In this document: positions 1-64,000 of the stretch, piece by piece
How the letters are laid out: every line of letters starts with the position of its first letter
How positions within the stretch are numbered: the first letter of the stretch is position 1
Virus record (IMG/VR): IMGVR_UViG_3300042344_000800
Span: 26,647-90,646 of that record
Length of the DNA: 64,000 nt
Direction: 5' to 3' (one strand)
Origin: a virus
Notes under the pieces: generated by a model
Told to the model about the DNA's origin: nothing
Seen by the model: only the letters and a program-made list of their open reading frames with translations
The model's database searches: none
Made by a program: the position numbers and the translations under genes

Positions 1-232
1 AATCACCCTGAAACCGGTAGCAGTATTTCTCACTAAACGAATTGAAATAAGGCTTTCTGGCGACGAGAAATTCTCTGTCTCTAAATGCTTTGTCATTCAA
101 ACATTTTACTTTGGCTTTCTTTGGTGTTGTTCTTACTACCTCAAATACCCGAAAGTAGTCTGAAAAGTAGTCTGAAAAGGCAGAACTGTAACCGATTGAC
201 GCTATTTTGTCCCCTACTTGAAGTTCTTTCAT
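1..232 (-). CDS. VGD-type small phage protein, C-terminal part cut by window edge
   Basis: The frame is open from an ATG at 232 to the window edge, giving 77 residues. The N-terminus reads MKELQVGDKIASIGY and is followed by a VFEV segment, the same layout as the neighbour at 605-1054 (NELKVGDRLGVK, then VFEV) and the gene at 58908-59357 (LELGDVFIL, then IFEV). It is therefore a member of a small family present three times here. SDYF is directly repeated, from a 12-bp duplication near 150-176. I do not recognise a function; the compact VGD...VFEV pattern suggests a small beta-barrel-like domain, which is a guess. Confidence 0.6.
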   Translation of the reverse strand, partial: MKELQVGDKIASIGYSSAFSDYFSDYFRVFEVVRTTPKKAKVKCLNDKAFRDREFLVARKPYFNSFSEKYCYRFQGD

Positions 233-234
233 CC

Positions 235-324
235 TTATTTTTCTCCTGCTAGTCTTTGTTTAACTGGTTTTACATCTAGGTTTATTTCTTCCATTAAACC
301 GATAAGTTTAAGAACTGCATTTTC
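235..324 (-). pseudogene. remnant of the 3' end of a VGD-family paralogue
   Basis: Thirty in-frame codons ending in TAA encode ENAVLKLIGLMEEINLDVKP followed by VKQRLAGEK. This nearly matches the C-terminus of the intact gene at 605-1054 (ENAVLKLISLMEELNLDVEP, VKQRLAGEK). It begins directly after the TAG stop of the gene at 325-501, in the same frame, with no start codon and no N-terminal half. It looks like the leftover of a tandem paralogue whose 5' part was deleted. Confidence 0.7.
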
Positions 325-501
325 CTAATCATCATCAAAAGGAAGAGCATCGGTATCTGACAAAGCATTAGCCTCGATTTCTGCATCACTCATCGATTTA
401 ACTCGCTCCCAATCGGTTAAATCGCTTAAATCTTGCTTTTCCTCTTTTGTGTTAAGAATACCCATCTTGGGGGCTACTCTCTTGATACTTTCTTCGCTCA
501 C
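325..501 (-). CDS. small acidic protein with BrnA-like C-terminal motif
   Basis: About 58 residues from the GTG at 501, which has AGGAG upstream; another GTG at 522 precedes that AGGAG and is less likely. The C-terminus, DWERVKSMSDAEIEANALSD, resembles the tail of BrnA-type antitoxins (W-R-MSD-EI-SD pattern), but there is no ribbon-helix-helix domain and no BrnT-like toxin next to it. The TAG stop is followed in frame by a remnant of another gene, so the locus has been rearranged. The function is unknown and the antitoxin likeness is weak. Confidence 0.5.
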   Translation of the reverse strand: MSEESIKRVAPKMGILNTKEEKQDLSDLTDWERVKSMSDAEIEANALSDTDALPFDDD

Positions 502-604
502 GTTCGTTTGCTCTCCTAGCACTAATCAATCGGCAAGTTTCCCCTCTTATACTATAAGACAACATAACAGATTATCCCGTTTAATTGTCCCAGTAAACAC
601 ATCC

Positions 605-1054
605 TTATTTCTCTCCTGCGAGTCTTTGTTTAACTGGTTCTACATCTAGGTTTAATTCTTCCATTAGACTAATAAGTTTTAGAACCGCATTTTCTCGGTC
701 TACTCCGTCTGAGGCAGGTAGATTTCTAATTGTTTTTTCTAGTTTCTCCACCCCATATTTCAGTGCGATGGTTGTTCTTCGTCCTTTTTCTAAATTCCCG
801 CACTCCTCATCATAGAGATATAACATAGAACTTGTACCCACAGCACAGGGTATAATCCCGTACCAGTTTGCGTATTTTCTCCCGTTATTCTGTTTTATCT
901 CTCTTTTTACCTTCCACTCACCACTTGGCCAGGTTGAGTTTACTACCTCGACATAGGCTAAGGTTCTAGTGACCCTTTTTACCTCAAATACTAGGAAAGA
1001 GCCATTTCTTGTCTTAACTCCTAATCGGTCTCCTACTTTAAGTTCATTTTGCAT
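605..1054 (-). CDS. VGD-type small phage protein
   Basis: 149 residues from the internal ATG at 1054. The frame is open further upstream, but an upstream start would overlap the promoter whose -10 is at 1080-1085. The N-terminal part is NELKVGDRLGVK followed by FLVFEVKRVTR; the C-terminal part is a charged helix-forming segment. The protein is a paralogue of the fragment at 1-232, and its last 29 residues match the remnant at 235-324. A similar VGD/FEV layout occurs at 58908-59357. No known family was recognised. Confidence 0.7.
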   Translation of the reverse strand: MQNELKVGDRLGVKTRNGSFLVFEVKRVTRTLAYVEVVNSTWPSGEWKVKREIKQNNGRKYANWYGIIPCAVGTSSMLYLYDEECGNLEKGRRTTIALKYGVEKLEKTIRNLPASDGVDRENAVLKLISLMEELNLDVEPVKQRLAGEK

Positions 1055-1079
1055 TTCTTTACTCTTGTAACTTTCCCTA

Positions 1080-1108
1080 AGTATAGCTCCTGACCTACCC
1101 CTTGTCAA
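1080..1108 (-). promoter_or_regulatory. sigma70-type promoter
   Basis: On the minus strand TTGACA (1103-1108), a 17-bp spacer, then TATACT (1080-1085). It sits just upstream of the 605-1054 gene. Confidence 0.8.
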
Positions 1109-1206
1109 CCCTTAGCCGCATAGGGTTTTCTCTATGCTCTTTTGGGTTTGTATTTATTTTTCCCTATACTCGCCCATTCTAAAGCTGTCCCCTCCTTTTT
1201 AATAAA

Positions 1207-1446
1207 GTGCGTTGGCTTTATTTCCCTACTTCGTCAATCCCTAGTAATGGCACTTTTATCTATTGTCAATTAGCCGATAGTGCCATTAGTGGTATGCGAC
1301 CCACACCTCAACCTGCTGATGGAACTTTACTTTATTGCCAACTTCAAACTTCTTTATTAACAGACTGGCGACCGCCCACACAGCCAGCAAATGGTACTTT
1401 ACTTTATTGCTCTCAAGATATTAACCAATTTAATAGAACGCCATGA
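1207..1446 (+). CDS. small repeat protein, three NGT-LLYC units
   Basis: 79 residues from a GTG. It contains three spaced copies of a short unit: SNGTFIYCQL, ADGTLLYCQL and ANGTLLYC, about 30 residues apart, separated by Pro/Thr-rich stretches. The stop overlaps the ATG of the next gene (ATGA at 1443-1446), which suggests translational coupling and is the best argument that this frame is real. No good ribosome-binding site is visible and the start is uncertain. Function unknown; possibly part of a surface or tail appendage with the next gene. Confidence 0.5.
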   Translation: MRWLYFPTSSIPSNGTFIYCQLADSAISGMRPTPQPADGTLLYCQLQTSLLTDWRPPTQPANGTLLYCSQDINQFNRTP

Positions 1447-2315
1447 GTCAACCAAATCTGATTACCTCTGATAACGTCGGAAACTACTATATGGGTTTTC
1501 GTTCCGATTTATTTGCTTATGATACTCGCATTTCTGGTGGTAATAACGCACCCAACTTAAGAGACTTAATTAATCAGTTAGGGTCTGGATTAGCCGTTTC
1601 TAACAGCACAATAAGTATTAGTTTTAAATTGCCACAGGCTTTTGATACTTCTAACAATCCTACTACTACTCTAAATGGAAGATTCAGGGAAAATTTGCTC
1701 TATACTAGCAATACCTCAAGCCTGAGTAGTGCTTTGTTTTATCAGGTTCCGGGCGGGGGTAGTGAATTTAATTTAAGTAATGCTGGTGCTTGGTATTTTG
1801 TTGTTAATAGCTTTTCGGTCTCAATGTTCAGATGTAATGTCAGTGGCAACGCATTAGATAACTCTAATTACTTTTTTAGACAGGTAGGATGGGCTAAAAA
1901 TCCCCTATACACCGGGACAAACTACCCACTAAATGCTTATTATTATTTTTTAAATTCTTCCTCTAACTCAAGGGGGGGTGGTCGTCCTACCCTGCCCAAT
2001 ATCGATACTAGAACGGCTCTAAGAGTACCTACAGGAACAAGTGCCGACTCCATTGCCAATTACTCAATAACTTGTCAAACTTCTACACCGGGGGCAAATA
2101 CTACCGACTTAGTGCTTAGGGACGATGCCAGTCCCAATAGAGCTATTGGTGTAGCATCCAATCTCCTAAAAACATCCCTAGCCATCCCCGTTGGTCAAAT
2201 TTATCGTAATACGGGGGTAGACCCTGATGGTAGTGATAACCCTTTTTGGATATGTGTTGGGGTTATGGGTAGTGAGAGGATTCTAATGAGAGTAAGGACT
2301 CTAAACCTAACCTAA
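1443..2315 (+). CDS. unknown Asn/Ser-rich protein, possibly virion surface
   Basis: 290 residues, starting at an ATG that overlaps the stop of the upstream repeat protein. Composition is rich in Asn, Ser, Thr, Gly and Tyr, with no Cys pairs, membrane helices or nucleotide-binding motifs, as is common for phage fibre or decoration proteins. Segments such as TRISGGNNAPNLRDLINQLG and RDDASPNRAIGVASNLL look like beta-rich fibre sequence. No family was recognised; the fibre idea rests only on composition. It is followed closely by an HNH nuclease gene. Confidence 0.65.
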   Translation: MSQPNLITSDNVGNYYMGFRSDLFAYDTRISGGNNAPNLRDLINQLGSGLAVSNSTISISFKLPQAFDTSNNPTTTLNGRFRENLLYTSNTSSLSSALFYQVPGGGSEFNLSNAGAWYFVVNSFSVSMFRCNVSGNALDNSNYFFRQVGWAKNPLYTGTNYPLNAYYYFLNSSSNSRGGGRPTLPNIDTRTALRVPTGTSADSIANYSITCQTSTPGANTTDLVLRDDASPNRAIGVASNLLKTSLAIPVGQIYRNTGVDPDGSDNPFWICVGVMGSERILMRVRTLNLT

Positions 2316-2327
2316 TTTTTGGGTACT

Positions 2328-2633
2328 ATGACTAAAACTATTCGACAAACCTTTTCTAATTGGAGGAAATCTTCTAATGGACAATCGGCTATCCAGATTC
2401 TCAAACGTAGTCAAAGATTCCTTTGCCCAAGCTGTTTACAACATCTTCCCCAAGACTACCACGTTCACCACTTATTCCCAATTTCTAAAATGGATTCTTC
2501 CAACTCTAATTTAGCTATTGATATTAACAATTTAGTTCTCCTTTGTCCTAAATGCAATTTATCTCAGGGTGCAAAAATAGATACCCGTTTTTCTGATTTA
2601 GAACCAGAGGATAGGGTATCTATTGATGGTTAA
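2328..2633 (+). CDS. HNH endonuclease
   Basis: 101 residues from the ATG at 2328 (a TTG nine bases upstream is in frame but less likely). It shows a compact HNH domain: a CPSC zinc pair, then DYHVHHLFPIS with the HH core, then INNLVLLCPKCN with the second zinc pair and the N/H of the beta-beta-alpha fold. Small free-standing HNH proteins in phages act as homing or packaging-associated nicking enzymes. It lies just downstream of the 1443-2315 gene, far from the terminase, so a homing role is more likely than packaging; this is inference. Confidence 0.85.
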   Translation: MTKTIRQTFSNWRKSSNGQSAIQILKRSQRFLCPSCLQHLPQDYHVHHLFPISKMDSSNSNLAIDINNLVLLCPKCNLSQGAKIDTRFSDLEPEDRVSIDG

Positions 2634-2645
2634 CCTAGCTAATTA

Positions 2646-2954
2646 TTAGTCTGGTATAGAGTTATAGTCTAAGTAGGAACCAGCTTGAATGGGGTCTAGA
2701 ATTTCTCTTTCCTCGATGAAACTACCAAGACAGGTTAAACTTTCGAGGGTGAGAGACTCTCCGGGGTGGGCATCAATAAGTTTTATAAACTGGTCATCCT
2801 GCTCATGCTCGAATTGCTCAGTGAAATTACACACGGCTTCCACTAAACTACTTCCAAAACCACCTACTACGGGGAAAGTTAGCAACACTACTCCACCTCC
2901 CACGAATCTAAGTTTCCAACAATAGGAACCGACTTGTCTGTACTCTTTAGTCAT
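2646..2954 (-). CDS. unknown 102-residue protein
   Basis: The ORF starts at an ATG directly preceded by a run of 19 A (T19 on the plus strand, 2954-2972), with no Shine-Dalgarno sequence. The protein has a hydrophobic, Gly/Val-rich N-terminal third (FVGGGVVLLTFPVVGGFG) and an acidic C-terminal half. It is not recognised. The same poly-A/ATG arrangement occurs at the two FGE-type genes (8655 and 9855). Confidence 0.6.
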   Translation of the reverse strand: MTKEYRQVGSYCWKLRFVGGGVVLLTFPVVGGFGSSLVEAVCNFTEQFEHEQDDQFIKLIDAHPGESLTLESLTCLGSFIEEREILDPIQAGSYLDYNSIPD

Positions 2955-2972
2955 TTTTTTTTTTTTTTTTTT
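2954..2972. repeat. homopolymer T19/A19 abutting a start codon
   Basis: Nineteen consecutive T on the plus strand. On the coding (minus) strand this is A19 whose last A belongs to the ATG of the 2646-2954 gene. Such tracts slip easily, so the length may vary between copies. Confidence 0.9.
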
Positions 2973-3001
2973 ACCTCTGTCTTAGCTTTAATTGTTTTGC
3001 T

Positions 3002-5035
3002 TTACTCAAATTGGTCAAGCAAAAGACTCATTTCGTTAACCACATTCTCACTTGCTTTTAACGCTTCTTTTCTAATTGCTTGAATTTCGGTCATACTTTT
3101 TGCTATTCTCTGCTGTTCAGATTTGGGTGGAATAGGCACTAAAACTTTTGACAAATCATCTACTAAAATAGTAGGAATCGCATGACCTGTCATGTACCTT
3201 TTAATCTGACGCAAAAAAAAGTCTGTTCGCATATATACTAATAAAAACAAAGGCTCGACTCCCTGAATATTTCTTAATACTGAAAATCCATTTGAGCAAA
3301 TTGCTCCGTCTTCATCTTCCGTGATTAGGGCTGTTGCTTGGCGTGGACTTCCCGTATTTGCTCCTGAAATTGCTGTAATAATATTACCTTTGTACAATCT
3401 ATAAGTTGCACGAGATGGAGCTTCATGTGCTTTGATTATTTGTTGAGAAACAACTTGCATTGTACGATAATCAACATCGGAGATAGCGATATATCTAATT
3501 TCACTATCTTTGGCTAAACGAAAATCAGATGAATCTCTCAAAATATCGGCAATTTCACCTAAAGGTTTCGCCCCAATAGATTTTAGATATTCTAATAATT
3601 TTTGGTCATTGGGTAAATAATGTTCGGCATCCAGTCTCGAATTGAGCAGGGTATTCTTAACTGTATAAATACAATCGCTATTTTGTGCAAATTCGCCGTT
3701 GATAAATGACGTAAAAGATTGAGAAATATCATCTATATCATCGTCAACTATTGGCAAACCTAATTTTGTTTGGGCTATAACTCCAGACTCGTTGCGCTTA
3801 TATATTGTTTGTCCTTTAACGTCATAGCCTATTTTTTTGATTTGTGCCATAAAACAAGAATCATTGTTTGCTGGTAATTTTTGAACCACCAAAAGTGATG
3901 TCTTGATTCCTGTGCCATAAGGTTCAAAAGCTTCTGTGGGGATGGAAACAACACCTAATATTTTTGCTTGGGAGCGCAACCAATAGCGAATATGTCCATT
4001 AGAAATATTTTGTAATAGACCATCGGGCAAAACAATTGCCATGCGCCCACCTGCCCGCAATAATTTTATAGATTTCTCAATAAATAAAATATCGGGCGAC
4101 TGACCCGCTAAAACGGTTGGGGAAACTTGCCAACTATTGGACGCTGATTTATGCCATTTCCTGGCGAGAAGATATGATTGAAGAATTTTCTGGTCTTCTA
4201 CTTTGCCTTTATTTCCGAAAGGAGGATTGGTCAAGATAACATCAAAGGAATTATTTAATTTTTCATCTTCAATAAGCGCATTAGTGCAGATAATTTCTGA
4301 ACCTGTGCCACCTTCAAAAACTAAACGAATCATTCCCGAAAGGGCGACATCAGGATTAAATTCAATTCCTGTAATACTTTCTTGCACAAAACTTGCTATA
4401 TCGAACTCTGGATTATTTTGTCGAACATGGTTGATTGCTTGAATTAAAAACCCACCACTTCCGCAAGCAGGGTCGATAATTTTTTCGTTTGGTTTGGGGT
4501 CTATCATTTCAACTGCAAGGCGTACAATTGGGTGAGGGGTAAAAAATTCTCCCCTATCTCCTCGCTGGTGTTTATTTACAAAAGTCTGAAAAGCTTTACC
4601 TTTTATATCGCCAGATGTTTTAGTTAAATTGATGTACTGCAACTTTCCTACAATATAAGCAAGAGTCAAAGGTTTTAACTTGAATGTGTCATCGGTGAAA
4701 AATCCCCGATAATGATTCTTGATGGAGGTAAATAATTGACTGAGACGCAACATAAATTCATCGGACTTATTGGCTCCGATGGCTTTATATTCACTTGCCG
4801 TAACCCCAAAATTTACAGATTGCTTGGCGGATTTTTCGTCATGAAGTTTGATGATGATTAGTTTAACCATCTCGTGAAAAATCTTGTCTTTGAGCATTCC
4901 TTCGTTGGCGTAAATATAATTATGGCACTCTTCAAAAACTGCGGAAAGATTGTTAGAAGGTCGTAATTCCTGAATTTGCGGGAGTTTTTCAGGTAACAGG
5001 CTGTCTTCGGAAAATGACAATCTTTGCTTTTTCAT
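3002..5035 (-). CDS. type I-like DNA methylase fused to specificity domain (HsdM-HsdS fusion)
   Basis: 677 residues. The N-terminal HsdM-type helical region is followed by an N6-adenine methylase core: SAM motif DPACGSGGF at about residues 188-196 and catalytic NPPF at about 270-273. From about residue 470 the protein continues into one target-recognition domain of the HsdS type (DAEHYLPNDQKLLEYL... then PIPPKSEQQRIAKSMTEI at the conserved helix). It should methylate adenine in a specific site without a separate S subunit. No HsdR or other nuclease-helicase is nearby and the fusion itself has no nuclease domain, so it is probably an orphan methylase that protects the phage DNA from host restriction. 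Confidence 0.9.
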   Translation of the reverse strand: MKKQRLSFSEDSLLPEKLPQIQELRPSNNLSAVFEECHNYIYANEGMLKDKIFHEMVKLIIIKLHDEKSAKQSVNFGVTASEYKAIGANKSDEFMLRLSQLFTSIKNHYRGFFTDDTFKLKPLTLAYIVGKLQYINLTKTSGDIKGKAFQTFVNKHQRGDRGEFFTPHPIVRLAVEMIDPKPNEKIIDPACGSGGFLIQAINHVRQNNPEFDIASFVQESITGIEFNPDVALSGMIRLVFEGGTGSEIICTNALIEDEKLNNSFDVILTNPPFGNKGKVEDQKILQSYLLARKWHKSASNSWQVSPTVLAGQSPDILFIEKSIKLLRAGGRMAIVLPDGLLQNISNGHIRYWLRSQAKILGVVSIPTEAFEPYGTGIKTSLLVVQKLPANNDSCFMAQIKKIGYDVKGQTIYKRNESGVIAQTKLGLPIVDDDIDDISQSFTSFINGEFAQNSDCIYTVKNTLLNSRLDAEHYLPNDQKLLEYLKSIGAKPLGEIADILRDSSDFRLAKDSEIRYIAISDVDYRTMQVVSQQIIKAHEAPSRATYRLYKGNIITAISGANTGSPRQATALITEDEDGAICSNGFSVLRNIQGVEPLFLLVYMRTDFFLRQIKRYMTGHAIPTILVDDLSKVLVPIPPKSEQQRIAKSMTEIQAIRKEALKASENVVNEMSLLLDQFE

Positions 5036-5068
5036 TTGCTTTTCAGGGGTGATTTGGTTTACTTATTT

Positions 5069-5097
5069 AATGTGACATAGGGTTCAGAATATGTCAA
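5069..5097 (-). promoter_or_regulatory. possible promoter of the methylase gene
   Basis: A perfect -35 TTGACA (5092-5097), 17-bp spacer, but a poor -10 (CACATT, 5069-5074). Confidence 0.35.
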
Positions 5098-5109
5098 GGG
5101 GTTTATCGA

Positions 5110-5298
5110 TTATTTATTCTTAGTCTTCTGGAGGCAATCTGGGTGTCTCTGAACCCACCCAGATTCATCAGGGTAAACTACATCAAATATATGACAGCTA
5201 CATTGGTTTCTTAAATCTGACTTGAAAAATTGGCAAAAATTCCCCTTGCTACTGGCACAAGTTTTTCCACCGCAATCAATATCTAAAATCAGTTCCAT
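5110..5298 (-). CDS. small Cys-rich protein, possible zinc binder
   Basis: 62 residues with seven cysteines and two histidines: DCGGKTCAS, NFCQFF, NQCSCHIF and RHPDCLQ. The spacing suggests metal binding or a disulfide-rich fold. It sits between the methylase gene and the deoxyribosyltransferase-like gene on the same strand. No family recognised. Confidence 0.6.
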   Translation of the reverse strand: MELILDIDCGGKTCASSKGNFCQFFKSDLRNQCSCHIFDVVYPDESGWVQRHPDCLQKTKNK

Positions 5299-5331
5299 TG
5301 GTCTGCCTTAAATCAGTTTGACTATCCGATT

Positions 5332-5871
5332 CTAACTTCTGGAGTTTAACCCAGTTTTTTCGGTTTCACGCTCCCCAAAAACTATTTTTGCTAAAAACTC
5401 TTTAGCCTCCTGAATTTGGTCTAGCGTGAAGAAATTTATTCCTGCCTCTTCAGACCAGAAAGGATGTCCCACCATATCTGGAGTTCCAACCACGATAATA
5501 GTCTTAAAGGGGAAAAAATGACTCAAGGAGGGGATACTAGAGACGATTTTATTCAAACCCTGGGCATAACCAATTTCAAAGGAAGTACCATGCCCGCTTC
5601 CCCAAGGTAGGTAGGCATAAATGATATTTGCTTTTTCTACCGCAGAAATGTCATCGTTGTAGATTTGCCCAGGATTATACCCGTTTAATTCAGTTTCAGA
5701 GTTGTTAATGGGGCGGTCTAGGGCTTCGAGGGTTTTGGATTTATCCATAGGGTCTAAGACTTCTACTGGCCAACCCTTAACATAGCTTTTAAGTTCATTA
5801 CGCCAACCAGTGGCTTGTTGGTACGTTAACCCGTGGATACGTCCAGCCAGATAGATTTTTACTTGGGTCAT
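5332..5871 (-). CDS. nucleoside 2-deoxyribosyltransferase-like protein
   Basis: 179 residues. The N-terminal KIYLAGRIHGL strand-loop, the central NDDISAVEKANIIYAYLP segment and the GTSFEIGYAQGL motif are characteristic of the nucleoside 2-deoxyribosyltransferase / DUF4406 superfamily. The E in SFEIGYA matches the catalytic or ligand-binding Glu of the family. Phage members are thought to act in nucleotide salvage or modification during infection. It has its own strong promoter (5893-5921). Confidence 0.8.
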   Translation of the reverse strand: MTQVKIYLAGRIHGLTYQQATGWRNELKSYVKGWPVEVLDPMDKSKTLEALDRPINNSETELNGYNPGQIYNDDISAVEKANIIYAYLPWGSGHGTSFEIGYAQGLNKIVSSIPSLSHFFPFKTIIVVGTPDMVGHPFWSEEAGINFFTLDQIQEAKEFLAKIVFGERETEKTGLNSRS

Positions 5872-5892
5872 TAAAATTTCTCCGTTTTTTCC

Positions 5893-5921
5893 ATTATATA
5901 CTTTATGTTTCTGGTTGTCAA
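5893..5921 (-). promoter_or_regulatory. sigma70-type promoter
   Basis: TTGACA (5916-5921), 17-bp spacer, TATAAT (5893-5898) on the minus strand, upstream of the 5332-5871 gene. Confidence 0.85.
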
Positions 5922-5944
5922 GTGGGGATTAAAACCAATTAAAG

Positions 5945-6140
5945 TGCTATTGACGGGAATTGAACCCGCAAAATAGTCCTAAATCTTCTGGCGAAACGCC
6001 CTTCCCTCACCCATAGCTTTTACAGATTTGGTGGATTCGCAAATTCCAGTTGAACCACTAACTAAAGGTTAGTTAATGTGGGTATTCCTTTTCGGTTGGA
6101 GGTTTCCGTTTCAAACCTCTGGCTACCAAGCCACAATAGC
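5945..6140 (-). ncRNA. 196-nt tRNA-like structured RNA (interrupted tRNA or tmRNA-like)
   Basis: The 5' end GCTATTG (6134-6140) pairs perfectly with the 3' CAATAGC (5946-5952), followed by an A as discriminator base: a 7-bp acceptor stem. Just inside the 3' strand is a good T-arm, stem GCGGG/CCCGT with loop TTCAATT (5953-5969). Next to the 5' strand lies a D-arm-like hairpin GGCT-TGGT-AGCC. Between them are about 120 extra nt with hairpins (AACTAA-CCT-TTAGTT; GGCG-TTT-CGCC; GAGGTTT/AAACCTC). A strong promoter has its -10 6 bp upstream of the first G, so transcription should start at the acceptor stem. It is too long for a tRNA and too short for a known group I intron-containing one. No clear tmRNA tag was found. 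Confidence 0.5.
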
Positions 6141-6146
6141 ATTCTT

Positions 6147-6176
6147 ATTATATCTTGGGCTAATAGGTTTTGTCAA
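6147..6176 (-). promoter_or_regulatory. sigma70-type promoter of the tRNA-like RNA
   Basis: TTGACA (6171-6176), 18-bp spacer, TATAAT (6147-6152). The predicted transcription start, about 7 nt past the -10, is at 6140, the first base of the acceptor-like stem. Confidence 0.8.
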
Positions 6177-6742
6177 GTGGGTAGGGGGTAGGTCGGTTTT
6201 TTCTTGGTTGACCCTTGCTTTCCCCCGCACTGCCCCAGTCGAGATAGGGTGTAATACAAATGTACTAGACATAAAGTTTCACCAGCAATTAGGGGGGTAG
6301 GTAGGGGGGGGTTCTTGGTTTTTTCTTGGGCTACCCCCTCACTTCCCCCATTAAACCAAGTTCAAACAGGGTATGAGTATTTATACTTATTTCTAAAGGC
6401 ATAGCTCTAAGAAAACCTATCAACTGGGGGGGTTATCCCAGTTTTTCTATGTCTGACCCTGTCCCTCCGGTTTGACCCTGCCGTAGATGGTTTCCATTAT
6501 GGGAATCCCCGCAACGCCCGTGCTGGAATGGTTTGGCGATGTTGATGTCCTTTAAACCAATTTAAACCAATTAACCCAAAATGTACCAAATTATACATTT
6601 ATTATTTCTTGGCAGGTCAAATGTTTGTTCTAGAGTTTAATTTGACCTCAGAACTCTTGCACCAAACTTGACTGGGGATTTTCTCCCGTTATAAAAAATG
6701 TTAACTTTCATTAACATTAATTTCCTGTTTCACAGGGGGGTA
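6177..6742. other. non-coding stretch with G/C tracts
   Basis: No convincing gene. Repeated runs of five to eight G or C occur, for example near 6293-6310, 6335-6350 and 6427-6432. A plus-strand promoter-like pair, TTGACT (6668-6673) and TATAAA (6690-6695) with 16-bp spacing, precedes GTTAA-rich sequence but no ORF. Short open frames here lack start signals and I judge them spurious. Confidence 0.5.
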
Positions 6743-6867
6743 AGACGGCTTAACCCCACTCCACAAGCTAACACGAGCTAACTGCCCGTTTTACCCTAGT
6801 TAAAGGGGGTTTAACCTTGATTGATTAAGCTTGGTTCTCACTTAACCAGTTTTTGTTGGGTTAACCC
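6743..6867 (-). promoter_or_regulatory. conserved long leader, copy 1
   Basis: The sequence downstream of the promoter at 6869-6897 is nearly identical to those at 57098-57216 (plus strand) and, in part, 20692-20774 (minus). It starts with the palindrome GGGTTAACCC (6858-6867), followed by potential hairpins (TGGTT...AACCA; ACCC...GGGT). No ORF follows directly in this copy. Confidence 0.75.
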
Positions 6868-6868
6868 C

Positions 6869-6897
6869 AGTATAACAGAGAGTAGATTAAATGTCAA
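6869..6897 (-). promoter_or_regulatory. early-type promoter with GGGTTAACCC operator
   Basis: TTGACA (6892-6897), 17-bp spacer, TATACT (6869-6874); the palindrome GGGTTAACCC lies 1-2 bp after the -10. It belongs to the same family as 14554, 20625, 20776, 21033 and 57068. Transcription runs leftward toward the tRNA-like RNA region. Confidence 0.85.
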
Positions 6898-7011
6898 GGG
6901 GTTCGAGAAAAAACTTTTAGACTTCGGGAAAACTTTATTCTAAAAGTCTAAGCACTGAGTTTCAGGTAAGGGGCTAAACATTCGCTAACAGGGGGAGGGA
7001 GGCAAACCAGT

Positions 7012-7128
7012 CAAGAATCGGGCGATAAGTCCAGAACCCCAAAAACTTGTTTAAGGCTAGGGTTCCGACCTTGCCCGATTAAGACTGTCTGCCCATGTAG
7101 AATGGGCGAACTTGGTGTATGTGTTTAC
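7012..7128 (-). ncRNA. candidate structured non-coding RNA
   Basis: Nested inverted repeats: AATCGGGC (7016-7023) with GCCCGATT (7073-7080) enclosing GAACCC (7034-7039) with GGGTTC (7060-7065), plus a separate hairpin GCCCAT/ATGGGC (7091-7096/7102-7107). A promoter at 7135-7163 on the minus strand would start transcription near 7128, just before the hairpins. No ORF of interest overlaps. Confidence 0.45.
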
Positions 7129-7134
7129 TATTTG

Positions 7135-7163
7135 ATTCTAGCAAAATTGAAAAAAGATGTCAA
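7135..7163 (-). promoter_or_regulatory. sigma70-type promoter of candidate RNA
   Basis: TTGACA (7158-7163), 17-bp spacer, TAGAAT (7135-7140) on the minus strand. No gene follows; the structured region 7012-7128 does. Confidence 0.6.
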
Positions 7164-7406
7164 GGGGCTAACAGATGAGTTTGGTCAAATAAGTTTAAAT
7201 TGGCTACGGGGTGAAATTAGGGGGTGTCCCGTGAAAAAAAGAATGAACCCCCCCACCCCCCTAGTTGGCAGGATAAGACGTGGGAAACCCTAGTCAGACT
7301 AAGGTTAAAAAGAGGTTTAGGGGACAACTAGGGGGGTTATCCCATTCTTGAAAAATCTCAGAACCCCCCCCCAGTTGTGTCCCAACCCCGTCAAATAACG
7401 GACAAT

Positions 7407-7427
7407 AAAAAACCCCTTTGGAAGGGG
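7407..7427 (-). terminator. rho-independent terminator
   Basis: On the minus strand: stem CCCCTT/AAGGGG (7413-7427) followed by T6 (7407-7412). It ends transcription of the 7526-7978 gene. Confidence 0.8.
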
Positions 7428-7525
7428 CTGGTCAAATTAGTTATTGGTTATGTCCATTGCTGGGGCTAAAAAGTATTGGTAGTAGTCTAGGTATTTTGAA
7501 AAAAGCCTTGAACCCCCCCCACTTG

Positions 7526-7978
7526 TTACCCCAGCCTTATCGAATGAAGCATGGTAGTAAGTTTGCAACCTGCTTTAGCAAATTTAGCTTGTAGAATCAA
7601 AGCATTGGTTCTGATTCGACGAGAGTAAGTCCAGAGCTTTATAGCTTCCAGAGTGAAAAATAGTCCATGCTCTGGGATTAGGAAAATCTTTTGTAAACCC
7701 CCATTTGATAAGGATTTTACTTCTTTCACGCAATTTTCAAACGACCAAAACTCGTTGTCAGGTAAATGGCATCCAGGGGGGATTTCACTTAACTCCTGAT
7801 ACAGACTGCCCTTCTCGTATTCCAGCAATTTAGCCAAACCAGATACAGAGATACCTTTTAAACCAGATACTGGCTGAAAGTATAAATCTACTCCATAAAG
7901 AGAAAGAGACTGAAAAGGGATTCCTTCAATGGGCTGAATGGAGTTAAAATCAAACACTTGCGTTAGACGGTTATCCAT
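7526..7978 (-). CDS. putative phage regulator of the MSQ/VSG type
   Basis: 150 residues from the ATG at 7978; a second ATG at 7987 is in frame and possible. The segment GLKGISVSGLAKLLEYEKGS resembles the DGKTCGMSQSALARLCGV segment of the 26528-27367 protein and the DGSYAMSQNGCKALDIL segment of the 63000-63737 protein. That suggests a shared N-terminal helix-turn-helix-like unit. The C-terminus, with KLWTYSRRIRTNALILQAKF, is basic. A role as transcriptional regulator or antirepressor is inferred from this likeness only. Confidence 0.6.
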   Translation of the reverse strand: MDNRLTQVFDFNSIQPIEGIPFQSLSLYGVDLYFQPVSGLKGISVSGLAKLLEYEKGSLYQELSEIPPGCHLPDNEFWSFENCVKEVKSLSNGGLQKIFLIPEHGLFFTLEAIKLWTYSRRIRTNALILQAKFAKAGCKLTTMLHSIRLG

Positions 7979-8003
7979 GACAATCACACTAAAACTCTAA
8001 TTG

Positions 8004-8027
8004 CTGATAACTGATAACTGATAACTA
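8004..8027. repeat. TGATAAC heptamer repeat (STRR-like)
   Basis: About three copies of the heptamer TGATAAC, directly after the stop of the 8029-8655 gene. Short tandem heptanucleotide repeats of this kind are a known feature of many cyanobacterial genomes. Confidence 0.8.
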
Positions 8028-8028
8028 A

Positions 8029-8655
8029 CTAATCGTCGCACGCAACCCGAAAACCAAAGTCGTCGTAGTGGATGACGGGGTTGTTCTGGAGGCGGTTAGC
8101 AGAACGACAGTAATAAGGGAAGATGTGCCAAGAACCGCCCCGCAGACAAATATCCTCACACCACTCCCAAACATTACCACTCATGTCATAAAGCCCCCAA
8201 CCATTGGGCTTTTTCTGTCCTACAGGATGAGTTTTGTTATTAGAATTTTCGTCATACCAAGCGTACTCCCCTAACTGATTAGCATCATCACCAAAATAAT
8301 AGTGAGTAGTTGTACCTGCTCGACAGGCATATTCCCATTCAGCTTCTGTGGGAAGACGATAGGTTTTGCCTGTGATTTCACTTAATTTTAGGCAAAAGGC
8401 TTGAGCATCGTCCCAACTAACTTGTTCTACTGGATTTTGGGGACTATTTTCAAAGTAAGAGGGATTGGTTCCCATTACTGCTTGATACTGTGCCTGAGTA
8501 ATGGGATATTTGCCAATGGCAAAACTGTTTACTTTAACTTGGTGTTTAGGCTTTTTAGAATCACTTTCAGAAGAACCCATGAGAAATTGACCTGCTGGTA
8601 AGCTTACCATTTCTAATGTTACTCCGTTGGGTAGTTTTTCGGTAAATTGGTTCAT
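8029..8655 (-). CDS. FGE-sulfatase / C-type-lectin fold protein, probable DGR variable protein (copy 1)
   Basis: 208 residues from the ATG at 8655, directly after an A14 tract (an upstream in-frame TTG is unlikely, because the tandem copy lacks that frame). It has the formylglycine-generating-enzyme-like fold: MVSLPAGQFLMGS, PVEQVSWDDAQAFC, YRLPTEAEWEYACR, GNVWEWCED, LRGGSW, CRSANR, GFRVACDD. Between GGSW and GFRV the codons switch sharply to NNC (CAC, ATC, TTC, AAC, CTC, GTC, TAC, GAC), which is what adenine mutagenesis of AAC codons leaves in DGR targets. About 25 residues between WCED and LRGGSW present in copy 2 are missing. Such proteins display a hypervariable ligand-binding surface; they usually lack sulfatase-activating activity. 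Confidence 0.85.
   Translation of the reverse strand: MNQFTEKLPNGVTLEMVSLPAGQFLMGSSESDSKKPKHQVKVNSFAIGKYPITQAQYQAVMGTNPSYFENSPQNPVEQVSWDDAQAFCLKLSEITGKTYRLPTEAEWEYACRAGTTTHYYFGDDANQLGEYAWYDENSNNKTHPVGQKKPNGWGLYDMSGNVWEWCEDICLRGGSWHIFPYYCRSANRLQNNPVIHYDDFGFRVACDD
8056..8127 (-). other. putative DGR variable region, copy 1
   Basis: The segment between the GGSW and GFRV codons. By hand count about half of the 36 last codons end in C, against few in the preceding part of the gene. It differs from copy 2 at most of these positions, while the flanks are nearly identical. Confidence 0.6.
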
Positions 8656-8668
8656 TTTTTTTTTTTTT
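8655..8668. repeat. homopolymer T14/A14 abutting start codon
   Basis: A14 on the coding strand runs into the ATG of the FGE-type gene copy 1; copy 2 has A12 at 9855-9866. Confidence 0.9.
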
Positions 8669-8683
8669 GTTAGTCCCAAATAG

Positions 8684-8716
8684 TTGATAACTGATAACTG
8701 ATAACTGATAACTGAT
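8684..8716. repeat. TGATAAC heptamer repeat
   Basis: About four tandem copies in the leader of the 8029-8655 gene; a shorter version lies at the matching place near 9882-9898. Confidence 0.8.
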
Positions 8717-8783
8717 TATAGCGTTCGACTGGTTGTTTATCGTTACCCGTAATCTTGTTTTCCGTGTTTGTTTGCCTGATGCT

Positions 8784-8812
8784 ATCTTATGCGATTCTCC
8801 CAGAAATGTCAA
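8784..8812 (-). promoter_or_regulatory. promoter of FGE-type gene copy 1
   Basis: TTGACA (8807-8812), 17-bp spacer, TAAGAT (8784-8789). The spacer holds one half of an inverted repeat (TCTGGGAGAAT), whose partner is degenerate here but intact in copy 2. Confidence 0.8.
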
Positions 8813-8862
8813 GTGTATGAGAGAATCTTTTTTTGAACAAGTGTACTACTGATAACTGATTA

Positions 8863-9176
8863 ATTGTCGCAGACTAGCAACCAATAATTAATGAATTAAG
8901 CTTTGCAATCTTGGAGAAAAGCCCATAAATAATCTTTATGTTCGGTAAAATTATTTAGCATTTGATACACTTTTTGAGTATCAAAAACACCTGGATAAAC
9001 ACCGGAATAGGGTTGGTGGAAATATATTTTACAGTAGAGACCATCTTCGCTTATTGCTAAACGATGTCCTAACTTTACTAGCATTTTTTCGAGCTTTACA
9101 GCAAATTCTTTTACACTAGAGGTAAGAAGGGGGAAATTAAAGGCGTTGTAAAAGAACATTTGATTGTCGCAGACTA
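8863..9176. mobile_element. 300-bp insertion flanked by 14-bp direct repeats
   Basis: The 14-mer ATTGTCGCAGACTA occurs at 8863-8876 and 9163-9176, exactly 300 bp apart. Read on the minus strand, the first copy ends the FGE domain (VVCDN) and the second is the same coding end followed by TAA and the usual heptamer repeats. Removing one copy plus the 286 bp between restores a gene end like that of copy 1. The extra DNA therefore looks inserted, and supplies a new C-terminal tail with its own stop. Confidence 0.65.
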
Positions 9177-9855
9177 CCCGAAAACCGTCGGTGTCGTCGT
9201 AGTTGTGGCGGCTGTCGTAGTAACGGTAAGCGGAACGGCAGTCACCCAAAAGGTCGCTCCAAGAACCGCCCCGCAGTAACTGATAATCATTATCATTTGT
9301 TACCCAGGCACTGCCATTCTTTGGTGCATTTTCGTAGCTATCGTGCCAATAGTCCTCGCACCACTCCCAAACATTACCACTCATGTCATATAGTCCCCAA
9401 GCATTGGGCTTTTTCTGACCCACAGGATGAGTTGTATTTTGAGAATTTCCTTCATACCAAGCGTAATTTCCTAACTGATTGGCAACATCACCAAAATAAT
9501 AGCGAGTAGTTGTATCCGCACGACAAGCATATTCCCATTCCGCTTCTGTGGGTAGGCGATAGGTTTTGCCGGTTATTTGACTCAATTTCTGACAAAAGGC
9601 TTGAGCGTCATTCCAACTAATCCTTTCTACCGGATTTTGGGGATTATTATAAAAATAAGAGGGATTGGTTCCCATTACCGCTTGATATTGTGCTTGAGTA
9701 ATGGGATATTTCCCAATAGCAAAACTGTTGACTTTAACTTGGTGTGGAGGCTTTTCATCCTCGCTTTCAGCAGAACCCATGAGAAACTCACCTGCTGGTA
9801 AGCTTACCATCTCTAGTGTGACTTGATTGGGTAGTTTTTCGGTAAATTGGTTCAT
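8896..9855 (-). CDS. FGE-sulfatase / C-type-lectin fold protein with extra C-terminal tail, probable DGR variable protein (copy 2)
   Basis: 319 residues. The first about 230 are a close tandem paralogue of 8029-8655: MVSLPAGEFLMGS, PVERISWNDAQAFC, GNVWEWCEDYWHD, LLRGGSW, CRSAYR, GFRVVCDN. The stretch between GGSW and GFRV is strongly NNC-biased (AGC, GAC, TAC, CAC, AAC) and differs from copy 1. It then continues for about 88 residues (QMFFYNAFNFPLL to FLQDCKA) encoded by a 300-bp insertion flanked by direct repeats. That tail is not recognised. The gene has its own promoter with an 11-bp palindrome and an A12 tract abutting the ATG. No reverse transcriptase or template repeat was found in the window. 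Confidence 0.85.
   Translation of the reverse strand: MNQFTEKLPNQVTLEMVSLPAGEFLMGSAESEDEKPPHQVKVNSFAIGKYPITQAQYQAVMGTNPSYFYNNPQNPVERISWNDAQAFCQKLSQITGKTYRLPTEAEWEYACRADTTTRYYFGDVANQLGNYAWYEGNSQNTTHPVGQKKPNAWGLYDMSGNVWEWCEDYWHDSYENAPKNGSAWVTNDNDYQLLRGGSWSDLLGDCRSAYRYYDSRHNYDDTDGFRVVCDNQMFFYNAFNFPLLTSSVKEFAVKLEKMLVKLGHRLAISEDGLYCKIYFHQPYSGVYPGVFDTQKVYQMLNNFTEHKDYLWAFLQDCKA
9185..9258 (-). other. putative DGR variable region, copy 2
   Basis: Lies between GGSW and GFRV of the second FGE-type protein; by hand count 22 of the last 36 codons of the FGE domain end in C. Differences from copy 1 are concentrated in the first two codon positions. Confidence 0.6.
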
Positions 9856-9866
9856 TTTTTTTTTTT
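9855..9866. repeat. homopolymer T12/A12 abutting start codon
   Basis: Counterpart of the A14 tract of copy 1, two bases shorter. Confidence 0.9.
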
Positions 9867-9990
9867 GTTAGTCCCAAATAGTTGATAACTGATAACTAAT
9901 TATAGCGTCGGATACAGGAATTTGTGTTGTTTCGATTGGTTGTTTAGCGTTACCCGTCATCCTGTTTTCCGTGTTTGTTTGCTTGATTCT

Positions 9991-10033
9991 ATCCTATGAT
10001 ATTCTCCCAGAAATGTCAACTGTCTGGGAGAAT
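9991..10033 (-). promoter_or_regulatory. promoter with palindromic operator, FGE-type gene copy 2
   Basis: TTGACA (10014-10019), 17-bp spacer, TAGGAT (9991-9996). A perfect inverted repeat with 11-bp arms, ATTCTCCCAGA (10023-10033 on the minus strand) and TCTGGGAGAAT (10001-10011), brackets the -35 box with an 11-nt centre. A repressor binding here would block the promoter. Confidence 0.8.
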
Positions 10034-10225
10034 CTTTTTTTGAACAAGTGTACTACTGGTAACTAAGCGAAGTGCGGGGACAAGTGGTGAAGTTAGGGGT
10101 AGCCGTTATAAAAACCCATGTACCTACCTCCCCCCCTACCAACATGAGTTAGGACAAAAAAAAATTCGCCCACGGAACAGTGTAGACGACCTAGAAAAAA
10201 TAACTAACAAGGAAACCTTTTCTCT

Positions 10226-10254
10226 AATATAACAAACCTTAAAAGATTTGTCAA
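10226..10254 (-). promoter_or_regulatory. sigma70-type promoter, possible small RNA
   Basis: TTGACA (10249-10254), 17-bp spacer, TATATT (10226-10231) on the minus strand. No gene starts within 300 bp. A T9 run at about 10160-10169 (minus strand) could end a short transcript of about 60 nt. The stretch 9867-10257 has no ORF. Confidence 0.5.
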
Positions 10255-10257
10255 GTC

Positions 10258-10584
10258 CTAAGTCAAAACTCCTTCAGGCATTTTGCTGGCTTTAATTTCA
10301 GTGAGTTCATCTACGGAAAAGCCGTCAAGACCTTGTAAAGCGACGTATAAATCCATATTAGTGGAGTCAAAGGTATCATTCTCTTTGTCGTAAAACACGC
10401 CGATATGACCATAAAGACCAGTAGCCCGGTCTAGTTCACGAACAAAGATGGATTTTAGGACAGGGATAGCCTCTGGGACAGTGGAATCCACCTTATATTC
10501 AGCAACAACTGGTTTGTCAGGGTGTGTGTCCACGTTGGTAGAAATACTCACTGTACCTAAAAAATGGGATAGGGTAGCTTTCAA
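10258..10584 (-). CDS. unknown 108-residue protein
   Basis: Starts at TTG (10582-10584) with a good GGAGGA nine bases upstream, so the TTG start is well supported. Acidic, no Cys, with beta-strand-like segments (HFLGTVSISTNVD, LYGHIGVFYD). Not recognised. It follows the large zincin repeat gene on the same strand with a 41-bp gap and may belong to the same transcript. Confidence 0.7.
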   Translation of the reverse strand: MKATLSHFLGTVSISTNVDTHPDKPVVAEYKVDSTVPEAIPVLKSIFVRELDRATGLYGHIGVFYDKENDTFDSTNMDLYVALQGLDGFSVDELTEIKASKMPEGVLT

Positions 10585-10625
10585 GAAATTAATCCTCCGA
10601 ATTAAAATTTGGTCGTTCGAGACTA

Positions 10626-13600
10626 CTAATATATTGTAGCAGGTTTTGGTTTTAGATGTTCAGGGACTTTAAGGGATTCTATAATCCCCAAAGTTAGAGC
10701 AAAATGTTCCTTATCTTTAAAATAAAATTCCGCCATATCTCTAGGACTAGCAAATCGTTCTATACCCATTGAAATTACTTCTGTGGAGGGGGCATTTTCA
10801 TAATTTTTACCCACATAGGGGTGAACCCAGTTTCCAGGGTAAGCCACTTCGCCAGCAGGATAACCCTTTATTTGCTTAAGTTCATCTGAAGTTCTATTTT
10901 TAGCTAAAAATTCCTTAGCTAAGTTGGCAAATTTAGGGTCAGACCCTTCCAACAGGTGTGCCGCTTCATGAAAAACTGAGGGTTTAACATCATTGGAACG
11001 GGTTACAGATATAGAAAGATAATTATTTTTTTGGGGTTCTTTTGCATCGAATCCAGCCCAACTTCTTTTTTTTTCGCTGAGTCCTATACGGGGGACTAAG
11101 TTGTTCAGAATCCCCCCTGTAAGTTTATGAAATTCAGCCAAAGCCTTACTAATTACAGGAGTGTGAGTTTTATAGATAGGGTCTTCAGTATTGGCTGGTT
11201 TAAGATTTTTAGTGTATTCACCTATTTGAAAATTAGTTTGTCCCACTAGGAGGTCAGAGTTTACAGAATTATTATTATCAAGCAGTTCTTGATACAATAA
11301 GTTCATCTGTTTCTCAAGGTAAGTATCAAGAGACTGCTTCAGTTTACGTTTTCTAGCAAAAAGTTTTTGGGCTTTTTCAACGTCTTCAGGGTTTTTAGGG
11401 TCTAAAGATTTTAGCTCCGCATTGATTTGGGCATCTTGAGTTTCAAAAACTTTGACAAGTCTATCCAGTTTATACTGGGAGATTTTAGATTTTGCAGAAT
11501 TAATAGTATCAGTGTACTCTTTGGAAACCTGTTTAGGAGTAGTTGGTTTTGGCTCTGCGGGTTCTGGTTTAGGGTCTAAGTTTTTTTGAGTTAAGCTACT
11601 CATTAATTTTGTTTTAGGCGGCTCAGTCTGGTTAATACTATCTAGAACCCCAAGAATAAAATTAAAGTGATGGTTTGATTCTGTGTAGAGAGTAAATGCG
11701 TCTGTAGGGTTACGAAGTCTTTCAAAACCTGTAGATATAACCTCTGTGGCTGATACCCCTTTGTTGTATGTTCTACCCACATAATTATTTATAAAATCAC
11801 CTTTATACCCTCTGTAGGTCATACCCCTGTGTTCGATGTCTTCCTCTTGCCCCGAATAACTATGTTTTTTCAGGAACTCCATAGATGCTTTTAGGAGTCC
11901 AGGTATGTGGGATTCCAGAATGTGAGCCATTTGATGGAAGGTCTGAAGTTTAAATACTTCATCACCGAGTCCAATAGCCCCGATTCTAATATGTGTCAAT
12001 TTTTCTGGCTTATCTGGATGGTAGCGGACGTAACTAGAACCATTTCTGTCTACGTCAATCATAGGAACCAATTCTCCCAGAAACCCCTTAGTAAGAGAGT
12101 GGAAATCTTTAACACTTTCTTTCACTAAATCCACGTTCCTATCTGATTTATCTAGTTCTTGCCCATACAATGTGAATTTAGAATTTTCCAAAAGTTTCTC
12201 TAAGTCTAAATCTTTACTAGCTTCTTTGTAGGATTCTAGAAGATTTTGAACATTTTTCTCGAATTTTGCCCTAAATTTCTTTTCAAGATTTTTGTGTTTT
12301 TTGAAAACCTCGTCAAATTGACGTATAACTTCTTCTCTGTCGGAGTCGGTTAAAGTAGGGTCGTCATACATACCCATTATTTTAGTGTTAAATTCTCTTA
12401 GTATACCACTTAGTTCTTGGAGTTTTCCTAGTGTTTTAGTATCGTTCAACCCATATTTAGAGCTAATTTCTTGTCCTCTTTGAGTGTAGTTATCTAGGGT
12501 CAAATTCTTTGCCTCAGCAGATTTATTTGGTATTTCCTCAGCAGATTTATTTGGTATTTCCTCAGCAGATTTATTTGGTATTTTCCTAACAGATTTATTT
12601 GGTAGCCGGTAAGATTCAGAATTTCTAGTAGAGTTAACACGGTCAAGCGCACCAAGAATATAATTAAAGTGATGATTAGAATTTACAAAAAGTTTAAATG
12701 CGCTATCTGGATTACTTAAACGTTCAAATCCCGTAGATAAAACCTCTGTGGCTGAATTTTGGACGTAAAATCTACCCACATATTCATCTATAAAGTCCCC
12801 CTTATATCCTGAGATAGGTACACCCAGGTAATCAAAATTCTCTAGAGTTCCAGTGTAACTATGTTTTTTCAGGAACTCTAGAGACGCTTCTTTGAGACCA
12901 GGAACATGAAGCTCAACTAGGTGCGCCAATTCATGGAAGGTCGCCTGCCTCAGAGGAACTTCCCCCTGTCCAGATGTCCCAATGCTGACTATTGAACTTT
13001 GTGCGGGTTTATTAGGGTAAACGGCATAGCTATTACCTTCATTGTTAACATCCAACAAATTGGGAAAGCCTATAATATTGCCGTTAGTGAGATAGTGAAA
13101 ATCTTTATAGGCTTCCCTCACCATATCAACGTCCTCATTTAAATCTCTTGGAAAACCATTTCTTACAAATCTAGTCTTTAAAATTACTTTATCCATGTCT
13201 AAATCTGAAGCATTTTCTCTATAGTCGTCTAAAAGTTGTTCAACTTTTTTCTCAAAGTCTTCATAGGCCTTCTTTTGTGTCTCCAATATATCGTCATTAA
13301 TTTTTTTTAGTTCCTCCATGTCAGAAGGCGTTAATGACGGTTTTTCTTGGAAACTGAGTAATTTGTCTATTAACTTCGCCAGTCTGCCTAAGAACTTATT
13401 ATCACTCAACCCATATTTAGAGCTAATTTCTTGTCCTCTTTGAGTATAGTCATCCAGGGTAAAATTCTTTTTCTCAATAGGTTTAGCATTAACTGGCACA
13501 GTTGACACAGAATCAGGTTTAGACGGTGTGGATTTAGACTTATCTGATTTATTTTTTGCGTAATTAATTAATTGTTGTTTTAAAGCATCACGAACCCTTT

Positions 13601-13889
13601 GTCTAAATTTGGCGAAGGGGGAGGATGGTTTAGTTTTTTTAGCCTCGGAAGAAGTGGGTTTAGTGGCTTTTTTCTTATCTTTTTGGGGCTTAACCACATC
13701 AGGTTTAGTAGCCCATTTACCAGTCAAGGGGTCTCGTTTGTGCTTAGACGGGTCAAAGGAAAAAGCTTCCCCTTTAACATTAGTACCTTTAACAACCCCC
13801 ATACCATCTTTAATATTACCGCCACGGGATTTCCTGGGGTCTTGGGGGGAATTAGGGGAGTATAATTTTCTACCTTTGCGTCTGGCCAT
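10626..13889 (-). CDS. three-fold zincin-like metallopeptidase repeat protein
   Basis: About 1,087 residues from the ATG at 13889 (MARRKGRK), which follows a late-type promoter motif; an in-frame ATG at 13925 overlaps that motif. After a Lys-rich N-terminus come three repeats of about 300 residues. Each has an alpha-helical lead (DDYTQRGQEISSKYGL in repeats 1 and 2), a zincin helix and a downstream ATEVLSTGFERL segment with a Glu fit to be the third zinc ligand. The helices read FHELAHLVELH, FHQMAHILESH and FHEAAHLLEGS: repeats 1 and 3 keep HExxH, repeat 2 has Q for the catalytic E. A 24-bp repeat encodes tandem IPNKSAEE between repeats 1 and 2. Likely a virion or maturation protease; role inferred. 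Confidence 0.75.
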   Translation of the reverse strand: MARRKGRKLYSPNSPQDPRKSRGGNIKDGMGVVKGTNVKGEAFSFDPSKHKRDPLTGKWATKPDVVKPQKDKKKATKPTSSEAKKTKPSSPFAKFRQRVRDALKQQLINYAKNKSDKSKSTPSKPDSVSTVPVNAKPIEKKNFTLDDYTQRGQEISSKYGLSDNKFLGRLAKLIDKLLSFQEKPSLTPSDMEELKKINDDILETQKKAYEDFEKKVEQLLDDYRENASDLDMDKVILKTRFVRNGFPRDLNEDVDMVREAYKDFHYLTNGNIIGFPNLLDVNNEGNSYAVYPNKPAQSSIVSIGTSGQGEVPLRQATFHELAHLVELHVPGLKEASLEFLKKHSYTGTLENFDYLGVPISGYKGDFIDEYVGRFYVQNSATEVLSTGFERLSNPDSAFKLFVNSNHHFNYILGALDRVNSTRNSESYRLPNKSVRKIPNKSAEEIPNKSAEEIPNKSAEAKNLTLDNYTQRGQEISSKYGLNDTKTLGKLQELSGILREFNTKIMGMYDDPTLTDSDREEVIRQFDEVFKKHKNLEKKFRAKFEKNVQNLLESYKEASKDLDLEKLLENSKFTLYGQELDKSDRNVDLVKESVKDFHSLTKGFLGELVPMIDVDRNGSSYVRYHPDKPEKLTHIRIGAIGLGDEVFKLQTFHQMAHILESHIPGLLKASMEFLKKHSYSGQEEDIEHRGMTYRGYKGDFINNYVGRTYNKGVSATEVISTGFERLRNPTDAFTLYTESNHHFNFILGVLDSINQTEPPKTKLMSSLTQKNLDPKPEPAEPKPTTPKQVSKEYTDTINSAKSKISQYKLDRLVKVFETQDAQINAELKSLDPKNPEDVEKAQKLFARKRKLKQSLDTYLEKQMNLLYQELLDNNNSVNSDLLVGQTNFQIGEYTKNLKPANTEDPIYKTHTPVISKALAEFHKLTGGILNNLVPRIGLSEKKRSWAGFDAKEPQKNNYLSISVTRSNDVKPSVFHEAAHLLEGSDPKFANLAKEFLAKNRTSDELKQIKGYPAGEVAYPGNWVHPYVGKNYENAPSTEVISMGIERFASPRDMAEFYFKDKEHFALTLGIIESLKVPEHLKPKPATIY
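12521..12600. repeat. 24-bp tandem repeat inside the zincin gene
   Basis: Three near-identical units encode IPNKSAEE/IPNKSAEE/IPNKSAEA, with a diverged unit (LPNKSVRK) before them. They form the linker between zincin repeats 1 and 2. Confidence 0.85.
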
Positions 13890-13924
13890 TATAAATTGGG
13901 GGAATGATGCTTCTGTACAGGACA

Positions 13925-13934
13925 TTGGGCGTAT
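13925..13934 (-). promoter_or_regulatory. late-type promoter motif
   Basis: Minus-strand TATACGCCCAA, about 40 nt upstream of the ATG at 13889. Member of the TAACGCCCAA family. Confidence 0.6.
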
Positions 13935-13977
13935 AGATTTTTCTCAATACCCACCCTGTTTAAGATTGATAAAATCC

Positions 13978-13988
13978 TATGCGCCCAA
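13978..13988 (+). promoter_or_regulatory. late-type promoter motif
   Basis: TATGCGCCCAA, 32 nt upstream of the ATG at 14020, in the direction of that gene. Confidence 0.55.
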
Positions 13989-14019
13989 AGATTAAGGTAG
14001 GGATTGCGGGAAAACCAGT

Positions 14020-14418
14020 ATGGAACCAATAAAAGTTAACATATTAATAAGACAAGGAGCCAGCTATAGGGGTAAATCTTTACTATTAGCGGGTAACTAT
14101 AGTGACTGGGAGTTCGCTTGGCAAATTAAGAGAAAACATAAGGGAACTCTATTGGCAGAAGGAGACTTTGAAATAGTTAATGATGATTTCGTAATAGGGG
14201 ATATTACCTATGAGAACCACACATTAATAACTCCAATTATGGTTTATCAGACCACAACCTTATTACCGGCGGCAATGGGGAATATAGTTGGGAGGGATGC
14301 TTGGGTATATGACTGTGAAATGAAGTCCCCCGATGGGCTAATTGTACACAGATTTTTTGAAGGATTGGCTAATGTAAGCCCGGAAGTGACTACGGAGGTA
14401 ATTCCCGATGGCAATTGA
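14020..14418 (+). CDS. probable small virion protein
   Basis: 132 residues. The beginning, NILIRQGASYRGKSLLLAGN then WEFAWQIKRKHKGTLLAEGD, resembles small phage structural proteins that start with an IRQGA...QIR strand pattern and occur near head-tail or baseplate genes. That resemblance is from memory and approximate. It is divergent from the zincin gene, behind a late-type motif, and its stop overlaps the ATG of a second small ORF (14408-14560). Confidence 0.6.
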   Translation: MEPIKVNILIRQGASYRGKSLLLAGNYSDWEFAWQIKRKHKGTLLAEGDFEIVNDDFVIGDITYENHTLITPIMVYQTTTLLPAAMGNIVGRDAWVYDCEMKSPDGLIVHRFFEGLANVSPEVTTEVIPDGN

Positions 14419-14560
14419 ACTGAATGGAGAAATATTATTTTCTAATGAGACTAACGGGGTGTATGTAGTTACCACCCCTGAGACTTTAGTTCAAACAATA
14501 ACATCCACAAATAATGTCTTCTATGTGACAACAGTTTTTGTCGGGTTAAACCCAGTATAA
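14408..14560 (+). CDS. small 50-residue protein overlapping the preceding gene
   Basis: ATG at 14408 lies inside the last codons of the 14020-14418 gene (11-bp overlap), suggesting translational coupling. The product begins MAIELNGEILFSNETNG and ends VFVGLNPV. Its last codons are encoded by the operator and -10 of a minus-strand early-type promoter (14554-14582). Too short to classify. Confidence 0.45.
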   Translation: MAIELNGEILFSNETNGVYVVTTPETLVQTITSTNNVFYVTTVFVGLNPV

Positions 14561-14582
14561 CAGAGAGTAGATTAGATGTCAC
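14554..14582 (-). promoter_or_regulatory. early-type promoter with operator, partly degenerate
   Basis: GTGACA (14577-14582; first base differs from TTGACA), 17-bp spacer, TATACT (14554-14559), then GGGTTTAACCC (14543-14553). It points left, antisense to the 14020-14560 genes, so it may be a relic or a source of antisense RNA. Confidence 0.6.
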
Positions 14583-15886
14583 GTTGACATGGTGAAGTTT
14601 GGTTCTAGTCCTGAGTCTTCTGTTTCTAGGACGGAGAAATTTACCACTTGACCACCGCAGAATTTAGCGAACCCTTCTTTGACTGAGGAAGTGAGATTAG
14701 AGAAGTCAGCAGAAACACGGACGTAAGTGGCTTTTACTTTTTGCTCCATCTTGTTTAGGACTTGTCTCTGGATATTATAAAGATTCTGCCAAGCGGCTTT
14801 AAAAATATCCTTATCAGATTTGGGGGGTTTTCTAAGCTTTAAAGAGTAAGGAGCGTAGTTTAATGGGTCGTCAGAATAAACGAATTGGGAAACCCACTCG
14901 TAAAAAAGAACCTCACATTTGCCTTTGTTCCAAGCATTTATTTGCCTTCTACTGTAGGATTTTCCTACTTGCCATGGGAACATCTTTTCTAAAAGCATAG
15001 TAATGGAAAGGGGATTGTTATCAAGGTCTCTCCCCAATTGATTGCCCCAACAACCCTCGTGTTCAATTGGTATGCCCATACTAGAGTAGGTTTTAACGGC
15101 TCCTACGTTATCATAGAAATTAACCCAAGCTCTAAAGATACCCTTCTTATCAAGTTCAGCCTTAAACGTATGGAGAGCCTCGGCAAGTTCACCACAGGGG
15201 CGGTTAAATTTATTTTCGCTGAACTCTAGAATGGAGAACATATAGTCAAGATAGGTGTTGGTGTGTTCACGCCAGTGAGCCATAGTCTGGTCAATATAGG
15301 CCTTTCTCCCATCTACATCTTCAGGGGGGATGCAAGAGTAAGCAAAAAAATCCTCATTACGGATTAAATCATCCGCACTACGAACCTCTTTAGGTCTAAG
15401 TCTAGGCTCTCCTTTCTCAACACTTCTAACTAAATCATGAAAAATTTCGTGGGTAAAATCCATTGCAATTTGTAATTGTAATAGGACAGCACTACCCGCC
15501 GCAACAGTCTGAGAGCCAGTTAGTTTTACGGCTTCTGTTTTCTTTTTGAAGGGAGTGTTAACCATAGTGGTTAATACGGAACCCATAGCGGCGTTGTAAG
15601 CGGCTTGTAGACCCTTATTGGAAGTAGCCTTAGTTTTCGGGGGGTTATAAACGGGTAAAAGTTTTTTTAGGAGTTTATAGATGTCCACGAAATGACGGCT
15701 GGTATAGCCAGTGGGTGTGACAACTTTCTCTACAAAAAGTTTAAATTCTTCGTGAACGGCGATAAAAGTGTCGGTATCCACAATTTCCGCCTCTAAAGCT
15801 TCGATAGAGACGTTATTAAAGTCTCTGAAGTCCATTTCGACTTCTACTGTGGAAGTTTTTAATATTTTGTTGGCTGTTCCTAACAT
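14579..15886 (-). CDS. unknown early protein, 435 residues
   Basis: Mostly helical, soluble, with scattered Cys and Trp; no Walker, nuclease or helix-turn-helix motif found. Segments such as LQIAMDFTHEIFHDLVRSVE and WVSQFVYSDDPLNYAPYSLK are not recognised. It lies downstream of the AAA+ helicase gene on the same strand and has its own early-type promoter (15914-15942), so it is probably expressed early and may act in replication or host takeover. The role is inferred from position only. Confidence 0.7.
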   Translation of the reverse strand: MLGTANKILKTSTVEVEMDFRDFNNVSIEALEAEIVDTDTFIAVHEEFKLFVEKVVTPTGYTSRHFVDIYKLLKKLLPVYNPPKTKATSNKGLQAAYNAAMGSVLTTMVNTPFKKKTEAVKLTGSQTVAAGSAVLLQLQIAMDFTHEIFHDLVRSVEKGEPRLRPKEVRSADDLIRNEDFFAYSCIPPEDVDGRKAYIDQTMAHWREHTNTYLDYMFSILEFSENKFNRPCGELAEALHTFKAELDKKGIFRAWVNFYDNVGAVKTYSSMGIPIEHEGCWGNQLGRDLDNNPLSITMLLEKMFPWQVGKSYSRRQINAWNKGKCEVLFYEWVSQFVYSDDPLNYAPYSLKLRKPPKSDKDIFKAAWQNLYNIQRQVLNKMEQKVKATYVRVSADFSNLTSSVKEGFAKFCGGQVVNFSVLETEDSGLEPNFTMST

Positions 15887-15913
15887 AGGTGTCTTTGGGG
15901 TAGCAATAACTAA

Positions 15914-15942
15914 AGTATAACAGAGGGTATGGCAGGTGTCAA
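15914..15942 (-). promoter_or_regulatory. early-type promoter
   Basis: TTGACA (15937-15942), 17-bp spacer, TATACT (15914-15919). No GGGTTAACCC palindrome follows. It precedes the 14579-15886 gene. Confidence 0.85.
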
Positions 15943-15992
15943 GGGGGTTGAGAAAAATTTTTTAGGTTTTAGCCACCCCCGTAGGTCTAAAA

Positions 15993-17987
15993 CTAATCCA
16001 CCATCAGTTTTAAAAACCCCTTAGCAAGGTTAGTTAGGACTTTGTGAAACCCTAGATATACGTCCTCATCGTCTAAGTCTTGGACATCTGAGATAATTTG
16101 GTTATATAGGGGGTCATAGCTTTTACTGCCTTCGTAGTAGCTCACGATTACGGATAAGTCCCTACGAAGTTCGTAACCTCCAGTAGTGGTTAACCCCTTA
16201 AGCATATTTTCTATGATGTTAGCGGGGCTATTGTGTTGGGAAGCTAACTCCAAGCCTTTTAGTATTGCATTATTTAATCCTGTAGCGGACACGGATTCTA
16301 CTATGGCGTAGGGATGACCTTTAGGTTTCCCCCTTTTCTCAAAATCAGACTTTAAATAGCGACATAAATCAATACCTTTATTTCCCATAAAGGCTCTTTG
16401 AGCTTCGAGAAAGAACACTGCGAGTTGGTCATCAAAGTTAGCACTAGACTCGTAGTATTCACCAATCCCACTCTTGGAGTCAATTCCCGAAAAAACCATA
16501 CAGAATCTCCAGAAGTGAACCATATCCTTTGTAGCATTTTGAACTGTACGGATTCTCAGTTCTTTATGGAGGGCTACAATGGTTTCTTCCAGACGGTTAG
16601 GATTGGTTTGAGCCATAGTAGCCCCAGTCATCCTCAGCATCTGATTATAAGTTTCATCTGATAGCGAAGGAAATTTTTTGGGGTCACGGGGCAATACGGA
16701 CTCAGTGTAACCTGCCACTTTGAGGAACTCTTCGGAGGACAAGTGGAGTAGCCAAAACCCCAAAACATCGGTAGTGGTATTAAGTTTTTTAGCCAGATAA
16801 TTCCAATGATGCCAAGTTCGGAAATCAGGGCTACCAGAGGATAACCCAGTACCCACCATTTTCTTTAATTCTGTCTCCTGGTAAATAGAGAGCATATTTA
16901 CCCTGTCCTTAATACCGTCATCAGCATTATACAAGTCACGAGCATTCCACTCGTTAGAACAAGCAATTATGACAGTTCGAGACTTAACGTTTATTGCGTC
17001 AACTCCTTTATTTTCGGTGCGTAGTACACCGTTACTAACCAATTGCTTAGTCAGCCCGGAGTGTAACATTTTTTGTTGGGTGGATTTGGTGAGGTCATCC
17101 AGATAAGCCAGATGGGAGACAGCAATTTCCCCCCAACCAAATCTGCCAAAGTTATCAGCCATGGTTTGGATGTCATAGCCGCAATTTTTCAGAGCGTCCA
17201 TTACAAAGGTCATTAGAGCCGATTTACCCAAGCCTGGTTCACCCAAGACAATGCCCATAGAGCGAAACTTATGGTTAATGTCGATTCCCTCAACAGTTGT
17301 GGAATCACCACTTCCAACCACAATTCTCCCGACTAATAAGAGGAACATTTGACGTTCTGCTTCGGGAAAGATGGACAACAAATCTTGGGCTGTAACCTCC
17401 TGAATGCGGGGGTCAAACCAAGATTTCTGGGGAACTATATATTTCCCACCAGTACCACCCCTTAAACTAATGCCAGAATTGTATCGTTTGGTTTGCTCAC
17501 CAGCCAACATTAAAAGAGCAGTATTAAAAACTGGTCTACGATTGTCCCCATTGTGAAACACTAAAGGTTTCCAGTATTCCCAAACTTGCTTGCTACAATG
17601 GGACTTAATCATGTTTACTGCGTCCTCCAGGGTGTCCTGGTGTTCCATTGGCACAATTTTCTTTTTCCAATGGAAATCCGAAGGTGGTTTGTAGCCATCC
17701 CCAGTGGGAGCTACCGTGTAGGGACAGTCAATATAAATTTTGTGTCCAGCTAAATCACCCTTTGGATGGGGGATAAGCTCTAGCCCATGTTGAGCCAGAA
17801 CTCGCATTCCCTCCCGATAACGGGTGAAATCCCCCATAAACTGACCCTCATCATCAGAATCTCTAGGGGTTTTTTGTTCTTGCTGGTTCTCAAATCGGTT
17901 TTCATGGGGGTCACAACCCTCATGGTTGAATTTGTCCACGCTATTTTTTTCTCTTGGAGTTAACTTTCTCGTCATCACTGGCCGCAA
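15993..17987 (-). CDS. AAA+/SF3-type replicative helicase (D5-like)
   Basis: 664 residues. The P-loop GEPGLGKSALM, Walker B LAYLDD and a sensor segment TVIIACSNEW define a superfamily 3 / D5-like helicase domain in the central part. The N-terminal third (CPYTVAPTGDGYKPPSDFHW and following) has no visible primase motifs. It should unwind DNA at the phage origin or fork. Start: TTG at 17987 has AAGGA eight bases upstream, while the ATG at 17975 is a good alternative. It sits in the early block with the FEN nuclease and the possible SSB. Confidence 0.8.
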   Translation of the reverse strand: MRPVMTRKLTPREKNSVDKFNHEGCDPHENRFENQQEQKTPRDSDDEGQFMGDFTRYREGMRVLAQHGLELIPHPKGDLAGHKIYIDCPYTVAPTGDGYKPPSDFHWKKKIVPMEHQDTLEDAVNMIKSHCSKQVWEYWKPLVFHNGDNRRPVFNTALLMLAGEQTKRYNSGISLRGGTGGKYIVPQKSWFDPRIQEVTAQDLLSIFPEAERQMFLLLVGRIVVGSGDSTTVEGIDINHKFRSMGIVLGEPGLGKSALMTFVMDALKNCGYDIQTMADNFGRFGWGEIAVSHLAYLDDLTKSTQQKMLHSGLTKQLVSNGVLRTENKGVDAINVKSRTVIIACSNEWNARDLYNADDGIKDRVNMLSIYQETELKKMVGTGLSSGSPDFRTWHHWNYLAKKLNTTTDVLGFWLLHLSSEEFLKVAGYTESVLPRDPKKFPSLSDETYNQMLRMTGATMAQTNPNRLEETIVALHKELRIRTVQNATKDMVHFWRFCMVFSGIDSKSGIGEYYESSANFDDQLAVFFLEAQRAFMGNKGIDLCRYLKSDFEKRGKPKGHPYAIVESVSATGLNNAILKGLELASQHNSPANIIENMLKGLTTTGGYELRRDLSVIVSYYEGSKSYDPLYNQIISDVQDLDDEDVYLGFHKVLTNLAKGFLKLMVD

Positions 17988-18009
17988 ATAATTTGTCCTT
18001 GTTGAACCC

Positions 18010-18039
18010 AGTTTGACAGACCTCCCCCAGAATTGTCAA
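18010..18039 (-). promoter_or_regulatory. weak early-type promoter
   Basis: Perfect TTGACA (18034-18039) but -10 only CAAACT (18010-18015), 18-bp spacer. Upstream of the helicase gene. Confidence 0.4.
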
Positions 18040-18070
18040 GGGCTGATTTAAAGTGGTTTTACTTTAGTTT

Positions 18071-18913
18071 TCAAATGTTTTTCAAATGTTTTTCGTATGC
18101 AGTAAGGATACGCTCATCATAAGGTGGGCGATGTTGGTTGTAAGCCGGGCCATTATAAGAACGAGCAAACCCTTTAAAATCTTTTCGTCTCAGGGAAACC
18201 ACCAAAGCATTACGAACTAAAAACTGCCCTAAAGCTTTTAACTGGTCTTTAGGGCTGTGCATGGCTTGGAAAAATTCTTCAACTGTAGGGTAGCCAACCA
18301 CTTCATAGTTGAATCCCATAATCTGGAAAGCCCCAAAGGATGCTGATTGTAATGCCGCTTCCCGGTCTAAAAGCATAGCCGCCTCTAAGCGTAGGTATTC
18401 CCCCTCAGAACTACGGGAGTTCAATAAGGGAGAGTATTTGCGAGTAGAGAGTTTAGGATGGGAAGAATCAAATTTACGGTTAGTCATACTAGAGAAAACG
18501 TGGGATTCAAATCTAACGACGGGTCTGCCATCATCCTGAAGTCCCCGACCAGAAGATTCAACTTCGGCAACTGCTTTCAATAAGGCGACCTCTAGATTAA
18601 GACTTTTAGCCAAGGCTTGGAAATCTGCCTCCGCCACTGGACTCAAATCATATTTAAGGGTATCCGCCGGTTTAGCAGTATCTGCCAACAGTTTTGTGAT
18701 GAAACTCTTACCGATAACTTGTTTTTCAAAATTATTAAGTTTATATTTCTCAGAGGCTTGTTTAAGGGCTAGTTCTGTCCCTTCCCCCCAAATACCGTCA
18801 ATTTCTAATTTATAAAAGCCTATTCTGGCTAGTTCTATCTGTAAGTCTTTTAAAGTCTCTGAATCAGCTTTTAGCTGGTCAAAGGTAACGGTTTTAGCAG
18901 GATTCAAGGTCAT
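18071..18913 (-). CDS. endolysin: peptidoglycan-binding plus N-acetylmuramidase
   Basis: 280 residues. The N-terminal part (LKDLQIELARIGFYKLEIDG then WGEGTELALKQ) is a PG_binding_1-type cell-wall domain. The C-terminal part (AVAEVESSGRGLQDDGRPVV then RFESHVF, later ASFGAFQIMGFNYEVVGY) matches the N-acetylmuramidase (DUF3380) family, with the E of AEVES as likely catalytic acid. It should degrade host peptidoglycan at lysis. It carries a late-type motif and a strong leader hairpin directly upstream. Confidence 0.9.
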   Translation of the reverse strand: MTLNPAKTVTFDQLKADSETLKDLQIELARIGFYKLEIDGIWGEGTELALKQASEKYKLNNFEKQVIGKSFITKLLADTAKPADTLKYDLSPVAEADFQALAKSLNLEVALLKAVAEVESSGRGLQDDGRPVVRFESHVFSSMTNRKFDSSHPKLSTRKYSPLLNSRSSEGEYLRLEAAMLLDREAALQSASFGAFQIMGFNYEVVGYPTVEEFFQAMHSPKDQLKALGQFLVRNALVVSLRRKDFKGFARSYNGPAYNQHRPPYDERILTAYEKHLKNI

Positions 18914-18921
18914 AAAAAATC

Positions 18922-18956
18922 AAGTCCAGATTAAACAAGGGTCTAAATCTGGACTT
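18922..18956 (-). promoter_or_regulatory. leader hairpin of the endolysin gene (terminator-like)
   Basis: An 11-bp perfect stem, AAGTCCAGATT (18946-18956 region, read on the minus strand) with AATCTGGACTT, 13-nt loop, followed by a T-run that ends at the ATG. It lies between the late-type motif and the coding start, so it could act as an attenuator or mask initiation. Confidence 0.65.
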
Positions 18957-18964
18957 GGGCGTTA
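18955..18964 (-). promoter_or_regulatory. late-type promoter motif
   Basis: Minus-strand TTAACGCCCAA, about 45 nt upstream of the endolysin start; its last bases begin the leader hairpin. Confidence 0.6.
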
Positions 18965-18977
18965 AGTGGTTAGAGTT

Positions 18978-19253
18978 CTAGCCTAAAGTTTGGAAAACTA
19001 CATAAAGTTGACGTAACAATTCAGAATATACATCAACCTCCTCAGAATCTAGCTTATGATTACGGAGTACGGTGGTTAATGAGTCAATAGTGTTTTGAAC
19101 ATTATCACAAAGCAGACCTGTATTTAGGTCAAACTCGGTAGGAAACTTACACTCGAAGTCAGATTCTTCGTCATCCTTAAAATCACATCCCAAATCATCG
19201 CACTCACAGTCACCGCAATCGGTGGGAAGGAGTTCATTCATTTCTGATACCAT
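18978..19253 (-). CDS. acidic Cys-cluster protein
   Basis: 91 residues from the ATG at 19253 (an upstream TTG at 19265 is in frame). The N-terminal half carries CGDCECDDLGC, a tight, acidic Cys cluster that may bind metal, then a helical C-terminal half. Early-type promoter at 19317-19345. Not recognised. Confidence 0.65.
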   Translation of the reverse strand: MVSEMNELLPTDCGDCECDDLGCDFKDDEESDFECKFPTEFDLNTGLLCDNVQNTIDSLTTVLRNHKLDSEEVDVYSELLRQLYVVFQTLG

Positions 19254-19316
19254 AATGTTCCCCAAGGGTAAAGTGTTTGTTTTAACGGGTCAACTTTGTG
19301 TTGGGCGGTTACTCCC

Positions 19317-19345
19317 TGTATGACAGAGAGTAGATTAGATGTCAA
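19317..19345 (-). promoter_or_regulatory. early-type promoter overlapping a stop codon
   Basis: TTGACA (19340-19345), 17-bp spacer, CATACA (19317-19322). The TGA of the -35 is the stop codon of the gene at 19342-19587. Confidence 0.7.
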
Positions 19346-19587
19346 GGGGTTACTTTAGCCAAAGCCAAGTAAGGGGCTAATGCTTTCAAAGGTAGAGTGA
19401 CTCTTAAAGCTACCAAAGCATGAAATCGTAAGTCCTCTTTTTTGATACCCTCAGCAAGTTCTATGGCTTCGGGTATTAGTTCTGGGGGTAAATTAGGGGC
19501 TAACGCCACTAACCCTTGGGAACGTTCGGCTTCCGTGTCGAAACTCTTTACAATTTCTAAAGCTTTCCGCATCAAATTCTCAGACAT
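19342..19587 (-). CDS. small alpha-helical repeat protein
   Basis: 81 residues from the ATG at 19587, chosen because GGAG lies seven bases upstream (an ATG at 19608 is also in frame). The repeats GLVALAPNLPPELIPEAIEL and HALVALRVTLPLKALAPYLA resemble the ALAPHLPPELLPEALEAA-type helical repeats found in long arrays in cyanobacterial proteins. Here only about two units are left. It may be a captured fragment serving as a protein-binding module; this is inference. Confidence 0.65.
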   Translation of the reverse strand: MSENLMRKALEIVKSFDTEAERSQGLVALAPNLPPELIPEAIELAEGIKKEDLRFHALVALRVTLPLKALAPYLALAKVTP

Positions 19588-19662
19588 TTTAGACTCCAGT
19601 ATTTCCATTAAAGAGATGGTGAAGGGGGCTTTGTACCCCCCCTTCGGATTAGGTAAAAATGC

Positions 19663-20577
19663 CTACCAATCTAGGTCGATGTCTCCACGGCTGGGGAAAT
19701 TCTCAGAGGGTACGACTAGAGACGCATTAACCTTAGTATTTCCATTTGCCATTTTTGTTTTGTTTACTACTCGGAGTAAGCAGGTTTTAGTAGGGGTGAT
19801 TACCGGGCCAGCCTCAAGAGTACGGACAATGGCTTTGTTGGACATAATCTTCATACCATCTTCAGTGGTGAGGATGAAAAATCCACCATTGTCACTTTCT
19901 TTAAATTCATACCCTACGATAGTGTATTCTGTACCGTCTTCCAAATCACGGAGGGGTGTAGCAGAACTACCACCAGTCGGGGGTTCAGCCAAATAAGTAA
20001 AGAAAGTACCTTTTGTGAATGCCCGACGCATTTTTATGGAATCGTTTTTACGTTTTTCCATGTCCGCTTCAGCAAAACGTGCGGCCAAGTCGAAGGTCAA
20101 ACCATCGGGGAACTCATCGCTTTCGGGAAGGACAATGGTGATGCCACTGTCGGAAGGCATGGATGCGATGCCTTCGATATTGGCGAAAGCCATGTAGGGT
20201 ACGAACAAGGTTTGACTGAAACGAACTCCTAGGTTGTAACCAGTTTCACCGTTTTCAGCAGGTTCGTCTTCAAACAAGCTGGGGTTTGCTTTTGCGTATG
20301 CCGAACTCTGTAATAATGTGTTAGAAACTTTATAAAGGGTGGGGCTATAGAGTGCTTTGAACACCCCATTTTCCGCTTTTACTGTCAGAATGGAGCCATC
20401 TGGGTCGAACTTTTCACCAACTTGGTTTAAAATGTAACTGAGTTGGGTGGTTAAGGTACGTCCAATCTTAGAGTTTGGAACATTGGTATAAACCTTGTCC
20501 CAAAACTTACCAGAGTATAAGGAAATTACTTCATTAAAGGAAACTACGGAGGGTACTTGTGCAGTTGAGGTTGTCAT
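19663..20577 (-). CDS. unknown early protein, possible single-stranded DNA-binding protein
   Basis: 304 residues. The sequence is beta-rich without enzyme motifs and ends in an acidic tail with a terminal aromatic residue (RGDIDLDW). This kind of tail is typical of phage and bacterial single-stranded DNA-binding proteins, which use it to contact replication partners. It lies in the early block near the FEN nuclease and has two tandem early-type promoters, implying high expression. The SSB idea rests on the tail, size and context and is unproven. Confidence 0.6.
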   Translation of the reverse strand: MTTSTAQVPSVVSFNEVISLYSGKFWDKVYTNVPNSKIGRTLTTQLSYILNQVGEKFDPDGSILTVKAENGVFKALYSPTLYKVSNTLLQSSAYAKANPSLFEDEPAENGETGYNLGVRFSQTLFVPYMAFANIEGIASMPSDSGITIVLPESDEFPDGLTFDLAARFAEADMEKRKNDSIKMRRAFTKGTFFTYLAEPPTGGSSATPLRDLEDGTEYTIVGYEFKESDNGGFFILTTEDGMKIMSNKAIVRTLEAGPVITPTKTCLLRVVNKTKMANGNTKVNASLVVPSENFPSRGDIDLDW

Positions 20578-20624
20578 AAATTTGTTGGGTTTTGTTTAGA
20601 TTTGGTTTTTGTCGGGTTAACCCC

Positions 20625-20653
20625 AGTATAACAGAAGGTATATTAGGTGTCAA
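20625..20653 (-). promoter_or_regulatory. early-type promoter with operator
   Basis: TTGACA (20648-20653), 17-bp spacer, TATACT (20625-20630), palindrome GGGTTAACCC (20614-20623). Proximal promoter of the 19663-20577 gene. Confidence 0.85.
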
Positions 20654-20691
20654 GGGGTTTGAGAAAATTCTTTTTGGGCTTTTCTCTGCCG

Positions 20692-20774
20692 CTTTACCCT
20701 AGTTAAAGGGGGTTTTAACCCTGATTGATTAAGCTTGGTTATCACTTAACCAGTTTTTGCTGGGTTAATAACCC
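20692..20774 (-). promoter_or_regulatory. conserved long leader, copy 2 (shortened)
   Basis: Matches the leaders at 6743-6867 and 57098-57216 for about 80 bp after the promoter at 20776, then diverges before the second promoter at 20653. Its palindrome is expanded (GGGTTATTAACCC). Confidence 0.75.
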
Positions 20775-21008
20775 CAGTATAACAGAGAGTAGATTAGATG
20801 TCAAGGGGTTTAGGTTATTTCTTTTTTCCTGTTTTTTCTGTTCAATCCAATCCTGGAGTACCGTCCTCCAATCTAGATGGACTACTTCATCAGAGCCATC
20901 GAAGATTACCTTGAGTATGGTGTACTCACCACTTTCCAGACCTTGTTGCTCAACCTCTGTCAAAACTGGGGTTTGATATGTTTCGCACGGTGTAATTATA
21001 ATGTACAT
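20742..21008 (-). CDS. small early protein, 88 residues
   Basis: The N-terminal part, MYIIITPCETYQTPVLTEVE, is a plausible small soluble domain. The last roughly 22 residues (NPLTSNLLSVILGLLTQQKL) are encoded by the next early-type promoter and leader, so the ORF runs through regulatory DNA. It has its own promoter with operator (21033-21061). Not recognised. Confidence 0.6.
   Translation of the reverse strand: MYIIITPCETYQTPVLTEVEQQGLESGEYTILKVIFDGSDEVVHLDWRTVLQDWIEQKKQEKRNNLNPLTSNLLSVILGLLTQQKLVK
20776..20804 (-). promoter_or_regulatory. early-type promoter with operator, inside an ORF end
   Basis: TTGACA (20799-20804), 17-bp spacer, TATACT (20776-20781), then the expanded palindrome GGGTTATTAACCC (20762-20774). 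Distal of two tandem promoters for the 19663-20577 gene. Confidence 0.85.
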
Positions 21009-21032
21009 GGTTGAATCCTGAAGGTTAACCCC

Positions 21033-21061
21033 AGTATAACAGTTTGAGCGAAGTTTGTCAA
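21033..21061 (-). promoter_or_regulatory. early-type promoter with operator
   Basis: TTGACA (21056-21061), 17-bp spacer, TATACT (21033-21038), then GGGTTAACC (21023-21031). Precedes the 20742-21008 gene. Confidence 0.85.
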
Positions 21062-21963
21062 GTCAACTCAGGACTTAGGAAGTCATAGTACCCATGTACT
21101 GTTACTCTTTGACCAGATTCAACAAACCAGTCGTGGGCTTTCTTCAGGTGCTTAAAACTAGAATTGGGTTCACCAGAGTTAACCACTTGACGTACCTGTA
21201 GTGCGTAGTTAGCTCTTTGTAAAATATCAAATTCAGGGGGAGGGTTGAGTAGATTAATCACTTCGATAGGACTACCTTTGATGAGATTATCACTCTTATC
21301 GCCTTTTTCAACTTTTATATCCCAAATTTGGGGGGGAGAGTCAATTTTACGTTTTTCCCGTTTTAAGGTGTGAGCAAATACACCCGCCTCATCACGGAAC
21401 CGAGGAGTCCATTGCGCCATACTGACCCAGAGAGAGGTGGGTTCCACAAAGGGTTCCAATAGGGCTTGGTCTAAGGTCATACTGTTGAGGACACCATTGT
21501 TAACCAAACCCATCCAGTCAGAGTCTATCGTGTGGAGAAAAACCAGTCTATTACTTTTGCTTCTTACAATGGCAGAGGCTATATCATCTGCCTCAAATTG
21601 GGGGAATCTTAAATAGTGAATAGGGCTGTTAGGGGCAGTTACATAATCTAACCCAGCTTGGTTGACCTCATACCATTCATCGGTTTTAGAGGGTCTACCA
21701 CCTTTATACTCTGGGAATCCTCTCTCTCTAAGGTAGGCTTCTCTCCAGTAAGGGCTACTATCATCTACTACCACCACTGTATGGGGGAAATAAGGAAGAC
21801 CAGTAAACCCCCGATTCAATGTAATAGCCCATGTAGCCTTTAACCAAGTTGAGGCAGTAGCGGCAGGAAGATTGGCTTTAATAAACTGGTACTGATGGTA
21901 AATCTGGTACACTGCTACCCTAAAGTCGTTAACAATAATAGGGGCGTTGGTAAATTCAGACAT
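21058..21963 (-). CDS. 5'-3' exonuclease / flap endonuclease (FEN)
   Basis: 301 residues. FEN/PIN-type acidic motifs are in order: VVVVDDSSPYWREAYLRERG, FEADDIASAIV, HTIDSDWMGLV and GDKSDNLIKG. The ADD, DSD and GDxSDN residues should bind the two catalytic metals. Phage enzymes of this family remove RNA primers and 5' flaps during replication. Its stop region overlaps the -35 of the downstream early-type promoter. It diverges from the plus-strand genes starting at 22071. Confidence 0.85.
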   Translation of the reverse strand: MSEFTNAPIIVNDFRVAVYQIYHQYQFIKANLPAATASTWLKATWAITLNRGFTGLPYFPHTVVVVDDSSPYWREAYLRERGFPEYKGGRPSKTDEWYEVNQAGLDYVTAPNSPIHYLRFPQFEADDIASAIVRSKSNRLVFLHTIDSDWMGLVNNGVLNSMTLDQALLEPFVEPTSLWVSMAQWTPRFRDEAGVFAHTLKREKRKIDSPPQIWDIKVEKGDKSDNLIKGSPIEVINLLNPPPEFDILQRANYALQVRQVVNSGEPNSSFKHLKKAHDWFVESGQRVTVHGYYDFLSPELT

Positions 21964-22070
21964 AGTTTTTAGTCCTTATAGGTCTCACATATAATATGCC
22001 TGCAATCCCGACTTTAGGTACAAATAAAAAATCAACCACTGGGTTTTACGATTAAATTCTCGTTAACTTC

Positions 22071-22634
22071 ATGAAACTTAATCTTCATAATCTCGCAGTC
22101 TATCCAGACAAATACGCCCAATTTGAGAGTGTAGTCACACAAATAAAAAAGTTTATGACCCTTATTGACGAAAAGATTATCCCCCAGTTCTTAGATGACA
22201 CTGAGCCTTTGGGTGAAGTAACTGTAAATGGTAAGACCTATCAGGTAACTAGCCCAGAGAATCTTTTAGAAGAACAGTATATTGCCTATTTTGCTGGACG
22301 GAGCGAGGCTATGGATGCCTACATTAATATTTTTGGACAAGAAGATGAAAATGGTACTGTGGTGCTAGTACAGACCAAAGATGCCAAAGATGCTGTACGG
22401 AAAGCTAAATTGGAAGCCCAGATGTTAGCCCCCGCTCGAAAAATGATTGAGGCACTGCTTGGCCAACCAGTAGGAACCTTTAAAAGATTACGCTCTAAAA
22501 CCATCATGGGTATTTATAACCATTTACAAACACTACTGGATGAAATTGGGCAAACACCAGAACAGGATGGTGTTACCCCCGTTCAACAGGAGGAATTAGA
22601 TGTCCCTTTGGATTCCAAAATCGAGCAAGAGTAA
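22071..22634 (+). CDS. putative tail assembly chaperone, first frame (gpG-like)
   Basis: 187 residues, helical, with an acidic C-terminus. Near its 3' end the heptamer CCCTTTG (22604-22610) sits in the zero frame exactly as C-CCT-TTG, the X-XXY-YYZ layout for -1 slippage. After a -1 shift the frame is open and runs without a stop into the next gene (22643-22945), giving a fusion, as in the gpG/gpGT tail chaperones of lambda-like siphophages. Those genes normally lie next to the tape measure; here they are about 30 kb away on the other strand, so the assignment is tentative. Confidence 0.5.
   Translation: MKLNLHNLAVYPDKYAQFESVVTQIKKFMTLIDEKIIPQFLDDTEPLGEVTVNGKTYQVTSPENLLEEQYIAYFAGRSEAMDAYINIFGQEDENGTVVLVQTKDAKDAVRKAKLEAQMLAPARKMIEALLGQPVGTFKRLRSKTIMGIYNHLQTLLDEIGQTPEQDGVTPVQQEELDVPLDSKIEQE
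22604..22610 (+). other. candidate -1 ribosomal frameshift site
   Basis: CCCTTTG in the right phase. Shifted reading continues GFQNRARVNLY and enters the second ORF in frame. Confidence 0.55.
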
Positions 22635-22642
22635 ATCTCTAT

Positions 22643-22945
22643 GTGGAAACTCTAATCGATGTTTTACCCGTATTTTACAAAATGGGAATTAGCCGTAAAC
22701 AATTACTATCTATGCCACATTGGGAAGTCATGAATGCTTTAGCTGGTCATTATAAACATCGGGCTAGGGACATTCTTGACATGACCGATGCTGTTGCGTT
22801 AGGTTCTGGATTTGGTGAACCAGAGGAAAAAGAAAATCTCCGCAATATGATTGCTGGTAGAGCAGGTTTCCCCCGGATTAAAACCAAAGTCCCCAAGAAA
22901 TTTACGGGTAAATCTTGGACTTCTGATTTAATGGGGGCTATTTAA
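22643..22945 (+). CDS. putative tail assembly chaperone, second frame (gpT-like)
   Basis: 100 residues from a GTG with no obvious ribosome-binding site, which fits expression mainly as a -1 frameshift extension of the upstream gene. The segment GISRKQLLSMPHWEVMNALAG looks like the helical core seen in chaperone T-type proteins, but I could not confirm the family. Its stop overlaps the next ATG (TTTAATG). Confidence 0.5.
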   Translation: METLIDVLPVFYKMGISRKQLLSMPHWEVMNALAGHYKHRARDILDMTDAVALGSGFGEPEEKENLRNMIAGRAGFPRIKTKVPKKFTGKSWTSDLMGAI

Positions 22946-23517
22946 TGTCCAGGTCTAAAAAAGATATTGTGGTAAATACGGAGGGAAGTCTACCAGATTT
23001 AGTAAAGGAGGCTATTTGTTTCTATAAGGGTTGCTACCCTGAATACTCATTCTCGGAAATCTGTCGAAGGGTAAATCGGAAGATAACTCCTTTGGATATT
23101 AATGAGGATTTAGTAGTCAGAGTTATTGAGGCTGAACCTAATTTGGTTGCTAAATACCGGAAGGGCGGGGCTGAAGCCGTCAAAATGGGCATGGAATTAA
23201 AGGAGTTAAAGTATGCTACTTTATATTCCCGGGTTCAGTTCTTGGCCGAGGTAATGGATATGGGTAAGTCTGGCTACAGTGACCAAAAAGTTACTGGTCG
23301 GGGTGATGTTATCGAATTAGTTTCTAAAAATCTTTCTGCCTCTTTGGAAGCACATAAACAACTTACTGCCATCATGTTTATGGTAGAGGGTGCTACTGAA
23401 GTAGTCAGTGAAGAAGACTATGTTGATGTCGCTGTTTACCCTCAATTCCTAGAACCCGCCCCAAATCAGATTGAGGCTAGTGCTGAATTAGCCCCCGATT
23501 CCGTTGAAAACATTTAG
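22945..23517 (+). CDS. unknown protein, candidate small terminase subunit
   Basis: 190 residues. The N-terminal helices (DLVKEAICFYKGCYPEYSFS then EICRRVNRKI) could form a DNA-binding helix-turn-helix, followed by a helical middle and an acidic Pro-rich tail. Size and position upstream of PhoH, terL and portal on the same strand fit a small terminase, but no signature was recognised. The start codon overlaps the stop of the preceding gene. Confidence 0.45.
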   Translation: MSRSKKDIVVNTEGSLPDLVKEAICFYKGCYPEYSFSEICRRVNRKITPLDINEDLVVRVIEAEPNLVAKYRKGGAEAVKMGMELKELKYATLYSRVQFLAEVMDMGKSGYSDQKVTGRGDVIELVSKNLSASLEAHKQLTAIMFMVEGATEVVSEEDYVDVAVYPQFLEPAPNQIEASAELAPDSVENI

Positions 23518-23540
23518 TCACTAACAACCATAAAAACAAC

Positions 23541-24176
23541 ATGGTCAATATTGCCCACGGATTGAAACCCAAGAACCGCTATCAAGAACAGTTTCTACGG
23601 TCTTTACGGACAAATACCATTTCTATTGGTGTTGGTGAGGCTGGTACTGGTAAGACTCTGATTGCGATGTATTCCGCCCTTTTAGCTCTTAATAATCCAG
23701 ATGACCCCATTAATAGTGTTTTATATGTAAGACCGTTTGTAAGAGACAGGGATGAGGTTGATATTGGGGCTATGCCAGGTGATTATGGGGAAAAAGTAGA
23801 TTCATTGGGAACTCCCCTATGGACTAATCTTTCTGAAATTGCCCACCCTAAAGATTTCCAGAAGCTCCGTTCTACTATAGAAATTAGCCACATCGGTAAT
23901 ATTAAAGGAGCTAGTTTGTCTAATACCTTTATTATTTTTGATGAGGCTGAGGACGCTACTGAACGTCTGTTTAAAGCCGTGGTAACTAGAATTGCACACG
24001 GTTCAAAGCTCTGTATTATCGGAGACCCCACCCAATGTAGTTTGAAAACTGAAGCCTATTTACCAATTGCCGCAAACCGGTTGAATGATGTGGAAGGTGT
24101 TGGGGTAACTTTCTTTCCGAAGGGTACGTCGGTTCGCCATCCAATTCTGGCCAAAATTTTAGAAGCACTAGGTTAA
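23541..24176 (+). CDS. phoH: PhoH-like ATPase
   Basis: 211 residues: Walker A GEAGTGKT, Walker B FIIFDEAEDAT, and KLCIIGDPTQ, the usual PhoH order. PhoH-like genes are common in cyanophages; the molecular role is uncertain (RNA-related ATPase or helicase suspected). It is followed by a terminator/promoter module at 24205-24241. Confidence 0.9.
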   Translation: MVNIAHGLKPKNRYQEQFLRSLRTNTISIGVGEAGTGKTLIAMYSALLALNNPDDPINSVLYVRPFVRDRDEVDIGAMPGDYGEKVDSLGTPLWTNLSEIAHPKDFQKLRSTIEISHIGNIKGASLSNTFIIFDEAEDATERLFKAVVTRIAHGSKLCIIGDPTQCSLKTEAYLPIAANRLNDVEGVGVTFFPKGTSVRHPILAKILEALG

Positions 24177-24204
24177 TCTAAAGTTACTTCTGAATTAAAT
24201 ATTA

Positions 24205-24241
24205 AACCACCTTGACGGGTGGTTTTTTTGTTGCTATAATA
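24205..24241 (+). promoter_or_regulatory. combined terminator and promoter, module 1
   Basis: A terminator hairpin AAACCACC/GGTGGTTT (24205-24212/24219-24226) with T-run has the loop TTGACG (24213-24218). That loop is also a -35 box, 17 bp from TATAAT (24236-24241). The same bases end the phoH transcript and start the next. Confidence 0.75.
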
Positions 24242-24269
24242 AACGGGATACCTATTTCTGGACTAAACT

Positions 24270-25001
24270 ATGTCTAATTTATCTGTTTTTGATTTCAACT
24301 CCAACAACATTCGCTTTGAAAATCGTGAAGGTCGGGTCTGGGTTTGTCTAACCGATATGGCTAAGGCTAGTGGGAAACGGATTAATGATTGGAATCGACT
24401 AAATGCTACAACCGAGTTCCTGACTGAGTTTGAGGGCATTGCGGGGATTCCCGTAATGGTGTCTAACGTTGGGGGCTTACCTGCAACTACTGGAACATGG
24501 GCAATTGAAGAAGTCGCTTTAGAGTTTGCTGGTTGGTGTTCGGTGAAGTTCAAAATCTGGATGCTACAGCAAATCAAAACGCTAGTCACAACTGGCACAG
24601 TTAGTCTGCACCATGTAGAACAGCCTAAATTAACATCTCGTCAGGTTGCTGTTGAAACAGCTAAGGCAGTTGTGGAAATTGAGGGATTGATTTCTCGAAA
24701 TAACCCCCGATTAGCCCAATTTCTAATTGACCATGCTATTTCCGATTTAATGCCAAGTCAGGCTACTTTAACTGGGGATTCCTTGCAAGGAGTTGTTGAG
24801 ATTGCACTAGAAATGGGATTTAACCCTTCCCATGATAATCGGTCTCAACTTGGAAAATACGTTAAAAAGAGTTGTCGTCAACTAAGTCAACAAGAGAAAC
24901 GGTTAGTCAACGGGGCAATGCGAGAGATAGCAGTTTATCCGGCAAATCACCCAGAAGTGAGAGAGGCAATAGAAGGATTTTTCAGCACTATAAACGGTTA
25001 A
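24270..25001 (+). CDS. KilA-N domain phage regulator
   Basis: 243 residues. The N-terminal about 110 residues form a KilA-N domain: EGRVWVCLTDMAKASGKRIN, then DWNRLNATTEFLTEF and WCSVKFKIWMLQQIKTL. This is the DNA-binding module of many phage antirepressors and regulators. The C-terminal half is helical. It is transcribed from the terminator-promoter module 1 and followed by module 2. Confidence 0.85.
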   Translation: MSNLSVFDFNSNNIRFENREGRVWVCLTDMAKASGKRINDWNRLNATTEFLTEFEGIAGIPVMVSNVGGLPATTGTWAIEEVALEFAGWCSVKFKIWMLQQIKTLVTTGTVSLHHVEQPKLTSRQVAVETAKAVVEIEGLISRNNPRLAQFLIDHAISDLMPSQATLTGDSLQGVVEIALEMGFNPSHDNRSQLGKYVKKSCRQLSQQEKRLVNGAMREIAVYPANHPEVREAIEGFFSTING

Positions 25002-25020
25002 CGATACAAAATAAAACATT

Positions 25021-25056
25021 AACCACCTTGACGGGTGGTTTTTTTGTTGCTATAAT
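25021..25056 (+). promoter_or_regulatory. combined terminator and promoter, module 2
   Basis: AACCACC/GGTGGTT stem (25021-25027/25034-25040), loop TTGACG (25028-25033) as -35, 17 bp to TATAAT (25051-25056). Nearly identical to module 1. Confidence 0.75.
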
Positions 25057-25083
25057 AAGAAAGTACATTTAACCCATGTAGCC

Positions 25084-25410
25084 ATGAATATCAAACCCCC
25101 ACAGTTTAAAAGTAAGCAGGATTGTTGCGACTTTTTGGCACTAGAGTATATAACTCCCCCAAGAACTATCAAACTTCCAGAGGGTGTTATTGACTTTTTA
25201 ACAGATGAGGAATTGGTAATAGTCTCAGAAGATTACAATGCCGAAAAAGCCATTAGACTAATCAGTATTTTGCACATATACTTCCCACTGACACATAAAG
25301 TCATTTATTTGTTTGGAGAAAGTCATCCATTATCTGATAGTTTGCAGTTCACTTGCGACGCTCTAGGGATTCAAATACGTTACCCTGGATTGCCGCTTGA
25401 TGTGTGGTAA
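25084..25410 (+). CDS. unknown 108-residue protein
   Basis: Small soluble protein between terminator-promoter module 2 and the degenerate third copy. Begins MNIKPPQFKSKQDCCDFLAL; ends GIQIRYPGLPLDVW. Not recognised. The insulated single-gene unit suggests an added cargo gene. Confidence 0.65.
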   Translation: MNIKPPQFKSKQDCCDFLALEYITPPRTIKLPEGVIDFLTDEELVIVSEDYNAEKAIRLISILHIYFPLTHKVIYLFGESHPLSDSLQFTCDALGIQIRYPGLPLDVW

Positions 25411-25433
25411 TGATTTTGGATGTCGGTAAATTT

Positions 25434-25458
25434 AACCACCTTAACCGGTGGTTTTTTT
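25434..25458 (+). terminator. third hairpin of the AACCACC family, terminator only
   Basis: Same stem AACCACC/GGTGGTT and T-run, but the loop is TTAACC and the later sequence lacks a -10 (TAAAAG), so the promoter half has been lost. Confidence 0.75.
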
Positions 25459-25468
25459 GTGCCTAAAA

Positions 25469-25482
25469 GTATGCGCCCAAAA
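25469..25482 (+). promoter_or_regulatory. late-type promoter motif
   Basis: TATGCGCCCAA, about 35 nt upstream of the ATG at 25515. Confidence 0.55.
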
Positions 25483-25514
25483 TATTCTTGAATCCCCCTG
25501 CCCACTGAGAAAAT

Positions 25515-26357
25515 ATGTACTCTCCCGTTGAAGCTTTTACCACTTGTGTTGGTTATTCGGATTTTTTGTCTTGGTCTTTACTTTTCAATCGTCCGCAGTT
25601 CGACAATCTGGTAGTCCTCACTACACCCCAAGACCTGAAGACCCAAGAGGTATGTTCCTTTCACCATGTTCAGTGTTATGCTACTGAAGCTTTTTTTGCT
25701 GAGGGTCAAACTTTCGGTAAATCCCAGGCAATCGATGAATTTTTGAAGTCTAATATTTTATCTAAAAGCGGTTGGCTAGTCCACTTTGACTCTGATATTG
25801 TTCTACCCCCTCGCTCAATGAATCATATCCGAAAAGAGCTTATAGAAACCGATTGTATTTACGGTATTGACCGAGTTAGTGCAGTAGGTTTTGATAAATG
25901 GACAGATTATGTTAGCGACCCTAACGTATTTTATGAACAGGAAGTCTGGCTCAGATTAGACCGTTTCCCGATTATGCCCCGTGTCTTTAAGGATGGGTAT
26001 TATGTCCCCATTGGATTCTTTCAAGCTTGGTATGCTCCCAATAGTGAAAATTCCTACCCTACAGTCCATCAAAATGCCGCTAGAGCCGATATGCTATTTG
26101 CTATGCGATGGGGAGGACAGAAGCGCAAATTAATCGCTAATGCTGTAGGAATCCATTTAGAGTCAGAACATGGAAATCTAGGGGTTAACTGGAACGGACG
26201 GAAAACCCCCCCCTTTAAGTCTAGAGTAATTCCAGAACAAGGAGGAGAGTCTGTCTTAGAACTGTGGGAACAAGGGGGAGAGTCGGTCTTAGGAGTGTGG
26301 GAACAATTAGAAAAGGCTTTAGAAGAATTTAAGGATATATGGTTCAGTAACTATTAA
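25515..26357 (+). CDS. GT-A type glycosyltransferase-like protein
   Basis: 280 residues. The HFDSDIV segment supplies the DxD metal/nucleotide-sugar site after an N-terminal Rossmann-like part (LVVLTTPQDLKTQEV), followed by GIDRVSAVGFDKW. It probably modifies virion protein, DNA or host surface sugars; the substrate is unknown. The C-terminus carries two 12-residue repeats, EQGGESVLELWE and EQGGESVLGVWE, from a 36-bp tandem duplication (about 26237-26308). A late-type motif lies upstream, a terminator follows. Confidence 0.75.
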   Translation: MYSPVEAFTTCVGYSDFLSWSLLFNRPQFDNLVVLTTPQDLKTQEVCSFHHVQCYATEAFFAEGQTFGKSQAIDEFLKSNILSKSGWLVHFDSDIVLPPRSMNHIRKELIETDCIYGIDRVSAVGFDKWTDYVSDPNVFYEQEVWLRLDRFPIMPRVFKDGYYVPIGFFQAWYAPNSENSYPTVHQNAARADMLFAMRWGGQKRKLIANAVGIHLESEHGNLGVNWNGRKTPPFKSRVIPEQGGESVLELWEQGGESVLGVWEQLEKALEEFKDIWFSNY

Positions 26358-26369
26358 CAGGCAAGAAAA

Positions 26370-26392
26370 AACCCCCTATACTCTAGGGGGTT
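26370..26392. terminator. bidirectional terminator
   Basis: Perfect stem AACCCCCTA/TAGGGGGTT, A-rich on one side and T/A-rich on the other, between the converging glycosyltransferase gene and the tRNA. Confidence 0.7.
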
Positions 26393-26415
26393 AAATAAAC
26401 CAAACAAGGAACAAA

Positions 26416-26487
26416 TCTGGGTTGTGGGAGTCGAACCCACCTATGCCGTCTTATGAGGACGGTGCTTATCCGATAAGCTAAACCCAG
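26416..26487 (-). tRNA. tRNA with CAU anticodon (Met or Ile2)
   Basis: Complete cloverleaf: acceptor CTGGGTT/AACCCAG with discriminator A, D-arm GCTTATCGGATAAGC, anticodon stem CCGTC/GACGG with loop CTCATAA, T-arm GTGGG-TTCGACT-CCCAC. No encoded CCA. C1-G72 pairs, so it is not a canonical initiator; elongator Met and lysidine-modified Ile(CAU) cannot be told apart here. Confidence 0.93.
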
Positions 26488-26512
26488 AAGGTCTTTTGCT
26501 CCAGACCTCTTT

Positions 26513-26542
26513 ATTATAACTTAGCCGTTATGGGTTTGTCAA
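26513..26542 (-). promoter_or_regulatory. promoter of the tRNA
   Basis: TTGACA (26537-26542), 18-bp spacer, TATAAT (26513-26518). The sequence TTGACAAACCCATAA is shared with the promoter at 27402-27431. Confidence 0.85.
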
Positions 26543-27367
26543 GTCTAAACCCAAAAGAATTTCCTCAATCATCGGGATGTCTTCCCGTCGGTAGAAATAC
26601 TCAGTGCTGATTCGTTTTTTCTTGCCGTTTTTTAACCCGTAGACATGGCGTTTTGGGGGTTTTTCACCCATTAAGGTTTCCCATGCTTGAGCAACTTGAA
26701 GGCGGATTTTGCGGAACTCTGTGTTAGTGAAGTCTAAAGCCTTTGCTTCTAGGTAATCTTTTAGGGAGAAATCTTCCGGCAGATAAAAGGGCAAACCTTT
26801 TAGTCCATTTTTCCACCCATCGATTTTAGGATAGACCGTGACTACTTTTTTGAAGTCACGGATTTCTTCTCGCATTTCCCGTACTTCACCAACTAAACCC
26901 GTCATGACCATTTCAATGTTAGCCAGACGGTCTGAGTCAGAGACATAACCAGTGACAGATTTAATCCATGTGTCGATTCCGATTGAAGCAAAAGCTAAAA
27001 GACTTTTTCGAGCCACTGGATTAGCGGCTTTTGATTCAAAACCGTAATAGGAAATGATAGCGGCGGCGGCTTTACTGTTGACAATGTTCGCAAGATTAAC
27101 ACTGTCGCAATCCCCTTTCAGCGTCTGGGAGAAAACCTTACCTTGGAAGGGTTTCAAGCATTCTGGGACTGTTTTTGATTCGGGGGTTTCTTGAGAAAGA
27201 TTTGCGATAACCCGACCCTCTGAGAACATACTCCCACGTTGAACTCCACATAATCGGGCTAACGCAGACTGACTCATGCCACAGGTTTTCCCGTCTGCAC
27301 TGACAAAAAATTGCAATTCCATATCTAATTCGGGGACTTTAACAGTTGTGGGTTTTACGATTTCCAT
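26528..27367 (-). CDS. putative phage regulator of the MSQ type
   Basis: 279 residues. The N-terminus (DGKTCGMSQSALARLCGV) looks like a helix-turn-helix and is shared in outline with the proteins at 7526-7978 and 63000-63737. The C-terminal part is basic and Lys-rich (KPPKRHVYGLKNGKKKRIS). A coiled-coil-like segment (GEVREMREEIRDFKKVV) lies between. A regulator or antirepressor is likely; no family name assigned. It has its own promoter. Confidence 0.65.
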   Translation of the reverse strand: MEIVKPTTVKVPELDMELQFFVSADGKTCGMSQSALARLCGVQRGSMFSEGRVIANLSQETPESKTVPECLKPFQGKVFSQTLKGDCDSVNLANIVNSKAAAAIISYYGFESKAANPVARKSLLAFASIGIDTWIKSVTGYVSDSDRLANIEMVMTGLVGEVREMREEIRDFKKVVTVYPKIDGWKNGLKGLPFYLPEDFSLKDYLEAKALDFTNTEFRKIRLQVAQAWETLMGEKPPKRHVYGLKNGKKKRISTEYFYRREDIPMIEEILLGLDLTNP

Positions 27368-27401
27368 ATTTACCTCTTTAGTGTTTTCTGATTACTTTAA
27401 C

Positions 27402-27431
27402 AGTATAACTTAGCCTTTATGGGTTTGTCAA
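27402..27431 (-). promoter_or_regulatory. sigma70-type promoter
   Basis: TTGACA (27426-27431), 18-bp spacer, TATACT (27402-27407). Upstream of the 26528-27367 gene. Confidence 0.85.
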
Positions 27432-27439
27432 CCCCCAAC

Positions 27440-27467
27440 AAAAAAAAAATCCCTAGCTAGGCTAGGG
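27440..27467 (-). terminator. rho-independent terminator
   Basis: On the minus strand, stem CCCTAGC-CTAG-CTAGGG followed by A and a T9 run; ends the 27491-28072 transcript. Confidence 0.85.
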
Positions 27468-27490
27468 TTATTAAAGTTGAGTCAGTTTAA

Positions 27491-28072
27491 TTAGCGATAA
27501 TCTCCATCCCCTTTAATAGTACCTGCCAATTTTCGGGCAGATAGCTTTGCCATGTTCATGTTCATTACACTGAGAAGGTTGTTAAACCCGAACAGGCAGG
27601 ATAACTCATCAAGAATGACGAACAGGGGCATTACCCGCATCTTAGACTGTAAGATAGCTGGGGATTGGTATGCTTCATCACCCCGTAGTTGTTTTTTGTG
27701 AATACTAGCGAGGGAGCCAGCAAAAATTACCGCTCTTTCAAACACTTTACTCAATCTCAATGAAGAAACCGAATCTGGTTTGCCCAAAGAGTATTGTGAA
27801 AATAAGGTGGACAGTGGGGGGAGTCCCAGGTGCTTAACTATTCGACACAAGTAGTAAACTACGTCCCCCAGTTCTAGGGCGATTGCCTTAAGGTTAGTGT
27901 CATCTTGAGCTATTTGGTCATTATAGCACTCGATGGTTTCAGCTAACTCATTAACCAAACCCAGAATGGAATAAGTCAGGGCTACTTCATCGGGGTAAAC
28001 TGCTGTAGAGTCCGTAAACTCCATATATGAGTCTAGGTAAGCCAAATTTTCTGGTGTTAATTCAAATCGCAT
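27491..28072 (-). CDS. MazG-like nucleotide pyrophosphohydrolase
   Basis: 193 residues. The helical all-alpha pyrophosphohydrolase pattern is visible: LGLVNELAETIECY (ExxE-type acidic helix), LELGDVVYYLCRIVKHLGLP (ELGDxxYY), and near the end NMAKLSARKLAGTIKGDGDY (KLxxR...G.GD). The E and D residues bind metal and hydrolyse NTP or dNTP. MazG-like enzymes are frequent in cyanophages, where they may tune nucleotide pools. There is an insert of about 50 residues in the middle compared with short MazG proteins. Confidence 0.8.
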   Translation of the reverse strand: MRFELTPENLAYLDSYMEFTDSTAVYPDEVALTYSILGLVNELAETIECYNDQIAQDDTNLKAIALELGDVVYYLCRIVKHLGLPPLSTLFSQYSLGKPDSVSSLRLSKVFERAVIFAGSLASIHKKQLRGDEAYQSPAILQSKMRVMPLFVILDELSCLFGFNNLLSVMNMNMAKLSARKLAGTIKGDGDYR

Positions 28073-28105
28073 AGGTTTTTAGGTCTTTAAGGTCTGTATG
28101 TTCCC

Positions 28106-28135
28106 AACATAACATACCGCTTATTGGTTTGTCAA
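28106..28135 (-). promoter_or_regulatory. sigma70-type promoter
   Basis: TTGACA (28130-28135), 18-bp spacer, TATGTT (28106-28111), upstream of the MazG-like gene. Confidence 0.7.
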
Positions 28136-28243
28136 CATATTTTATCCGTAAGAAAAAGCTATCAATGAAGTATAAGTAAATCTTATCGCTAGGGTAAGCC
28201 CCCATCGCCCAATCTAAGACAGAAGCGATTGAGCGTAGAGATA

Positions 28244-30004
28244 ATGGCAAAACCTGGAAAATTAAAATTATATTTACACCCGGGACAACAAGAAGTATTC
28301 GGAGACCCTGCCAGATTCAAGGTTTTGGTTTCATCGAGGAGATTTGGGAAAAATTTAGAAGAAAACACCCCTATTTTGACCAAAAATGGTTATAAACCGA
28401 TTAAGAAAATTTTCACTGGGGACACTGTATATAATGAACAGGGTTTACCTGTAAAAGTTTTAGCGGCTACCGAGGTATTTGAAGATGATTGCTACGATAT
28501 TGTCTTTGAAAATGGACAGGTTATCAGAGCAGGGAAAAACCATGAGTGGGTTTTGGAGCTAAACCGTAAGTTAGAGTCTAACACATGGACTACTGAGGAA
28601 ATATTCTATTACCATCAAAACATTCAAAAGGGAAGTAAAAAACTTAATTTATCTGTTCCTCGTAAAATTTTGCATCCGTGGGAAAGCTTTTTTATAGCCG
28701 ATGTAATCCCTGTTGGAAGACATCGAACTAAGTGTATTCAAGTAGAAGGAGGGATTTTCCTATGTAGTAAAAGTAACATCCCTACCCATAATTCCAGGCT
28801 ACTATTAACTACTTTAATCGAAAGGGCTATTAATTACAACGGCAACTATGATAAAGCTTCACCCCCCGTCGTTTTGCTCGTTATGCCTAGCTTAAAACAG
28901 GCTAAACAAATCCACTGGGAACCACTTGTAAATATTCTAGATGGACACCCAGCAGTTAAAAGAATTTTTAAGTCTGAATGCAGAATCGTTTTTAAAGGAA
29001 ATAAACCAGACATCATCCTCAGAGGAGCCAATGAAGATAACGGCGACAATATGCGGGGGTTGAAGATATATTTTGCTGGATTAGATGAGATGCAAGATAT
29101 AAAACCTATTGTATGGACGGAAGTGATTCGCCCTGCTTTAGTTGATACTAAAAATAGTACATCTCTAATTATTGGTACGCCCAAGGGGGCAGGTACATTT
29201 TTCCATAGTCTTTACCTACAAGGTGGTGAAGTTCCTAATTGGGCTAGTTTTTTAAAAACAGTTTATGATAATCCCTTTATTCCCCTTGATGAAATCCAAA
29301 GAACCAAAGAGTCATTACCCGAAAAAATCTTTAGACAAGAATTTTTAGCATCTTGGGAATCTTTTGATGGTCAGATATTCTCAGATTTAGATAAGAGACA
29401 CTTACTGGATGATGACGATTTACCGACAAAATTTGACCAAGTATATATCGGAGTGGACTGGGGAGATGTGAATCCTGCCCTAGTAGTGGTGGGAAGACGG
29501 GGAGCCGCTTATTTTGTGATTGATTGTTGGGAAAATCCCAACCCTAAAGCGGCCATTGAACAACGAGTCCACAATGAGAAAGCCATTGAGTTAGCCAGAA
29601 CGCATGGTGTCAACCGTGGATATGCTGACCCGTCACAACCGGGAAGAATTTTAACCATGAGAAAAGCGGGTGTTCCCAAGTTAATGGAGGGCTATAATAG
29701 GGTATCAGAAGGTAATGGGGTGGTTAACACTTTATTACACCAAGATAAACTTTTTATTGCCAAATCCTGTAAAAGGGTTTTTGAGGACATGACTGCATAT
29801 CACCGAGAGTCTAAAGAAGGGAATGTTACCGAGAAAGTGGCTGAAGGGCAAAGAGACCATTTTTGCGATGCTTTACGTTACGTTTTGGCTACTTTGGAGC
29901 ATCGGAATATTGAGAATATCATCGATAGTATGGGTGCAAATACCCTAATACCCAGTGTCCCCCAAGATGATAGTCTCTACGGAAATTATAATTCTGGCTA
30001 TTAA
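28244..30004 (+). CDS. terL: terminase large subunit interrupted by an intein
   Basis: 586 residues as translated from the ATG at 28244 (a TTG five codons upstream is in frame). The ATPase part shows the P-loop region SSRRFGK, cut by the intein and resuming with SRLLL, and Walker B YFAGLDEMQD. The RuvC-like nuclease part shows VYIGVDWGDVNPALVVV and RDHFCDALRYVL with the catalytic acids. The motor packages DNA into the prohead and cuts the concatemer. After splicing, the mature protein should be about 439 residues, a usual TerL size. The portal gene follows on the same strand. Confidence 0.92.
   Translation: MAKPGKLKLYLHPGQQEVFGDPARFKVLVSSRRFGKNLEENTPILTKNGYKPIKKIFTGDTVYNEQGLPVKVLAATEVFEDDCYDIVFENGQVIRAGKNHEWVLELNRKLESNTWTTEEIFYYHQNIQKGSKKLNLSVPRKILHPWESFFIADVIPVGRHRTKCIQVEGGIFLCSKSNIPTHNSRLLLTTLIERAINYNGNYDKASPPVVLLVMPSLKQAKQIHWEPLVNILDGHPAVKRIFKSECRIVFKGNKPDIILRGANEDNGDNMRGLKIYFAGLDEMQDIKPIVWTEVIRPALVDTKNSTSLIIGTPKGAGTFFHSLYLQGGEVPNWASFLKTVYDNPFIPLDEIQRTKESLPEKIFRQEFLASWESFDGQIFSDLDKRHLLDDDDLPTKFDQVYIGVDWGDVNPALVVVGRRGAAYFVIDCWENPNPKAAIEQRVHNEKAIELARTHGVNRGYADPSQPGRILTMRKAGVPKLMEGYNRVSEGNGVVNTLLHQDKLFIAKSCKRVFEDMTAYHRESKEGNVTEKVAEGQRDHFCDALRYVLATLEHRNIENIIDSMGANTLIPSVPQDDSLYGNYNSGY
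28352..28792 (+). other. mini-intein in the TerL Walker A motif, class 3 type
   Basis: 147 codons inserted between GK and S of the P-loop. Block A is LEENTPILTKNGYKPIKKIF; the C-terminal end is IPTHN followed by S. Residue 1 is Asn, not Cys or Ser. Trp at intein position 66 (NHEW), Cys at 128 (TKCIQV) and Thr at 145 (PTHN) match the W-C-T triad of class 3 inteins, where the internal Cys starts splicing. There is no homing endonuclease domain. Confidence 0.85.
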
Positions 30005-30018
30005 GGGGCGAGGGTAGG

Positions 30019-30030
30019 GACGCTCATGAC
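30019..30030 (+). promoter_or_regulatory. weak late-type motif
   Basis: GGACGCTCATGA about 30 nt upstream of the portal start; partial match to the TAACGCTCAA form. Confidence 0.3.
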
Positions 30031-30060
30031 CTAAGTAGAAGACCTAACCCCGCCCACCCT

Positions 30061-31941
30061 ATGCGATACCCTGAGAAAGTCCCGTTTAATCAGTTAGAAA
30101 CTTATCACCCCGATGTACTGGCTAAAAAATACATCTATGAGACTGCTGACGATTTGTTAGCGGGGGGTAATCAGATTAGGGAAAATCTGGAGAAATACCT
30201 CTGCAAAAAGCCAGATGAGGATGCAGAAGTCTATAAGTACCGCAAAAAGATTTTTACCTACACACCTATTTTAGGGCAATGTTTAGCCCAATTAATGAAT
30301 CGGATGACTGCTTCAAATCATGTTATTAATGGTTTGGGAACTCAGGGAGACGAGGGGAAGTTCTGGGCTAAATTTAGGGAATCCGTAAATGGAAATAACC
30401 AAAAAGAAAAGAACTTTATTAAAGAAGTATTTTACAGACTTTTGAAGTATGAACGAGTTTATGCAGTAATTGATATTGAATATACTGAGAACCTACCTAA
30501 AAACCGTAAGGAACAAGATGAACAAGGTTTAATGCCTTATATTGCCCTATATGACCCCTGTAAAGTAGTCCACTATGACGAAAAGGATGGACGGTTACAA
30601 TGGATAAAAATTAGAGAGTTAATGACTGAATATGACCCAGTGGGTATTCCTAGAGTATACCTAAACTGGACTTTTATTGATGATAAAGAAATAAATATTT
30701 ATTCGTGTCCAGTAGAATTAGCAAAAGATGGTACACCTAGTCCTGTCATGGGTTTAGACTTAGAAACTAAAGAATACATGGTCAGTAAGAAATCAACTAT
30801 TGAACATGGTAGAGATAGTATTCCGGTAGTTAAGATTCAAGCCCCAGAGAATCTATGGGTAGTCAAAGAAGCCATTTATTTGGTTCTAGAACACATCCGA
30901 GTTCACAATAATCTTTCCTATACTGCTAATTTGGCTGGACAGATTCAAAGACTATTTACTCCGATGGCGGAAACTGTTGATAAAATGGTGGACATTGAAG
31001 AAGCCAAACAACAAACTGGTAATCATAGAGTTTTGATTGGGTCAGGATTTAGCTTTAATGAGACTACTGGTTCAGCGATTTCCACTATTACAGGCTATTT
31101 ACAAGGTATTGAATCTAGAATCAAAGATTTAGTATTTAGTAACGGTATTTCTGCTGGTACTGATAGACCAATGCAAGAGTCGGGTGTGGCCAAAAGTATG
31201 GACTTTATCAGCCAAGAACAAGCTTTGACCGCCTATGGTGAGGAATTGTTAAGATTCCTAGAGAACTGTTATAAGTTGGTAGCCTTAGCCCACGGTTTAC
31301 CCCCTGATAAAGCCGAAATGATTTCAGTTTCAGGGTTGAATGAGTTCGTTCTAGATTCTGTTGATGCTAAGGTAGACCGCCTTGCCCGATTGGAGAAACT
31401 AGAAACACCAATCGCTGACACTGCGATGAGATTGGTAACTGAAGATTTACAACGAGCTTTAACTCCTAATGCTTCTATTGATGAACAAAATACTATTCAA
31501 AATGAAACTAAGGAATCTTTCAAACCAGAAGAACATTTTGAACTATCTATGGAGGAATTAAGTTCTTTAGTCCTGAATCAGATTGTATCAGTTAAGACAG
31601 CACAAGAATTGTTAGGATTTGACCCTGAAGCAGAATGGGAAAACATATCTGAACAAATGCGAAATATGCAAGAGATTCAGGCAGAAGCAGAACCAGAAGC
31701 TGAAGCTGAAGGTGAAACAGGAGCCACGGTAGCAGTTGACCTTGATATGCAAATCCAGGAAGTGGCAAGTGCTTTAGCTATGGCTACTGATGCTACTGTA
31801 GTTGAGGTTCTAAACGGTGTAGGGTATGTTGAGGGAGGAGATAACCTACAAGGGATTTTAGATACCTTAATGGCTGAATTATCGCAGAAGTTGGAAATCC
31901 CCCTAGAGGAAGTTAAATCTATGGTTTCGGGGATGGAATAA
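30061..31941 (+). CDS. portal protein
   Basis: 626 residues. The N-terminal KIFTYTPILGQCLAQLMNRM, the central YDPCKVVHYDEKDGRLQWIK and the helical stem region fit DUF4055-type siphophage portals; position directly after terL supports it. The C-terminal tail is strongly acidic (EAEPEAEAEGETGATVAVDL) and may be flexible. The portal forms the dodecameric DNA channel at the capsid vertex. Confidence 0.85.
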   Translation: MRYPEKVPFNQLETYHPDVLAKKYIYETADDLLAGGNQIRENLEKYLCKKPDEDAEVYKYRKKIFTYTPILGQCLAQLMNRMTASNHVINGLGTQGDEGKFWAKFRESVNGNNQKEKNFIKEVFYRLLKYERVYAVIDIEYTENLPKNRKEQDEQGLMPYIALYDPCKVVHYDEKDGRLQWIKIRELMTEYDPVGIPRVYLNWTFIDDKEINIYSCPVELAKDGTPSPVMGLDLETKEYMVSKKSTIEHGRDSIPVVKIQAPENLWVVKEAIYLVLEHIRVHNNLSYTANLAGQIQRLFTPMAETVDKMVDIEEAKQQTGNHRVLIGSGFSFNETTGSAISTITGYLQGIESRIKDLVFSNGISAGTDRPMQESGVAKSMDFISQEQALTAYGEELLRFLENCYKLVALAHGLPPDKAEMISVSGLNEFVLDSVDAKVDRLARLEKLETPIADTAMRLVTEDLQRALTPNASIDEQNTIQNETKESFKPEEHFELSMEELSSLVLNQIVSVKTAQELLGFDPEAEWENISEQMRNMQEIQAEAEPEAEAEGETGATVAVDLDMQIQEVASALAMATDATVVEVLNGVGYVEGGDNLQGILDTLMAELSQKLEIPLEEVKSMVSGME

Positions 31942-31956
31942 AGTTTTGCAAAACCC

Positions 31957-31985
31957 TTGACAAACTCTGATAAACCGTATACCCT
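31957..31985 (+). promoter_or_regulatory. promoter of the small membrane protein gene
   Basis: TTGACA (31957-31962) followed at 17 bp by TACCCT, within the AT-rich TATACCCTATAAA, so the exact -10 is uncertain. Confidence 0.5.
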
Positions 31986-32035
31986 ATAAACAGGGGCAAT
32001 AACCCCTAAACAATTTAGACTTTGAGGTTATCTAT

Positions 32036-32200
32036 ATGTTGGCTTTAGGTTTCATCGCACTAACCCTTGTAGTATCTTGGCTGGTTTGGGAAAACTTGAA
32101 TGTGATTTCCAGACTAATTTTGCTTAATTATATAGTCTATGGGGTTTTGGCATTAATTTGTGTAGCTTCTATTATATGGCTATTTCAGATATTATTCTAG
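32036..32200 (+). CDS. small two-helix membrane protein, possible holin
   Basis: 54 residues from an ATG with GAGG about ten bases upstream. Two membrane helices are evident: LALGFIALTLVVSWLVW and YIVYGVLALICVASIIWLF, with a short polar turn between (ENLNVISR). It has its own promoter. Size and topology fit a small holin or other phage membrane protein; the endolysin gene is not adjacent, so the holin role is only a suggestion. Confidence 0.7.
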   Translation: MLALGFIALTLVVSWLVWENLNVISRLILLNYIVYGVLALICVASIIWLFQILF

Positions 32201-32272
32201 TATCTGGGGTCTAGCCCATTAACACGGTTACTAAAACATTAACATTCGTTAATATGTAAGGGTAGTAACTCC

Positions 32273-33703
32273 CTATTGGGGTAGCTCAGTTAAGAATTTT
32301 ATTAGGATTCCTCTGGCTCCATTTAAATCTCTGTCTAAACTTTCGTTACTCTGAGATTTGATTACTTTCCTCCCACCTAGATTAGCTATTATTTCCCCTG
32401 TCCATGATACGGTTTTGGAGGTATAAGCCTCAGAAACTATTATTAGTTTTTTACCAAATTTATTGGCTTTGAACTTTAATAATTCCTTAAACTCATAATG
32501 TCCAAAATTTAACATTGAACGGGTAGTAGATTTATTGATTTTTCTGTCCTTCTTTTTAACCATTTCACCGGTGTTAAAGCAGGGTAGCAGGATTACATCA
32601 AAGTTATCTACTAGAAATCTACTAATTTTGTGGTGGAGTTCTTTCCTCAGATTTCTTATCTTTAATGTGGTTCGTTGTTGCCACATTCTTAGATAATTAA
32701 TCCGACTTTGGTTTTTGGTTTTAGCTATTTTAGATTGGATTTTGTCTGCTTTATGGCATAGTTTAGCCAATCTTTTAATGGCTTCTTGACCAAATTTACC
32801 GAAAACCCCATTAGACGAGAAAATAGTTTGGAAAGTTCTAACACCAGGGTCTAATGCTACAATCTTTAGGTCTTGGTTTTCGACTTCTGGATTATTAGCA
32901 ATATCTTCAGTATAAATTAGGTAGAACAATCCCCCAGTAGTTGTGAGGGTTAGACCATCAAAACTACCCCTTGTGTCTGATTTTAGGGGGGTTTCTAGTT
33001 TTAGGTTTCGGGGGGCTAACACTCCCTTAGCTGAGAGTATTTCCTTTTTTAGGTTGATAGTTTGTCGGGGCTTTTTTCTAGATTTGAATTTTAACTCAAA
33101 CCTTTCAACTAACCCCGCTTTTAATTGGGCAAACCCTACTTGTTGGGCATTGATAGCTTCGGTGATAGCCTCCTTTACTGTATTTATGTTTATGCAATTG
33201 GTTAACCAAGTGTGTTTCTCCAACCAAAATTGAAAGAATGTGTCACGGATGTCATAGCTTGACAAACCTTTTCTTTCTTTCTTAGTCTTTAAATCACAAT
33301 TAGCCCCAATTTTACCGTTTATCAGCAAATCTACAGTTTTATTGTAAACAAACCGATATTGAGAGATTAGCTCATTCAGTAGATTTTGTTGAGTTTTGTC
33401 GGGGTAAAGTCTTATCTTCCTCGATATTTTTGTTGTTTTTTCTAAGTCCGTAGACTCTGCAACTGAAAATATGGAGGATTGATAGTAAGTAGGGGGTAAG
33501 TTCTTGTTCGGGACTTGTTTGAGTATTGTTGAGAACCACGATTGTTCCACCGTTCTTGAGGAAAAGGTATTGGAACAATTCAAATCCGAATCGGCAGAGT
33601 CTATCTCGGTGGGAGATAGCAAGAGTGAACTAATCTCCTGAGAGTAATCTGTCCAATAGGGTTTGAATACCTTTTCTTTTGAAGTTAAGTCCAGAACCGA
33701 CAT
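32273..33703 (-). CDS. tnpB: TnpB of an IS607-type element
   Basis: 476 residues if read from 33703, but the first about 95 overlap tnpA in another frame; the true protein probably starts near KISRKIRLYPDKTQQ (about 33420). RuvC-like features: KIVALDPGVRTFQTIF (first Asp) and LDRDLNGARGI (last Asp). At the middle catalytic place the family's F-E-T pattern reads PCFNTGEMV, with N where E is usual. The C-terminal zinc-ribbon cysteines are absent (YTSKTVSWTGEII, no CxxC). TnpB is an RNA-guided nuclease; this copy may be inactive or a divergent zinc-less type. Confidence 0.8.
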   Translation of the reverse strand: MSVLDLTSKEKVFKPYWTDYSQEISSLLLSPTEIDSADSDLNCSNTFSSRTVEQSWFSTILKQVPNKNLPPTYYQSSIFSVAESTDLEKTTKISRKIRLYPDKTQQNLLNELISQYRFVYNKTVDLLINGKIGANCDLKTKKERKGLSSYDIRDTFFQFWLEKHTWLTNCININTVKEAITEAINAQQVGFAQLKAGLVERFELKFKSRKKPRQTINLKKEILSAKGVLAPRNLKLETPLKSDTRGSFDGLTLTTTGGLFYLIYTEDIANNPEVENQDLKIVALDPGVRTFQTIFSSNGVFGKFGQEAIKRLAKLCHKADKIQSKIAKTKNQSRINYLRMWQQRTTLKIRNLRKELHHKISRFLVDNFDVILLPCFNTGEMVKKKDRKINKSTTRSMLNFGHYEFKELLKFKANKFGKKLIIVSEAYTSKTVSWTGEIIANLGGRKVIKSQSNESLDRDLNGARGILIKFLTELPQ

Positions 33704-33995
33704 CTGTAATAATCTCCGAATCGGGGTAAACTGATTTCAAGAAATCGACCTGTCTAGCCAAATCAGCAGACTGTTTTCTTGAACTAACCCTAGCATAACA
33801 GATAACTGAGGGTTTGTCAAGAGGGTCGGCTAAATAGGATTCAACATCGTAATATCGTTGACCTGCGGGGTTTTTAATCCCCTTAATCAAACCGTCATCA
33901 AAATATTTTCTAAGGGTATGGGGGTGAAGCCCTAATTTGGAGGAGGCTATTCTAGAAGGAACGAGCATAAACCAGTTATCAGTGTTCATAAACAA
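33372..33995 (-). pseudogene. tnpA: IS607-type serine recombinase TnpA, nonsense-disrupted
   Basis: The N-terminal MerR-like DNA-binding domain (LGLHPHTLRKYFDDGLIKGI) and the serine recombinase motif CYARVSSRKQSADLARQVDF are intact. A TAG at 33630-33632 then stops the frame. Beyond it the same frame continues HRDRLCRFGFELFQYLFL and on to a TGA at 33372, so one stop codon splits an otherwise full-length (about 207-residue) gene. The catalytic Ser is in ARVSS. Transposition in cis is probably lost unless the stop is read through. Confidence 0.8.
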
Positions 33996-34023
33996 ATATG
34001 AGCGTTTTTAAACAAATATGTAC

Positions 34024-34041
34024 TTAGACAATAACGCCCAA
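34024..34041 (+). promoter_or_regulatory. late-type promoter motif
   Basis: TTAGACAATAACGCCCAA, identical over 18 bases to the minus-strand copies at 47281-47298 and 62880-62897. About 30 nt upstream of the ATG at 34073. Confidence 0.7.
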
Positions 34042-34072
34042 GCCCAAATTAGAGCTTGGGTTAAAACTTTTA

Positions 34073-34336
34073 ATGAAGAAACGAAATAATAAAAGAAAGG
34101 GGTCAGCAGTTCAAGACAAAGTAAAAACTGTAGGGGGGGCGTATAAACAAAAAGCCTTTGGGAAATTTAGTGTTTGGAGGACGTTTAAAGAATGGTTAGT
34201 CCTTCGTAACGAGGACGGGACTTTTAGAGACAAAGGAGCCTCAAAAGCCTATACCCCCAAGTATAGTGAAAACACCAGTAAACCCCAGTCAAAAGGGAAA
34301 GCAATTAAATTTGGCAGATTGGGAGACCAAGCCTAG
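34073..34336 (+). CDS. small basic protein
   Basis: 87 residues, very Lys/Arg-rich at the start (MKKRNNKRKGSAVQDKVKTV) with a helical centre (WRTFKEWLVLRNEDG). It may bind DNA or act inside the virion. A terminator (34344-34368) follows. Not recognised. Confidence 0.65.
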   Translation: MKKRNNKRKGSAVQDKVKTVGGAYKQKAFGKFSVWRTFKEWLVLRNEDGTFRDKGASKAYTPKYSENTSKPQSKGKAIKFGRLGDQA

Positions 34337-34343
34337 ATACTGC

Positions 34344-34368
34344 AAAACCCCAGTTAATGGGGTTTTTT
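34344..34368 (+). terminator. rho-independent terminator
   Basis: Stem AAAACCCC/GGGGTTTT (34344-34351/34359-34366) with T-run, after the 34073-34336 gene. Confidence 0.85.
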
Positions 34369-34376
34369 TGGGGAGA

Positions 34377-34448
34377 CTAAGCCTTTTTAGGTTTTAGGGG
34401 TTTGGGCTTAGGCATTTTGGGTTTCTTACAGCCAGAACTTTTTTTCAT
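34377..34448 (-). CDS. 23-residue Lys/Pro-rich peptide
   Basis: The ORF reads MKKSSGCKKPKMPKPKPLKP then KKA. It is preceded, in its own direction, by a late-type motif (34483-34493). It is short, so certainty is low, but composition is unusual and resembles basic phage tails or DNA-condensing peptides. Confidence 0.45.
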   Translation of the reverse strand: MKKSSGCKKPKMPKPKPLKPKKA

Positions 34449-34482
34449 GCCAAGTTAAAATATAAAAGTGTCCTATTTTAGA

Positions 34483-34493
34483 TTGAGCGTTAT
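34483..34493 (-). promoter_or_regulatory. late-type promoter motif
   Basis: Minus-strand AATAACGCTCAATCTAAA, overlapping the plus-strand promoter for the nuclease gene at 34548. Confidence 0.55.
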
Positions 34494-34521
34494 TGACAAA
34501 AGACGGGTAAGGGTTTATGAT
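34493..34521 (+). promoter_or_regulatory. sigma70-type promoter
   Basis: TTGACA (34493-34498), 17-bp spacer, TATGAT (34516-34521); AGGAG precedes the ATG at 34548. Confidence 0.85.
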
Positions 34522-34547
34522 GTAGAAATAGAGTTAAAGGAGCTTTT

Positions 34548-35696
34548 ATGCCTAAGAGAGATTTACTGGGACAAAGATTTGGAAAACTGACGGTAGTGGG
34601 AGAAAACCCAGTTAGAAAAAATAGTCAAATTCAATGGGACTGTGTTTGTGACTGTGGCGGAACCAAAACTACAGTAAGTAGCTGTTTGACAGGTGGACAC
34701 ACTAATTCCTGCGGGTGCAAACTACAAGAAGTAATTAGCAAAAAGGATTTGTTAGGGCAGAAATTTGGTAGATTAACAGTCACGGGCGAGAACCCGGAAA
34801 GAGATAACTTCAGACAGGTTATGTGGGATTGCGTTTGTGATTGTGGAAATAAAACTACAGTTAGAGGTAGTAACTTGAGAAAGGGTCAAACTACTTCCTG
34901 CGGTTGCTACAACTTAGAAAGAGTTATAGAAACTAAAACCAAGCATGGGCATAGTCCTAAAATTGGGGAGTCCCCGACATATATTAAATGGCGTTCAATG
35001 AAAGCCAGATGCACTAATTCTAATCAAGACCCTAATGGGGGTTATGTGAAAAGAGGGATTAAAGTGTGTGACCGTTGGTTAAATTCTTTTGAAAACTTCC
35101 TAGAAGATATGGGTGAATGTCCTGAAGGATACTCTATTGAAAGAATTGATGTTAACGGTGATTATTGTCCTGAAAATTGCAAATGGATTCCGCTAGAAGA
35201 ACAAGCCGCTAACAAAAGAAACAATCGTCTACTAACTTTCAGGGGGGAGATTTTGCCGCTAAGACATTGGGCAGAACGAATGGGACTCGATGAAGGTTGT
35301 GTTCGTTCACGCATAATAGACTTGGGTTGGAGCGTGGATAAAGCATTAACTACCCCGTCTGGTGATTATATCCCCCAGATTGAATATCAGGGTAGAAGTC
35401 AAAGTTTAGGGGAATGGGCTAAAGAATTAGGTTTGCAATCATCAACCCTCAGTGTTAGATTAAACAAGTACGGTTGGTCAGTAGAGAAAGCCTTTGAAAC
35501 CCCCGTAAATGACCACCTAAACATGGTAGAATTTAATGGGAAGATTCAGACTGTTTCTTGCTGGGCGAGAGAGTTAGGTATGAAACCGCACACATTAAGA
35601 CACAGGCTTAAAAAAGGCTGGAGTGTGGAAGATGCTTTGACTATTCCAGTGGGGGAACAGCCAAAACAAAAACCCCCCGCAGAGCAGGGGGTTTAG
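34548..35696 (+). CDS. free-standing homing-type nuclease (zinc repeats, HNH-like core, helical DNA-binding repeats)
   Basis: 382 residues. Two N-terminal zinc-binding repeats of the form LLGQxFGxLTV...WDCVCDCG...SCGC (residues about 5-60 and 65-125). A central nuclease-like domain: YIKWRSMKARC, GIKVCDRWLNSFENFLEDMG, SIERIDVNGDYCPENCKW, typical of phage HNH homing nucleases. Three C-terminal repeats end in GWSVDKAL, GWSVEKAF and GWSVEDAL, likely sequence-reading modules. Self-contained with its own promoter and terminator-like end, as expected of a homing gene. Confidence 0.85.
   Translation: MPKRDLLGQRFGKLTVVGENPVRKNSQIQWDCVCDCGGTKTTVSSCLTGGHTNSCGCKLQEVISKKDLLGQKFGRLTVTGENPERDNFRQVMWDCVCDCGNKTTVRGSNLRKGQTTSCGCYNLERVIETKTKHGHSPKIGESPTYIKWRSMKARCTNSNQDPNGGYVKRGIKVCDRWLNSFENFLEDMGECPEGYSIERIDVNGDYCPENCKWIPLEEQAANKRNNRLLTFRGEILPLRHWAERMGLDEGCVRSRIIDLGWSVDKALTTPSGDYIPQIEYQGRSQSLGEWAKELGLQSSTLSVRLNKYGWSVEKAFETPVNDHLNMVEFNGKIQTVSCWARELGMKPHTLRHRLKKGWSVEDALTIPVGEQPKQKPPAEQGV
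35670..35694 (+). terminator. terminator overlapping the end of the homing nuclease gene
   Basis: AACCCCC...GGGGGTT hairpin inside the last codons and stop (about 35671-35693). Confidence 0.6.
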
Positions 35697-35727
35697 TGGT
35701 TGCAATTAGCTCTAAGCGGCTAAGTAT

Positions 35728-36369
35728 TTATACGATACTTGCGTCACCGTAAATCATTCTCACCCCTGTTAATGGGTCAGGGAGTCCGGTGATTGTAATT
35801 TTTAATTCTTGTTGCGTCTGTAAACCCATCGATAAACGAGACCCATTAATAGATGTGAGCGCACCGTTGGGGAAAGTAATTACTGTATTTTCCCATGCTT
35901 TAAAAAGAGCAACATCAGCATCAAAAGCGTCTTCAGCTAACTGAATCGTCGCATAAGTTTTACCGTTATAGGTAGTGGTAGTAGGAGCAGTAGTGCCAGG
36001 GTCAGCTACAATAGGGTAGGGTTTGATAACTACTTTTTGACCGGTGATAAGCTGACCAGCTTGGTCAGTAACTTCCGTTTTGGTCATAGTGTAGTTAACA
36101 GAGTTAACCGTGTCAGTAGCAGTAACAAGGGGAGTGCCGAATAGTAAAGCGATTTGAGCGGCATCAATCTCCGCAATCGAGATTTCTAGCTTTGTTTCGA
36201 TACCCACCTTAATGTATCCAACTGGTTTGGAGGAAATTTGAGATTTAAGTTGGAACTCATCCCGTTCAATCATGATAACCGCATCATTAAGCTGGTCATC
36301 ATTAGTCAAAGTAATCTTGGAAGCACCTTCACCGATTTCGATTAGCGCAGGGCCGGCACGTTTTGCCAT
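35728..36369 (-). CDS. probable major tail tube protein
   Basis: 213 residues, beta-rich with helix in the middle: MAKRAGPALIEIGEGASKIT, then FQLKSQISSKPVGYIKVGIE and GSRLSMGLQTQQELKITITG. This matches the look of siphophage tail tube proteins, and the gene is first in the downstream end of the minus-strand tail block. A late-type motif lies about 40 nt upstream. Confidence 0.65.
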   Translation of the reverse strand: MAKRAGPALIEIGEGASKITLTNDDQLNDAVIMIERDEFQLKSQISSKPVGYIKVGIETKLEISIAEIDAAQIALLFGTPLVTATDTVNSVNYTMTKTEVTDQAGQLITGQKVVIKPYPIVADPGTTAPTTTTYNGKTYATIQLAEDAFDADVALFKAWENTVITFPNGALTSINGSRLSMGLQTQQELKITITGLPDPLTGVRMIYGDASIV

Positions 36370-36406
36370 TAAAGTAGCCTCAAATATAGAGATTTCAAGT
36401 ATGAAA

Positions 36407-36416
36407 TTGGGCGTTA
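36407..36416 (-). promoter_or_regulatory. late-type promoter motif
   Basis: Minus-strand CTAACGCCCAATTT upstream of the tail tube gene. Confidence 0.6.
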
Positions 36417-36422
36417 GGGAAT

Positions 36423-36902
36423 TTATTGAACGATTGGCAAGCTTAAATTAATGCTCAACGGTTGGAAATTACGGTTCAGGGGTGGGGAGTCTCTAAGCAA
36501 AATCCGATAATCTACAGCCCCAGAGTAAATTTCTAAGGAAGGAGTAAACGTGGGGGGTAAACGTCTCTCACAAAACCAGTGAAAAGCCTGTTGATTGGGC
36601 ATTATAAGTTCAAAAGGACTACTAGAGTCTAAAGTAGAAATAAGTAGTTCTTGGACTTGTCTATTTCGGAAATAATCGATACTAAAGATGGCTAAAGAAA
36701 CTAAAGGATGAAGTAATTCTCTGGTAATAATCTTACCTTCCACAGAATCGGAAATAGAACTAATACAGACAATTGTTTTATTTTGTGTGAGTTCTTTTTG
36801 GCTTCGAGGATAATTACTAGAAAAAGTAATCCCTGAAGAAGGAGGAAATTTGGAGGTTAATAGGGTGAAAATAGCCGATTCTAGCTTAACAATACTTAAC
36901 AT
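36423..36902 (-). CDS. probable tail terminator / completion protein
   Basis: 159 residues. Position between a small connector-size protein and the tail tube gene, and the sequence (LESAIFTLLTSKFPP near the start, SLAIFSIDYFRNRQVQELLI in the middle), fit a tail terminator (gpU type). No decisive motif. The ATG is adjacent to the stop of the upstream gene. Confidence 0.5.
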   Translation of the reverse strand: MLSIVKLESAIFTLLTSKFPPSSGITFSSNYPRSQKELTQNKTIVCISSISDSVEGKIITRELLHPLVSLAIFSIDYFRNRQVQELLISTLDSSSPFELIMPNQQAFHWFCERRLPPTFTPSLEIYSGAVDYRILLRDSPPLNRNFQPLSINLSLPIVQ

Positions 36903-37126
36903 TAAAAGCCTCCAATTTCCTTCTTAAGTTCATCTGAAAGGGGGCGCATTTTTGGGTCTAGAATTTCTTCCGGAATAGAAGTCTCGCTAGAAAGAAAGAT
37001 AGTATCATTTGATACAGAAACAGTAACGCCCTCAGTTCTTTGGGCAACCATTTCGGCTTTTTCCAAGAGATTAACACGCACATCTTGTTTAAACCTATTA
37101 AGTTCTGAATTATTTCTTCTAATCAT
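36902..37126 (-). CDS. small head-tail joining region protein
   Basis: 74 residues, charged, MIRRNNSELNRFKQDVRVNL. Overlaps the upstream gene by 8 bp and abuts the downstream one, so it is translationally coupled in a run of connector-type genes. Not recognised. Confidence 0.6.
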   Translation of the reverse strand: MIRRNNSELNRFKQDVRVNLLEKAEMVAQRTEGVTVSVSNDTIFLSSETSIPEEILDPKMRPLSDELKKEIGGF

Positions 37127-37550
37127 CGGCTAATAACTCCTGAACCTGTGTCCAAGTATAAGGAACACCCTCATTAGAATTAACCGTAACTGGAGATAAT
37201 GCAGATAAATTGTAATTAACTTCTTTTACAACAGCAGGAATAATACGGACACCTTCAGACCAATTAATAAATGCGTAATCCCCAACTAAGACCTCTGCAT
37301 TAGGAATAGCCATTTTAAACCTGAAAATACCAGAAGCATTGGAGCTAAATTGAAGTCTTTCATGGATTGTACCATCCTTAAAAGATATTAAAGGGAAAGA
37401 CCCTACTAAAAGGGGAGTGTTATCCGAACTCTCAAAGGGGTTAGAGGCAATACTCGAAGGACGAACAATGTGTACCACACCCGCCTGTAAACTATCGACA
37501 ATTTCTCTAACTACATCAACTAATCCTAAGTCATTTAAATTTAAACTCAT
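37119..37550 (-). CDS. probable head-tail connector or neck protein
   Basis: 143 residues, beta-rich in its second half (FRFKMAIPNAEVLVGDYAFI then NWSEGVRIIPAVVKEVNYN). It starts behind AGGAGG and a late-type motif and heads the small-protein run up to the tail tube. Function inferred from order and size. Confidence 0.5.
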   Translation of the reverse strand: MSLNLNDLGLVDVVREIVDSLQAGVVHIVRPSSIASNPFESSDNTPLLVGSFPLISFKDGTIHERLQFSSNASGIFRFKMAIPNAEVLVGDYAFINWSEGVRIIPAVVKEVNYNLSALSPVTVNSNEGVPYTWTQVQELLADD

Positions 37551-37572
37551 AAAAACCTCCTGCTGTCATCAG

Positions 37573-37591
37573 ATTGGGCGTTATTGTCTAA
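37573..37591 (-). promoter_or_regulatory. late-type promoter motif
   Basis: Minus-strand TTAGACAATAACGCCCAAT; its first TAG is the stop codon of the 37588-40257 gene. Confidence 0.65.
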
Positions 37592-40257
37592 CCAGAGGTC
37601 AAATACGAGTAATAACCAGAGAAAGTTTTTCCAGCATCGGAAGGATGGAAAAAGGCAGTCCCAGTGGTGTTGTTGAAGGAGATTAAACCGCCTTCAGGAG
37701 GGGTAGCCCCATTAAAAAGTAAGTTAGAATTAGGAACGGGTGTACCATTAAGAGAAACGGAAATGGAATTTACATCAGAACCGATTAAACCAGCAAAATT
37801 TGAATTTGTAGAGGCTGGTAAAGGGAGACTATATGGGGGGGAAGATGGTACAGTTAAACTTCCTATGTTGGACTGATAGGTTACATTAGAGGCAGTAATT
37901 GTGATGAAACTGTCCACATAGCGGGCGTTATCCCCTAAAACCCCGTAACAAACGGGAACTGTGTAGAAATCAGTGGTGGTAAAAGCAGTACCAGCCGAAC
38001 CATTCTCAAATCGAACAGAAAGACCATCTAAAATGGCTTGAGAGCCGCTATGGGTAAGTTTAGAGCCTGAATGACCCTCAACCCAGGTAGAGCCGTCCCA
38101 GCCCCATTCTTCCCACCCATACGAGCAAGTATAAATACTACCAAAAGAAAATACTAAATTTCTACCCAGATAAACAAGAGTACCAGGGGGACGGGGTGAA
38201 TTGCTTGGGTAGGAAGGACTGACAGCCTCAACTCTCGTAACCGAACCGTTTATTAAAACATCATAAGCATTACTGTAATGGGCAGAAAAATAATATGAAT
38301 TTTTTTCATCAAAAAACCCTAAAACAGGGATATTATTGTCCATGTAATGAATATTAACTCCACCTAGTACAGGATTATTGGTAGAACCAAACGTCATAGT
38401 CCTGGTATTGTTATTAGCGGAAGATGCAAGCCAAAAATCACCAAAAGTAGAGCATTGAATAGTATTTTCTAAATCAAATAAACCCCCTGAAGAAAATGCG
38501 TCAATAGCGTTACCATTAGCAATAGTCCGTGACCACCAAACAATCCTACGGTCGGAACCATTAGTAAGGTAGAGAGCCAATTCACCATTAGGACGATTAG
38601 CCGACTTACAACCTACAATTACTTTAGCTCTAAAGAAACCTAAATCAGTAATCCAAGTAGAAGAAGGGGTGAACAGAGTAGACCAATTATCGGAACATCT
38701 AAATCCGTTAGATGTGACAGCAACAATAATTAAACCAGTTTGGTAATAAATACTGGTAACTCCGTGGACGGATTCATTCAATAGTAAAGTTATAGAATTT
38801 GTACCACCAGCAGGGTTAATTCTCCAAAGTCCCGTGTTAGAGCAAGCAACATAGATGAGACCATTAACAACTTCTACCTGTTTGATATTTGTAACTGGCA
38901 AATTAGCGTTGGAAACTGTCAGGTCATTATCAGCATCAAAAACCTTATATTCCCCATTGAAAATATCAATTAGGACTACACCTGTAGCATCCCAACGTAT
39001 TAGCTTACGTTCTGAAAAAGCCTTGTAATTAAGAAAATCTTGATGTCCGTGTGAATCTGGAAAGGGGATAGCAGTATTACCCCGTGAGAGATGGGGCGGG
39101 GTGTCAGTAATTTGTCCCCAAGAATTTCCGTTGTAGTGAGTAAATCTTTGACGTTCTAACTTATAAGTTGCTGAACCCACATTACCAGAATCCACAATGC
39201 GAACACGGTACATATCTGGGTAAAAACCCGTCCAAGAACCAGAAGGGATAACCCTACCAGTCCCGTTGGCACTCCAGGAAGCATCGTAAAAAGCTGAAGG
39301 TGCGCCATTTCTTTTACCCCAAGAGGTTTGAATAGGGCTTCGATTAGGGTCAGCAAAGCGGAAAGCAGATATACACCGATTATTATTACTAGGAATAACC
39401 CCGAAAGCTAAAGAATTGAGAACCCGTCCAGTGAAAGCATCTAGACCTATGGAAGTTCCACCAAAGGTAAAACTAAGGCTAGGGGAAGTGCTTTCATTAT
39501 ATCTCCAAGTGGCCAAACCAGAACTACCGTTATTAATAGGTTGTGCTGAGACGTTGGTTTCTAGTGTATCTCTTACGGCAAAAAAGTTATAACTATCAGG
39601 ATTAGGGACGCTAGTAAGACTAGGATACTGACCAGGTTTTTCCTCTGAGCCTGAGCTACTTCCAATCAATTCGGCAATAGACTCAAAACCGAATAAACGC
39701 CGTCCGAGATGTCTTACAAAGTCTCCCCCTAGTGGTAGACCAAACCCAGGGCTGTTAATAAAGTAGACCCGATAAAAAATGTCGATGGTTTCAAAGGAGG
39801 CTTGAGTGACTGGGGACTCAAATCTAACGTAAGCGTAGGCATTGGCAGTCGTAAAACCAACACCCGCCGCACCCGAACCCTTATCTACTATAGCGACAGT
39901 TTGAAAAGTACGATTTGCCCCTGTAAAGGTTAATCTACCCCTTAATTCACCGTACATCGGTGTATCTTCTGTAGCTTCTACCCAGGTTGTCCCGGAAGCA
40001 CCAGAAGGGTCTTGACACTCATCAATAATATCTGGAACAGAAATAGTATACCGATTAGGGGTAGCACTGGAAGTAGAAATTACCATATTCTGGGGGTTAG
40101 AAAATGGGGATTGTTTTAGACCTGAAACAGACCCATTCAAGTTCATGGCCGCCTGATACCCTCGTTCAGTGAAGGTATTATTCTTTATAATTTCTTTTTG
40201 TTGACCCGTTTGAGTGTCTGTAATAACGAGTCTTACTTCACCAATAGCTTTAAACAT
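37588..40257 (-). CDS. large tail/baseplate-associated protein, beta-propeller-like
   Basis: 889 residues. After a short N-terminal segment (GEVRLVITDTQTGQQKEIIK), the middle has repeated strand motifs such as VKQVEVVNGLIYVACSNTGL in outline (NIKQVEVVNGLIYVACSNTG) and GVTSIYYQTGLIIVAVTSNG, like blades of a beta-propeller. The C-terminal part is Ser/Asn-rich. Probably a fibre or receptor-facing protein; start overlaps the stop of the next gene upstream. Confidence 0.65.
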   Translation of the reverse strand: MFKAIGEVRLVITDTQTGQQKEIIKNNTFTERGYQAAMNLNGSVSGLKQSPFSNPQNMVISTSSATPNRYTISVPDIIDECQDPSGASGTTWVEATEDTPMYGELRGRLTFTGANRTFQTVAIVDKGSGAAGVGFTTANAYAYVRFESPVTQASFETIDIFYRVYFINSPGFGLPLGGDFVRHLGRRLFGFESIAELIGSSSGSEEKPGQYPSLTSVPNPDSYNFFAVRDTLETNVSAQPINNGSSGLATWRYNESTSPSLSFTFGGTSIGLDAFTGRVLNSLAFGVIPSNNNRCISAFRFADPNRSPIQTSWGKRNGAPSAFYDASWSANGTGRVIPSGSWTGFYPDMYRVRIVDSGNVGSATYKLERQRFTHYNGNSWGQITDTPPHLSRGNTAIPFPDSHGHQDFLNYKAFSERKLIRWDATGVVLIDIFNGEYKVFDADNDLTVSNANLPVTNIKQVEVVNGLIYVACSNTGLWRINPAGGTNSITLLLNESVHGVTSIYYQTGLIIVAVTSNGFRCSDNWSTLFTPSSTWITDLGFFRAKVIVGCKSANRPNGELALYLTNGSDRRIVWWSRTIANGNAIDAFSSGGLFDLENTIQCSTFGDFWLASSANNNTRTMTFGSTNNPVLGGVNIHYMDNNIPVLGFFDEKNSYYFSAHYSNAYDVLINGSVTRVEAVSPSYPSNSPRPPGTLVYLGRNLVFSFGSIYTCSYGWEEWGWDGSTWVEGHSGSKLTHSGSQAILDGLSVRFENGSAGTAFTTTDFYTVPVCYGVLGDNARYVDSFITITASNVTYQSNIGSLTVPSSPPYSLPLPASTNSNFAGLIGSDVNSISVSLNGTPVPNSNLLFNGATPPEGGLISFNNTTGTAFFHPSDAGKTFSGYYSYLTSG

Positions 40258-41567
40258 TAGCCAATTACTACCCCACCTAGATTTAAGTCAGTTACAGATT
40301 TAATTCCGCCTATAACAGAAACTTGGGCGTGCCACGAACTTTGAGTGGGGGAGTCGTTGGTACTGGAAAGAGAATAAGCAAAGATGAAACTGTTGGAAAG
40401 AGGCAAAGGGTTTTCATTAGGGTTTGAGCCTACAAAGCCTATAGTGGTATCCCAAAAACTCTCTGGAAACTTTTGAGTATTAAATAAATCTAAAACTCGG
40501 CTCTCTAGGAAAGAAGGGATAACTTTTATTTCGCTAACTGTATCTGAACCATAACCATAGCTATCAAGATGAATCAAGGGGTCTACATAGAAAATATCAG
40601 AGGGGACGGAAAAGATACGCCCGCCAATATTGTAACTAGAAACTATACGAAAAGTAGTTTTAGGGGGGAGAGTATAAGAGTTAGATTCGGTAGTAGCTAC
40701 AGATTCCCAATTAGGCTTGTTATAAACCTCAATATTAAAGTGGGTTAAGAAAGCTGGTTGAGCGGGTAAAGACCATCTAAAACTAACAGAGTCAATATTT
40801 ATTTTGCGTTTGAAGTAAGCTTCCTCGGAGTCTGCGGGGGAAAAGATTAAAGGGGGGGAAACCTTTAAGCTAGAGGGGTGTTCAGGGACAGAGGGGTACA
40901 AGCTAAGACCACCTAAAACATCGAAACTGGTTGGGGAAGGTACTATCTCCACAAGACTGAAGACATCAAGGTTATCAACCAATGCTATTTTTAAGAAAAT
41001 CCGTCCGTTGACAGTGTTAAAAACACCACCTTGAGAAGTCACAAGAGTGTTTAAGCTGTTAGGTTCAGAGAAAGTTACAGGGGAACCCGACACTTGACTC
41101 CAAACAACAAAAGTTGTGGAGGCTATAGCACTAACAGAAGTTTGAGTTTGTAACGTGACATATATTTTGGAGGGGGCAGAAATGAAGGCATTACTGGCCT
41201 TTAGTTGTGTTCTTATGCTGTAGATACCACTGTATAGAGTTTTTACAGTGGGGGGGCTTGTAAAATAAAGTAAAAATTTACCTAGAGATTTTTTCAAAGC
41301 CTCATAGTAAATTTCTTGCCCGACAAAAAAGTTAGAGGGGAAACCGAACCCCCTCCCAGAGCTATAAATATTTTTATAGAAATCTAATAGTTCAAGAATT
41401 TGAGACTCATTAAGCCCTTCAAAAAAAACGTCCAACTTAGCATCCCTACCACCAGTGTATTGCATAGCTCTACGCTCTTCCCCTGCTTGGTCTTCAATGG
41501 TTAGAAGTCCGAAATCAGGGAGAGTAAAGCCCTCAATTCTTGTAGGGTGAAAGTTAGGGAAACTCAT
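40257..41567 (-). CDS. tail protein with DFG-type adaptor domain (paralogue 1)
   Basis: 436 residues. The N-terminal about 150 residues (IEGFTLPDFGLLTIEDQAGE, then FYKNIYSSGRGFGFPSN) are shared with the proteins at 41564-41998, 46435-46827 and 47296-49068. The rest contains fibronectin-III-like strand segments (AQPAFLTHFNIEVYNKPNWE). Likely a distal tail or fibre-attachment protein. ATGA overlap with the upstream gene. Confidence 0.6.
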   Translation of the reverse strand: MSFPNFHPTRIEGFTLPDFGLLTIEDQAGEERRAMQYTGGRDAKLDVFFEGLNESQILELLDFYKNIYSSGRGFGFPSNFFVGQEIYYEALKKSLGKFLLYFTSPPTVKTLYSGIYSIRTQLKASNAFISAPSKIYVTLQTQTSVSAIASTTFVVWSQVSGSPVTFSEPNSLNTLVTSQGGVFNTVNGRIFLKIALVDNLDVFSLVEIVPSPTSFDVLGGLSLYPSVPEHPSSLKVSPPLIFSPADSEEAYFKRKINIDSVSFRWSLPAQPAFLTHFNIEVYNKPNWESVATTESNSYTLPPKTTFRIVSSYNIGGRIFSVPSDIFYVDPLIHLDSYGYGSDTVSEIKVIPSFLESRVLDLFNTQKFPESFWDTTIGFVGSNPNENPLPLSNSFIFAYSLSSTNDSPTQSSWHAQVSVIGGIKSVTDLNLGGVVIG

Positions 41568-41998
41568 AGAATTTGGTCAGGGAAACTATTGGGGTTAGGC
41601 GGTGTTACAGGCGATACGGATATTAGGTAGGTATCAAAAGAGTATACATCTTGTCTAATGGTTTTTATACTAATTGGACGGTCAAAACGCCAGACAATAT
41701 TTTTCAGGAGATTGGAATAGGCATTTGTCAATACTAGAGGGTGTCGCCAAATAGATAGGGGTAGTGTAAAACTACCAAAAACACCTCTGGTATTCTTATA
41801 AAAGTTTAACACATTTCCTACTTCAACAGCATTACGGTTAATAAACTCTAGTTTGACTTTGGACTTTGTGCTTTGCTCTGATAGGACTTGTCGAACTTCC
41901 CCCCCATCAGGGAATGTCACTATATGGATACCATAAGGAGGTAATTCAATCTCTCGCATAAAATCAGGAGTTATAGCAGGAAAAGAAAGATTGCTCAT
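41564..41998 (-). CDS. tail protein, stand-alone adaptor domain (paralogue 2)
   Basis: 144 residues consisting only of the shared adaptor domain: MREIELPPYGIHIVTFPDGG, a NVLNFYKNTRGVFGSFTLPL segment, WRFDRPISIKTIRQDVYSFD and a closing LISVSP. Translationally coupled on both sides (4-bp overlaps). Confidence 0.65.
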   Translation of the reverse strand: MSNLSFPAITPDFMREIELPPYGIHIVTFPDGGEVRQVLSEQSTKSKVKLEFINRNAVEVGNVLNFYKNTRGVFGSFTLPLSIWRHPLVLTNAYSNLLKNIVWRFDRPISIKTIRQDVYSFDTYLISVSPVTPPNPNSFPDQIL

Positions 41999-43848
41999 TG
42001 GAAAATAAACTCCAGATTAGTGAAATCGAAAAGCTTATCCGACCAAATTACGGCATCGATACTTATTTCTCCTGATTCACTTATGGAAAGAGATTGTATA
42101 CGATAAACTTTATTTTCAATCATATCTCTACCAACAACCACAGGGTCATACAGGGATACGGGCGACGGTAGTTCACTAAGATTCATATAAGTTTTACCAC
42201 CCACTTGTTCCAGAGTAAATGGCAAATCAGTGATAACTTCACCGGTAGTCTGGAGTTGGATTGTGGCACGGTAATCGGAAGTTATAAATGGTGAAGGGTA
42301 ACGAGATAAAAGAACTCTTTGTGTTTGCCCCAAGGTATCATAATCCTCCGTCTCAGTCACATAACCAGACAGTTCATAACTAAATTCAGTGGTCTGATGT
42401 TGAACTAAAATGGCTTCACCAGGGGATAAGAATAAACCCTGAGTGGCAGTTCTAAATCGAATGTTACGGTCTTGTAATCGTTTAGAGTTAAGAGTTACCC
42501 CTGCCACGGTTTTAGCCTGTTCAGGATTGGTAATCGAAGGAGCTTGGATAGTGATGGAGTTTAACTTTTCCCAGCCATTATCTAATTCTTGTGTACGGGC
42601 TATAACGGCGGTAGCAGGGCGTTGATTATCAGTACCATCCGTATAGACCACAATCACTTGGTTAACGCTGGTATCTTGCCAAGGTAGAACACTTTCTTCA
42701 AAGGAATCTTTAAGGATGTTAGATGAGTTAAAAACTGCTATTGGTAATCTATCCTCGTTCTCCATAGTCAATCCGAATAACCCATTAGGTGAATAAGGGT
42801 AGAGTAAGGATAGACCAGCTTCTTGAGTTACTTTAGAAGATAAACTTTCTGTTTCCGAGATAACCCCGTCCCAAAAGAATCCATTCTCTCGGACAAATTT
42901 TCTAGTCTCTACAATTGAGGAGTAATCAATGTCCTCATCCCCATCAATAACAGCACCTAAACCACCTTCGGGGTTAATTAGCCAATCCACATAAATATCT
43001 GGGAAATAATTAGAAGCCGCATAATTAAAAACAATATAGCGGTCTTTTGGGTTTAGGGTAATACCCGCCGTGATACGGTTATTAGATAAAGCTGTAACAC
43101 CACCCTCTTGTTTAGTATCTAAGTTTCTTACTTTGGTTTGACCAATGGTTAACTCAGGGATTTCTGAATAGTCTACGGTAGTATCAGTAATTTGATTTGA
43201 AGGGGTCAGAGATTGTTGAGTCCCATAGTGAAGATGATTACGAATCTTTCTCCCTTCTGAGACAAAGAAGGATACTTCAGGTGATGAACTTATACGGTCA
43301 GAGGCCTTTATTTTCACTCCCACTATTGCTACACCCTTGTAGTTAGCAATTTTACTTATTTCAGAGGGTATGACAACTTCTGAAACAGTGGTAATTCGGA
43401 TGGGCGCACCACTTTCTGACGATACTATTCTCTTTTCCTCATCATAGTTAATGGTTTTTGCCATATCTTGGTTAGAAGGTTGCGATGAGAACTCCCCCCT
43501 TAAGCCTACATTTTTTCCTCTTAGAGTGTAAGGGGTAGTTATTTCCGCATTTTCCCCCGTACAACTTAATTTTATGGTATTTGATGTGCTACTAGGGGCA
43601 GTAGTATACGGTTTTAACTTAACATAGTAGCGACCATAAGGGAGATTACGAATCTCAAACTTAAACTGTTTAGCATTCTCAGATTTCTCCCTAATAAAAA
43701 TTGTCTTTAAGAATTGCCAATTTCCCTCAGAAAAAGCTATTGGTTCACCTTCCTCATTAGTCAGAGGTTGTATGTATACATCAAAGGCTACCCCATAGGG
43801 ATAAATATCTTCAAAATTGGATGCGTCAGCTTGCGTCTTACCACCCAT
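41995..43848 (-). CDS. tail tip / central hub protein, gpJ-like C-terminal part
   Basis: 617 residues. ANYKGVAIVGVKIKASDRIS in outline (KIANYKGVAIVGVKI), VDWLINPEGGLGAVID and ENGFFWDGVISETESL follow the order found in lambda gpJ-type tail tip proteins (strand, 'GLG' loop, W-G-V segment). Overlaps the upstream gene (43848-45461) by one base, and the two together look like a gpJ split in two. Confidence 0.7.
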   Translation of the reverse strand: MGGKTQADASNFEDIYPYGVAFDVYIQPLTNEEGEPIAFSEGNWQFLKTIFIREKSENAKQFKFEIRNLPYGRYYVKLKPYTTAPSSTSNTIKLSCTGENAEITTPYTLRGKNVGLRGEFSSQPSNQDMAKTINYDEEKRIVSSESGAPIRITTVSEVVIPSEISKIANYKGVAIVGVKIKASDRISSSPEVSFFVSEGRKIRNHLHYGTQQSLTPSNQITDTTVDYSEIPELTIGQTKVRNLDTKQEGGVTALSNNRITAGITLNPKDRYIVFNYAASNYFPDIYVDWLINPEGGLGAVIDGDEDIDYSSIVETRKFVRENGFFWDGVISETESLSSKVTQEAGLSLLYPYSPNGLFGLTMENEDRLPIAVFNSSNILKDSFEESVLPWQDTSVNQVIVVYTDGTDNQRPATAVIARTQELDNGWEKLNSITIQAPSITNPEQAKTVAGVTLNSKRLQDRNIRFRTATQGLFLSPGEAILVQHQTTEFSYELSGYVTETEDYDTLGQTQRVLLSRYPSPFITSDYRATIQLQTTGEVITDLPFTLEQVGGKTYMNLSELPSPVSLYDPVVVGRDMIENKVYRIQSLSISESGEISIDAVIWSDKLFDFTNLEFIFQ

Positions 43849-45461
43849 TACTTTTTACCTCCTGCTTTCCCAGAATCAGCATTAACCGGTTTTCTACGAG
43901 AGAAAAACATACCTTCAAAATTTATCACAATATTGGTCACTTTTTTACTGGTTTGATAATAAGATTCCCAAACACAATAAATGTCATCATCTTCTGATAT
44001 ATTGACTGAGGGGGTAATAGTGATTTGACGGCTTGCATCGTTTTTCTTTAGTACCCTAAATCTAGCAGAGTTAACCTCATAAATTTCAGCAGGTGTGAAG
44101 CGACTCCAATTTTCAATAGAATCTTGCTCATCTTCATAGACTACCAGTGTGGCAGTATCTTGAGTAGAGTTTACAACATCTACCCCAAAATTACCAGTGG
44201 GGAAACTTATACCCACAGAAGAAGTTATGTTTATGGATGTCCCTATATCATAAATTACCCCCTTAGCTGGAAGACTACCCCAATTCACACCGGAGTACGC
44301 CACTAGGAGATTTCCATTTTGGCTATATTTAACCACTTTATTACCCCCGTCATTACCCAACTCAACTTGAAAGGTGTCATTTACTGACCAAGTTGCACCG
44401 GAGATAGCTACTGGTGAACCGTTATGGATTAAAACGACGGGATAAGTAGTAACAGTAAGGGGTTCGGCGGGGGGAGGGGGAGACGGGGGGACAGGCTGGG
44501 GGGTAACTACAATGTCGTTAAGGATGCCATAAGTAATATTGCTACTACCCCTAGTACCGTAACCTACCGCTACCCTACGATTGTTTGTTAGACTCCAACC
44601 TATACTACCGCCCCCATCCCTAACATTTTCATTAGACTGGGCGTAGGCATCGGGGTTACTTGTTGAACCCGCATTTTTTGTTATTAGGACTGAATTACCA
44701 TTGCGCCCAGAAACATAACAATTAGAGGTTTGCCAAGTATTAATTGCTACCGTTGTCCCTTGTTGGGAGGTAGATTTAGATTGCGCCCTTCTGGACGAAC
44801 CAAGTAGATTATAGGTGTTAGGAGTTATACACTGACCAAAGAAGTTAAATTCGGTAGGTAAACTACCCTGTGCCGCATCATTATAGTAAGTAGGAGTCCC
44901 AATTAAATAATTAAAGGTTAAATCTTCAGCATAGAATCTCTCTATTGTTTGGCCATCGATAAGCATTAGACTGGAATCTATTGTGCCTATTTCCCCTAAG
45001 CTAAGGGCAATAATATTGTACTGATAAGCTGAATCACCAAGATTTTCCACTTTACAAGCAATTAGTTTCCCAGTAGCCCTAACTCCCCCTTTAGGGTTTT
45101 TGCTTCTACTAGCATAAATAATTGGAATAGCGGAGCCTTGTATTGCTATATCATCCCCAGACATGGAGGAAAAAGAAGAACTAGGCGCACGGGGTTTTTT
45201 CTTCTTTTTAGGCTCTGAGCCAAATAAGGCAGAACCCAGAGCAAATCCTAGAGTTAAACCGGTGAAAAGGAAACTTGTACCCCCCGTGAAAAACCCGATT
45301 GCCCCCCCTACAATACCCAGAGCAATTGCTCCACCCATTCTCCCATTATAAATTTTTAAATCTTCACTAACCACGGACACGGGAACATTGGCAAGTTTAG
45401 ACTCTGTTTTTAAACTTAGACTAAAAAAGAAGTCTTGAAAATTTTTCTCAGGGTTAATCAC
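43848..45461 (-). CDS. tail tip protein, gpI/gpJ-like N-terminal part
   Basis: 537 residues. A glycine-rich hydrophobic segment near residues 45-85 (AIALGIVGGAIGFFTGGTSF onward) followed by a Lys/Pro-rich linker and GDDIAIQGSAIPIIYASR is typical of the N-terminal part of siphophage tail tip proteins, which enter the host membrane or contact the tape measure. A Pro-rich stretch (PQPVPPSPPPPAEPL) lies in the middle. Coupled to the NlpC/P60 gene by a 4-bp overlap. Confidence 0.7.
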   Translation of the reverse strand: MINPEKNFQDFFFSLSLKTESKLANVPVSVVSEDLKIYNGRMGGAIALGIVGGAIGFFTGGTSFLFTGLTLGFALGSALFGSEPKKKKKPRAPSSSFSSMSGDDIAIQGSAIPIIYASRSKNPKGGVRATGKLIACKVENLGDSAYQYNIIALSLGEIGTIDSSLMLIDGQTIERFYAEDLTFNYLIGTPTYYNDAAQGSLPTEFNFFGQCITPNTYNLLGSSRRAQSKSTSQQGTTVAINTWQTSNCYVSGRNGNSVLITKNAGSTSNPDAYAQSNENVRDGGGSIGWSLTNNRRVAVGYGTRGSSNITYGILNDIVVTPQPVPPSPPPPAEPLTVTTYPVVLIHNGSPVAISGATWSVNDTFQVELGNDGGNKVVKYSQNGNLLVAYSGVNWGSLPAKGVIYDIGTSINITSSVGISFPTGNFGVDVVNSTQDTATLVVYEDEQDSIENWSRFTPAEIYEVNSARFRVLKKNDASRQITITPSVNISEDDDIYCVWESYYQTSKKVTNIVINFEGMFFSRRKPVNADSGKAGGKK

Positions 45462-45901
45462 TTTCCGCCCCCCTTAACACATTTCCAAGATTTAACTATT
45501 CGTTGTTTAATTCTTCTAAGGGGGATAAATGCGCTAGTTCCAGTACCAGCACTCCCTGTATATACCACATATTTTTGGTTCATGTGTTCTACAATAACTC
45601 CTAAACCGTGTTTACCCCACCAATCAATAAGAACCAGGTCTAAAGTTGATATTACTTGGCTTTCTTCTCGTTCCAGAGTATCACAAAGTTCCGCCAATTT
45701 ACCAGTAGGTAAATCAGAATCAGAGCCATACTCCCCATAGACCCAATCATAACCATTAATCTGCTCACAATTAAATTTTCTATAGACTTGGTTCGTTAAT
45801 CCAAAACAATCCAGTCCTTCTTTATAGGATTTACCACCCCAAGCATAGGGGATACCTTGAAAGTCAAATACTGAGGGAGTGGGTGTATATGGTGTTTCCA
45901 T
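45458..45901 (-). CDS. NlpC/P60-type tail peptidoglycan hydrolase
   Basis: 147 residues. GIPYAWGGKSYKEGLDCFGL carries the catalytic Cys in the DCFG motif, and KHGLGVIVEH the His region. This is the place and size of lambda gpK, which helps the tail tip cross the cell wall. Order gpL-like, gpK-like, gpI/J-like is conserved here. Confidence 0.85.
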   Translation of the reverse strand: METPYTPTPSVFDFQGIPYAWGGKSYKEGLDCFGLTNQVYRKFNCEQINGYDWVYGEYGSDSDLPTGKLAELCDTLEREESQVISTLDLVLIDWWGKHGLGVIVEHMNQKYVVYTGSAGTGTSAFIPLRRIKQRIVKSWKCVKGGGK

Positions 45902-45904
45902 GAT

Positions 45905-46405
45905 TTATAAGGGTCTATAGTTAGTTTTTACACTGTTCACATACGGTAGCTCTGGGAACACTTCTGGGTCAAATACTTTAGAGGGTATTTGATTAGAAAT
46001 GGCATCTACAGGGGAACGACAACTGACACTGACTACTCCCTTTTGAAAAGAGTAGGAAGATATTCGGGTATTTTGTGTTTCATAAATAGCCCCTTCTTCT
46101 TCGGGAAAGATTGTGTATACTCTAAGCCTACACCCTCTAATATCAGTCTCCCTTAATAAGTTTCTGAGTGTTTCAGTGTTGGCCAACATTATCTCCACTG
46201 AAGACGAACTTATCTCCAAATCTTCTTTACTAGATAACATACTGAAAGGAAGATAGAGATAATTCTCCCCTTCAAAGCTGTAGGGGGCTGTCTGAAAATT
46301 CTGAAAGTAGTATTCTGTACCTTCCTTTGTTTTCAGATACACCAATCTTCCATAGAAATGTTCAGGTGATAAGTGTGGGGCTTGGGCTGTCATCAGTTTT
46401 ATCAC
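45905..46405 (-). CDS. minor tail protein, gpL-like
   Basis: 166 residues with one Cys near the middle (RGCRLRVYTIFPEEEGAIYE) and another in VSVSCRSPVDAI. Position before the NlpC/P60 gene and the strand pattern fit DUF1833/DUF2163-type minor tail proteins related to lambda gpL. A late-type motif lies upstream. The four-Cys cluster of lambda gpL is not evident. Confidence 0.6.
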   Translation of the reverse strand: MIKLMTAQAPHLSPEHFYGRLVYLKTKEGTEYYFQNFQTAPYSFEGENYLYLPFSMLSSKEDLEISSSSVEIMLANTETLRNLLRETDIRGCRLRVYTIFPEEEGAIYETQNTRISSYSFQKGVVSVSCRSPVDAISNQIPSKVFDPEVFPELPYVNSVKTNYRPL

Positions 46406-46421
46406 TCAACTTTTCTATAGT

Positions 46422-46434
46422 CTGGGCGTTATCG
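46422..46434 (-). promoter_or_regulatory. late-type promoter motif
   Basis: Minus-strand GATAACGCCCAGACTATAG, about 20 nt upstream of the gpL-like gene. Confidence 0.6.
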
Positions 46435-46827
46435 TTACTGAATTACTGAAATTAGGGGTACATCAAAATTATAAATTTTTGTAAAGACTGTAACAATTTT
46501 AATGGGGGCTTCAAATCGCCAAAGAGTTGTATCCCCTAATAAGCTAATACCGGATTGGTAAGCACTAGGGTGACGATTAATTCCTTCAGGGAGTATGAAG
46601 GCCTCCTTCATACCCTTAACCAGACCCCAAAAATTGATTAGAGACGAAACTTCAATTTCACTTCTCCCCTCATATTTTAACAATATTTTGGTATGGTTCC
46701 CTGTTTGATGAACGAATCTCCGAGTCTCAGACCCGTCATCATTGTCGTATATCTTTACACCGAAATCTGGCAACTCTAAGTTGTCGATAACGTTGGGAAC
46801 TAGGGAGGGATAAGTAAATCCAGACAT
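46435..46827 (-). CDS. tail protein, stand-alone adaptor domain (paralogue 3)
   Basis: 130 residues: DNLELPDFGVKIYDNDDGSE, SSLINFWGLVKGMKEAFILP, WRFEAPIKIVTVFTKIYNFD, ending LISVIQ. Same domain as in 41564-41998. It lies just after the 46830-47252 gene with no gap. Confidence 0.65.
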   Translation of the reverse strand: MSGFTYPSLVPNVIDNLELPDFGVKIYDNDDGSETRRFVHQTGNHTKILLKYEGRSEIEVSSLINFWGLVKGMKEAFILPEGINRHPSAYQSGISLLGDTTLWRFEAPIKIVTVFTKIYNFDVPLISVIQ

Positions 46828-46829
46828 GA

Positions 46830-47252
46830 TTAGGTTGCGGTTAGGATACCGGTGTTAACTGGAATATCCACTTGGAACGTGGCTCCACTTGGGGTAAAAG
46901 CAGTGTTAAACTCTAAAAAACATACTGGTTGGTCGGATGTAGCAGGACTTCCACTAGCTTGTTTCACAATCACCATCCCAACTATTGGGGCGGAGTTTGC
47001 AGTAGTCAAATTGTTCCAAATAGGATTTGAGAATGTCCATCTGACAGTCGAAGCCGTCGGGTTGTCCAGTATTCTTCCAGTTAAAGCCTGTATTGCATAA
47101 TTACCCCCTGTAGCTTCGGTCAACCCGGTTCTTTGGGTTACAGTGGCCGCAGGACTGGCTGTTACTAAACACGCATAAAACGTATCCCCATCAAGGTCTA
47201 GTAACGCTTGTAGAATTTTAGTTTTAGCATCGTTGAATAAAAATGATGGCAT
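46830..47252 (-). CDS. small structural protein
   Basis: 140 residues, Ala/Thr/Ser-rich, beginning MPSFLFNDAKTKILQALLDL and including GGNYAIQALTGRIL. Such proteins occur in tail modules of several phages as unnamed structural proteins. A late-type motif is upstream. Confidence 0.6.
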   Translation of the reverse strand: MPSFLFNDAKTKILQALLDLDGDTFYACLVTASPAATVTQRTGLTEATGGNYAIQALTGRILDNPTASTVRWTFSNPIWNNLTTANSAPIVGMVIVKQASGSPATSDQPVCFLEFNTAFTPSGATFQVDIPVNTGILTAT

Positions 47253-47280
47253 AGGTTTTTATCGGGTTTACTAGACTTAG

Positions 47281-47298
47281 TTTGGGCGTTATTGTCTA
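47281..47298 (-). promoter_or_regulatory. late-type promoter motif
   Basis: Minus-strand TTAGACAATAACGCCCAA; its TAG is the stop codon of the 47296-49068 gene. Confidence 0.7.
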
Positions 47299-49068
47299 AG
47301 TTCTCAGGGTTCCTAGAGAGAAAACCAATTCACTAGCACTACTGTTACTAGATACCACGAAGGTTACTCGTTGTCCCGTGGTTACTGTCTTGGCCGTCGT
47401 ACTATTAACAGTTTGACTAGAGCTAGTCACGTTAATACCACTTAATGCCCCTACATTTACCCCATTAATTTGGACGGCAACAGTACAAGTTCCACTGGTA
47501 GTAAAGACTGTTAAGTTTTCAATAGTGAAACCATATCTAGCACTGGCTATTAAAGTGTATGTTTTGTTTGATGGGGAGTCAATTTGCCCATCCATGGATT
47601 CTGTAAGGGGTGTCGTTGCTAATGCCCCCGCTCCAGATAAGTTAAGCCCGTTCCCAATCGATTTTATAAAGTTAGATAGCTTTTGGAAATACCAATTGTT
47701 ACTTCCATTACATATTAGTAATCCTAACTCATTTTGACCTAGTGTTAAACCGTTACTATGGTTTATTGTTACACCCGATGAGGGATTTACAGTGATGATA
47801 CAATTACTATCATTTCTTACATAGCAGTACCAACCGTTAATAAATAAAGTATTTTGAGTTAAAGTTAAATTAAAGTTACTGGTGTTGACACTATTTGCAA
47901 GAATTTTCCCAGCTTGATTAGTATTTAAATCTAAGTTACCTCCGTTCTGAGTTTGAAGGGACTCCACTGGCAAATTATTACCACCACTAGAATTTCCAGT
48001 AGCCAATTCTGTCCCTACTATATTCCAACGGGTTCCTTTCTTTATCAACTGAATAGAAGTGTTTTCAACGTTAAAAACCCTACTATTTTGCCCCTGAATT
48101 GTTTGACCCGCAGGAGCGTTCAGGGTAAAACTATTTAACCCAAACCCCGTGGGGCTTTGGCTACTTGTACCGGCATAATCCGAGTAGATGATTATTGAAT
48201 TATCAGGGGCATTTGAGGGTAAAGTTGTGGATGCCACACCACTACCTGTATTCACCAGATGGATTGTTCTTAATGTCGATGTAAAAGTCCCAGAAACTAT
48301 TATGCTTTGCATTTCATCCCATCCTGCTAATTCATAGTAACCTGTACTACCTTGTGTTAACTCTAGTGTTATAGATTCAAAACCCATAAGCACCGGTATT
48401 CTGGGAATCACTATGGGTAGACTAAAGTTTAGACTGCCAGATGATGCCCCCGCCCCCGCATTAGCCAAAGTAGTCAGACTAGCTAGACTAAAGTTTAAAT
48501 TAGTGAGTAGGGCGGTAGTTCTAGGAATAACTGTTGAACCCCCCTCGCTAAAATCCAACTGGATTGAATCAAAAACCCTACTAACAAGAAGGGGGGCTAG
48601 TGTTATTTTTGAAGGTGTTAAACTTAAAACCACTGATTCCACAAACCCCACTACATTTCCTGAACTTTGGGATGGTGGTTCTTTCAGCGAAATAAGGTTT
48701 ATTTCGGTCTGGTAAATATCACTTATAATTGTTTTTATTATTGGTTGTCTTAGGAAACGCCAAGTTTCTGTGTCGTCTAATCCTGCCAAAGAGTTAGTGA
48801 TTTCATCAGGACTTAAGTAAAAACTTGTTGGCAGGGTAAAAGCTTCAAATGTCCCCTTTGTATCCCTGAAAAAGGATAAAAGAGTATTTACCTCCGTAGC
48901 CCTCATCCCCGTATAAAGAACTCTTAACTCTGTTTCATTCCCTGTAGTCTCTGTAAAACGTCTAATTTCCCGTCCTAATTCGTTTTCATGTAGTTTTAGC
49001 CCGTAATCGGGTAGTTTATCCACATGAAAGAAGTTGGGGGCTAGATTTGACGGAAATTCTAAAGGCAT
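47296..49068 (-). CDS. tail fibre-like protein with adaptor domain (paralogue 4)
   Basis: 590 residues. N-terminal adaptor domain as in paralogues 1-3 (VDKLPDYGLKLHENELGREI, NTLLSFFRDTKGTFEAFTLP, WRFLRQPIIKTII), then repeated strand units (two SLNFSL-type segments about 45 residues apart), and a Ser/Thr/Asn-rich C-terminal half like side fibres. Late-type motif about 30 nt upstream. Confidence 0.65.
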   Translation of the reverse strand: MPLEFPSNLAPNFFHVDKLPDYGLKLHENELGREIRRFTETTGNETELRVLYTGMRATEVNTLLSFFRDTKGTFEAFTLPTSFYLSPDEITNSLAGLDDTETWRFLRQPIIKTIISDIYQTEINLISLKEPPSQSSGNVVGFVESVVLSLTPSKITLAPLLVSRVFDSIQLDFSEGGSTVIPRTTALLTNLNFSLASLTTLANAGAGASSGSLNFSLPIVIPRIPVLMGFESITLELTQGSTGYYELAGWDEMQSIIVSGTFTSTLRTIHLVNTGSGVASTTLPSNAPDNSIIIYSDYAGTSSQSPTGFGLNSFTLNAPAGQTIQGQNSRVFNVENTSIQLIKKGTRWNIVGTELATGNSSGGNNLPVESLQTQNGGNLDLNTNQAGKILANSVNTSNFNLTLTQNTLFINGWYCYVRNDSNCIITVNPSSGVTINHSNGLTLGQNELGLLICNGSNNWYFQKLSNFIKSIGNGLNLSGAGALATTPLTESMDGQIDSPSNKTYTLIASARYGFTIENLTVFTTSGTCTVAVQINGVNVGALSGINVTSSSQTVNSTTAKTVTTGQRVTFVVSSNSSASELVFSLGTLRT

Positions 49069-49094
49069 CCGAAATTAAGGCAGGTTTCTTTTAG

Positions 49095-49104
49095 TTTGAG
49101 CGAT
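49095..49104 (-). promoter_or_regulatory. late-type promoter motif
   Basis: Minus-strand TATCGCTCAAACTAAAAG, upstream of the fibre-like gene. Confidence 0.5.
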
Positions 49105-49169
49105 ACAGTTTGACTTAAGAGACGAAGAAAGATTCTGTTAGGGAATTTCAATTAAACCCCTAAACCTGG

Positions 49170-52100
49170 TCAAAGCCCCAATTTACGCCTAGTGTTGGGG
49201 GAATTTTTTAATGTACCGAAAACTTCCATTTTAGCCCGTTCCACTGATTGCTCAATGGCCGACTTGAACATTTGTTCGGTAACATAATTTTGACCAGCTA
49301 TGGTAGTGCTGGTGTACGATAGTTCAATTGGTGGTAAGCTGTATTCCTCATTACCACCCATATATTGGGCTATCGTTTTTTCAGCCTCCGTTTTAACTGG
49401 AACGGGTATTGCACTCTTACTCTTGTTGGCTTCTGCGGTAGGTAGATTGGGCATCCCTAAGTTTTTGGGGGGTTGAATCGCCCCCATTTTCAGACTGCCA
49501 GAGTTCAAGGCATAAAGATTTTTCTCACCACCAATTCTGGACATACCAGCGTTGGTTAAAATCCCCTCACCAGGAGTTAACATGGCAGGTACAGTATCGG
49601 TAGTACCAGCACCGGGGACAACCCCTCCGGAGTTGTATCTTTTACGCTTCCCAGAATTAAATAGGGACATGATAAAGGGTAATGCCATCATACCCATGCT
49701 CATCCAGTTCATACCCCCCATTCCCCCTAGAAATTTAGATAACCAACCTCCACCCCCTTGTTGGGAGGCGACACTGAGCATATCTAAATTTTCCAATGAG
49801 AAAGCTGGGGTAGCACCAAATCCTTGCCCTTGCCCTTGTTGTAGCCCTAAACCCATTAAGAAATTGCCAGGGTTTAATCCTGAACCCGTTTGAAGATTGT
49901 CAAGGATAAGTCGGTCTAATCCTGTACCCATTTGGAGATTAGTTAGGGATTGGAAGTTAGAAGTGGGGGTTGAAGCCCCAAACCAATCTACCGGCATATC
50001 CCCCATTAACCCTGAAACAAGAGTTTCATTAGGGGTAGAACTTCTTAACTGATTCTGTAGATTTCTACGAGTGCGATTCTTCTCATTTTTAAACATCCCC
50101 CTTCTTAACTGGTCATCCAGAATCCTCCGGGTGTCCTCATCCTTAAGCGGTTGTGGTACTTCTGGTTTCCCAGTTCTCTCTAGGGTTCCCCCTGTCAATC
50201 CTTGTCTCTTTCTCTCTTTGAACAAACGATTAAACTCTGCGTTGGCAGGGTTGTTATTCAATTGGTAATCTACTGCTTGTTCATTGACAACTGGTTTAGG
50301 TTTAGGTTGGGGTTTAACCGGAGTTTGCCCAACACTGGGGGGAGCAGGTAAAACATTAGACTGGGAGCCAGTTTGGGGCTTTGTACCAGGTTTTACGTTA
50401 GGAGGCGGGGGTAGAATCTCAGCACCAAAGTTACTAGGATACTGGGTGTTAGCGGTTGAAGAATATTGAGGATTAGCTGTTGGGTTTTGTACAGTATTAG
50501 AGCTTAACTTAACTAAAATCTCTTTCAGTGTAGTCTGACTTTGCAACAGCGTGTTTTTGATGTTTTCTTGAATGGAAGTTTGTAAGGCAATATTTGTTGC
50601 CATACCTTCTTGACCATTCGCAGAACCTATTGAGATTAATTTAGATAATTCAGCGTCCTTAGTGTTGTTAGCAATTTCCTTGGCCAAAGTTGAATACATC
50701 GTAGAAGCCGCTTTGCCCGCATCATCTATGTTGGCAGAGGAAACTATTTGACGACGCATTCTCTCGTTTAACTCTTTTAATGCTGTTTGTTGTTGGGCAT
50801 CTACAGCTAAAATTTGCTCTCTGAGTTTTTCCTTCGATTTCGGGTCGTCAGGGTTGGACATTGCGGCGGACTGGAAGTTTAAATTAGCCCCCACCCTACT
50901 AAAATCAGGCATACTTGGGTTTAATATCCCAGATGTGTCTCTTTTAGTTAGCATATCCTTGAAGGGGGATACAATCACATCCCTCAATTGTTCCCAACCT
51001 ATCCGTCCAAAGTCTTTGATTAAACTCTGGGAAAAATCTCTCATTCTATCAGCAAAAGATTTACTGGAGTCGGTGAGAATATCATAAAGATTGGAGAAAG
51101 CCCCATCAACAGTATTGGCTATTTGAACGTTTGCACGATAGCCTTCATCCAACTCTAAGGCAGATTTTTCAACTTGGACTTTTAAGTTGTTGTACGCCAT
51201 CACACGGGCATTCCCAACTTCATTGTCTATTGCTATGAGTCGAGATTGGTACTCAACATATTTTCTAGCTATTTCCGCTTGAGCTTCAGGTGTGTTATAC
51301 ATACCCTTAGCCGCATTTGAGTCCATGTTGGCTAATTCTGCAACTATATTAGCTCTTTCTTCAGCACTTTTGAGAGTAGCTTCTGTTACTCTTTTTATTG
51401 CATCAATACGGGAATTTTCTAAATCTATAGAAGCGGCTTCCCTACGAGTAGACCGGGAATCTGACATTCCGAGAATTTGTGACCGGGCAGAATTAGATTC
51501 CATCAATGCACTTTGAGCATTACCCCTAGCATCCTCTTGGACTTTAGCTATTGCCAATTTCCCTAATTCCCCTCTTAGTGCATCATTGATTTTTTGAAGG
51601 GCTATTGTGGCTTGTTTTTGTTGCTCTAAATATTTCTTACCTTCTTCTAGTCTCTCACGGTCAACTAAACTCAGAGAACCAAATACACTATTCATGGTCT
51701 CAAGTTGAGATTCCATTAGCTGTATTTGAGTTTCTAAGTCGAAGATAGATTTAGTAATTGCTTCTCGTCTTTGCTCTACTTCTGTTACAGCATCTGAGAC
51801 ACTACTGAATCCTCTGCTAAGACCTCTAGCTCCTTGAAATAACTCAATAAAGCTGTTGAAGTAGGTTATATTGGCTTTAATTTTGGAAGTCTCTAGGAGA
51901 TTTTTAGCTTCTAACTCTAACCCCCCTCTTTTTGCATCATTCACACCTATAGATGCCTCACCCATCGATACTTTTTGGGCAAAGAATTGGTCAGGGAACA
52001 CAGCCCCCAGTGAACGGTTTAGCTCTACTTGTCTTCTTATCTGTGAAGATTCTTGTTGTAGTTCTAAACTCTCTTGTTGATTTTTGAACAGACTATTTTG

Positions 52101-55100
52101 TAAGTCCCCCACAATCGTCAATAAACCCGAAGAAGCTCCACCAGGCATCACCATACCCATCAATTCATTACTTCTTTGTCTAGACCGTTCTGATAGGTCT
52201 TGGAAGAAAGTATTTACCTGACGGAGTAGGGAAGCAAGTGCGTCTCCTAACGCTTCCTTCAGCATCCTGGGAATTTGCTTAAATACACCTTCTAATCCTG
52301 AGAGGGCTTTAGCATCCTGCGCCCCAAAACCACTAGGATTTGTCTGTTGAATAACTTTTAAGGCTTGTATTTGTTGAGCTAATTGTACCCCTTGAGTTCT
52401 TACCCCATCAAAGAGTTGAGTGGTTTTTACCATAAACTCACTGTTACCCCCGAAAGATGAGGCTAACCCAGTTGCTGTGTTTGTGGCTTGTTGGAACGTT
52501 TGGGCTACAGCATTTCTTATTTGTTGGGTAAGATTACGCTGAATTAGCTCATTCTGTTTAGCAATCTCAGCCCTTTCATTCTGTTTCTCTTTGATAGCAT
52601 CTAATTGCCCTTTTATCAAGTCTTTAGATAGTGCATTAACATTTTTATCAGGGGATGCTTTAGGTACAAATACTGGTTGCCCCGTACCCTCATAGTTGTC
52701 CTGGATGCCCCCACCTACCTGCGGGTTTACATCTTTAAACTGATTAGCAAGATTGTTCCGACGGTCAACAAAGAATTGGTCTATTTGTCTTAGTTTTGTC
52801 TGATTCCCTAACAGGGTATTTTCTGCCTGACTTAAGATACCAAAGAATTGCTCCAAATTAGCATTTACTTGTCCTTTAAATGCCGTAGCCAACACAAAAG
52901 ATTGACGCTCCAATTCTAAAGATTTTTGCCTTAGTTGGAGAATCTGGTTTTCTTGCTCAATTCTGCTCCGGTTCATATCGTCAATAAGACGACGGTACTT
53001 TTCTAGGTCAGCAGGAACACCTTCTTTAACTGCCCCAGGTTTTTCTAAAGGTTTTGGTTTATCCGTGTTTAAATCTTTAGTCAATGCAATTAAATTCTCA
53101 TTCATTGCATTTCTTTCGGCAAACGGGGTTTTATTGTCGCTTACCTTTTCACGGGCTTTTGTGATAAATTGTTCTAGGAACGTTGTGCTGTCCCCTACAA
53201 TTTCTCCAGACTCAATCTGTTTCTTAATTCTATCCCACGCAGGTTTTAATTGTCCCTTTTTCCGTAGGGCTTCCTCTAATTCTTTGGTTGTGTCTTGTGT
53301 TAACTCCGAAGCAGTTTTGGCTATGTCCGCCCCTTCTTTCTCATTTCTCCTTACCGTTTCTAAGACATCTGCTTGACTTAATAAGAAGGCTTCCCCCTCT
53401 TTACCTTTGGTTTTACCAGAAGATAGACCAGTAATTGTTTGTAGATTGGTGATTTTGCTTCTGCTTGCCGTTTCTCTTAGGGCTTGCTCCGCAGAACTTC
53501 CCTCTAGACCTGCCCCAGTACGGATTAAGGCATTCAGACGTTCAGGGGTTTTGGATAATGCCTCTGTACCGAAACTACTAGAAGATAAATCTGCTCTGTT
53601 ACCCTCACTATCCTGTTCTCTTACTTTCCCTGTTTTCTCATCAAAAACTGCATTATTACCAAATAAGTCCCGAACTCTTGATTGTTGGGCTTCTAATGTG
53701 GCGGCTTGACGGTTTTTAAGATTCCCATTTTCCTTAGCGATTTCTGCCAGTATTTTAGGATTTAGGAATGACCCCATACCAGCCGTTGATAAATCCATTG
53801 GGGGGGGATTATTCCCCTCCCTAGGCATTAGAGTTTCTATCAGATTTTCACGGGTTTTAGGGTCTGAGTCGATTGTTCCTGTGGCCTTTCTAAAATCACC
53901 ATCTATTAATTCGTAAAACTGACTCTGACCCTCCCCTGTACCTCCGGTTATATAGTAGGTTCTACCGTTAGCTTCTACCCTTTTCATTCCTTGTTGGATT
54001 AACCCAACACTGGTAGATTCATCCACATCCGCAAAACTTTCTGGGGCTGTTACTGCCCCAAACATTCCAGCATGAGACCGTTCTCTCCCAGTTCTTATAT
54101 AACTTTGTGTGGCAGTAGAGCTTTTACCCTTAATGGATTTTGCTATTTGTTTAGCTTCTTCCTCCGATACTGTCCCTAGTGCCTCGGAGTTTGTAATTTT
54201 AATTCCCTCTACATTGCCTACTTGACTCCCATAGTTAAATACTCTTTCACTAACCTCTCCTACTCCCCTGATTTTTAGTTCTTCTGAAACTTGTCTTACT
54301 TCGGACTCTACCCCCGCTTTAGATAATGCACCAGTGGCTTCGTTTATCAAAGGTAGAAATGACTTAAATGCTACTGCTAGGTTTTGCATTAACCCCGCAA
54401 AATCCGATAACAGATTGTTAAGATTTAAAAATACTGTATCTACGTTTTCCCCTTTAGATACAAATTCTATTGCTGAGTTTAACCAGTTCTCAAAGATTCT
54501 ACCAACATTACCCATTGTACTGGAAATTCCATCCACAAATTTATCAATGAGTTTATTCTCTGATAGATTGCCAAATACTTCGCCTAATTTTTCAGATATT
54601 CTCTCCAGTGGCCCGGAAAACTTCTCCATACCAGCAGTTAACTCGTTGGCTACTTTGTTGAAAAATAGCACCATTTGAGTAAAACCAGGAGCCAATTTAG
54701 CGGCAAACGATTCCACGTTTTCTTTGGTGGATTCGATTAACTCCATTGCCCCCTTTAATCCCTTTTGGCGCAGTCGAATGAAGTCGGGTAGTAATTCCCC
54801 GTCTTTCTCATTATTAAAGTTGGCAAACTCTCGTTTTTGTTCTTCTGCTTTTTCACGTCCTTCAAGAGTTAAGTTTCTATAACCAATTTGGAAGGTGTCT
54901 CCACCACCGAACAGATTAGATACCCCTCTAGCCCTCATATCTGCTTGTTCTTGTAACCCTAGACTTTTGTAATAGTCTCCTGTTACATTCTCCATCCCCG
55001 CAATTCCCACTGCCTCACCCTTTTTCAGGATTGAATCCATCACAGTGTCTAATCTAGCAAATTCTGCGGCAAAGTCTCCAGGATTTCTTAATGCTGTTAG

Positions 55101-57008
55101 TAAATCTCCTTGCCCATCCTCTCCCTGATAATACTTGGACACTACCCCGTACATCTGGCGGTTTACATTACCCCCACTTATACCGTTGTAGATGGTTTTT
55201 AACATTGTACCCGCTACTTCAGGGGTACTTAAGTTAAACATCGTTGCAAACCCTTGCATCACATCTCTCATCGGGATTCCAGCTACGGCCGCCGCAGATA
55301 GCGAATCCTGAGTTGCATATTTAAATCTATCAAATTGGGCAGGAGTGGACAGTCCCAATGCGGCGATTTCTCTAACAATAGTTTTTATACTATTTTCAGG
55401 GAATGCCATTTTAAATTGTTTTACTAAGATGCTGGTTTCATCTAATTGGTCTCCTGGTAACTCTACTGCTTCCCCTAAACCAGCAGTTTGATACAATGCC
55501 CCCCGTCTCATTTCTTCGGGGGTTGTTCCACCTATAATCTCATTATAATTAAACCCGGCTTTTACCAATTGTTTGAATAGTTCCGCAATTTCTACCCGTC
55601 CATAAGACAGGTCAGATGCAGTCAAGGTAACTGCCCTCTGTACGTCCTTAGATTTTGTGTTAAATTCCTCACTATCTTGTCCAAAGCCTTCCCTTTTCCC
55701 CGTAACATATAAACCCATGTTTATACGCCTTTCTTCTTCGGCAAAGTTCATCATCCCACGGGCTACCGTGTTCATATAACCGCCGAGAGTAGCTTTAATG
55801 ACCTCCATTCTGGAGTTTAAAGCTAACTGAAGTCCGTTGGCCAGGGCTTCTGCTATTGCCGCACCTAGAAGACTTCCCACCGGGCCACCAACGACCCCCC
55901 CTAAAGCCGCTCCAAATCCACCTCCGAATGCAGACCCCGCTTCACTCCCCGCTTTACCCATTTCTTTGGATATGCTTTGGGTTGCTTGGGTAGCACTTTC
56001 TCTCACTGATGCTATGGTGTTCACTGACGTTAAACGAACACTATTGGCTAAAGCATAAAGTCTTTCGGCTTCAGCCATGGCCACAGTTGTACCCAAGACT
56101 TGAAACTGTTGCGCTTTTTTAGACAAATCGTTGGCTGTACTTTCTACCGCTCTCTCATATTCTTTAATTGCGGATTCTACACCTTTTGATAGACTATTTA
56201 TCGCTTTCTCTGCTGAACCTACTCCTTCTTTAGCAAAAGTTTCCGATGCTTGTTTGTAGGCTGAACCTACTTTTTCAGCAAATTTTACCCCAGATTCTTC
56301 TAAGGCTTTGTCAGCTATTCCTACTGCTTCTTGGGTCTTTTTTAACGAGTTATTTAATGCCTTTTCTAATTCTTCCGCAGGTTGGGCTAGGCTATTTCTT
56401 ATGTCTCCTACCTGTTTTTCCAGTGTAGACCCTAAATCTAAAGCTTTTCTTTGAATAGCTTGTAAACTCCCCTCTATTTGCGAAAAGTCCATCGCTTTTA
56501 GTTGCCTAGAAAGACTACCGGCCATCGCCCCTATTACCTTATCTTGGTCTAGATTGGAGGATGCCGCTAAATTTCTTATACCGTCTAATTGTCGTTTTAC
56601 TTCTTTTTGAGTGTTTTCTAAGGTTTTTTTGGAATTGGCTTCTAAATCTTTTAAGGCTTTGTTGACCTCACTTAAAGCCCCAGTTGTGGCACTTGATACT
56701 TCACTTAAACCTGTTTGAGCCGCTTTATTTATATTTGCTAAGGATTCTGTGGCTTCTTTCTCAATTCTCTTGGTTTGCCCCATAGCCTCGTTCAGACTTC
56801 TTTGGACAGAGTTACCAATGCCACGACCTAGACCTTCAAAACTTCTGGCGAATCTTTGCGATACGTCTTCTGTAAATGTGAAGATTAACCGATTTACAGA
56901 ACTTTGCAATAAGTTCTCAAATTGGTTTAAAGTTCTTTCTGCTGGACTTGTATCTAATCCTATCGAAACAAATAGTGACGATACATTGTATCCTTGCTGT
57001 TCTGGCAT
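49170..57008 (-). CDS. tape measure protein
   Basis: 2,612 residues, by far the largest gene. A coiled-coil N-terminal part rich in A, E, K and Q, a Gly/Ala hydrophobic stretch (SAFGGGFGAALGGVVGGPVG), a helical TMP core (QFKMAFPENSIKTIVREIAA), long coiled coils, a Pro-rich linker (PPPNVKPGTKPQTGSQSN) and the usual C-terminal end GGVVPGAGTTDTVPAMLTPG. It sets tail length and is injected ahead of DNA. At about 0.15 nm per residue the tail would be close to 390 nm, long for a siphophage. Preceded by a late-type motif. Confidence 0.93.
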   Translation of the reverse strand: MPEQQGYNVSSLFVSIGLDTSPAERTLNQFENLLQSSVNRLIFTFTEDVSQRFARSFEGLGRGIGNSVQRSLNEAMGQTKRIEKEATESLANINKAAQTGLSEVSSATTGALSEVNKALKDLEANSKKTLENTQKEVKRQLDGIRNLAASSNLDQDKVIGAMAGSLSRQLKAMDFSQIEGSLQAIQRKALDLGSTLEKQVGDIRNSLAQPAEELEKALNNSLKKTQEAVGIADKALEESGVKFAEKVGSAYKQASETFAKEGVGSAEKAINSLSKGVESAIKEYERAVESTANDLSKKAQQFQVLGTTVAMAEAERLYALANSVRLTSVNTIASVRESATQATQSISKEMGKAGSEAGSAFGGGFGAALGGVVGGPVGSLLGAAIAEALANGLQLALNSRMEVIKATLGGYMNTVARGMMNFAEEERRINMGLYVTGKREGFGQDSEEFNTKSKDVQRAVTLTASDLSYGRVEIAELFKQLVKAGFNYNEIIGGTTPEEMRRGALYQTAGLGEAVELPGDQLDETSILVKQFKMAFPENSIKTIVREIAALGLSTPAQFDRFKYATQDSLSAAAVAGIPMRDVMQGFATMFNLSTPEVAGTMLKTIYNGISGGNVNRQMYGVVSKYYQGEDGQGDLLTALRNPGDFAAEFARLDTVMDSILKKGEAVGIAGMENVTGDYYKSLGLQEQADMRARGVSNLFGGGDTFQIGYRNLTLEGREKAEEQKREFANFNNEKDGELLPDFIRLRQKGLKGAMELIESTKENVESFAAKLAPGFTQMVLFFNKVANELTAGMEKFSGPLERISEKLGEVFGNLSENKLIDKFVDGISSTMGNVGRIFENWLNSAIEFVSKGENVDTVFLNLNNLLSDFAGLMQNLAVAFKSFLPLINEATGALSKAGVESEVRQVSEELKIRGVGEVSERVFNYGSQVGNVEGIKITNSEALGTVSEEEAKQIAKSIKGKSSTATQSYIRTGRERSHAGMFGAVTAPESFADVDESTSVGLIQQGMKRVEANGRTYYITGGTGEGQSQFYELIDGDFRKATGTIDSDPKTRENLIETLMPREGNNPPPMDLSTAGMGSFLNPKILAEIAKENGNLKNRQAATLEAQQSRVRDLFGNNAVFDEKTGKVREQDSEGNRADLSSSSFGTEALSKTPERLNALIRTGAGLEGSSAEQALRETASRSKITNLQTITGLSSGKTKGKEGEAFLLSQADVLETVRRNEKEGADIAKTASELTQDTTKELEEALRKKGQLKPAWDRIKKQIESGEIVGDSTTFLEQFITKAREKVSDNKTPFAERNAMNENLIALTKDLNTDKPKPLEKPGAVKEGVPADLEKYRRLIDDMNRSRIEQENQILQLRQKSLELERQSFVLATAFKGQVNANLEQFFGILSQAENTLLGNQTKLRQIDQFFVDRRNNLANQFKDVNPQVGGGIQDNYEGTGQPVFVPKASPDKNVNALSKDLIKGQLDAIKEKQNERAEIAKQNELIQRNLTQQIRNAVAQTFQQATNTATGLASSFGGNSEFMVKTTQLFDGVRTQGVQLAQQIQALKVIQQTNPSGFGAQDAKALSGLEGVFKQIPRMLKEALGDALASLLRQVNTFFQDLSERSRQRSNELMGMVMPGGASSGLLTIVGDLQNSLFKNQQESLELQQESSQIRRQVELNRSLGAVFPDQFFAQKVSMGEASIGVNDAKRGGLELEAKNLLETSKIKANITYFNSFIELFQGARGLSRGFSSVSDAVTEVEQRREAITKSIFDLETQIQLMESQLETMNSVFGSLSLVDRERLEEGKKYLEQQKQATIALQKINDALRGELGKLAIAKVQEDARGNAQSALMESNSARSQILGMSDSRSTRREAASIDLENSRIDAIKRVTEATLKSAEERANIVAELANMDSNAAKGMYNTPEAQAEIARKYVEYQSRLIAIDNEVGNARVMAYNNLKVQVEKSALELDEGYRANVQIANTVDGAFSNLYDILTDSSKSFADRMRDFSQSLIKDFGRIGWEQLRDVIVSPFKDMLTKRDTSGILNPSMPDFSRVGANLNFQSAAMSNPDDPKSKEKLREQILAVDAQQQTALKELNERMRRQIVSSANIDDAGKAASTMYSTLAKEIANNTKDAELSKLISIGSANGQEGMATNIALQTSIQENIKNTLLQSQTTLKEILVKLSSNTVQNPTANPQYSSTANTQYPSNFGAEILPPPPNVKPGTKPQTGSQSNVLPAPPSVGQTPVKPQPKPKPVVNEQAVDYQLNNNPANAEFNRLFKERKRQGLTGGTLERTGKPEVPQPLKDEDTRRILDDQLRRGMFKNEKNRTRRNLQNQLRSSTPNETLVSGLMGDMPVDWFGASTPTSNFQSLTNLQMGTGLDRLILDNLQTGSGLNPGNFLMGLGLQQGQGQGFGATPAFSLENLDMLSVASQQGGGGWLSKFLGGMGGMNWMSMGMMALPFIMSLFNSGKRKRYNSGGVVPGAGTTDTVPAMLTPGEGILTNAGMSRIGGEKNLYALNSGSLKMGAIQPPKNLGMPNLPTAEANKSKSAIPVPVKTEAEKTIAQYMGGNEEYSLPPIELSYTSTTIAGQNYVTEQMFKSAIEQSVERAKMEVFGTLKNSPNTRRKLGL

Positions 57009-57043
57009 CCTCAGTTATACTCCAAGCGGGGTCTAACTTAGCT

Positions 57044-57053
57044 TTGGGCGATT
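57044..57053 (-). promoter_or_regulatory. late-type promoter motif
   Basis: Minus-strand AAATCGCCCAAAGCTAAG, about 40 nt upstream of the tape measure start; back to back with the early-type promoter at 57068. Confidence 0.6.
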
Positions 57054-57067
57054 TTTTCTCAAACCCC

Positions 57068-57096
57068 TTGACACCTAATCTACTCTCTGTTATACT
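57068..57096 (+). promoter_or_regulatory. early-type promoter with operator, sigma-like gene
   Basis: TTGACA (57068-57073), 17-bp spacer, TATACT (57091-57096), palindrome GGGTTAACCC (57098-57107). Drives the sigma-like gene and thyX. Confidence 0.88.
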
Positions 57097-57097
57097 G

Positions 57098-57216
57098 GGG
57101 TTAACCCAACAAAAAACTGGTTAAGTGAGAACCAAGCTTAATCAATCAGGGTTAAAACCCCCTTTAACTAGGGTAAAACGAGCAGTTAGCTTGTGGAGTG
57201 GGGTTAAGCCGTCTAA
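57098..57216 (+). promoter_or_regulatory. conserved long leader, copy 3
   Basis: About 119 bp matching 6743-6867 nearly base for base apart from a short deletion, and 20692-20774 over its first part. It lies between the promoter and the ATG at 57234 of the sigma-like gene. Confidence 0.75.
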
Positions 57217-57233
57217 AATTCAAAACCTCTGTC

Positions 57234-57725
57234 ATGGAATACTGTCATCTAACCATCGAACAACAAGCCTGTGAAACGTCTAAACTAAATTTGGTTAAAT
57301 CCCAAATCCCCGCTATCCGTCGTGCTATGCGTGATACGTCAGTCAAAGGAGAGGATTACTTTCAGGAAGGTCTTTGTCTGGTTCTAGAAAAACTTAAGAC
57401 TTGGAACCCCAACAAAGGAACGCTCACCAGCTATTGCTGGTTGGATATTCGCAAAAGGTTCCGCCTTATTCGGCACAAAACCTATGTCATGGAATGCCAA
57501 CTTCGAGATTTTCCCCTAGACAATATGGCATCCCTAGTCGATTCCACTGAATACCAAATGACCCTGAACCTCTTCTGGTCAAAACTCACCCCCCTCCAAA
57601 AGCAAATTGTCCGCAAACGTCTAATGGGTCTTACCCAAGAGGTAATAGCTAAAACTCTGGGTCTTACCCTGCGAACTTATAAGTCAGAAGTCAGAAAAAT
57701 TAAGAAATTAGGAGCAAATTCTTGA
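57234..57725 (+). CDS. phage sigma-70-family-like transcription factor
   Basis: 163 residues from the ATG at 57234; a GTG at 57198 lies within the conserved leader and is less likely. A region-2-like segment (EDYFQEGLCLVLEKLKTWNP then NKGTLTSYCWLDIRKRFRLI) and a region-4-like helix-turn-helix (LTPLQKQIVRKRLMGLTQEV then IAKTLGLTLRTYKSEVRKI) are in order. It would redirect host RNA polymerase to phage promoters, plausibly those with the TAACGCCCAA motif. It is made from an early-type promoter and overlaps thyX by 4 bp. Confidence 0.75.
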   Translation: MEYCHLTIEQQACETSKLNLVKSQIPAIRRAMRDTSVKGEDYFQEGLCLVLEKLKTWNPNKGTLTSYCWLDIRKRFRLIRHKTYVMECQLRDFPLDNMASLVDSTEYQMTLNLFWSKLTPLQKQIVRKRLMGLTQEVIAKTLGLTLRTYKSEVRKIKKLGANS

Positions 57726-58678
57726 AACCTACCCAATACCACGCTAAGGTCATCGAACAAAGTGTCAATTCCATCACAGGCGACACTATTACCACTTTTC
57801 AAATTCGTATTCCCCGATTTGTCTTAGCTCAACTCAATAAACACCGTATTTTGTCCTCTAATACCGAGTCGAATCGGGCTGTTCCGATTAAGAAAAAAGA
57901 CCGAAAATTAGTAGAGAATCCCTATCACCCTGACCAATGGGGTACGAATAAGTCAGGAATGCAAGCTGGTAAGCCCCTGACGGGTCTAAAGGCTAAATTA
58001 GCTGACCTTGTATGGTTCTGCTCCATGCACTCCCAACGGTTTTGGGCTAATTTATTGAACCTGCTTGGGGTTCATAAAGAAATTGTGAACCGACTTACTG
58101 AGCCTTTTCAAATGGTGGATGTGGTGCTGACCGGCACTCAATGGTTCAACTTTTTTGAACTTCGTACTTCTGAAAAAGCCCAGCCAGAGATTAGAAAAGT
58201 AGCCCGCTTAATGCTTGAGGCTTACCACAAATGTTCTGCTTATATCCTATCAGATGGTGGTTTGCATCTGCCCTATGTAACCCATGAGGAAAGAGAACTG
58301 TACAAAGGTAATACTCTTTTACTCATTGCTCTGTCAGCCTCTCGTTGTGCGAGAGTGTCTTACCTAAACCACGAAGGGAATATGGATGTGGAAAAGGATG
58401 TTAAACTATTTTTACGTCTAGTTAGCTCAAAGCATTGGTCAGCTTTAGAGCATACTGCCGTAGCCATCGACGCATCTGTGATGTGTGGCGGGTTTATTGG
58501 TTGGGTTCCTGCCCGTAAATTTTTTACAGGTGAGTCTGGTGACTCTGCTATGGAAAAAGATACCAGGATTCTTAATGGGACTGAAATCCGCCAAAAAATT
58601 ACCCAATGGGTTAAGCCATTTAACTCCGATTTAGAAGCAAAGGACTTTTTTGATTCTGACCAAGATTCTCATCTTTAG
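57722..58678 (+). CDS. thyX: FAD-dependent thymidylate synthase ThyX
   Basis: 318 residues starting at TTG (overlapping the stop of the sigma-like gene as TTGA; GGAG upstream). The ThyX motif KHRILSSNTESNRA (R-H-R-x-x-S-x-N-x-x-S-x-R type) is near residue 40, and FELRTSEKAQPEIR carries the second conserved flavin/dUMP-binding region. It makes dTMP from dUMP with methylene-tetrahydrofolate, FAD and NADPH, serving phage DNA synthesis. It is longer than many ThyX (about 220-250 residues), with an extension at the C-terminus. Confidence 0.92.
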   Translation: MKPTQYHAKVIEQSVNSITGDTITTFQIRIPRFVLAQLNKHRILSSNTESNRAVPIKKKDRKLVENPYHPDQWGTNKSGMQAGKPLTGLKAKLADLVWFCSMHSQRFWANLLNLLGVHKEIVNRLTEPFQMVDVVLTGTQWFNFFELRTSEKAQPEIRKVARLMLEAYHKCSAYILSDGGLHLPYVTHEERELYKGNTLLLIALSASRCARVSYLNHEGNMDVEKDVKLFLRLVSSKHWSALEHTAVAIDASVMCGGFIGWVPARKFFTGESGDSAMEKDTRILNGTEIRQKITQWVKPFNSDLEAKDFFDSDQDSHL

Positions 58679-58687
58679 GAGTAAAAC

Positions 58688-58858
58688 CCGTCCCTTTGAC
58701 CACGGAAAACTAGGACTTTCATTGAAAACCTTGACATCCTGACTACTCTGGCTGAGACGGAAACGGATGATGCAGAGGATTTGCTCGACCACTGGTTAGA
58801 ACAGCACATCAAAGATTCTGAAGGATGGGGTTGTCTTTTCACCTCATCCCAGGGTTGA
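58688..58858 (+). other. possible gene remnant or small ORF without normal start
   Basis: An open frame reading TFIENLDILTTLAETETDDA then EDLLDHWLEQHIKDSEGWG has protein-like acidic composition but no ATG, GTG or early TTG (only an ATT). Its TGA lies in the TTGACA of the next promoter. It may be a decayed gene or a lost 5' end. Confidence 0.35.
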
Positions 58859-58883
58859 CAACGGTATTGTAATCTGTTAAACT
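58855..58883 (+). promoter_or_regulatory. sigma70-type promoter
   Basis: TTGACA (58855-58860), 17-bp spacer, TAAACT (58878-58883); AAGGAG precedes the ATG at 58908. Confidence 0.82.
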
Positions 58884-58907
58884 GAACACAACTAACAAGG
58901 AGTTTAT

Positions 58908-59357
58908 ATGACTAAGGGATTTCTCGAATTAGGCGATGTCTTCATCCTACGGGGTCAAGATTGTTTTGAGGGAGAACCTTGTGGGGGGGCGATTTTTGAA
59001 GTGACTGAGTTAAAGCAAAATGGGGATATGGCAGTTGTTTTTTGCCGAGGAAAGTATTACCTTGCTTGGACTAAAATAAAAACAGGTATCGTACCTCAAG
59101 TAATTTGGTTAATTACCGAGAATCCCCCCTTCAAAGGCGGTACTGTACAATTTCTACCCCCAGAAGACAAAGACATGGCACGTCAAGCAGAAATCGCTAC
59201 CCGATTGGAATTGGAAGAAGTCATGGATGACCTAAAATATTGGTCTTGGCATATTCAAGATGGGGTAGACTACTCTGATGTCTTGATGAAAGCCGAGCAA
59301 CTCCAGTTCCTAATCAAAACAACAGAAACCTGTAAACTACCTCCCTTTTCTCAATAG
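58908..59357 (+). CDS. VGD-type small phage protein
   Basis: 149 residues: LELGDVFILRGQDC, then AIFEVTELKQNGDMAVVFCR. The layout matches the proteins at 1-232 and 605-1054, with the same length as the latter, but the C-terminal half differs (LELEEVMDDLKYWSWHIQDG). Own promoter and good ribosome-binding site. Its last bases overlap the convergent 59351-59710 gene. Function unknown. Confidence 0.7.
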   Translation: MTKGFLELGDVFILRGQDCFEGEPCGGAIFEVTELKQNGDMAVVFCRGKYYLAWTKIKTGIVPQVIWLITENPPFKGGTVQFLPPEDKDMARQAEIATRLELEEVMDDLKYWSWHIQDGVDYSDVLMKAEQLQFLIKTTETCKLPPFSQ

Positions 59358-59710
59358 GCGACAAAGCTAAACCCTGACTCCCCGCCTTTGAACGGGGAGT
59401 TTCTTATATCTAAGTTGGTCTGCCAAGACAATTCTTTTAGTCTCCGCAGACCTTCTTTTTTCAATCCCAGTACCACTTTTTCATAGTTCAAAGTTATACC
59501 CTCTACCTGTTCTACATAGAGTTTCTCTACATATTGTTGTATTTTACTATCTATTTCTTCCACTTTGTCCAGTAGAAATAAGATTCTGTTATAGCGCACT
59601 TCGTCTTCAATCACTTCTAGCATGAACTGCACATCAGCTTCATACTTAGGAAATTCTTCATACCCAAGTGCTATTTTAATTCTAGATATTTCATCTGGTG
59701 TGAACAGCAT
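59351..59710 (-). CDS. unknown 119-residue virion-region protein
   Basis: Helical, charged; begins MLFTPDEISRIKIALGYEEF. It lies on the minus strand behind a late-type motif, near the capsid genes, and could be a head-completion protein by position. Its 3' end contains a hairpin that also serves as terminator for the convergent gene. Confidence 0.6.
   Translation of the reverse strand: MLFTPDEISRIKIALGYEEFPKYEADVQFMLEVIEDEVRYNRILFLLDKVEEIDSKIQQYVEKLYVEQVEGITLNYEKVVLGLKKEGLRRLKELSWQTNLDIRNSPFKGGESGFSFVAY
59377..59404 (+). terminator. terminator of the 58908-59357 gene
   Basis: Stem ACTCCCCG/CGGGGAGT (59377-59384/59393-59400) followed by TTCTT, inside the 3' end of the opposite gene. Confidence 0.65.
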
Positions 59711-59739
59711 TTTTATCTCTTGGCAGGTGTTTTATTTAG

Positions 59740-59750
59740 TTTGAGCGTTG
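59740..59750 (-). promoter_or_regulatory. late-type promoter motif
   Basis: Minus-strand ACAACGCTCAAACTAAAT, about 30 nt upstream of the ATG at 59710. Confidence 0.55.
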
Positions 59751-59791
59751 TGGTTTTACCCATGTTAAGTTTTGTTAAGACTGGTAAGGAC

Positions 59792-59817
59792 AAAAAAAAG
59801 AGGGCTTTTAGACCCTC
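59792..59817 (-). terminator. rho-independent terminator
   Basis: On the minus strand stem GAGGG/CCCTC with T8 tract, after the 59833-60510 gene. Confidence 0.85.
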
Positions 59818-59832
59818 CCCATTTTGTTTAGT

Positions 59833-60510
59833 TTAGCCTAATCCGTTAGACTTACTATTGGACTTAGTTAAATTAGTGACCACATCTTGAGGTAGCGCAA
59901 ACCATTCGCCTAAGACATGATATTCTTTATATTGTCTGTGAATACGTTTCTCTATTTCATATAAATCACAATTATTATACCGCTTTTTATGTATTAAGGT
60001 TAAACGGGTAGGCGATGCCACTTGTAATGAACTTAGTCTTTTATAGGGGTCTACACTAACCCCTATCTTTGTGTAACCTGTTGTAGCTTGCTGTATCCAA
60101 TAAATATAGCCTGTAACCTTACTTTTCCCCTTGTTAGTTTGCTGAAATAATCCTTTGAGGCAATCCTCAGAACTTAGTGCGGCTGTCTTATAAGCTTGTC
60201 CTAAACTCACCCCATCAAACAAATGGATTGTCGAAGCATAAATACCCAGTAAGCCAAAGCGTCTAACAAAACTTTCGGATAATAATGTACTATCTGTTTC
60301 AGATAAATAATCCAATAGTAGAACGGTATCGGACGGCTTTATAGTTTCATCCTCCATGTATATCTCTAGAAATTTACAGGCTCGGATGATAGACATATCG
60401 TCTACTCCCACCATTTTCGCCACGCCACGGATTGACAAATTCCCTTGTTCACTGGCATCTTGGGAAACGAAAGCGAGTAATTCAGTCTGATTGCTTGGAA
60501 TGATAGCCAT
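59833..60510 (-). CDS. T5orf172 / GIY-YIG-type protein with N-terminal HTH
   Basis: 225 residues from the ATG at 60510 (an ATG at 60540 overlaps a -10-like TATAAT). N-terminal LSIRGVAKMVGVDDMSIIRA looks like a helix-turn-helix; C-terminal GYIYWIQQATTGYTKIGVSV then DPYKRLSSLQVASPTRLTLI and YEIEKRIHRQYKEYHVLGEW fit the T5orf172 nuclease-like domain (GIY-YIG fold), often joined to phage regulator domains. Could be a regulator or homing-type nuclease. Confidence 0.8.
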   Translation of the reverse strand: MAIIPSNQTELLAFVSQDASEQGNLSIRGVAKMVGVDDMSIIRACKFLEIYMEDETIKPSDTVLLLDYLSETDSTLLSESFVRRFGLLGIYASTIHLFDGVSLGQAYKTAALSSEDCLKGLFQQTNKGKSKVTGYIYWIQQATTGYTKIGVSVDPYKRLSSLQVASPTRLTLIHKKRYNNCDLYEIEKRIHRQYKEYHVLGEWFALPQDVVTNLTKSNSKSNGLG

Positions 60511-60616
60511 ATTTGACCTATAATGTATGTTCCCTTCCATTATATGCCAATTTTTCCAGCATTATCTACGGTCTTTCAGTAGGGATTCCCGTACACTTAG
60601 GCGTGGGGTAAGGACA

Positions 60617-60646
60617 AAAAACCACCCCCCGTTAAAGGGGTGATTT
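60617..60646 (-). terminator. rho-independent terminator after the capsid gene
   Basis: On the minus strand CACCCCTTTAACGGGGGGTG folds into a GC-rich stem followed by a T-run. Confidence 0.8.
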
Positions 60647-60661
60647 AGGGTTTATTAAGTC

Positions 60662-61708
60662 TTAGGCGACTTTAATATTACGGATAACTCCAACGTTTTT
60701 CCGAGTGGCTAATTGCAACTGGGCAATACAACCAACTACGAAGTTGTCCACATACAAGCTAGTTTGAGCCAGTTGACGCATTAAGGTATAAACACCGTTA
60801 GCCGAAAACGAGTTCTGTACGGGTGCGGAATAGAACGTTAAGTCTTCACGACGTAAGAAATACATTACACCTTCGTCAACATCAGTACCGAGAGCAGTGG
60901 TAATGGCCGATTCAGCCGCAGTACGGGTACGGTTACAATACACATCATCGATGATTGGGGTTCCCATGTAACCAGCCACGTTGAATCCTAAGTCCACCAA
61001 AGGAACTCGGTTGCCGTCAAAAGTCATGATTTGGAAGCTACGATTGGCTTCAAAGACTTTCTTGTATTGTTCAACGACTTTAGGGGTAGTTAGGATTAGG
61101 TCATACCGACCAGGACGGTAGCGGATTTTACGGTCTAATTCCAGCATAAAGTCGGTTTTTAAGGCTTGGCGTTTGTCGGCGGCGGCGGCGGCGGCATCCC
61201 AGCAATCTACGACCTGTCCTTGCCATAAAGGGTAGGTCGCTGAAGGAATACCCGCATAATCTCCAGTACCAGCCGCAATGGATAGACCGATGATTCCTCC
61301 ATCAGAAATCGCACCGGTTCCATTGTATAATTTACGGTTTAAAGTAGTAGCTTGTTCGTCTACTGCATTACGCATTTGTGCAGACAGCAACTGACGTAAT
61401 TCTGCATTGGAAACCATTTCTTTAGCTTCCTCAATCTCTTTCAAGTTCAAGGTGAAAGTAGATTGTAACGAAGAACTATTGATGGGTAACTGTGCCGGAA
61501 TAGTTACGTCTTGGCTGGCCGCAGGTGCTGAACCAGTAATTGCTACTCCCGTTGCTTGCGTTCCACCAACTCCTACAGACCACTGGATATTGGACTTACG
61601 TTCGGGTAACTTCGACAGCAACGACAAGAAGGTTGCTTCACGGTTTACCTCTTTGGTCAACAATTCCGAAAAAATCGTGTTGACTACTGCTAAATTAAGC
61701 TTTGCCAT
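60662..61708 (-). CDS. major capsid protein, HK97-fold
   Basis: 348 residues. The N-terminal EVNREATFLSLLSKLPERKS, the E-loop-like SLQSTFTLNLKEIEEAKEMV and the P-domain segment ELDRKIRYRPGRYDLILTTP then VGCIAQLQLATRKNVGVI fit small HK97-fold major capsid proteins without a separate delta domain. It lies downstream of a scaffold gene on the same strand and before a strong terminator. A (GGC)n run near 61177-61197 encodes six Ala. No prohead protease gene is adjacent. Confidence 0.85.
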   Translation of the reverse strand: MAKLNLAVVNTIFSELLTKEVNREATFLSLLSKLPERKSNIQWSVGVGGTQATGVAITGSAPAASQDVTIPAQLPINSSSLQSTFTLNLKEIEEAKEMVSNAELRQLLSAQMRNAVDEQATTLNRKLYNGTGAISDGGIIGLSIAAGTGDYAGIPSATYPLWQGQVVDCWDAAAAAADKRQALKTDFMLELDRKIRYRPGRYDLILTTPKVVEQYKKVFEANRSFQIMTFDGNRVPLVDLGFNVAGYMGTPIIDDVYCNRTRTAAESAITTALGTDVDEGVMYFLRREDLTFYSAPVQNSFSANGVYTLMRQLAQTSLYVDNFVVGCIAQLQLATRKNVGVIRNIKVA

Positions 61709-61827
61709 TTTCTAATTTTCCTATTATTTTCAGTAGATTCTTTTGTGTTTTATCCCACACAGGGTTTCTACTGTTCAATAGGCCGTAGTTCGCCTCTATA
61801 ATAGGAAATGGGCGAACCCCTTTTTAC

Positions 61828-61840
61828 TCCGCTCAATCTA
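61828..61840 (+). promoter_or_regulatory. late-type promoter motif
   Basis: TCCGCTCAATCTAAG, about 25 nt upstream of the ATG at 61866. Confidence 0.45.
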
Positions 61841-61865
61841 AGTCTAAATATTGGTAGGTGTTAAG

Positions 61866-62183
61866 ATGCGTATATTTCAGTTGGAATTGGAAAAGTTTGA
61901 GACCCATTGCAATATTTCTTTCCTTATCTCTGGTCTCGACTCCGCCCCCTATGAATTGGCTGAACGCCTTGCCCTACTAGGTTCTTCTGACTATAACAAC
62001 CCTATCTGTGTTAGTCTTTCTGTTATCCGTTGTAATGCTTTTGATGGTATCATTCGTGATTTGTTTGCCCTCTCTAAACTACCCGAACTTACCCCGTTTC
62101 TGACTTTAAAACTAATTAAGGTAGTCGAGGCTCTATATTGCCTGACTACCCATGATGGACTCGTTTGGGGTAATTTGGGGTAG
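61866..62183 (+). CDS. unknown small protein between capsid and scaffold genes, opposite strand
   Basis: 105 residues from the ATG at 61866 (a TTG at 61851 is also in frame). Begins MRIFQLELEKFETHCNISFL. It is antisense to the transcript that must join the scaffold and capsid genes, and has its own late-type motif. No family recognised. Confidence 0.55.
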   Translation: MRIFQLELEKFETHCNISFLISGLDSAPYELAERLALLGSSDYNNPICVSLSVIRCNAFDGIIRDLFALSKLPELTPFLTLKLIKVVEALYCLTTHDGLVWGNLG

Positions 62184-62222
62184 GGGGGGAGGGTTCTGTT
62201 TTAGAACCCTCTTAACCTTAAC

Positions 62223-62840
62223 TTAATCCTCAATAAACAAATCTTCCAGAATGTCCCGTTTCCCCTCTGTGGGGGCAGGGCTACTGTTTTGGGGTTTTAA
62301 TCCAGCACCACGAGCTTTGGATGTCGGGGGTAATAGACTTTTACCGAAATCAGTTTCTAGGAATTTTCCTAACGCCTCATCCAGACTTTCCACATTATCC
62401 CCATTTTTGACAAAGGCTACACCATCCTCGTAAACTAAGTTATCCTCGTACTGTAGCTTAAAGGCTTTGGTCGCAATTCCTAAGTCTAGCGGTTTAAATT
62501 TGGAGATTGTTGCATTTAATGTGGATTCTAATTCTTTGGCAACTATTTTTCTGTCTTTTTCCTCTGACTGTTTTTTCAAATCTTCAATCTGTTTCTGTAG
62601 GGCTTGAAGACTTAGTTTCTGTTTGGGTGTCTCCACTTCCACTTCTAATTCTGGCTCAGGTTCGGGTGCTTTAGTGGTTTTTTTATCCCAGGATTTTTGT
62701 AGACTACTCGCCAATCCACTGTTTTTTCGGTCTACCTCGCTTAAGATGCCTGCCTTTAGCGTTCCCAATTCCCCTTGTAGTTGGGATAGAAACGCCTGTT
62801 GCGATTCCTCTAATAATAGTTTAATTTCTTCCGGTGTCAT
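62223..62840 (-). CDS. capsid scaffolding protein
   Basis: 205 residues: helical N-terminus, an acidic linker (APEPEPELEVEVETPKQ), a coiled coil (LQALQKQIEDLKKQSEEKDR), and a conserved-type C-terminal part (ATKAFKLQYEDNLVYEDGVA) ending in acidic IED. This is the usual look of siphophage scaffold proteins, directly upstream of the capsid gene. It guides procapsid assembly and then leaves. Confidence 0.85.
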   Translation of the reverse strand: MTPEEIKLLLEESQQAFLSQLQGELGTLKAGILSEVDRKNSGLASSLQKSWDKKTTKAPEPEPELEVEVETPKQKLSLQALQKQIEDLKKQSEEKDRKIVAKELESTLNATISKFKPLDLGIATKAFKLQYEDNLVYEDGVAFVKNGDNVESLDEALGKFLETDFGKSLLPPTSKARGAGLKPQNSSPAPTEGKRDILEDLFIED

Positions 62841-62879
62841 ATCTCTTTTAATTGTACACTTGGGTTTACATTTTCTGCT

Positions 62880-62897
62880 TTGGGCGTTATTGTCTAA
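62880..62897 (-). promoter_or_regulatory. late-type promoter motif
   Basis: Minus-strand TTAGACAATAACGCCCAA, about 45 nt upstream of the scaffold start. Confidence 0.7.
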
Positions 62898-62926
62898 CAG
62901 GGGTCAGGATTTCCGTATTTTTCACA

Positions 62927-62955
62927 TTGTCTGAACATTGACAAATTGCTATAAT
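62927..62955 (+). promoter_or_regulatory. sigma70-type promoter
   Basis: TTGTCT (62927-62932), 17-bp spacer, TATAAT (62950-62955), upstream of the 63000-63737 gene. Confidence 0.7.
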
Positions 62956-62999
62956 TGATTTATGGTCTGTTATTCTTTTTCACAGACTGGAATTTAGCT

Positions 63000-63737
63000 A
63001 TGAACAACAAAGCCAAAAAAGCCACAATTAAATTAGGCGGCATCCAACTTGAAGGGTATCAATTACCTGATGGTAGCTATGCTATGTCCCAAAATGGTTG
63101 CAAAGCATTAGATATTCTTATAGGTGACTCAACCGGTAAAAAATACGCCAAACCCTTACTGGCACTGGACAATCTTTCTGTTGAGAAGGTTCATGTAGAG
63201 GGTACTAACGCATTAGCTAGACTTATGGGTATGGAGACCTTTTGTACTATAGTAAGTGCTTATGCTCAACTGGGCAACAAAAAATGCCAAGCCGTAGCTT
63301 TTTCCTGTTTGGTAGAATCTTTAGAACGTCGCTTAGACCATGCTTTCAATATTCAACGTACTGAAGAAGAACGCAATGACCGTCTCCAAACCAGAGTTGA
63401 AAGCAAAATCGCCCGTCGCACCCTAACTGACTCTTTCAAATATTATTTGGAAAATAACCCAGAACTAAGTTCTAATTACAAAAAGTTCATCTATCCTAAT
63501 TCTACAGACTATCTCAATGGGCTAGTCTTAGGCGTTAAATCAAAACAAGCCAAAGACCACTATCAACTTAAGGAATCAGGAGCTATCCGTGACCATATTC
63601 CTACTGAAGCCTTAAGAGAGCTAAAGTTTGCAGAAGAATTAGCTTCCAGATTTATTGTTGAAGATGGTTTAGAACCATTTGAAGCTGTCAAAAAGGCTTG
63701 TGAAATTGGCAAAATCAAACAAATTGGTTTAGAGTAA
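63000..63737 (+). CDS. putative phage regulator of the MSQ type
   Basis: 245 residues from the ATG at 63000, placed after the -10 at 62950; an upstream in-frame start would overlap the promoter. The N-terminus DGSYAMSQNGCKALDIL resembles those of 26528-27367 and 7526-7978. The middle part has VSAYAQLGNKKCQAVAFSCL and a long charged helix. The whole pattern is like that of antirepressor-type regulators, but no named domain was identified. Confidence 0.6.
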   Translation: MNNKAKKATIKLGGIQLEGYQLPDGSYAMSQNGCKALDILIGDSTGKKYAKPLLALDNLSVEKVHVEGTNALARLMGMETFCTIVSAYAQLGNKKCQAVAFSCLVESLERRLDHAFNIQRTEEERNDRLQTRVESKIARRTLTDSFKYYLENNPELSSNYKKFIYPNSTDYLNGLVLGVKSKQAKDHYQLKESGAIRDHIPTEALRELKFAEELASRFIVEDGLEPFEAVKKACEIGKIKQIGLE

Positions 63738-63749
63738 GGCTAACATAGC

Positions 63750-63803
63750 GAATAGGTTTTATCAATGTCTAACCTGTTTAGAGTTGATAAAACCCTATTT
63801 GTT
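63750..63803 (+). terminator. long inverted repeat, terminator
   Basis: AATAGGTTTTATCAA (63750-63764) pairs with TTGATAAAACCCTATT (63783-63798) and is followed by TGTTTT. Beyond it, to the window end, only G/C-tract-rich sequence like that at 6.3 kb is seen. Confidence 0.7.
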
Positions 63804-64000
63804 TTAGGTATTAAATTCCCAACTAGGGGGGGTCTGAATCCTAAAATAACCCCCCTAGTTGTTACTGAAGTCCCGACCCCGTAGAGTTTCTAGGTTAACC
63901 CGTCAACGGGGTAGGTAGGGGGGTGGATAAGTTTTTTTCTACGGGGGAGACCTAATTCCCCCCGCACTGCCTTCGACTAACCAGTCTCTCATCTCCTAGG

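Follow-up and report, generated by a model that had tools for sequence, protein, structure and literature searches.

Each of two near-identical blocks of DNA on either side of a KilA-N domain gene would appear, with a probability of about 0.82, to be a nested terminator-promoter which borders a single-gene cassette. The stretch analysed here (the window, 64,000 nucleotides) is part of a virus record of 90,646 bases (90.6 kb). The virus is likely a freshwater cyanophage, since one of its structural proteins shows 81.6% identity to the major capsid protein of Microcystis phage Mic1; this long-tailed phage, the closest isolate by capsid, has been described as a cyanosiphophage (PMC11237433). A DNA search for isolated phages near the window region yielded none. 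The cassette region contains the following features:

23541-24176 (+): phoH, constant gene 5' of the cassettes (Pfam PhoH, E 3.7e-41; flank identical among relatives)
24204-24242 (+): module 1, putative nested terminator-promoter at the junction of phoH and the KilA-N gene (sequence, scan, beyond chance; block in seven relatives)
24204-24229 (+): predicted terminator of module 1, hairpin 24204-24225 and T-run 24223-24229 (fold -12 kcal/mol, z -3.56)
24212-24217 (+): -35 box TTGACG of module 1, in the hairpin loop (sequence and scan)
24232-24240 (+): extended -10 TGC-TATAAT of module 1, spacer 17 (scan; predicted start near 24247)
24270-25001 (+): KilA-N domain gene, cassette 1 (Pfam KilA-N, E 2.2e-15; swapped or duplicated in relatives)
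25021-25058 (+): module 2, putative nested terminator-promoter at the junction of the KilA-N gene and a 108-aa open reading frame (38 nt equal to module 1; fold -13 kcal/mol, z -3.81)
25021-25045 (+): hairpin 25021-25040 and seven T 25039-25045 of module 2 (sequence)
25028-25033 (+): -35 box TTGACG of module 2, in the hairpin loop (sequence and scan)
25048-25056 (+): extended -10 TGC-TATAAT of module 2, spacer 17 (scan; predicted start near 25063)
25084-25410 (+): 108-aa open reading frame, cassette 2 (family unassigned)
25434-25458 (+): third hairpin and T-run, loop TTAACC, without -10 (fold -13.9 kcal/mol; probably a plain terminator ending the cassette region)
25515-26357 (+): 280-aa gene, constant, 3' of the cassettes (present in all three gene arrangements, see below)

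Module 1 consists, from 24205 to 24240, of AACCACC, TTGACG, GGTGG, TTTTTTT, GTTGC and TATAAT, and module 2 has the same letters at 25021-25056; the pair, reported at these places by the first-pass annotation, was recovered as an exact repeat of 38 nt ending in TATAATAA. Module 1 separates phoH from the KilA-N gene, and module 2 separates the latter from the 108-aa open reading frame. The hairpins start at 24205 and 25021, 19-28 nt past stop codons, and the -10 boxes end 27-29 nt ahead of start codons. TTGACG lies inside the loop of AACCACC/GGTGGTT; the hairpin is followed by seven T and an extended -10 (TGCTATAAT), with a spacing of 17 bp between -35 and -10. The usual sequence characters of an intrinsic terminator, i.e., a GC-rich hairpin and a T-run just past a stop codon, are present, and the predicted RNA folds of both modules have energies of -12 to -13 kcal/mol (z -3.6 to -3.8). 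Two details of the original description need adjustment. The placement of TTGACG in the loop is correct, but the loop has six nucleotides only when Watson-Crick pairs alone are counted; the predicted RNA fold adds a closing U-G pair, leaving a loop of UGAC and a stem of 8-9 bp. The T-run is indeed found in the 17-bp spacer, but covers 7 of its 17 bases instead of filling it, the first five being the 3' arm of the stem and the last five GTTGC, including the TG of the extended -10.

No Rfam families were found at the modules; a tRNA gene (26416-26487, - strand) was detected by Rfam shortly 3' of the cassette region. Searches of Pfam and PHROG gave no matches for the 108-aa open reading frame or for the 280-aa gene, and no relatives of the former were found outside the same phage type.

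At the third hairpin (25434-25453) the sequence is AACCACC-TTAACC-GGTGGTT, followed by a T-run, with TAAAAG at the position of the -10. Here the stem is kept and both boxes are absent, as had been noted; the statement that they were "lost" gives a direction to the change which cannot be polarised, because the promoter is missing at this place in every relative seen.

The window contains other promoter arrangements. One promoter is repeated several times, its best copies having the form CCCC-TTGACA-N17-TATACT-GGGG, and an inverted repeat AACCCC/GGGGTT, a candidate for a shared operator, frames the entire promoter. The copies are:

6849-6918, 14534-14603, 15894-15963, 19297-19366, 20605-20674, 20756-20825 and 33772-33841 (-): promoter framed by AACCCC/GGGGTT
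57068 (+): promoter framed by AACCCC/GGGGTT

In two further promoter copies (8784-8857 and 9991-10064, - strand) the -35 TTGACA is placed between the arms of a long inverted repeat, in a loop of 11 nt; the arms in the better copy are ATTCTCCCAGA/TCTGGGAGAAT. There is no T-run on the promoter strand, and the copies stand ahead of two similar duplicated genes. At 27402-27467 (- strand) a terminator (CCCTAGCCTAGCTAGGG and a T-run) is followed directly by a consensus promoter, an adjacent and non-nested pair in the same genome. Among the genes, that of the terminase large subunit (28229-30004) has an apparent intein-like insert, and the relative L006 (9098-11746) has a second one; two inteins were reported for the terminase of Mic1 (PMC7156551). 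By eye, the translations of two overlapping genes at 32273-33995 (- strand) resemble the TnpB and serine-recombinase pair of an IS607-type element.

A scan with the hairpin revealed seven close relatives which share the block, and two further contigs where the hairpin has no -10 behind it. Between phoH and the constant 280-aa gene three gene arrangements were found, in contigs which are otherwise 95-99% identical:

L007, L009: a single KilA-N cassette
L001, L006: two tandem KilA-N cassettes
window, L002, L003, L005: KilA-N gene and 108-aa open reading frame

Comparison of the window with L006 showed, at module 2, identity over 213 nt upstream and over the 38-nt block, and divergence thereafter; at the third hairpin the difference extends to its first base, where 34 nt of identity begin. 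Since the arrangements thus diverge exactly at the block edge at two junctions, it is supported that the blocks delimit shuffled single-gene cassettes, as judged from the alignments, and the proposal of insulated single-gene cassettes gains from the swapping and duplication of genes at the elements among close relatives. The pattern at the block edges is what the exchange of single genes would leave, and we infer that recombination at the blocks caused the gene differences. The modules of the window are nearly invariant among these relatives; the evidence for selection therefore comes from other phages.

Viral contigs were scanned with the pattern TTGAC-N6-T5-N7-TATAAT, in which no hairpin was required, and at least 115 unique sites outside the family of the window were obtained. 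A site was regarded as nested when its -35 lay within a hairpin whose stem ended at the T-run and had a minimum of 6 bp, 3 or more of them GC pairs. Of the 115 sites listed, 21 were nested, compared to 0.32 expected from shuffling of the 5' flank, and a control pattern with a permuted hexamer gave none in 91. The 21 listed sites fall into roughly seven groups by sequence similarity (our own grouping); a stop codon on the same strand was present within 120 nt upstream in 20 of them, and 17 are situated between co-directional genes, i.e., they also precede a start codon. Four free stem positions were paired in 91/91 unique sites, in three combinations, whereas independence of the two sides would predict 48.5. 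When the stem AGGGATC/GATCCC was held fixed and loop and -10 were left free, a -10 at 16-18 bp was found with 79 of 80 TTGAC loops vs. 1 of 33 other loops, and with the window's own stem fixed in 4/4 TTGAC loops (one family) vs. 11/109 other loops; sites from related phages are not independent, and p-values for these counts are indicative only.

Many of the marine contigs bearing the element match marine cyanophages. Nested forms were also present in the isolates P-SSM2, P-SSM3 (right after a gp23-like gene) and S-PM2. Staphylococcus phage vB_SscM-1 has both nested and adjacent forms, and Staphylococcus phage PT1-4, a phage otherwise different from vB_SscM-1, has a nested form with a similar stem. 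Because the same layout recurs in many other phages with different stem sequences, it represents, on comparative grounds, a regulatory design which has been used repeatedly rather than an accident of this locus. No nested elements were found among 76 predicted promoters of KVP40 and 94 of T4, and the commonest marine module sequence had no matches in isolates. Block matches in Lactobacillus phage phiAQ113, Vibrio phage pYD38-B and Synechococcus phage S-SSM4 were rejected, as they have an extended -10 after the terminator and a loop without -35; in S-SSM4 (L671:901-936) this arrangement precedes a transaldolase gene.

Three other explanations may be considered. Plain terminators could have acquired the loop TTGACG by accident and TATAAT by chance, the second block being a mere duplicate. 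Promoter-like matches alone are in fact at chance frequency in the window (34 vs. 41.1 in shuffles), as are terminator-like matches (17 vs. 17.6); the third hairpin serves without a promoter, and six contigs of unrelated origin, two of them viral and four bacterial, carry the module hairpin with no -10 behind it, so that a promoter cannot be deduced from the hairpin by itself. The joint occurrence, however, is far above that in shuffled sequence: the nested combination was observed twice, whereas 400 dinucleotide shuffles of the window gave a mean of 0.0025 and never more than 1. The hairpin pattern of 25 nt, with 3 mismatches allowed, gave 3 matches vs. 0 expected. The enrichment of nested sites over the permuted hexamer and the dependence of the -10 on a TTGAC loop at constant stem likewise speak against accident, which is thus unlikely. 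Together with the stem covariation and the co-directional junctions, that dependence makes the proposed dual use, one element stopping one transcript and starting another, well supported by comparison.

The palindrome might also serve as an operator, to which the KilA-N protein or some other regulator would bind, covering the -35 and repressing the promoter; termination would then be secondary. At both promoters it does overlap the -35, and the KilA-N gene, driven by one of them, belongs to a family described as transcription regulators; yet the T-run invariably follows on just one side, the third palindrome stands at the end of a gene where there is no promoter, and the same geometry exists in phages with unrelated stems and neighbours, which renders this explanation quite improbable. 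Even less credible is the extrusion of the hairpin as a cruciform in supercoiled DNA, which would block sigma binding and make the promoter sensitive to supercoiling. As single-stranded DNA the hairpin folds with -6.6 to -7.3 kcal/mol, which would allow for it, but the z of the fold is just -1.9 to -2.6, the stem has a mere 7-9 bp, and no other pointer towards extrusion was noticed; the earlier suggestion that extrusion could hinder sigma binding is therefore unsupported.

For the nested terminator-promoter the following course of events can be envisaged. RNA of the upstream gene would fold into the AACCACC/GGUGGUU hairpin and end at the U-run, and the same DNA, with the -35 in the loop, the T-run in the spacer and the extended -10, should be a strong promoter for the sigma-70-type polymerase of the host; the transcript of the next gene would begin about 22 nt ahead of its start codon. 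A conflict simpler than extrusion is to be expected: a polymerase terminating at the T-run would physically cover the promoter, and since it sits there, termination and initiation should exclude each other in time. Bacterial polymerase can be handed on to nearby promoters in vitro (PMC6978380, PMC11347151), and a polymerase which has just terminated may perhaps be passed straight to the next gene. In addition, the repeated blocks could supply short homologies for the gain, loss and exchange of genes.

In Mic1 and in distant phages with a PhoH about 65% identical, no modules were found after phoH, just an ordinary hairpin. In Mic1, where phoH is a late gene (PMC11237433), the gene after phoH is mazG, in opposite orientation; the KilA-N gene of Mic1 is situated at another site, flanked on both sides by copies of a different terminator hairpin, with its promoter 28 bp past the first of these. 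A second mode of nesting was noticed near 74537 of Mic1 (- strand; L349:14513-14537), where the 3' arm of a terminator after a ribonucleotide reductase gene shares bases with the -35 of a predicted promoter, and in several viral contigs, e.g., L046 and L079.

The closest counterparts would seem to be the PeSL (promoter early stem-loop) cassettes of T4-type phages, which were reportedly described by Arbiol et al. in 2010 and Comeau et al. in 2014. Like these, the element of the window joins a terminator and a promoter, is repeated, and stands at junctions of variable genes which relatives exchange. An intrinsic-terminator stem-loop and a strong sigma-70-type promoter can be recognised in its sequence, and the three arrangements with divergence at the block edge point to gene exchange between close relatives, by presumed recombination. 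In the T4-type phage RB49, however, there are ten adjacent junctions, with 12-32 bp between the end of the stem and the -35, and no nested ones, whereas in the window the loop of the terminator contains the -35 and the spacer of the promoter contains the T-run; moreover, the window phage is not T4-type, its nearest isolate being the cyanosiphophage Mic1. We have not used the name PeSL because terminator and promoter of RB49 are adjacent, never nested; most likely the element is a nested variant which works like a PeSL, set apart from it by the RB49 junctions. An account of PeSLs in PMC4503421 names a terminator stem-loop with a strong sigma-70-type promoter, repeated in the genome at junctions of variable genes, where close relatives exchange genes.

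A looser likeness exists to the morons of lambdoid phages (as defined in PMC1524935), single genes with their own promoter and terminator and a patchy distribution among relatives; such features are recognisable here in the sequence, with none after phoH in Mic1, but promoter and terminator are fused in the window and common to neighbouring cassettes. In Staphylococcus kayvirus vB_SauM-515A1 the early promoter p98 directly follows the terminator t97, as backed by RNA-seq, and late transcripts read through (PMC7698491); unlike the element of the window, this pair is described as immediately consecutive and is not nested. Motifs with a TATA-box and an inverted repeat ahead of many genes of the haloarchaeal virus HGTV-1 have been proposed for regulation and shuffling, and were likened to PeSLs by others (PMC3950731); they share the repeated combination of promoter and inverted repeat with the window, but the promoter is of the archaeal type. 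A text search of the literature for overlapping promoter-terminators, with the primary PeSL papers lying outside the search, produced one synthetic-biology paper only.

It is conceivable, although we consider it somewhat doubtful, that the -35 in a terminator loop is a general element of phages which has evolved repeatedly, abounds in marine T4-type cyanophages, occurs also in staphylococcal phages, is under joint selection on stem, loop and -10, and has so far been described only in the form of adjacent pairs. The coupling of loop and -10 indicates that a terminator loop can carry a second, selected function. The element would offer a natural DNA test case with a polymerase-release point and a promoter within the same 30 bp. 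As a compact and recognisable mark of the borders of phage gene cassettes, it should help to annotate transcription units and to predict sites of gene swapping.
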